Source: a virus. Taken from it: DNA of 24,254 nucleotides. The stretch is from positions 1 to 24,254 of IMG/VR virus record IMGVR_UViG_3300034061_002257, one strand, 5' to 3'. The position numbers were made by a program, and so were the translations under genes. Positions 1 to 24,254 of the stretch are shown here, piece after piece (position 1 is the first letter of the stretch; every line of letters starts with the position of its first letter). The notes below the pieces were generated by a model. It was given only the letters and a program-made list of their open reading frames with translations. It had not been told where the DNA came from and made no database searches.

Positions 1-331
1 CTTGTTTTTCTATATTATATGTAAAACCAGTGGAAGCTAATGGTGAAAAATTACCAGAAGTAGTTCCAGTAATATCAATATAATAATTTCCTAATTGTCT
101 TTCTATTGAATTTGAAGATCTTACTTGCCCATCGGTATAGATGGTATTGATGATACCATTTATAAAATTGATAAATGTAATTCCTGGTCCAGTTGGTCCA
201 GTTGGCCCATATCCAGGATTTCCAGTTGGTCCTGTTATTCCTTGTGGGCCAGCTGGACCTTGATTGCCTCTTTGAGCAATAAAAGTATATGTTTGAATTG
301 GATTAAATGGTGATGAACCGTAAATTGACAT
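1..331 (-). CDS. collagen-like tail fibre/virion protein, N-terminal part (cut by window edge)
   Basis: The ATG is at 331 on the minus strand, and the frame stays open for 110 codons to the window edge, so the C-terminus is missing. After a short lead (MSIYGSSPFNPIQTYTFIAQ) come about eight Gly-X-Y triplets at roughly residues 22-53, rich in GPT, GPA and GPQ and with one register break around GYGPT. A non-collagen stretch follows. Collagen-like triplets in phage tail proteins usually form trimeric rod segments of fibres. The position at the end of a fibre-gene series fits that, so a structural fibre role is inferred. The gene lies 20 bases after the hydrolase-domain gene and has no Shine-Dalgarno. 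Instead an AATAAATA box lies 6 bases before the ATG. What the missing C-terminus does (binding tip, enzyme) cannot be said. Confidence 0.8.
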   Translation of the reverse strand, partial: MSIYGSSPFNPIQTYTFIAQRGNQGPAGPQGITGPTGNPGYGPTGPTGPGITFINFINGIINTIYTDGQVRSSNSIERQLGNYYIDITGTTSGNFSPLASTGFTYNIEKQ

Positions 332-337
332 TTATTA

Positions 338-345
338 TATTTATT
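338..345 (-). promoter_or_regulatory. candidate T4-type late promoter box before the collagen-like gene
   Basis: Read on the minus strand this is AATAAATA, one mismatch from the T4 late promoter TATAAATA. It lies in the 20-base gap between the hydrolase-domain gene and the collagen-like gene, 6 bases before the ATG. In T4 such a box occupies about -13 to -6, which would put the transcript start one base before the ATG. The region is AT-rich, so chance is possible. Confidence 0.35.
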
Positions 346-351
346 TAAATA

Positions 352-2646
352 TTAAATTTCTTTTAGAACAATAAATTCATCAAAGCATATATGAGCAATT
401 GTGGATCCATAATCTGGACCAAAACTCAATAAAATTTGATTTATATTATTTAAATCTATGGATGGATTGGTTATATAAAAATCACCAGCTCTAAAATAAA
501 TGTTAGTATGATAAGTAAATTGACTACTAGGTGTAGCATCATCATATGAAAGAGTTCCAGCTTTATATGGATTATATGGTGGTTTAAAACCAGATCCATT
601 TATTTTTGATGATACTGTAGCACTATTATTTGATCCATCGATTAATGTTAAATTAAAATTTGCTTCCATTGTATTACCAGAACTCAATGGTTCCAATAAT
701 TTCAAAGAACCATTTAAAACTAAATAATTGTTTTCTGAAAATGTTAAAGAATTTGGATAAGTATATCCCATTAAAAAATTAGATTCTATAGGAGCATATA
801 GTCCTCTGTAATTAAAACCTATAATCCCAGCAAAATCTTGATTAAAATTTGTTGGAGGACCTTCTAATTTTATTCTATTTTGATACACCGCATCAGCATA
901 AATTTTAAATCTTTCTTCGTCAAATCCTCTAGCAGATAGTATTGTATCTGCTACCTCTTTATCAACAGCAAAATCATAAGTCACACCAATATTAGTCAAA
1001 GTTAATCCAGTAGCACCAGCATATGATAATGTTATACCATTAAATGAATCTAAAATATATTTTATTTCAGAATAGTTTTCTTTAATATTTTTTGATATTA
1101 ATTTTTTATTTTGTTTATATATTTTTTTATCATTTAAATTTGTATCTTTATAATTTAATTTTTTAATTTTTAAAGAGTTAAAATTATGTCTTCCTAAAAA
1201 TAAAATTAATTCAGATTTACAATCGTTTAATTTTGGCAAATTTGTATTATATACAAATCTACTCTCATCAAAAGCCCATGTAGGATTTCCAGTTAAAGAT
1301 ACAAAAGCATGTGTATTGTAATCAAATCTACTATATTTAGAAAAACTCTGTAATTCTCCATGTGCTAGACTGTCTGGAACAATATTTAAAATTTCTGGTA
1401 TATTTCTTTTTACATCCCACGAAAAACCATAACCATAAACAACATCAGAAGAAGAAGAGTCTATGTCTTCTGTTCCCTGTAAATTAAAAATCGGTATGTT
1501 AATAAACATATCAAAATATTTTAAATCATTTTCTGTTATAGTAGTTTTTGGATGTGTTGGAAAACTATCCTCAGCATTATTTATAAAATCTGCTGCAATT
1601 AGGGTGTATATATTTTGATAATAACAACTTCCATTTGCAGCATCTGCAAATAATATTAAACTTTTAAGATTATTAAAATCAACTTGTTTATTTTTTACTT
1701 TGAAAATGTATTCTTTATTTTGTATTTTCTGAGCAGCGTGTATTGCTACACCACCACCTCTACTATGACCACCAAAACTAATTTTAGATAAATCAATTTT
1801 ATTAGAAATATTAATATTTAATCTATTTAAATAATTATTAAAATAATCTATGATTTCAATTAATAATTGGGATTGACTTTCATTATTATCTGGATTTATA
1901 GTCACAGAGGCACAAATATATCCATAAGATGCTAAATCGCTCAGATATAAATCATATCCTGATGTATATTGACCATTTCCATGTGAAAATAAAATTAAAG
2001 GACATTTATTTGTATTTGGAGCATTTTCTGGATAAAAAATTCTAACTCTTTCATAGCTTAAAAAATGTCTATGCTCTTTATAGATTTCATATCGTTCTTC
2101 TTCATCGAATATTTGAGGATCTACCAAATCCATTTCATGTAATTTTACATTATATGGACCAGTTTCAGCAGTATTTAAAACAATATTTAAATCTTGAATA
2201 ATATCTGTTGCAAGTATTACAAATTTATCAGATAAAGATCCAGTAAATACTCTAAAAATTATTTTGAAATTTTTATATAGATTAAAAATTTCATCTGTTG
2301 ACATAGTATCACACAGATAATCATGAGAGATATTTGCAATAATGTCTTTTATGGAAACTATAAATGAATTATTTGTAATATTTGATGCATCTAACGAAAT
2401 AGTTTCTTCGAATAAAATTGAATTTATAGTAGAAGCAGATACATCTGAACTTATTCTTACATATAATTTATGCGAACTTATATTACCAGAATTTATACTC
2501 AATGATAATAATGAATTTAAAGTTGCTAAAGGACATGTAAACGCTAATTTTTCTGAAGGGAAAAAAGTATCATTAATATTATAAAATAAACTTAAAGATG
2601 GATCATAGTTATTAAGAGTAATACCAGTTAATATTTTATTGATCAT
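352..2646 (-). CDS. virion/tail protein with alpha/beta-hydrolase (esterase-like) domain
   Basis: This is a 764-aa protein. Residues 1-190 are a beta-rich N-terminal part with no family I recognise. Residues of about 195-490 look like an alpha/beta hydrolase: strand plus oxyanion-type LILFSHGNG (217-225), nucleophile elbow GGHSRGGG with Ser295, acid candidate Asp394 in GTEDID, and His446 in NTHAF (His429 is a weaker alternative). GHSRGG elbows are typical of chlorophyllase-, PET-hydrolase- and dienelactone-hydrolase-like enzymes. Residues of about 525-764 look like a beta-sandwich. The location among fibre genes suggests a virion-borne esterase acting on host surface glycans or lipids, such as de-O-acetylation; the substrate is unknown. 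The ATG overlaps the preceding stop as TAATG, with AGGT 8 bases upstream. The hydrolase fold is likely, but the virion location is inferred from context only. Confidence 0.75.
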   Translation of the reverse strand: MINKILTGITLNNYDPSLSLFYNINDTFFPSEKLAFTCPLATLNSLLSLSINSGNISSHKLYVRISSDVSASTINSILFEETISLDASNITNNSFIVSIKDIIANISHDYLCDTMSTDEIFNLYKNFKIIFRVFTGSLSDKFVILATDIIQDLNIVLNTAETGPYNVKLHEMDLVDPQIFDEEERYEIYKEHRHFLSYERVRIFYPENAPNTNKCPLILFSHGNGQYTSGYDLYLSDLASYGYICASVTINPDNNESQSQLLIEIIDYFNNYLNRLNINISNKIDLSKISFGGHSRGGGVAIHAAQKIQNKEYIFKVKNKQVDFNNLKSLILFADAANGSCYYQNIYTLIAADFINNAEDSFPTHPKTTITENDLKYFDMFINIPIFNLQGTEDIDSSSSDVVYGYGFSWDVKRNIPEILNIVPDSLAHGELQSFSKYSRFDYNTHAFVSLTGNPTWAFDESRFVYNTNLPKLNDCKSELILFLGRHNFNSLKIKKLNYKDTNLNDKKIYKQNKKLISKNIKENYSEIKYILDSFNGITLSYAGATGLTLTNIGVTYDFAVDKEVADTILSARGFDEERFKIYADAVYQNRIKLEGPPTNFNQDFAGIIGFNYRGLYAPIESNFLMGYTYPNSLTFSENNYLVLNGSLKLLEPLSSGNTMEANFNLTLIDGSNNSATVSSKINGSGFKPPYNPYKAGTLSYDDATPSSQFTYHTNIYFRAGDFYITNPSIDLNNINQILLSFGPDYGSTIAHICFDEFIVLKEI

Positions 2647-4946
2647 TAAATAACCTGTTCTATAAAATTCTGTGATGATGAATCATATCTTATAATTTTA
2701 TCATTTAATTTAAAAAATTCACCATTATTATTATACCAAAATGATGCTTTATCAAGATTATCATATGATATAACAATGTATGAAGATAATGAATATGTCC
2801 AAACTATTATTTTGTTTGATGTGCATATAAAAAATCTATCATTAGATGTAAATAATTCAAAATTATTAATTTGATCTATATTTGGATTTGATATAGTCGT
2901 ATCATTTGTGAATTGATATGGGATAACATCAAGTTGAGCAAAAGTTGAAAGAAAAGAACCTGATAGATAATTTGGTCCATATTTTCCTGTTATTTGTGGA
3001 CCTATACTAGATGATTTAAATGATATCAAATAGCCAAATCCAGATCCATCATTTGGTAAAATTCTTTGATATTCATCAGAACGTGCATAATATTGCAAAA
3101 CATTAAAATTATCAAAAGCATAAAATGGATATTTTGCAATAATTAAATGTTTAGATTTATTGCCATTTTGATGGTTTATATATTCGTATAATAATGCAAT
3201 CGTTGTAAATGTTTCTGTAGTTTTGCTTCTTGATAATAATGCATTTTTTGAGTAAATCGGCGTTGTAAAAGTAGTTCCTGATTCGTAGGTACTTATAGTA
3301 CTATTATTAGTCATTATATTAGATAATTGTAATAATTCTTTTATTGAATTATTTAATGTTTTACCTTTAGTATTATTGTAAATACCAAGATTATAGTCAG
3401 CATTTGCTCTTATAATTTCATCATATAAAAAACAATCTTTTTTATAACTAGGATCATCATAATAATAGTTAAAAGTTTTTCCTAAAATTTTAAAATGATT
3501 CAAATCAAATCTACAAGAATATCTTTTTTCGGAAGCTATATCTGTATCGAATGTATGATTTGTAAAAAATGCAGTATTTGTAACATTTAAAAAATCAGGC
3601 CAACTTTGCAGTGAAAGACCGTTTGGCCAACTAGGAATATTTGAACATATTCCAATTAAGTTAAATATCCCAGTAGAAGTTAATCCTTCTGAAATTAAAT
3701 TTCGAATATCCTCATTATATCTGTCATATGACATGGTTGATATTTTTGAATTATATTCTATTTGATCTTCTATTAATGTTTTATATGATATCGTAAAATT
3801 TTTATTTTTACACCAAATATCACTTACTCTATGAATACCACCATTAGAATATAATTCATCACGTTCCATTCCATCATTAATAAATGATAAAGATTTTGAA
3901 AACAAAAAACCTTTAGCCTGAGTATTGTGTACTCTTCTCCATCTAAAAGGACTTGATGTATTATTTACATTTCTTTTCCAGTATTCAATTTTAGATGATA
4001 ATTGATATGCATTTATTTGTGTATCATATCTGTCTGCTTCTCTGTCTAATGATCTAGTACCAACAGTAAAGCATGTTACTTCGTTATCAACCGCCCATAA
4101 TAAATCATCTGGATTTCCAACAAGATCAACATCAATAGTTGCCTTTAATTGAATATCATTTAAATTGTTAATATAAATATAATAAATTTTCTTTGATGGT
4201 TTTCCGAACAATAATATATGTTTACCATCATCAGAAATTTTAGAATCATAATCTGAGGTTAAAAGAAAATCTATATTTTGAGAAGCTGCTATTTCTAGAT
4301 CAAATTTATCAAATACATATTTTTCTGTACTATTAAATGTATTTGATGAATAAGTTATATCATAAATAATAAATCTTTGGGTATCTTCATTATATGTTAA
4401 AGATTTAGACATATCCTCTGAAAATGTGGATAATATTTGATCTGTACTATACTCTGGTTGATTTTTATACCCTAAGTAATTTCTAACCAAACCAGTAAAT
4501 GAACCATGTGGTGCATTTAAATAAATTGGTTTTATTATATAATTTTCTGTTGTTGGTGGATAATTTTCCAGAGCACCAGCAGTTTGTCCGCTTAAAAAAT
4601 AAACATCATTACTTCCTAAATTCAATGATGTATTATTTGTATTAAAAATATTACGTGTAGGTAGATTTATTGAACCAGAGATTACCACATTTAAAACACC
4701 ATTTAATTCAACAGATTCAACAATACCAAAAACTTCTGCTGTATCTGGGCTATCTGCTTTAGATTTTCTATAATTCCCATTTACAGGACCAAGTAAATTA
4801 TTAAAAAATATAACATCACCACCAGTTATACCAGTATCATATTTATTGCTTGGTATAGAAACAAGAATTCTAGATAAAATTCCTTCTTCAATACTAAAAG
4901 AAGATATTTTATTATTTATAGTTGAATAATTTCCATCTAGATGCAT
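2646..4946 (-). CDS. fibre-region structural protein with shared N-terminal domain and possible beta-propeller
   Basis: This is a 766-aa protein. Residues of about 42-160 are clearly related to almost the whole 164-aa product of the next gene upstream: GGDVI, a K/R-A-D segment, AEVFGIVESV, SINLP, DVYFLS, IIKPIY, then NYLGY. The rest (about 165-766) is not a family I recognise. It holds strand patterns such as SDDGKHILLFG (about 235-245) and a C-terminal FFICTSNKIIVWTYS, resembling blades of a beta-propeller, which is suggestive only. Asn, Ser and Tyr are abundant, there is no signal peptide or membrane segment, and no catalytic motif was seen. The start ATG at 4946 has AGGA 9 bases upstream and follows the upstream stop by 4 bases. 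The last base of the stop is shared with the start of the hydrolase-domain gene. A role as a tail-fibre or baseplate-attached adhesin is inferred from the neighbourhood. Confidence 0.65.
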   Translation of the reverse strand: MHLDGNYSTINNKISSFSIEEGILSRILVSIPSNKYDTGITGGDVIFFNNLLGPVNGNYRKSKADSPDTAEVFGIVESVELNGVLNVVISGSINLPTRNIFNTNNTSLNLGSNDVYFLSGQTAGALENYPPTTENYIIKPIYLNAPHGSFTGLVRNYLGYKNQPEYSTDQILSTFSEDMSKSLTYNEDTQRFIIYDITYSSNTFNSTEKYVFDKFDLEIAASQNIDFLLTSDYDSKISDDGKHILLFGKPSKKIYYIYINNLNDIQLKATIDVDLVGNPDDLLWAVDNEVTCFTVGTRSLDREADRYDTQINAYQLSSKIEYWKRNVNNTSSPFRWRRVHNTQAKGFLFSKSLSFINDGMERDELYSNGGIHRVSDIWCKNKNFTISYKTLIEDQIEYNSKISTMSYDRYNEDIRNLISEGLTSTGIFNLIGICSNIPSWPNGLSLQSWPDFLNVTNTAFFTNHTFDTDIASEKRYSCRFDLNHFKILGKTFNYYYDDPSYKKDCFLYDEIIRANADYNLGIYNNTKGKTLNNSIKELLQLSNIMTNNSTISTYESGTTFTTPIYSKNALLSRSKTTETFTTIALLYEYINHQNGNKSKHLIIAKYPFYAFDNFNVLQYYARSDEYQRILPNDGSGFGYLISFKSSSIGPQITGKYGPNYLSGSFLSTFAQLDVIPYQFTNDTTISNPNIDQINNFELFTSNDRFFICTSNKIIVWTYSLSSYIVISYDNLDKASFWYNNNGEFFKLNDKIIRYDSSSQNFIEQVI

Positions 4947-4950
4947 ATTA

Positions 4951-5445
4951 TTATTCCTGTATCACATATCCAACATAATTAACTACGGAACCTGTTCCAG
5001 ATGTTGTGGGGGCTACTTGATATACTGGTTTTATAACTTGTCCGATAGAAGATGGTGGTAAATTTTGTAAATAACCAGGATTATCAGCACTTAAAAAGTA
5101 AATATCATTACCACCATAATTAAATCCATTTATATTAATAATTCTATTACTTGGTAAATTTATAGTTCCATATGTTACAACAACAATTGAATTATCAGAA
5201 TTTACTTTTTCTACAACACCAAATACTTCAGAATTTGCAATAGCATCAGCAGATGCTCTTGTATAACCATTCAATGTTACGTCATAACGAATTACATCAC
5301 CACCAACAAGACCAGGTGCTAACAATCCCTCTGGTTCATTTTCTAATACAACAACTAATCTAGAACCAACAGATTGTGTTAAAGTCGTATTTATTATAGT
5401 TGATGTTATATTTGAACTATTACTTGTGTTACTTGCTGATGGCAT
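4951..5445 (-). CDS. small virion protein made of the shared fibre-region domain
   Basis: This 164-aa protein has a Ser/Thr/Asn-rich leader (1-25) followed by one copy of the domain found in both neighbours: GGDVIRYD (48-55), ASADA, SEVFGVVEKV (72-81), GTINLPSNR, NDIYFLSA (113-120), GQVIKPVYQ (135-143) and NYVGY (156-160). As a stand-alone copy it may be a minimal decoration or adaptor module, or an assembly partner of the larger proteins; no function is established here. The start is well supported: GAGG lies 6 bases before the ATG and overlaps the stop of the upstream gene, suggesting translational coupling. The domain looks like a compact beta barrel by its alternating pattern, but this is inference. 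Confidence 0.7.
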   Translation of the reverse strand: MPSASNTSNSSNITSTIINTTLTQSVGSRLVVVLENEPEGLLAPGLVGGDVIRYDVTLNGYTRASADAIANSEVFGVVEKVNSDNSIVVVTYGTINLPSNRIININGFNYGGNDIYFLSADNPGYLQNLPPSSIGQVIKPVYQVAPTTSGTGSVVNYVGYVIQE

Positions 5446-5453
5446 TAGCTACC

Positions 5454-7937
5454 TCAAAGTGTAAAATCTGCATCTGCTATTATATGGAAGTGAACTTCAT
5501 CATAAAGAACATAACCATTAGACAGACATACATTTACTCCATGTACTGTTGGTGTACCAGAAATAGATGCATTATTACCATTTCTGATTTGATTATTGTA
5601 TCCAATAGTACCAGATGTATTTATTGTATCAAATTGTGTTGATTCAGTACTTGCTGTTTTATTATAGGCTCTTCCAGACAAACCACTATAAGGTGAATAG
5701 AAAGTTACACTCGGCGCAACTCTCATTCGTGTTGGCCATTTGAATAAATTACAAGATTTATTTGGTTGTAAGAAAATAGATTCTACATTTTGTGTAGGTG
5801 TAGTAATATCGGACATTGTTTGTGTACCAATATTCTGATCCTTATCATAAGTAGAATAATAAAATTGTTGGCAATATTTTAGTTGTTCTGGATAATCTGG
5901 ATAAATTGATATTGCAGAACCTACACCAAGAGAAGCTGATGCGATACTAAAATATAAATCTTGCCCAAGAGTTATTCCATTTATATTTGCTTGTTCTATT
6001 GCTGGAATAAAATCAAATCCAACCTCACAATAATCATTCTCTAGATCAATATCAACTCCGTCATTATCAAGATAGCTTATTATATTCGATACTGAATATA
6101 AAGACCATGTTGTATTTAAAATAACTTCTCCTAATTTTTGATAATCCAATAAGGAGTTTCCGCTATATCTAGAAAAGTAAATATTTACCACATAATTATT
6201 AGATGAACATTTGCCATAAAAATTAAATGTTACTAATTGATTATCAAATTTCTTTGCACCAGGAACAACATGGCCTACAAATAAGTGGTCGGATGCTGTA
6301 TATCCACCAGAAGTTCCAGATATACCCATCGCAGATAAGCCAAGAGCTTTAATATCAAGATAATAATTTGGATTTGATTCTATTTCATTTTGATATTCAT
6401 CAAAAGTTCTTCTAATAATATAATAACTTTTAGTACCATCAGATCCAGTAATACCATCTCTTCTTCTCCACAAATCAGCAAAAATAACATTTCCTGTATT
6501 TGTATAGGCTGAATTTTTTCCTGTATTATCTCTTTGCCATACTTCAAAATTACCATTAATTAAAAAATTATTTCCAGCATTATTTGATGTATTTGTTACT
6601 CTGACTGTGTTCGAAGCCAAAGCTTCTAGATATATAGGATTTGATAATTTATTTTGTATAAAAAATTTATCTCCATAGAAATAACCAGCTAAATGTCCAA
6701 TATAGGGAGTTGGGGGAGCTACTGGGTGTTGATCTAGATTATCTATTTTAACTTGTGAATTAGTAATTGTACTTGATACTTCTATCTCCTGATCAGGTGA
6801 ATATGAAGCCTCAAAATAAACAACATTTGTTGATTTTGGAAATAAATTCAGATAATCTTGCAATTTTTTTGGAAAAATGTCTGTATAACCATATGTTAAA
6901 ATATTATAATAATAATATACACCATCAGTGGTTATATCTTGCACCATACCAATCACGTGAGCAGAATGGTCCTGAGATATATCTGTTAAATTATTAATAG
7001 TAGTGCCTTTTTTATATCCACCAGTAGAATACGATGGTATTGCTGGTACTAGATAAGAATCACGTGTACCAATTTGAGTATTAATAATTTTTGCTACAGT
7101 AACTGGTTTTGTTTCAATAACACCACCAACCGAAAATTTTCTATTTGTAAAATGGTTAGTTACTTCTGTAGATGTTAATTGATATATTGAAACAAATACA
7201 CCAACATCTACTTTTGGTCTTAAATCAGTATCACAGGCTAATATGATAGAATTTGATCCAGATATTCCAGCTGGTATGGATAAAGGATTTAAATAATTAC
7301 CACGCATCTGAAGTACAAGACCAGAATCTCCAGTTAAACCCATGATTACTGGTTTTGAAACATATCCAGTAGCTACTGGTTCAAAATCTGTTATATTTCC
7401 AGTAATTCCAGGATCAACAAAATATATCCAACCAGCAGTAAGACCAATACCTCTCGTATTTACTTGACTAAAATCCCCATCAATTTTTCCTAATAGTGTA
7501 ACATAAGCATGTGTTGAAGTTATTGAGGATATAACACCCATAACTTCTGCTTGATCTGGATCATTTGCTCTTGCTGGTTCATATTTTACAGTATTAGTAG
7601 TTATATCCCAATATACACGAACGGGTGTACCAAAAGTAAAACCACCAACTGTTGAATTAATTTGTGGTACTTTCACTGCAATATTTGGAATTGCTGCAAA
7701 ATTATTAAAGTATGCTGGGCCATTGAAAGAAATACCATCATCTACTTTACCACTTAAACCAATAGAAGCAACACCGTTTGTGGCAACAGGAGCTGTAATA
7801 CCATTAACACCTTGTATGTTGAATACCTTCAACATATTAAGCTTTTCTATAATTTCAGTATTTTCTTTGATAAACCAATCGTAGAAAGTACTATTTGATC
7901 CTAAGTCATTTATGATATAGTCTTTATCTATGGTCAT
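5454..7937 (-). CDS. tail fibre/adhesin with shared domain and carbohydrate-binding-like C-terminal module
   Basis: This 827-aa protein has a short helical start (1-36). It is followed by one clear copy of the shared fibre-region domain at about 99-216 (AEVMGVISSI, WIYFVDPG, GYVSKPVIMG) and a second, weaker copy at about 300-380 (AHVIGMVQDI, YYNILTYG, NVVYFEAS). From about 456 the protein changes to a module common in phage and prophage tail fibres: NNFLINGNFEVWQR (456-469), FADLWRRRDG, a galactose-binding-like beta sandwich, then LKYCQQFYYS (686-695) and WPTRMRVAPSVTFYSP (734-749). In related proteins this C-terminal half is thought to bind surface sugars, so this is a good receptor-binding candidate. 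The start ATG follows the upstream stop by 4 bases, with GGA about 10 bases before it. Confidence 0.75.
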   Translation of the reverse strand: MTIDKDYIINDLGSNSTFYDWFIKENTEIIEKLNMLKVFNIQGVNGITAPVATNGVASIGLSGKVDDGISFNGPAYFNNFAAIPNIAVKVPQINSTVGGFTFGTPVRVYWDITTNTVKYEPARANDPDQAEVMGVISSITSTHAYVTLLGKIDGDFSQVNTRGIGLTAGWIYFVDPGITGNITDFEPVATGYVSKPVIMGLTGDSGLVLQMRGNYLNPLSIPAGISGSNSIILACDTDLRPKVDVGVFVSIYQLTSTEVTNHFTNRKFSVGGVIETKPVTVAKIINTQIGTRDSYLVPAIPSYSTGGYKKGTTINNLTDISQDHSAHVIGMVQDITTDGVYYYYNILTYGYTDIFPKKLQDYLNLFPKSTNVVYFEASYSPDQEIEVSSTITNSQVKIDNLDQHPVAPPTPYIGHLAGYFYGDKFFIQNKLSNPIYLEALASNTVRVTNTSNNAGNNFLINGNFEVWQRDNTGKNSAYTNTGNVIFADLWRRRDGITGSDGTKSYYIIRRTFDEYQNEIESNPNYYLDIKALGLSAMGISGTSGGYTASDHLFVGHVVPGAKKFDNQLVTFNFYGKCSSNNYVVNIYFSRYSGNSLLDYQKLGEVILNTTWSLYSVSNIISYLDNDGVDIDLENDYCEVGFDFIPAIEQANINGITLGQDLYFSIASASLGVGSAISIYPDYPEQLKYCQQFYYSTYDKDQNIGTQTMSDITTPTQNVESIFLQPNKSCNLFKWPTRMRVAPSVTFYSPYSGLSGRAYNKTASTESTQFDTINTSGTIGYNNQIRNGNNASISGTPTVHGVNVCLSNGYVLYDEVHFHIIADADFTL

Positions 7938-7941
7938 CTTA

Positions 7942-8652
7942 TTATCCGTTAATTGTTGCTACTGTTGTTCCGTCTAGATATTTAACCAAATAAGATCCAG
8001 AGGTATTTACTATTGTCAAGATATCAGAGAAAACTGTCTGTGAAGTATATTTTTGTATTTCTAAATCAGATACTAAAATTCTATCCGCACCTGGAACTTC
8101 CATTATTACATTGGTCGAATTTGAATTATCATTCAATGTTTCGTCTTGAGATGTATTTACGGAAGTAAATGAATATATTAAACCTATTTTTGATGGGCTT
8201 AGTGTGTTTGTAGAAATTCCAGATTTAGGAGTATTTAATGTTAAAGCAGAACTATAAACCCAGAAACCAAGACCAGAATTTACAGATACACCACCAGAAG
8301 AATAGCTTTTATCTGTAATATAATACCATCCACCAGATAGACTTATTCGAATATCAGAACCTAAACTTGATGCTGTTATTTGTGTTGGTGTAAATGGTGT
8401 GCAGCCTTCCCAAAAAGGTTTTGATGTGCCATTATAAGTCAACCAATTAAAAATACATCTATTTGACAAAGTTTGTTGAAGAAAGAATTGCTCTTGTAAT
8501 TCATTAAGCTCGGAAGCCTGTAAAGCATAACCTGGCTTATAACCAGTAAAAACATAGTTTATTGGTCTTGAAAGAAATTCAGAAATTCTGGAGTTGTAAA
8601 CACCAGAATCATCTGCGAGTGGGAATTGATCACCAAAAGGTGCTAATGCCAT
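7942..8652 (-). CDS. baseplate/fibre-connector-like structural protein
   Basis: This 236-aa protein carries RPINYVFTGYKPGYALQASE at 29-48, continuing to LNELQEQ (49-55). This 'PG-x-x-LQASELNELQ' motif recurs near the N-terminus of baseplate-periphery or fibre-attachment proteins of many tailed phages (my recollection of the family; no search was possible). The remainder is beta-rich and Ser/Gly/Thr-rich. It lies directly between the gp8-like wedge gene and the adhesin genes, which fits a connector role like T4 gp9/gp10, although clear similarity to either is not visible. The ATG follows the gp8-like TAA with no gap, and AAAGGA lies about 6 bases upstream. There are only two cysteines (66 and 84). 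Confidence 0.6.
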   Translation of the reverse strand: MALAPFGDQFPLADDSGVYNSRISEFLSRPINYVFTGYKPGYALQASELNELQEQFFLQQTLSNRCIFNWLTYNGTSKPFWEGCTPFTPTQITASSLGSDIRISLSGGWYYITDKSYSSGGVSVNSGLGFWVYSSALTLNTPKSGISTNTLSPSKIGLIYSFTSVNTSQDETLNDNSNSTNVIMEVPGADRILVSDLEIQKYTSQTVFSDILTIVNTSGSYLVKYLDGTTVATING

Positions 8653-10380
8653 TTAAAATCCTTTTACGATATTTATACGAAATATTTTAGTATTTTGATT
8701 ATCATTATCAGCATTACCAAGAATTAAAGGAGAAGCCAATTTTTTACTTTGTGCTACTTTTCCTGTATACTGCTTCAATACTGGGTAATCTATAATTTGT
8801 TTAACAGTATAAACAACAGAATCTATAGTTAATGTCTGTAAAGTTTGTGCATCATCATAATTGATACCAGCTAAATCAGCTCTTGTAAAACCACCACTGC
8901 TACTCAGATTAACAATACTAGCATCAGTTATAGTTTTACCAGTTGTTGTTGTTATTGATGTTCTACCATAGTTTTTCGTGGGTGTACCGGATAACAACTC
9001 AACTTTTGTTGTGGTTGGTTCAGTATAGGATAAATCTTTGCCATATTGAGATCCAGCAATAATTTCGAGTCCAGAACCAATATTTTCTATAGGATTTTCA
9101 ACTAATCCATAAAAATTAATTTCATCTGGAATAACTACTCCATCCTGAACCATAGAATTTGTTTCAAGTCTAATATCAAACATAATATTCTCAGCACCTA
9201 GAGCAGATACTGGATCAAAATTTAAACCATCTATAGTATCTAAATTTAGCTCAATAGATTGTAATAAAGAGTCAATTTCAATAGAATTAAGATAAACAAA
9301 CTTGGAGCTGCTAATCGAAAGCGTTAAGTCTCTATAACCAGAACCAGTATTTAAAATCTCAACACCATTTATGATATACTCACCATCAATATTTACATAG
9401 GTTGTAAATCTCAATGACGCACCAGTACCAGTACCACTTGATGTAGTAATTAATGGATTTGCTTCAGTTACTACTAAGTCTTCTTCATTAAAATTACTTA
9501 GATCAATTAAAGCAGAAACTAAAGCACCATCATCTAAACCATTATTTGCTATTTGATATAGTGAATAATATGCAGATGATGGAGATATTGTTTTATTTTC
9601 AACTAATTCTGAAACTTCATCGAATCTATCCTTTATTGATAAAGTTGTTGGTGGAGTACCTGTTGAAAAATAAGTAACAAAAGAATCGCTTCCTTCGTAA
9701 AGATAATAGCAAAGACTACAGTCTAAATCAGAAATTGTTGTATACTTAGTACCTTTATTATTGGTGCTAAATGTTGTGGATGTTGATGGTATTTGTGTAG
9801 TTTTCTTGAAATAAACAGCACAGTTTCCTTTTGCTGATTGATCATTTGTACAAAATTTTTGTGCTTGTGTATATCTTGAAGTTTCATTTAATCTGTAATC
9901 ATCAAAAGAAATAACTGGCATCCATGAAGAAGTGACAAATCTTAATAGATCTGCTGTTATTTTATATAAAGGAAGCCAGGTATATCCATCCGAATAAGAA
10001 GCCAAACCATAAGAATGGCTTGGTATTTGAGTTGATGCGTTACTTAAAGATAAATCTTTTCTATTTAATCCATTATTTGAAATACAAAGATAAACTATAC
10101 CATTTACTTTATTCCATGCATAATAAGATCCTGTATTCACAGTTTTTGTTGACCAAGTATTATAGACATTACCAGAAGACCATTCTATCTTTGAAATAAC
10201 TGCTATAGAGTCTTTTCTTGCTACCTTAAAAGAAAGATCTGAATTTTTCCATACATCAATAGCAGTTTCATCTGTATTACTGGCTATCGTATTTGGTGTT
10301 TTACCAAACATAAAAAATAATTGATTTTTAGTACCAATATCTTGCAAATAGTTCTTTAAAATAGTTGATTTATTTGCCAT
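8653..10380 (-). CDS. 8: baseplate wedge protein, gp8-like
   Basis: This 575-aa protein starts at the ATG at 10380 (MANKS), which overlaps the upstream stop as TAATG. An in-frame TTG at 10395 would add five residues but is less likely. The N-terminal third has features of T4-type gp8: GIVYLCISNN (94-103) and a DGYTWLPLY...SSWMPV stretch (131-156), the usual 'displayed value, then step' arrangement of the family. T4 gp8 is 334 aa, so this version has a large extra C-terminal part, which is common in marine relatives. gp8 is a wedge component that helps link gp7 and gp10 around the baseplate. A CxxC pair (221/224) and Cys177/Cys187 sit in the middle. Gene order after gp6 and the gp7-like gene also supports the call. 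The exact limits of gp8 homology are uncertain. Confidence 0.72.
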   Translation of the reverse strand: MANKSTILKNYLQDIGTKNQLFFMFGKTPNTIASNTDETAIDVWKNSDLSFKVARKDSIAVISKIEWSSGNVYNTWSTKTVNTGSYYAWNKVNGIVYLCISNNGLNRKDLSLSNASTQIPSHSYGLASYSDGYTWLPLYKITADLLRFVTSSWMPVISFDDYRLNETSRYTQAQKFCTNDQSAKGNCAVYFKKTTQIPSTSTTFSTNNKGTKYTTISDLDCSLCYYLYEGSDSFVTYFSTGTPPTTLSIKDRFDEVSELVENKTISPSSAYYSLYQIANNGLDDGALVSALIDLSNFNEEDLVVTEANPLITTSSGTGTGASLRFTTYVNIDGEYIINGVEILNTGSGYRDLTLSISSSKFVYLNSIEIDSLLQSIELNLDTIDGLNFDPVSALGAENIMFDIRLETNSMVQDGVVIPDEINFYGLVENPIENIGSGLEIIAGSQYGKDLSYTEPTTTKVELLSGTPTKNYGRTSITTTTGKTITDASIVNLSSSGGFTRADLAGINYDDAQTLQTLTIDSVVYTVKQIIDYPVLKQYTGKVAQSKKLASPLILGNADNDNQNTKIFRINIVKGF

Positions 10381-11585
10381 TAGCAATTCTCGCAAGTCTT
10401 AAATTCGTTTGGACTAGTCACACCAGTGTCATAACACATATAAATGAAACTCAAAATATTTATGTCAAAAAATGGTTGATTTAATCCAGCCCATGTGGGC
10501 ATAACATGAGTTGGTCCAGTAAACCCTAATGTTGCTGTTGGTGTTGTAAATGTACCAAGACATCCAGAACAACCAGAAATTCCAAATAAACTAAAACCAA
10601 AAGCATTTCCTATAAATGGATATGTAGAACCCATTTGATAAGGAGCATAATTTTTAAGTAATGGATATTCACAAACTCTGGAATCTTCATCAGGAACACC
10701 CGGTCCTTGATAATCTGATATTTGCTTACCAAAAACTAGTCTTAATCCAGCTGGATGTAATGATTGAACATATGCATCTTTTAAATCTTTTGTATCTTGT
10801 GTATGACCCAAGAATATTAGATAAGACCAATCATGGAACCAATCGTTATCTTGAAATCTTGATATATTTAAACCAGATCCCAATGTATTAGTTTTTTCAT
10901 AATCCCCAGTTGCTGATATAAATGCAAACTGATTATTTGAAAACATACCACCATTAAGACGTAAAATATCTTTTTTAGGGAAATATATTTCTATATCTTC
11001 TTCTGATATGGAAAATAGTCTATTGAAGAAATAACGAATTGCTTCTTTGTTTGTTTTTCTTTTATGTAAAGAAGTTCTTATATTAACTATAAAATCTCTA
11101 GCATTTTGTAAATCAAAAACTATATTTTGATTATTTTTAACATCATCATATGGAAATGAATTAAAATATACAGAATAAATTCTTTTTAAGAATTCTTCTC
11201 TTGTTTTTTGGACATCAATAACATCTAAAAGACTATTTGATAAAGAATATTGCGCTCCATCCTCAGCATCACAATAAAGCCAATCATAATATTTCTGTAA
11301 GAAATCAAATACAGAAATAACATTAGTTTCACCAGAAGCTTCTAGAGCATTTTTTTCACGAACGACCCAAGTAGGAATCAATCTGCTTATATCAAAATTA
11401 GTAGTGCATGAAGTTCCTGTAATTGAGTCTATATCAATTTCAGTACCTGATGTTGCTCTTTGCGTTATTGATTCTTGAACATTTTGTGGAAATTTTTCAT
11501 CATAGTCCGATAAAATAGTATTCAAAAACCCATCAAGGGTATGATTTATATTTTTTATGGCATTGTTACTGAAACCGGATATCAT
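10380..11585 (-). CDS. baseplate wedge protein, gp7-like / tail protein I-like
   Basis: This 401-aa protein lies between gp6 and the gp8-like gene, the gp7 slot in T4. Residues of about 88-213 resemble the conserved core of P2 gpI-type proteins and the gp7 N-terminus: VFDFLQKYYDWLY (92-104), a helical FLKRIYSVYFNSFP (132-145), then TNKEAIRYFFNRLF (178-191) leading into an IEIYFP strand. LHPAGLRLVFG (276-286) closes the recognisable part. T4 gp7 is 1032 aa, so this is a much shorter form. The C-terminal 70 residues are Gly/Pro/Thr-rich with two CxxC pairs (339/342 and, at the extreme end, 398/401). In the family this protein bridges the wedge inner ring (gp6, gp25, gp53) to outer parts. The start ATG overlaps the preceding stop; the Shine-Dalgarno is weak. 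Confidence 0.6.
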   Translation of the reverse strand: MISGFSNNAIKNINHTLDGFLNTILSDYDEKFPQNVQESITQRATSGTEIDIDSITGTSCTTNFDISRLIPTWVVREKNALEASGETNVISVFDFLQKYYDWLYCDAEDGAQYSLSNSLLDVIDVQKTREEFLKRIYSVYFNSFPYDDVKNNQNIVFDLQNARDFIVNIRTSLHKRKTNKEAIRYFFNRLFSISEEDIEIYFPKKDILRLNGGMFSNNQFAFISATGDYEKTNTLGSGLNISRFQDNDWFHDWSYLIFLGHTQDTKDLKDAYVQSLHPAGLRLVFGKQISDYQGPGVPDEDSRVCEYPLLKNYAPYQMGSTYPFIGNAFGFSLFGISGCSGCLGTFTTPTATLGFTGPTHVMPTWAGLNQPFFDINILSFIYMCYDTGVTSPNEFKTCENC

Positions 11586-13345
11586 TAGTTAATTTCTACT
11601 GAATTTGTTATAAAAGATACTAAACTGTTTGTTGTTGACTTAAAATAACTATTTTTAAAATCAATTTCTACTGAAACTGAAGTTCCAGATAGACGTTTAT
11701 CGTAAATTTCTATAATTCCTTTTTTAACATTAATTCTACCCAAGACTTCAGTTGATGGGCTAAAAGTACCATCAGAATTTTTCTTTAGTGTTTTTAAATT
11801 AAAGAACGCAAATTTATTTTGGGCTGGTGTGTAATAAGCCACTAATTTTACAGTGACATTTGATTTATTTTTAAATTCACCTGTTATGTCATAGTCTATA
11901 AAATATGGTATATCAAGTTCATTTTCTAGGTTAATCGTTATCAAACCATTATTTGTAAAAGTTTCTCTATAATATATTCTAAAATCATTTGGTTCTATTA
12001 TGACATCTGGGTATTGTTCCTGGATATCAGTTATAGCATCCGTTGCTTTGAATTGAAAATTATATGAACCAGAGGAATTATAGTTATTCAATAAAATATT
12101 CTTCACGCCATTTTTAATATTTTGATCTGATGCTGGTGAAGAGGTGGATCTTGTTGTGGTAAATCTCATTGTAACATCATTTAAAATGGTGAGATTTTTA
12201 GGTAGTGTAAATTCTGGCAAAACAGTAACTACACATTTATCTAATAAAATATTGTAAATATTTTGTATTTTTAAAGCATCTTCATCATTATTTGGATTTA
12301 AATTAGCAGTGAAAAATACTCTCCCGAATCTCTGTGGGAAGATTTCATCACCACCAAAAACATTAAAATCGTTTGGTGATTGGAAAAATGGAGCGATCAA
12401 AGCTTTAATATCGTCTTTGGTTACTGCTCTGTTTTGTGCTCCGAAAGCTTTTGGTGCTGCAAATTTAACCAGATCAATATCTGGCTCATCCAAACCACCC
12501 TGAGATTTCTGAACCAAACCAATACCAACATTTCCTGCTATATTTGGTTCTGTTAAAGAAAAAGCTGATATATCATTTGCAGCCGCACCGCTAGAACTTA
12601 AGTAATCTATAAAGATTTTATCTGCATTTCCATCTACAGAATTTCCAAGACTGTTTATTTTTCCAAAAGTAACGTAAACACCATTATTAGCTCTTTCCAG
12701 ATAAAATACATCTTGATTTATTACAGGAATTGAACCAAAGGTATCAACCAAACTCCACTCGGTTGCTGATGTTGTTACATTTTGACCATTTCTTGCAACC
12801 CTAACTTTTATAGTTGATGCATCAAGATTTGTATCATTTATAAAAAATCTTTGTTTTATGTTATCAAATAAATTGGTTACTTCTAAGTTTTTAACAAGAT
12901 TCCCCTCGTATATTTCTACATCAAGGGCTTGTCCAGAAGTTCCATCATAAGATTTTATTGTGTAAAAATTATAAACAATACCGTCAGAATTTAGTCCCCT
13001 AAAAGATGCAAATTGTGGTATATCTAATATTAGACCAGAAACATTAACAACAGCTTTTGCTGAGGTTTTTAGGGGAATAAAATATCCTAAAGGTTTTGTT
13101 AATGAAATTAAAGAATCAATTCTTTGAGCTGAATCTAAGAAAGATTCATTTGCAATCATATTTCCATAAAATGCATAATAATATGTGTTATATGCTAGAG
13201 TATTAATCAGGGTCTGCATTACAGACCCTTCAAAATTAAAGTCTTTTAAGGAGTCTTGATTTTTTAAATAATTAGTGATACTAGTTTTGATATCACTAAA
13301 ATTTATTTTGCCTAGATCTGGTGTTAAATTTGGATATGATGGCAT
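11585..13345 (-). CDS. 6: baseplate wedge protein gp6
   Basis: This 586-aa protein is a clear member of the gp6 / P2 gpJ baseplate family (T4 gp6 is 660 aa). The N-terminal pattern is diagnostic: helix SDIKTSITNYLKNQ, FNFEGSVMQTLINTLAYNTY (37-56), then ANESFLDSAQRIDSLISLTK (65-84), LGYFIP and AKAVVNV. A mid-protein FAAPKAFGAQNRAVTKDDIK stretch is also typical of the family, in which sheath-proximal wedge proteins form the inner iris-like ring that opens on contraction. The C-terminus is a beta-rich domain ending in LVSFITNSVEIN. The ATG shares one base with the gp25 stop, and AAAGAG lies about 10 bases upstream. It belongs to the gp25-gp6-gp7 core wedge set, in the same order as in many contractile machines. 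No abnormality was seen. Confidence 0.93.
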   Translation of the reverse strand: MPSYPNLTPDLGKINFSDIKTSITNYLKNQDSLKDFNFEGSVMQTLINTLAYNTYYYAFYGNMIANESFLDSAQRIDSLISLTKPLGYFIPLKTSAKAVVNVSGLILDIPQFASFRGLNSDGIVYNFYTIKSYDGTSGQALDVEIYEGNLVKNLEVTNLFDNIKQRFFINDTNLDASTIKVRVARNGQNVTTSATEWSLVDTFGSIPVINQDVFYLERANNGVYVTFGKINSLGNSVDGNADKIFIDYLSSSGAAANDISAFSLTEPNIAGNVGIGLVQKSQGGLDEPDIDLVKFAAPKAFGAQNRAVTKDDIKALIAPFFQSPNDFNVFGGDEIFPQRFGRVFFTANLNPNNDEDALKIQNIYNILLDKCVVTVLPEFTLPKNLTILNDVTMRFTTTRSTSSPASDQNIKNGVKNILLNNYNSSGSYNFQFKATDAITDIQEQYPDVIIEPNDFRIYYRETFTNNGLITINLENELDIPYFIDYDITGEFKNKSNVTVKLVAYYTPAQNKFAFFNLKTLKKNSDGTFSPSTEVLGRINVKKGIIEIYDKRLSGTSVSVEIDFKNSYFKSTTNSLVSFITNSVEIN

Positions 13346-13731
13346 TATCTGGCTCTTTCTACTATTAACTTCATACTGTCTTCTAATTTAAATTCTCTTA
13401 TTGTATATCGAATATCAACCGAAACAGTCTTATCAGTATTAAAAGTAGAATTTATTGTATTCAATTCTACCCTTGGTTCATATCTCGTTATCACAGCTGC
13501 AATGGCATTTTCTACATAAAAACTAAAATCATACTGATTCTCAAATAAACCATTTGCAGCTGGAGTTCCAAATTCAACATCAAAAGGTCTTTCATAATTT
13601 ATAGTAAGAATCAAATTCTTTATTGATTCTTTGATTGCTGCACCATCTTTTTTCAAATTTACATCACCAGTAAAACTATTTTTACTGAAAAACATCGGAA
13701 TATCAGAATAGACATTTTTGAATATTTTCAT
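13345..13731 (-). CDS. 25: baseplate wedge protein gp25
   Basis: This 128-aa protein is the usual size for gp25 (T4 132 aa) and has the family core: DGAAIKESIKNLILT (29-43), a RPFDVEFGTPA loop (48-58), then AIAAVITRYEPRVELNTI (77-94) with the conserved EPR triplet at 85-87. gp25/GpW-type proteins join wedge to sheath and start sheath polymerisation; the fold was once called lysozyme-like but is not an active lysozyme. The gene stands 13 bases after the giant hub gene. It has no Shine-Dalgarno, but TATAAATA lies 5 bases before its ATG, so it may start its own late transcript. Its stop overlaps the gp6 start. Confidence 0.95.
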   Translation of the reverse strand: MKIFKNVYSDIPMFFSKNSFTGDVNLKKDGAAIKESIKNLILTINYERPFDVEFGTPAANGLFENQYDFSFYVENAIAAVITRYEPRVELNTINSTFNTDKTVSVDIRYTIREFKLEDSMKLIVERAR

Positions 13732-13736
13732 ATTTT

Positions 13737-13744
13737 TATTTATA
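13737..13744 (-). promoter_or_regulatory. candidate T4-type late promoter TATAAATA before gp25
   Basis: On the minus strand this is TATAAATA, an exact match to the T4 late promoter consensus. It fills most of the 13-base gap between the giant hub gene and gp25. The box ends 5 bases before the gp25 ATG, so by T4 spacing the transcript would begin at the A of the start codon. gp25 has no Shine-Dalgarno. Alternatively the run is only an AT-rich leader. Confidence 0.45.
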
Positions 13745-16700
13745 TTATATTATTTGATCTTTTATTGAATCTCTTGCTAGGTTTACAACCATAAGTTCAA
13801 CATTAATAGATTTGAAGACTCTATTGATTCCAGTAACCATCCATTTACCATTAACACTATCTTTACCACCTATAGCATAACCTCTATTTACTGTAATAAT
13901 ATCACCAATCTTTATAGCATCATTGGGGTATATCGTCATTACTGCCTGTTGTGCAGTTATTAAAGACATCTGAGCCTGTCTTCTGAGTGGAGTTTTTGGT
14001 GGAGTTACGTAGAAAGTTGCATTTGATCTCAGAGTATTAAGGAATGTTGGGTAATATTTACCTTGCTCTGGGCAATTACATGAAGCCGTATTTTCTGGAT
14101 CCGAAAGCATACAACCTAGATAATCTGGACCCAGGATATCGGTGATTAATTTGCATTCTTTTGTATTCTCATAGGCAATTGCTAATTCTTTATAAGATGG
14201 TTCTTGTTCCTTTGGTATGAGATTTTTGGATGGGCAATTGCAGTATGGATCTTCTGGTTCACATTTAGAATTATCTGTTTTACCTTTAGGATTTAAACAC
14301 TTTAATCCCAAATCCTTGCAGATATTAGAACCAGAAGATTTACCAAATACTACAAACTGAGCAGCAAAATTATTATCAAATAGGTCATATTCTGGTGGTA
14401 GTGTTGGTGGTGAAGTTAATCCATATTCTGACTCACCGAATATATCATATAACCATACTTGAGATGTGACTAATCCTGGTCTATAGATGAAGAGATCTCC
14501 ACTCAAGTAGCGTTCGATATCATCTGTAAAGATACTACTCGAAGAAGTCAATCCCTTAATTTGACTCATTTGTTCAATATCAAAAATATTATTTAAATGT
14601 AAATTAGTTATTTGATTTTGATTTAAAAATGTTGTAAGCGCAGTTGTATCTTTAAGGGCTATAGAATTTTGTAAACTTTGTGTGAAATCATTTCCACCAA
14701 AAGCTATAATATCGTTGCTATTAATTATTGTTTCTGTTTTTATATAATTAAATCTATCCGCTAAATTATTGATATTTGCAATATTACTTAAGACAGTATC
14801 AAAGTAAAGTTTAGATGGGTATACAAAATCATACCAACTTCTTCTTATATTATAATGTAAATGAGAACCTAATAAATTATAAGAACCATATCTAGAGTGA
14901 TTAATATTTTTGATGTCAGCAATTTTATTAATCTCGACAGTAGTATCTCCAGATGGAATATAATACTTTGAATTATTATTGATATTATCAATTGCTTTAT
15001 TTAAAGAAGCAAAATAATCATTACCATAATATACAGGATAGAAAGCACCATATTCATATTGGGATGCTCCTTTGAAAACAGGACTAATTGCTCCAGAATA
15101 ATTATCAAATTCAGTAAAATCTTCGCCTATGTTATAAACATATTCTCCATTATTTTCATAATATGTTTTTTCATTTTCAAAAGAAGACTCTGCCCATAAA
15201 GACATGTCATTTATATCTTTTGTTTTTGCAGAAAGCCTCAATTTATTTAATGGGGTATACCACCAATAATTACCCCATTCTTTATAATCAGAATAATTAT
15301 TTTTTGTTTTATTTTTCTTTATTGCCACATCAAATCCATATGGATCAACACCAATAACAGCGACATTATTTTGTATTGTTTGTCTTCCATTAGGACCAGC
15401 TGTTAATTGAACCAAATATGGTAAGAAATATTCTGATCCAGCATCACGAACAAATCCAGATGGGAAATCAGATAATTTATCTAATCCAATTGGGTTTATA
15501 AATTCTATTCTCACATAGGAGCTAATTTTTTCTTTTTCTATTGAAGGTATTTTACTAGCATTATCATTAAATACATTTAACTGATTTGTTAATGTAGATA
15601 ATGTTTCTGGTGTAATATAGTCTGATATAGATCCATCTGGATCTCTAATAAAGCCAGTTGGATATGTTAAATTAGTTGAATCGTAGATTAAATACCCAGG
15701 GGTTTCAAATGGTTGTGGTACTGGGTCCAAACCCATCGGTGGTGGTAAAAGGTTTGTTATATCAGTAAGGCTATTATCATAATAAACTAGATCGGCAAAA
15801 TCTAATTTAAATGTATTAAAACCTGGTTTAGATGCATATGCACCATAACTAAAACCTTTAAATTTTTGATCATAATAAGGATGATTTCCTGTGATACCTA
15901 CATTTCTTGTATTATTATCATCAAAATAGACACTATACACATAATTTGAAACACCACTGGTAATACCCATTCTCTTACCAAGAACTTCGTATTTACTTCC
16001 ACGGATAGGTTTTCTTTTTATAGATTTTATATTGAATAAAGATAAACTAGATTTTTTATTCAAAATATTACCGATAGTTTCTTTATCAAAAGGATTTTTT
16101 GATATAAAGAAAGCTTTTCTATTCAAATATTCTTGATATAATTCTCTATATTTTATTTGTAGAATAGTTAATTTTGCTATTAATTCATCTATAACAAATT
16201 TTCTTAATTTAAGTTCTTTTAAAACTTTAGTATATTCAAATTTAGCAGCTTGCAGAGCTAATGGATCTAGACAAGTCTCGCACCAAATAGTTCCATTTTC
16301 AACACCATTTCTTAGATCATCATCTAACCAATTAGCATTATCAAATTCTTTTATTTCACCATGCTCAAAGGTAGAAAAATATTTACCTTTAAGTAATTTT
16401 GTCTTTGTACAAGTATAAAGAAAATCTGGTTTTATGAATGGTAATTCATATGCCAATGGTCCATCAACTAAACTTTCACAGTTTAAATTTTGACCAAGAG
16501 CAGTAACATACCAAGGATATTGATCATTATCAATTGCATAAAATTCTGGATTAATTAAAGATTCCCAGTGACCAGAAAAATTTAAAGGTCTTGTATCTTC
16601 ATCATATCTTAAATTAACATATAAAGGTAATCTCGCAACATTACATATAGTGGTATCAAAATTCCAACGTAAAATTCCAGAACCATAAGGTGAATTTTTA

Positions 16701-18652
16701 TAGTATAATTCTGCAACACCAGCTTTAGGATATCCGAAAAATGGTATAGAACAATACCCATTTAAAGGACTTTCATTGCAACATATATTACCAGTACCAG
16801 GACCTTGAACATCAAGTTCGGGATCTTTACTGCATGTTTTCTTAAAATCTGGTGTTAAATTTTGATATGCTAGTTCGGTTGCCGCTACTATCCATGAATC
16901 AACATTAGAAATAAATTCTTCAACTTTTGGAATAAGTAATTGAATTTCATCCAATTCATTTACATATTTTGTGAGAGCATTATTAACAGTCTGATCTATA
17001 TCTTCAGTACCTGTTTTTAAATTATAGAATTCTCCTATTGTCTGATTGTATGGATATGAATTCATGTCATACGACAAGGTCAATCCATTCCCAGAAGTTA
17101 CTCCCATATCGTAATTAACAACATCAGAGAAAGCTCCAGCGGCAACAACAGAATAATCATTTGAAAAATCTTTAAAAATTCCAGTAGCACCAAAATAATA
17201 AAGATAATCTGGATTTTCTGAAGATAGATTTTTCAGTATGGCTTGATCTGCTGTACCGCCTATTTGGTCCACACAACAAATAGAACATCTATATACTTCC
17301 CATTTTCTTTTAGCATTTTTTAATTTAGTATATTTTTCTCTATTTGTTATTAGGGATTTTTTTATTAATTTATCGTAAGCATATAAAATTTCTGGATAAA
17401 CTTCATCATCCAAATCAAACTGATTTTGCCAAACTACATTCGATAATCTGGTATCGGCAGAAAGTCCCAAATATTCCCATGGTTGCGGGAATGGTGTGTT
17501 ATATCTATTTTTAGAATAAAAACCATAGATATCATCATCGATTCTTTGGCTTTGTGATAAAGACAATGTAAATGTCAGACCTTCTGGAATTAATGATTTA
17601 GTTTCAATATGAGAAAACTTATCATATTCTTTTTGAATATCAAATATTATATTTTGTCTTGTTAGACCCAGACTAGTATCAATAAAATCCAAATAAGGAT
17701 CTGCATAATTTGGTAGAATTCTTTCATACCAAGAATAATAAACATTAGAATTTAAAAGTTTTAAATTATCAAATTCTGTTACTGTTTCAAATGCATGAAT
17801 AGTATTTGGGGAAAACTGATTTTCTCCAATAGTAAATACAAAATCTTCTGATGTGGTATTATTTTTTATTAAAGAATCAATACATTTAAAATGATACCCA
17901 TGTAAATCTTGCCAGAATGCATAATTAACAGCTGCGTTATTATCATAATTAACTGCATTTTCTGCAAGATATTGAAGAGTTTGTAAAAGGGTTTGTTGTC
18001 CTTGAATTTTACCCCATGGATAAGATACATTGTTCTTTTTAAGATAACAATAATTCCATGTCTTATCACCCTCTATTTCAATTTCAAATTTTTCTTTTAA
18101 ATAAGAATTAAATCCTTTCAATTCTACACTAGGCCCAGATAATCCAGATAATTGAAATGTATCTGGTTCATCTGAATAGATGTATCCTATAAAATTTTCA
18201 TTCTCTAGTGTTGACGATAAAAATTCTTTATTTAAAATACTTTTTGTAATAAATTCTATTGTTAATGCTTTAATAGTCTCTGAAGAATTTTGAAATTCAT
18301 CAGTAGATAATGTTACAGTATTTTTAACATTTGTAACTTCAAATATTAAGGAGTAATTTTTAATAGTAGAATCATTTCGATCTCTATTTAAAGTTCCAGA
18401 TACAGTTTTTGCAGTTAAATTAAAATGGATTTCGTCATTTGGTTTTACACCATTTACTCGCAACCACTCTCCAGTATCACGAATAACTAAAGTACCCGTC
18501 ATTAATGGCGAAAACATATTCTCATTTAGACTAAATGCAATTAATGGATTTGTTCCACCAATCCATGGTATTACATTTAATGATTCACCAGTAGATTTGA
18601 CTATTTTAAGGGAACTTAATGATTCTGTCGCAAATGGAAACTTTCCAGCCAT
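13745..18652 (-). CDS. giant baseplate hub protein with gp27-like N- and C-termini
   Basis: At 1635 aa this is the longest gene of the window. The first 300 residues follow the layout of T4 gp27: IAFSLNENMFSPLMTGTLVI (38-57) leading to an RVNGVKPNDEIHFNL segment, then YPWGKIQGQQTLLQTLQYLA (211-230) and FWQDLHGYHFKCID (246-259). The last 80 match gp27's final barrel: an IYPNDAIKIGDIITV strand pair, then WMVTGINRVFKSINVELMVV (1604-1623). T4 gp27 is only 391 aa, so about 1,200 residues appear inserted. The insert has a predicted coiled coil (about 796-850) and Cys clusters: CSICC (456-460), CC (624-625), CETC (791-794), CNC (1471-1473) and CNC (1525-1527). gp27 is the trimeric hub torus that carries the needle. 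There is no gp5 lysozyme or beta-helix signature in the insert. The start has AGAG 8 bases upstream. The gp27 relation rests on pattern reading only. Confidence 0.65.
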   Translation of the reverse strand: MAGKFPFATESLSSLKIVKSTGESLNVIPWIGGTNPLIAFSLNENMFSPLMTGTLVIRDTGEWLRVNGVKPNDEIHFNLTAKTVSGTLNRDRNDSTIKNYSLIFEVTNVKNTVTLSTDEFQNSSETIKALTIEFITKSILNKEFLSSTLENENFIGYIYSDEPDTFQLSGLSGPSVELKGFNSYLKEKFEIEIEGDKTWNYCYLKKNNVSYPWGKIQGQQTLLQTLQYLAENAVNYDNNAAVNYAFWQDLHGYHFKCIDSLIKNNTTSEDFVFTIGENQFSPNTIHAFETVTEFDNLKLLNSNVYYSWYERILPNYADPYLDFIDTSLGLTRQNIIFDIQKEYDKFSHIETKSLIPEGLTFTLSLSQSQRIDDDIYGFYSKNRYNTPFPQPWEYLGLSADTRLSNVVWQNQFDLDDEVYPEILYAYDKLIKKSLITNREKYTKLKNAKRKWEVYRCSICCVDQIGGTADQAILKNLSSENPDYLYYFGATGIFKDFSNDYSVVAAGAFSDVVNYDMGVTSGNGLTLSYDMNSYPYNQTIGEFYNLKTGTEDIDQTVNNALTKYVNELDEIQLLIPKVEEFISNVDSWIVAATELAYQNLTPDFKKTCSKDPELDVQGPGTGNICCNESPLNGYCSIPFFGYPKAGVAELYYKNSPYGSGILRWNFDTTICNVARLPLYVNLRYDEDTRPLNFSGHWESLINPEFYAIDNDQYPWYVTALGQNLNCESLVDGPLAYELPFIKPDFLYTCTKTKLLKGKYFSTFEHGEIKEFDNANWLDDDLRNGVENGTIWCETCLDPLALQAAKFEYTKVLKELKLRKFVIDELIAKLTILQIKYRELYQEYLNRKAFFISKNPFDKETIGNILNKKSSLSLFNIKSIKRKPIRGSKYEVLGKRMGITSGVSNYVYSVYFDDNNTRNVGITGNHPYYDQKFKGFSYGAYASKPGFNTFKLDFADLVYYDNSLTDITNLLPPPMGLDPVPQPFETPGYLIYDSTNLTYPTGFIRDPDGSISDYITPETLSTLTNQLNVFNDNASKIPSIEKEKISSYVRIEFINPIGLDKLSDFPSGFVRDAGSEYFLPYLVQLTAGPNGRQTIQNNVAVIGVDPYGFDVAIKKNKTKNNYSDYKEWGNYWWYTPLNKLRLSAKTKDINDMSLWAESSFENEKTYYENNGEYVYNIGEDFTEFDNYSGAISPVFKGASQYEYGAFYPVYYGNDYFASLNKAIDNINNNSKYYIPSGDTTVEINKIADIKNINHSRYGSYNLLGSHLHYNIRRSWYDFVYPSKLYFDTVLSNIANINNLADRFNYIKTETIINSNDIIAFGGNDFTQSLQNSIALKDTTALTTFLNQNQITNLHLNNIFDIEQMSQIKGLTSSSSIFTDDIERYLSGDLFIYRPGLVTSQVWLYDIFGESEYGLTSPPTLPPEYDLFDNNFAAQFVVFGKSSGSNICKDLGLKCLNPKGKTDNSKCEPEDPYCNCPSKNLIPKEQEPSYKELAIAYENTKECKLITDILGPDYLGCMLSDPENTASCNCPEQGKYYPTFLNTLRSNATFYVTPPKTPLRRQAQMSLITAQQAVMTIYPNDAIKIGDIITVNRGYAIGGKDSVNGKWMVTGINRVFKSINVELMVVNLARDSIKDQII

Positions 18653-18653
18653 A

Positions 18654-19643
18654 TTAATTCTCTTTTGAAATTACTCTAAATCTTATATCATCATTAGATA
18701 TCATATTATTAAATGTTTCTATAAATGGGACAAGAAATTGTTTATTCAATATTTTTATTTTTCTAAATTTTTCATTTCTGTCAGTCAAATCTTGTAATAT
18801 TGTTTTGGTTTGAAGATCAGAAATACTAACATTTGTCATTATATTTTGATATAATAAAGATGATCTAAATGCATTTGTATCTGTAGAACTTGTATAACTT
18901 CCATAAGATTCTAATGAAATATAATCATCTCCTAGAGATCCATTATATCTTCTATAGGGAGATATTATTTGATTTGTTTCATTGTAAATATACAAAGGAG
19001 CATGATAATAATCATCAATTAATTTTATAGGTAAAACAAAAGCACTTTGTTCTTCCGTATTTTCAGTAAATTTTTTGATGAAAGTAATTAATTGTAATTT
19101 ATTATTTACTTTTCTATAAGCAGCAACTTCAGTTGAACTTGTAAATGTTCCTACCACATTTGTAATTCTTGCATATCTAAATTCATTATTATAAGAATTT
19201 ACAAAACAATATTTGCTGGTATCCAAATCACCAGAAATAAGATTTTCTGGTAACGTATCAAGTGGATACGGATCTAAAAATGGAGCAGCACGATTCAATC
19301 CTATTAAGATATCGCCTTGCTGTAACTGTACGTTTTCTTCAAAGTAAAAAATAGATCCTGAATATTTTGTATTAATTAAGGAATCAAAATTTTTTGTAGA
19401 TAAGCAAAATTCAGTAACTGGATCAACGATATCATTTGTTAATAAAATAATCCATGATAAATCAGCATCCCCATAATATTTTTCTGCCAAAGATTCTACA
19501 TTATCAGCATCAGAAACTAATTCTTCTGTAAAGATAGACTGCGTATTATATTTTGAAATAGCAACTTTTCTGAAAATATCAACAACATTCTCTGTTTTAC
19601 TTCCTAAAGTATATTCTGTTTTTGGGAATGGATTAAAATACAT
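18654..19643 (-). CDS. 53: baseplate wedge protein gp53
   Basis: This 329-aa protein starts at ATG 19643 (MYFNPFPKTEY). An in-frame TTG at 19661 lies inside the upstream gene and is less likely. A GGGGGA stretch lies about 12 bases before the chosen ATG. Residues of about 39-74 show the gp53 signature, a LysM-like unit NVESLAEKYYGDADLSWIIL (48-67) followed by LTNDIVDP. The N-terminal segment mentioning fixed 'F.K.AI' strands is also family-like. T4 gp53 is 196 aa, so this one has a longer C-terminal beta-rich extension. gp53 clamps neighbouring wedges together during baseplate ring closure. The gene is followed one base later by the giant hub gene and preceded one base earlier by the tube-cap gene. 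Confidence 0.9.
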   Translation of the reverse strand: MYFNPFPKTEYTLGSKTENVVDIFRKVAISKYNTQSIFTEELVSDADNVESLAEKYYGDADLSWIILLTNDIVDPVTEFCLSTKNFDSLINTKYSGSIFYFEENVQLQQGDILIGLNRAAPFLDPYPLDTLPENLISGDLDTSKYCFVNSYNNEFRYARITNVVGTFTSSTEVAAYRKVNNKLQLITFIKKFTENTEEQSAFVLPIKLIDDYYHAPLYIYNETNQIISPYRRYNGSLGDDYISLESYGSYTSSTDTNAFRSSLLYQNIMTNVSISDLQTKTILQDLTDRNEKFRKIKILNKQFLVPFIETFNNMISNDDIRFRVISKEN

Positions 19644-19644
19644 T

Positions 19645-20490
19645 TTATGGTGTTCCCCCAAATAGTTGTGATATTCCTGCTTGTTGTAAAGCCTGTGATC
19701 TTGAAACTAGACTCAAAACATCTCTATAAACAGGTTCTATTTCTACAAACTGTAAGCTAACAGTGGTGACTGATGGTTTTAAACCATACTGGGTCAAAAC
19801 AGCATAGGAACCCTTATCTGGAGCAGATCGATTGACTGCTACGTTTGTTAATACACTAAGTTGAGGATCCGTTAACCATGTAAAATCAATCGCTGGACCA
19901 GTACCAGGACCAACACCAAATAACCACATTGGGGGGTGGTTGAATAAAAACGGAACATTAGATGCATATGGAGCACTAAGAGCCTCAAATGATCTACCCA
20001 CAGCAAAAGCAGCAAAGCTATCCTCATCAGTTAAACAAGGAAAAACTAGATTAAATGAATAAACTCTTTTATTACTTCCAGCAAAAATATTATCGTTAAA
20101 ATCTGGAGGAGTTATATTACTAAAATAAGACGATAAAGTAATCGCTGATGAGGTTACTGTTTTTATGAACTCTGCTACTGTTTTAACGGGATTAACATTT
20201 CCGATGACAGGAACATTAAAATTTGTCATCATAGATAAAGGAGCCACTACAGCATTAAAAATATCCTGTACGCCTATTTCTTTATAATTATTTTGAACAC
20301 CACTAATCAATTCCTGTGGAGCTGGTACATAAATTAAACCTAACTGATTGGGTGGAGTTGGTAAAACACCACCAAAAGTTCCCGATTGCCTACCGATGAA
20401 CCCTTGATATTCAAAACATCTGAATTTTAACCACAATGGTATTTCAGATTGCAATTTTGGATTTTGTGGATATATTTGTTGGACTAGCAT
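19645..20490 (-). CDS. 48: baseplate tail-tube cap, gp48/gp54-like
   Basis: This 281-aa protein contains, at about 136-176, FAGSNKRVYSFNLVFPC then DEDSFAAFAVGRSFEALSAP. That matches the gp48/gp54 pattern: a strand with aromatic and basic residues followed by a helix with acidic and small residues. HPPMWLFGVG (185-194), a WLTDPQLSVLTNVAVNRSAP stretch (205-224) and VTTVSLQFVEIEPVYRD (241-257) complete a tube-like fold. In T4, gp48 (364 aa) and gp54 (320 aa) are related and cap or initiate the tail tube on the hub. A second tube-fold gene lies nearby on the other strand, so which of them is gp48 and which gp54 is uncertain. It is the first gene of the leftward block, starting 19 bases from the divergent gp4 gene. 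No Shine-Dalgarno is visible upstream of its ATG. Confidence 0.7.
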   Translation of the reverse strand: MLVQQIYPQNPKLQSEIPLWLKFRCFEYQGFIGRQSGTFGGVLPTPPNQLGLIYVPAPQELISGVQNNYKEIGVQDIFNAVVAPLSMMTNFNVPVIGNVNPVKTVAEFIKTVTSSAITLSSYFSNITPPDFNDNIFAGSNKRVYSFNLVFPCLTDEDSFAAFAVGRSFEALSAPYASNVPFLFNHPPMWLFGVGPGTGPAIDFTWLTDPQLSVLTNVAVNRSAPDKGSYAVLTQYGLKPSVTTVSLQFVEIEPVYRDVLSLVSRSQALQQAGISQLFGGTP

Positions 20491-20496
20491 TTTTTG

Positions 20497-20504
20497 AATA
20501 AATA
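20497..20504 (+). promoter_or_regulatory. candidate late promoter AATAAATA before gp4, in a 19-base divergent gap
   Basis: The whole space between the divergent gp48-like and gp4 starts is 20491-20509. On the plus strand it holds AATAAATA, one mismatch from TATAAATA, ending 5 bases before the gp4 ATG. gp4 has no Shine-Dalgarno. A leftward promoter of the same type is not visible here, so how the gp48-like gene is transcribed is unclear. By T4 spacing the rightward transcript would start at the ATG. Confidence 0.35.
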
Positions 20505-20509
20505 TTTTG

Positions 20510-20944
20510 ATGGCTTATAAAAATAAATTTTTCCCTAAAAATCAATCAAAATATATAGGTGATTCTACAAAAATACTATGTAGATCCTTATGGGAACGTA
20601 AATTCTGTAAATATTTAGATGAAAATAAAAATATTTTACGCTGGTCGTTTGAAAATATTAAAATTCCATATAAATCCCCTTTAGATAATCAAATGCATTT
20701 TTATATACCAGATTTTCTGGCAGAAAAAAGAAATAAAGATGGATCTATATCTACTCTACTTATAGAAGTAAAGCCATTCAAACAAACAAAACAGCCAGTA
20801 ATGACAGAAGCCATGTCAAAGAAAACGTACTCAAAAAATATGGAAACTTTTTTGGTCAATCAAGCAAAATGGGAAGCAGCCAAAGATTTTTGTGAAAAAA
20901 ATGATATTAATTTCATAATTCTCACAGAAAAGGAACTCCTATGA
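20510..20944 (+). CDS. 4: head completion nuclease-like protein gp4
   Basis: This 144-aa protein is close to T4 gp4 (150 aa) in length and pattern: KYIGDSTKILCRSLWERKF (14-32), RWSFENIKIPYKSP (44-57), then YIPDFL (65-70) and TLLIEVKPFKQTKQP (82-96), ending in INFIILTEKELL. The D68 and E86-x-K88 spacing is that of a PD-(D/E)xK nuclease core. gp4 (also called gp50) completes DNA-filled heads before tail joining, and related proteins are placed in the endonuclease-like group. The ATG at 20510 is preferred to a TTG three bases earlier. There is no Shine-Dalgarno. The stop overlaps the next start as ATGA, implying coupled translation. Confidence 0.92.
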   Translation: MAYKNKFFPKNQSKYIGDSTKILCRSLWERKFCKYLDENKNILRWSFENIKIPYKSPLDNQMHFYIPDFLAEKRNKDGSISTLLIEVKPFKQTKQPVMTEAMSKKTYSKNMETFLVNQAKWEAAKDFCEKNDINFIILTEKELL

Positions 20945-21528
20945 TACCAGATCCAGAATTACCAGAAGATTTTATCGCTGGTTCAATAAATGAATTTAGA
21001 AGCAGTGTAGTAAATAGAGGTGGTGTTCAATTTGCCAATAGATATATTGTTGATTTTGTCACACCATTTGGATCTTACACTACATATCCATCTGAAATAA
21101 ATATACCCCAAAGAGCTTTACTGACATACGAAACTGGTATGCCAACATCACTTTGGGGGACGAAAAGAAAAATTCCACTTCAGCACGAATTTGATGAAAT
21201 AACAATGTCTTTTGTATTATATGAAGATTTTGCTGAGAAAAACTTCTTTGATGCTTGGATGGATAATATCGTAAGACGTGGCAACTACAGTGAATGGGTC
21301 ATTGAAAATGCAAACACCTATTTTGATTATGTTGGTAAAGTTTATATCACTACTTTCTCTGGATCTTCCCAAGCAACAGAATATAGTGGAATAACATCAA
21401 AAACTTTATTAGATGAAGCATATCCTTTAAATTTATTACCAATACAAATGTCATCAGAAAATACAGGATACACAACATTTGTTATGACTTTGGCTTATAG
21501 AAATTCTTATAATTTATTGAATGGATAA
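20941..21528 (+). CDS. tail-tube-fold protein (gp19/gp54-like)
   Basis: This 195-aa protein has the layout of T4 gp19-type tube subunits: FANRYIVDFVTPFG (31-44), an IPQRALLTYETGMPTSLWGT loop (55-74), then FDEITMSFVLYEDFAEKNFF (84-103) with AWMDNIV, and a final strand pair reading YPLNLLPIQMS then TTFVMTLAYRNSY. T4 gp19 is 163 aa and gp54 is 320 aa; the length here is nearer gp19. The genome's main tube gene would normally sit beside gp18, which is not in the window, so this is more probably a baseplate-proximal tube initiator or a second tube paralog. AAAGGA lies about 9 bases before the ATG, inside gp4. A SGITS element near residue 149 is unlike gp19. Confidence 0.6.
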   Translation: MIPDPELPEDFIAGSINEFRSSVVNRGGVQFANRYIVDFVTPFGSYTTYPSEINIPQRALLTYETGMPTSLWGTKRKIPLQHEFDEITMSFVLYEDFAEKNFFDAWMDNIVRRGNYSEWVIENANTYFDYVGKVYITTFSGSSQATEYSGITSKTLLDEAYPLNLLPIQMSSENTGYTTFVMTLAYRNSYNLLNG

Positions 21529-21532
21529 TTAA

Positions 21533-22219
21533 ATGAACTTAAAAAATATTTTACATGATTCTTTACCAACCTATATCACTACATTGCCATATAGTAAAGT
21601 AAAAACTAAATTTAGACCTTTTTTAGTAAAAGAAGAAAAGAAATTATTAATACTAGAAGAAACATCGAATAAAAAAGAAATTTATAATGGTATTGTAGAA
21701 GTATTAAATTCTTGTTATGAAAATATCGACTTTTCAAAAATACCAATTTTTGAAGTTGAATATTGTTTTTTAAAGTTACGAGCTAAATCTGTAGGTGAAA
21801 TCATTACGCCTAAAATCACATGCCCTGTTACCAAAGAAAATCATGTTATTGAAATTGATTTAAATAAATTAGAATTAAATATACCAAAACAAGACAATAT
21901 AATAGCTGTTGGTAAAAATTTAAAAATTAAATTAAAATATCCAACAGTAAATGATATATCAGAATTATCTAAAAACATTAATGATTTAATTGCTAATTGC
22001 ATTGTTTATTTTGAAACACCTGATGAGAAAGCAGAAGCATCAAATTTTTCCAAAGAAGAAATTATAGATTTTTTAGATCATTTAACTGTAGAATATTATC
22101 AAAAGATACTTGAATTTTTTGAAAATATGCCATCATCACCAATCACCGTAAATTATACGACACAAGATGGAGTTCAAAGATCCCTAGTGCTAAAAAACCT
22201 TAAAGATTTTTTTTCATAA
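21533..22219 (+). CDS. 26: baseplate hub protein gp26
   Basis: This 228-aa protein is a clear gp26 relative (T4 208 aa). The N-terminal TLPYSKVKTKFRPFLVKEEK (17-36) and LLILEE are the best-preserved part of the family. YCFLKLRAKSVGEIITPKIT (77-96) follows, with Cys97, and the C-terminal half is helical. gp26 is needed for hub assembly in T4. Its end is unusual: the last codons contain eight consecutive T (22207-22214), in phase for a -1 slip, two codons before the stop, and a perfect 9-bp long-range stem begins at the stop codon. A slip would extend the protein through the tiny ORF downstream by about 58 residues. Spacing to the previous gene is 4 bases, with only a weak Shine-Dalgarno. Confidence 0.87.
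   Translation: MNLKNILHDSLPTYITTLPYSKVKTKFRPFLVKEEKKLLILEETSNKKEIYNGIVEVLNSCYENIDFSKIPIFEVEYCFLKLRAKSVGEIITPKITCPVTKENHVIEIDLNKLELNIPKQDNIIAVGKNLKIKLKYPTVNDISELSKNINDLIANCIVYFETPDEKAEASNFSKEEIIDFLDHLTVEYYQKILEFFENMPSSPITVNYTTQDGVQRSLVLKNLKDFFS
22207..22213 (+). promoter_or_regulatory. candidate -1 programmed frameshift heptamer at the end of gp26
   Basis: In the gp26 frame the sequence reads T TTT TTT, fitting the X XXY YYZ slippery form, with TCA TAA following. A -1 slip gives TTC ATA ACC and continues open for 58 codons to 22386. A stem begins 5 bases after the heptamer. Frameshifts of this kind between two tail-assembly genes are known in lambda (G/GT) and many other tailed phages. Here it is inferred from sequence only. 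Confidence 0.5.
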
Positions 22220-22352
22220 CCCTCAGTCACATATCACTAAAAAGCTATTTTGAATTAATGTATATTTTAACAAAAAATTATGGATTCAATTTAGCAGATC
22301 TGGAAGGAATGCTTCCTTGGGAAAGAGACTTGTATGTGGAGCAACTGAGGGT
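22219..22352 (+). other. 9-bp perfect long-range inverted repeat downstream of the slippery site
   Basis: ACCCTCAGT at 22219-22227 is the exact reverse complement of ACTGAGGGT at 22344-22352. The intervening 116 bases would form the loop of an RNA stem. The left arm starts five bases past the T_TTT_TTT heptamer and the right arm lies inside the tiny ORF. The arms are GC-richer than their surroundings. It could stimulate frameshifting or hide the ORF's own start. Confidence 0.5.
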
Positions 22353-22386
22353 AGATGTGGAAAAAGAAAAGAGTAAATTCAGATGA
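22258..22386 (+). CDS. tiny ORF in gp51 position; possible frameshift extension of gp26
   Basis: The product is 42 aa if started at ATG 22258, with the core NYGFNLADLEGMLPWERDLY (7-26) and then a charged helix. The reading frame is open from 22204 in the -1 frame relative to gp26. No Shine-Dalgarno precedes the ATG. The stop overlaps the next start as ATGA. The short 'G-F-x-L-x-x-hydrophobic-x-P-W-x-R' shape followed by an acidic/basic helix recalls the small downstream partners of tail-assembly chaperones. In T4, gene 51 follows gene 26, so this may be a reduced gp51; sequence similarity to gp51 was not verifiable. Either an independent coupled gene or only a C-terminal extension of gp26 is possible. 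Confidence 0.6.
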   Translation: MYILTKNYGFNLADLEGMLPWERDLYVEQLRVDVEKEKSKFR

Positions 22387-23279
22387 AATTACAAAAATCT
22401 AAAAATAAAGTACCACAAGAATTAAAAGATAAAATCAAAAATTTAATTGATGGTTTTTCTATAGAAACTATGGAAAAAACTGATATAAATTCAGAAAATT
22501 ATAAAGCTCCAGAAAAAGAACCAGAATTAGTAAAAACAGAACCTGGTTTAAATTTAGGTTCTATAAAAAAAGAACTCATAGCACCAATAACAAATATTAT
22601 TAATGAAAAATTAAAAAATATTTCATTTCATAATAATAAAAATGTAAACTACCCAACAACAGATAACTATTTTAATTCTGTAAATAAAGAATATAAAAAT
22701 TTTTCAACAAATTCGACAGAACAAAAAACAAGTAAATATTTAAATATTGATTATAAAAATTTATTTTCACCATCACAAGAAACACAAAAAAATATTTCTA
22801 ATAAATTTTATGATAATAAAACAAATATTAAAAATTTAACACAGACAACAAATTTAATACCAGCTTTGAAAGAGGGTGGTGTTGTTAAAGAACCAACCGT
22901 TGCTTATTTACATGAAAATGAAGCTGTAGTTCCTTTAAAAGAATCTAAAACATTTCAAAACTTTATACAGACTCTAACAAAGGGTTCTTTAGTTAATAAT
23001 ACAAAAAACGAAAGTATTAAGAATGTTTCTAGTATGAGGAACAATACAACTAATATTGAGAATAAGACTTCTGTTGAAAATAAAAATATAACAAACAAAT
23101 CTCAAAAAGAACAACCAATATCATTGAATGCTCCTATTAGTATTAATCAGCAATTATCAGGATCTCCGTCTGGTATGAATAAACCAAATCTACCACTTGT
23201 ATATGCTGGTTCTGGATCAAATGGTGATCTATTCTCAAATTCAGTGAATAAACCAAAGTGGAGAAAGAATACTGGATAA
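22383..23279 (+). CDS. short protein with tape-measure-like motif
   Basis: This 298-aa protein is very rich in Asn, Lys, Ser and Thr. Residues 164-185 read EGGVVKEPTVAYLHENEAVV then PL, the 'EGG.V..PT.A.LGE.E.VVPL' motif common near the C-terminal parts of phage tape-measure proteins. Elsewhere I recognise no domain. The N-terminal 80 residues include likely helices (PQELKDKIKNLIDGF, SIKKELIAPITNIINEKLKN). T4 gp29 is 590 aa, so this is about half the length, yet it sits directly after the gp26/gp51-like pair, the same position tape-measure genes hold after lambda G/GT. It may be a tape-measure remnant or a hub protein. It starts within the tiny ORF's stop (ATGA) with AAGAG about 9 bases upstream, and is followed by a strong terminator. 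Confidence 0.55.
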   Translation: MKLQKSKNKVPQELKDKIKNLIDGFSIETMEKTDINSENYKAPEKEPELVKTEPGLNLGSIKKELIAPITNIINEKLKNISFHNNKNVNYPTTDNYFNSVNKEYKNFSTNSTEQKTSKYLNIDYKNLFSPSQETQKNISNKFYDNKTNIKNLTQTTNLIPALKEGGVVKEPTVAYLHENEAVVPLKESKTFQNFIQTLTKGSLVNNTKNESIKNVSSMRNNTTNIENKTSVENKNITNKSQKEQPISLNAPISINQQLSGSPSGMNKPNLPLVYAGSGSNGDLFSNSVNKPKWRKNTG

Positions 23280-23282
23280 TTG

Positions 23283-23314
23283 AAAACCCCCTCGTTTGAG
23301 GGGGTTTCTTTTTT
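23283..23314 (+). terminator. rho-independent hairpin terminator between convergent genes
   Basis: AAACCCCCTC at 23284-23293 pairs perfectly with GAGGGGGTTT at 23298-23307 around a GTTT loop, followed by C and six T (23309-23314). It lies 4 bases after the rightward stop, and the T-tract runs into the leftward gp32 stop at 23313-23315. On the minus strand the hairpin is followed by TTTTCAATT, so it may also stop gp32 transcripts, more weakly. Confidence 0.9.
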
Positions 23315-24203
23315 AGTCCATCTGTTCAAAAAGCTTCATAGGATCTACTTCATCTTCTACCGTATCTTCAATCTTTTGTCGCTTTTGCTTCATTGAGGAT
23401 GACTTTTCCTGGAAATCATTCTCATCTAGATCTTCAGCATTTCGAGATACTGCTGGGGCAGTTCCGCGAATATCACCACCAAGAACCTCATGAAGACGAT
23501 TCTTGAGATCATCATAAGACTTAAAGCTACTAGGACTGATGAACTCATTCAAAGAATGTTCCTGATTCCATAGCTTTTCAATCTTATTATCATCACCACC
23601 ATAAAGTGCTGAAGGAGCATCAAACTCGGACTTATCGTAATTGGTATATCCACCAATTTTACGAATCTTCACCTTGAAGTTACAACCATTCCAAAAATCA
23701 AATGGATTGATTGGATCTTCATCCTTAAATTCTGGCTTCATCTTTTCCTGAATCTTGTCAAAGATTTTAGTTCCATACTTATAAAGGAATACCTTACCTT
23801 CATTTTGTGGATTTGCTTCGTCCTTGATTACAAGGATGTTGGAAATATATGTTGTCTTTCGCTTACGCGAACGAGCAATATTCTTATCTTCTTCTGATCC
23901 AGTATTCCAAAGTTCACTATTCAGTTCACTAACAGGATCCTTTTGGTTAAGGGTTGTGAGTGAATTTTCAATATACCATCCACCTGGGCCTTGGAAGGCA
24001 TGGGAAAAAAGCTTTACCCAAGGGCAATCTTCACCATTAATTTCTGGAAGAAAACGAATTACTGCAAATCCATTTCCCATCTTATCTTGTTCTGGTCGCC
24101 AGAAACGATCATCCTTATAATCCTTCTTGACACCATCCTCAAGCTTCTTCATGAGGTCTGAAATGCTATTCTTTGAACGATTCTTAAAATCCTTAAAACT
24201 CAT
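23313..24203 (-). CDS. 32: single-stranded DNA-binding protein gp32
   Basis: This 296-aa protein (T4 301 aa) carries the gp32 core: HAFQGPGGWYIENSLTTL (68-85), a RKRKTTYISNILVIKDEANP stretch (112-131) and NEGKVFLYKYGTKIFDKI (134-151), with an acidic C-tail ending EDEVDPMKLFEQMD. The N-terminal basic region KDFKNRSKNSISDLMKK is the cooperative self-assembly arm. gp32 covers single-stranded DNA at replication forks and recruits replication and recombination partners through its acidic tail. The zinc ligands of T4 gp32 (His64, Cys77, Cys87, Cys90) are not retained: only Cys60 and Cys174 are present. Codon use is unlike the structural genes, with many AAG, CTT and TTC codons. AGGAGA stands 5 bases before the ATG, and hairpin-forming sequence adjoins it. 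The start overlaps the stop of a probable upstream gene. Confidence 0.95.
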   Translation of the reverse strand: MSFKDFKNRSKNSISDLMKKLEDGVKKDYKDDRFWRPEQDKMGNGFAVIRFLPEINGEDCPWVKLFSHAFQGPGGWYIENSLTTLNQKDPVSELNSELWNTGSEEDKNIARSRKRKTTYISNILVIKDEANPQNEGKVFLYKYGTKIFDKIQEKMKPEFKDEDPINPFDFWNGCNFKVKIRKIGGYTNYDKSEFDAPSALYGGDDNKIEKLWNQEHSLNEFISPSSFKSYDDLKNRLHEVLGGDIRGTAPAVSRNAEDLDENDFQEKSSSMKQKRQKIEDTVEDEVDPMKLFEQMD

Positions 24204-24254
24204 AATTTTCTCCTGGAGATCTCCTCCATTATTCTAACTACGGGAACTCCCCGC
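24200..24254 (-). CDS. C-terminal end of an upstream leftward gene (cut by window edge)
   Basis: One minus-strand frame is open from the edge to a TGA at 24200-24202 that overlaps the gp32 ATG as ATGA. It reads RGVPVVRIMEEISRRKL, a believable basic helical C-terminus. The other two frames contain stops (TAG) within this stretch. In T4-type genomes genes such as 59 or 33 lie before 32, but 17 residues do not allow identification. It may instead be untranslated gp32 leader. Confidence 0.45.
   Translation of the reverse strand, partial: RGVPVVRIMEEISRRKL
24209..24253 (-). promoter_or_regulatory. gp32 translation-initiation region with two hairpins
   Basis: On the minus strand a Shine-Dalgarno AGGAGA (24214-24209) is 5 bases before the gp32 ATG. 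Just upstream is TGGAG-GAGAT-CTCCA (24228-24214), a 5-bp stem whose last base is the first base of that Shine-Dalgarno; it includes the perfect palindrome GGAGATCTCC (24215-24224). A second small GC stem, CGGG/CCCG (24241-24244 with 24250-24253), lies further out. T4 gp32 represses its own translation from a structured leader, so this could be an equivalent operator. Confidence 0.4.

Follow-up and report, generated by a model that had tools for sequence, protein, structure and literature searches.

A conserved slippery heptamer and a covarying long-range RNA stem point to frameshifted tail assembly chaperones gp26 and gp26-51 in a T4-like phage

Main reading and gene neighbourhood

gp26 and a gp26-51 fusion are very likely the short and long tail assembly chaperones (TACs) of a T4-like phage, produced by programmed −1 frameshifting at U UUU UUU; judging from sequence, we put the probability of this reading at roughly 0.9. 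Long-tailed phages mostly depend on a short and a long protein of this kind to assemble their tails. The reading draws on the conservation of the heptamer, selection on the −1 frame ahead of the candidate ATG of gp51, a covarying RNA stem and T4, in which one gene encodes the whole fusion. Most ribosomes would halt at the UAA at 22217 and release gp26 alone (228 aa), and a low-frequency −1 shift, in which two Phe-tRNAs slip in tandem into frame −1, would yield the gp26-gp51 fusion of 284 aa. Slippage would be promoted by the stem, the 5′ arm of which lies 5 nt downstream and its partner ~100–120 nt further, within the gp51 frame. If the pair works like lambda gpG/gpGT (PMC5009743), the shared gp26 part would coat the tape-measure protein, with many gp26 molecules per fusion, and the tail tube subunit would be brought in by the gp51 part.

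The window, i.e., the whole stretch of DNA that was analysed, is a 24,254-base linear viral record from a T4-like phage. Its minus strand carries genes for the baseplate and hub. The plus strand holds a gene for head closure and, further, the tail-tube-like gene, gp26, the tiny frame of gp51 and the tape-measure-like gene (Table 1). The start ATG of the last of these (22383–23279) overlaps the stop of the −1 frame (ATGA). The original prediction had placed a tape-measure-like gene here, which phrog matches and variable length favour, but the 298-aa gene itself is only weakly tape-measure-like. Among close relatives with a similar N-terminus, the gene following gp51 ranges from 298–316 aa (the window, L016) to >943 aa (L022:3857-6685), and the long version in L022 contains Asn/Ser-rich repeats. 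Such swings in length with a kept N-terminus fit a tape measure or another length-variable protein. In Caulobacter phage Cr30, the annotated tape measure is found one small gene further downstream.

Three further observations concern the remainder of the window. A strong bidirectional terminator-like hairpin (23284–23307) separates the convergent tape-measure-like gene and gp32. On the minus strand, a large virion-type protein (352–2646) contains an alpha/beta-hydrolase-like stretch (ILFSHGNG ... GGHSRGGGVA), which is odd for a tail or fibre protein, and a fragmentary ORF at the left end (2–331, also on the minus strand) encodes collagen-like Gly-X-Y repeats (GPAGPQGITGPTGNPGYGPTGPTGP).

Table 1. 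Coordinates of the features at the gp26-gp51 junction and of the flanking genes in the window
Feature	Positions	Strand	Evidence or remark
Tail-tube-like gene, 5′ of gp26	20941..21528	+	phrog_45 tail tube 1e-14; PF23849 8e-4
gp26, candidate short tail assembly chaperone form (TAC-N), 228 aa	21533..22219	+	PF12322 1e-49; phrog_150 3e-52
Slippery heptamer T TTT TTT (inside T8 run 22207-22214)	22207..22213	+	gp26 phase
gp26 zero-frame stop TAA	22217..22219	+	
−1 reading frame, C-terminal (TAC-C, 'gp51') domain, 57 residues + stop	22213..22386	+	phrog_634 3e-14
Helix 1, 5′ arm (ACCCTCAGT), 5 nt past heptamer	22219..22227	+	compensatory C-G to G-C and A-U to U-A in relatives
Helix 2, 5′ arm (CACATAT), continues helix 1	22228..22234	+	alignment of relatives
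Candidate ATG for free-standing gp51	22258..22260	+	no SD; ATG at that codon in 14/135 distinct relatives only
Helix 2, 3′ arm (GTATGTG; first G in G-U pair with 22234)	22332..22338	+	
Helix 1, 3′ arm (ACTGAGGGT), in codons CTG AGG	22344..22352	+	
Tape-measure-like gene, 298 aa, 3′ of gp51 frame	22383..23279	+	weak phrog tape-measure matches, 7e-6 to 1e-3

Slippery heptamer

The 3′ end of gp26 reads ...AAA GAT TTT TTT TCA TAA. The predicted heptamer T TTT TTT is present in the gp26 phase at 22207–22213; one sense codon (TCA) lies between it and the TAA at 22217–22219, a slight correction of the earlier placement two codons before the stop. We compared 184 related loci from phage records and IMG/VR, of which 135 were distinct and which formed 37 clusters below 80% identity. 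When this set was checked for relatives that have the same gene pair and no slippery run, T TTT TT(T/C) was found in the correct phase, with gp51 in frame −1, in 184/184 loci; T4, which lacks the run, has a separate fusion gene. The −1 relation of gp51 to gp26 held in all 183 loci in which gp26 could be placed. The residue preceding the two Phe residues is variable (S, D, A, N, G, T), yet the codon for it invariably has T as its third base, and TTT is the first Phe codon of the heptamer in every related locus. Based on the own codon usage of the 37 clusters, and with kinship handled by clustering alone, the chance of such conservation is ~2e-13; computed with the codon usage of the genes themselves, it comes to ~1e-13 or less. 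The heptamer is also retained in GC-richer phages, e.g., Stenotrophomonas DLP_6 (L006) and L101, and in-frame T TTT TTY occurs only twice in the 7,865 codons of the window. The review PMC5009743 places U UUU UUU below A AAA AAG in strength as a shift site in E. coli.

Fusion mRNAs could also arise without any ribosomal slip, if RNA polymerase added or dropped bases in the T run, and the T8 of the window would in principle be sufficient for polymerase slippage. However, in 90 of the 135 distinct relatives the run consists of T6 followed by C and always reads T TTT TTC, never TTT TTT C, which argues that codon phase matters. Moreover, a stem 4–10 nt downstream and a Shine-Dalgarno (SD)-like element ~10 nt upstream (see below) suit ribosomes, not polymerase. 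We consider transcriptional slippage highly improbable and regard the heptamer as a putative site of ribosomal frameshifting.

Reading frame −1 and the start of gp51

Frame −1 has a stop at 22201–22203 and is open from 22204, through the tiny ORF as predicted, up to the TGA at 22384–22386. Thus, a −1 shift could succeed only at or beside the T run, within ~15 nt. The resulting fusion would comprise 227 + 57 = 284 aa with the junction ...KDFF-F-ITLSH... For the 57-residue −1 peptide, matches were obtained to phrog_634 (baseplate hub assembly catalyst) and to 471 phage records; among the matches listed, the homology begins at residue 1 or 2, ~14 codons ahead of the ATG at 22258. Between the heptamer and 22258, 56% of the changes separating the window from eleven relatives are synonymous in frame −1, compared with 21% expected, and 7% and 25% are synonymous in the other two frames. 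By this comparison, the −1 frame upstream of ATG 22258 is under purifying selection.

These data bear on the possibility that gp51 is a separate small protein, initiated at ATG 22258 or by re-initiation after the gp26 stop, and that no fusion is made. An in-frame ATG does exist, and public records list gp51 as a gene of its own, with various starts. However, an SD sequence is missing ahead of 22258, as the original prediction had it, just 14 of the 135 relatives have ATG at this codon, and the 14 codons preceding it are conserved as protein. Frame −1 lacks any ATG, GTG or TTG before the conserved part in 34 of the 135 junctions and 9 of the 37 clusters. T4, in addition, retains the whole fusion as a single gene, and independent initiation would leave the invariant heptamer unexplained. 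There is hardly any chance, in our judgement, that this explanation holds, and the frameshifted fusion is the reading we follow. An additional, separately initiated gp51 may be made in 24 of the 37 clusters, because some in-frame ATG precedes the conserved part there. We rejected an ancestral gp51 that was coupled to gp26 through an ATGA stop-start overlap, since relatives do not have ATG as codon 2 of the −1 peptide.

Public annotations (L001, L003–L008) place the start of gp51 inconsistently, between 2 and ~75 bases past the gp26 stop. The inconsistency would be explained if the real N-terminal part of gp51 is the frameshift junction; the gp51 start would then be wrong in many public annotations.

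RNA stem downstream of the heptamer

A perfect 9-bp stem had been proposed between 22219–22227 and 22344–22352. The two arms are indeed fully complementary and the spacer to the heptamer is 5 nt, but the 9 bp turned out to be part of a larger structure, a 16-bp long-range stem that pairs 22219–22234 with 22332–22338 and 22344–22352. Synonymous-codon randomisation yielded a 9-bp Watson-Crick stem at such spacing in 0.96% of cases. With CACATAT/GTATGTG included, the folding energy of the window sequence (L010) lies 4–6 standard deviations under synonymous nulls (p<1/300), with z-scores of −4.1 against synonymous-codon permutations and −5.7 against codon-usage sampling. CTG and AGG, the codons that hold the 3′ arm of helix 1, are rare in the window (19 of 652 Leu and 6 of 207 Arg codons, each ~3% of its family).

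Inspection of the two arms in relatives, which the original prediction had named as a check, revealed compensatory changes: four stem pairs are altered on both sides, among them a C-G to G-C change in four sequences. In ten relatives of the window type, 95% of the cells of the long-range stem are paired, compared with 23–49% for slid-partner controls, and covariation amounts to 0.178 vs 0.088 after shuffling (0/500). RNAalifold, unaided, predicted nearly the same long-range stem. Searches against Rfam gave no match to a frameshift family and only a chance hit at 0.86. With its 5-nt spacer, covariation and excess stability, the stem has the properties of the RNA structure expected ~5–9 nt downstream of a −1 frameshift site.

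Variation of the stem and an upstream element among relatives

The stem is not present in the same form throughout the family; in other relatives the 5′ arm has another partner or a hairpin forms locally. Alternative pairings connect CCCTCTC with GGGAGAGGG in the WERE codons (Mosig, Melnitz, L031, L048) or, in L100, CCTCCGC with GCGGAGG, and a nearby hairpin is found in S-SSM7, S-PM2, Cr30, DLP_6 and L017. Compared with synonymous-codon permutations, the folding-energy z-score is negative in 37/37 clusters (mean −2.2). A few of the 37 clusters, e.g., L117, L120 and L184, showed no significant excess structure, so not every member of the family has the stem. In 23 of the 37 clusters, against 11.7 expected, a helix of ≥6 bp starts 4–10 nt past the heptamer. 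We also compared the pairing of the segment following the heptamer with the downstream sequence of its own phage and of other phages, a test that needs no fixed structure. Pairing was better with the phage's own sequence, with z-scores of −7.2 for distant and up to −6.3 for local pairing; strong values were confined to left segments starting at ~h+6 to h+24. That local and distant forms have their 5′ arm in common, at a fixed place, makes frameshift stimulation the probable function.

Alternatively, the frameshift could be real and the long-range stem could serve another purpose, such as stabilising the mRNA or controlling the gene downstream. Its 3′ arm sits 31–51 nt upstream of the next gene's ATG, and structure alone is silent on function. 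Against this stands the observation that the 3′ arm lies in other codons or nearby in relatives, and the 5′ arm stays just past the heptamer. We regard another purpose as unlikely and prefer frameshift stimulation.

Most relatives additionally carry GAGG or GGAGG ending ~10 nt upstream of the heptamer, within conserved Glu-Gly codons. The Glu codon at this Glu-Gly site is GAG rather than GAA in a ratio of 18 to 5, compared with 249 to 625 elsewhere in gp26 (p 1e-6). In dnaX, an SD-like sequence at a distance of ~10 nt is known to stimulate −1 shifting. The window lineage lacks the SD-like GAGG (region 22183–22206) and has AAAAAACC in its place; this loss may mean lower frameshifting or a heavier dependence on the stem. 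It appears probable that T4-like phages outside the T4 group use a three-part device consisting of the SD-like GAGG, T TTT TTY and a stem, in which the 5′ arm remained fixed and the 3′ partner took up at least three positions (in the QLR codons, in the WERE codons or in a hairpin close by), the long-range form spanning ~85–120 nt inside coding sequence, and that the window lineage, having lost the SD-like part, depends on its long-range stem.

Predicted structure of gp26

The AlphaFold model of gp26 is confident, with a pLDDT of 89.7. When residues 1–97 of the model were ranked by realignment, the top match was 2ob9, the HK97 tail assembly chaperone (Z 7.7), followed by 3fgx (6.8) and 3klu (YqbN; 6.5), and the next entry scored 5.0. 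We take all three to be tail-chaperone-type phage proteins. Foldseek alone gave no significant PDB match for the model (E>1), and TACs came out on top only after realignment. The gp26 sequence profile searched against solved structures retrieved only weak, chance-like matches to BRR2, and the NCBIfam search yielded nothing above the cut-off. With Z below 8, the model is moderate evidence that the N-terminal part of gp26 adopts a TAC fold. The arrangement typical of a TAC pair, in which a short protein also occurs with a fused C-terminal extension, was found both by the frame analysis and in the T4 gp51 fusion. Structure ranking, the likely gene order and the T4 fusion support the assignment of gp26/gp51 as a TAC pair, as suggested in the original prediction and, in the same sense, in a publication of 2022.

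Comparison with known systems

For T4-like phages, both frameshifting and the TAC assignment have precedents in print. Vladimirov et al. 2022, whose work we know from papers citing it, are credited with the gp26/gp51 TAC pair and its poly-T frameshift signals in T4-like phages (PMC10885494, PMC12846349), the signal being located in the TAC-N genes (PMC12846349); some T4-like phages have one short and one long fused TAC gene instead (PMC10885494). The system described there and the one in the window share the gene family and the combination of a short TAC-N with a long TAC-NC. In the open-access literature, to which the search was confined, we found no description of a covarying stem with a moving partner or of an SD-like element upstream of the heptamer, nor of any RNA structure that stimulates TAC frameshifting in the T4-like group. 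As far as Vladimirov et al. 2022 can be judged from the papers citing it, the stem looks new. Our contribution consists of a relative that is uncultured, a count of how widely the heptamer is conserved, and two RNA features, the covarying stem and the SD-like element ahead of the heptamer.

According to Sullivan et al. 2010, the cyanophage-type short gp51 has ~20% of the length of T4 gp51 and lacks its first ~200 residues. Frameshifting would explain this puzzling short gp51 of cyanophages and their relatives, as gp26 would supply the missing ~200 residues. The covarying stem with its moving partner, moreover, provides a natural series in which distant RNA pairing in bacterial frameshifting can be tested.

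T4 itself has the baseplate hub assembly proteins gp26 and gp51 in two separate genes, which are divergent, on opposite strands and without a slippery run (the 3′ end of gene 26 is TTC TTT, not slippery). What is alike is the domain content. T4 gp51 (249 aa) matches phrog_150, the gp26 family, over its full length and, in its C-terminal part, phrog_634. PF12322 is present in both T4 gp26 and T4 gp51, and the two proteins align directly; T4 gp51 is therefore a gp26-like part and the short gp51 part fused in one gene. The abstract of Vladimirov et al. 2022 reportedly states that frameshifting was retained in several T4-like groups and that T4 uses genes 26 and 51.

The analogy with G/GT of phage lambda, drawn in the original prediction, is supported by the likely gene order, by the natural fusion in T4 gp51 and by the likeness of gp26 to the HK97 chaperone. 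The slippery sequence of lambda is GGGAAAG and differs from the T TTT TTY found here, and the two systems were compared by layout. The lambda genes lie near those for the tail tube and tape measure and yield a short product and a rarer −1 fusion (PMC5009743); the window would have the same products, next to a tail-tube-like and a weakly tape-measure-like gene; in lambda, the G and GT products are both absent from the virion (PMC5009743).

Poly-T sites at the 3′ end of TAC-N, followed by an open −1 frame, also occur in the TAC genes of Vandenendeviridae and Andersonviridae, which are other phage families and have GTTTTT rather than T TTT TTY (PMC12846349).

With regard to the arrangement of signals, most relatives of the window share the three-element layout of E. 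coli dnaX. There, a heptamer is combined with an SD-like element ~10 nt upstream and a stem downstream. The heptamer of dnaX is A AAA AAG and its stem a local hairpin, whereas the window lacks the SD-like element and its stem is long-range.
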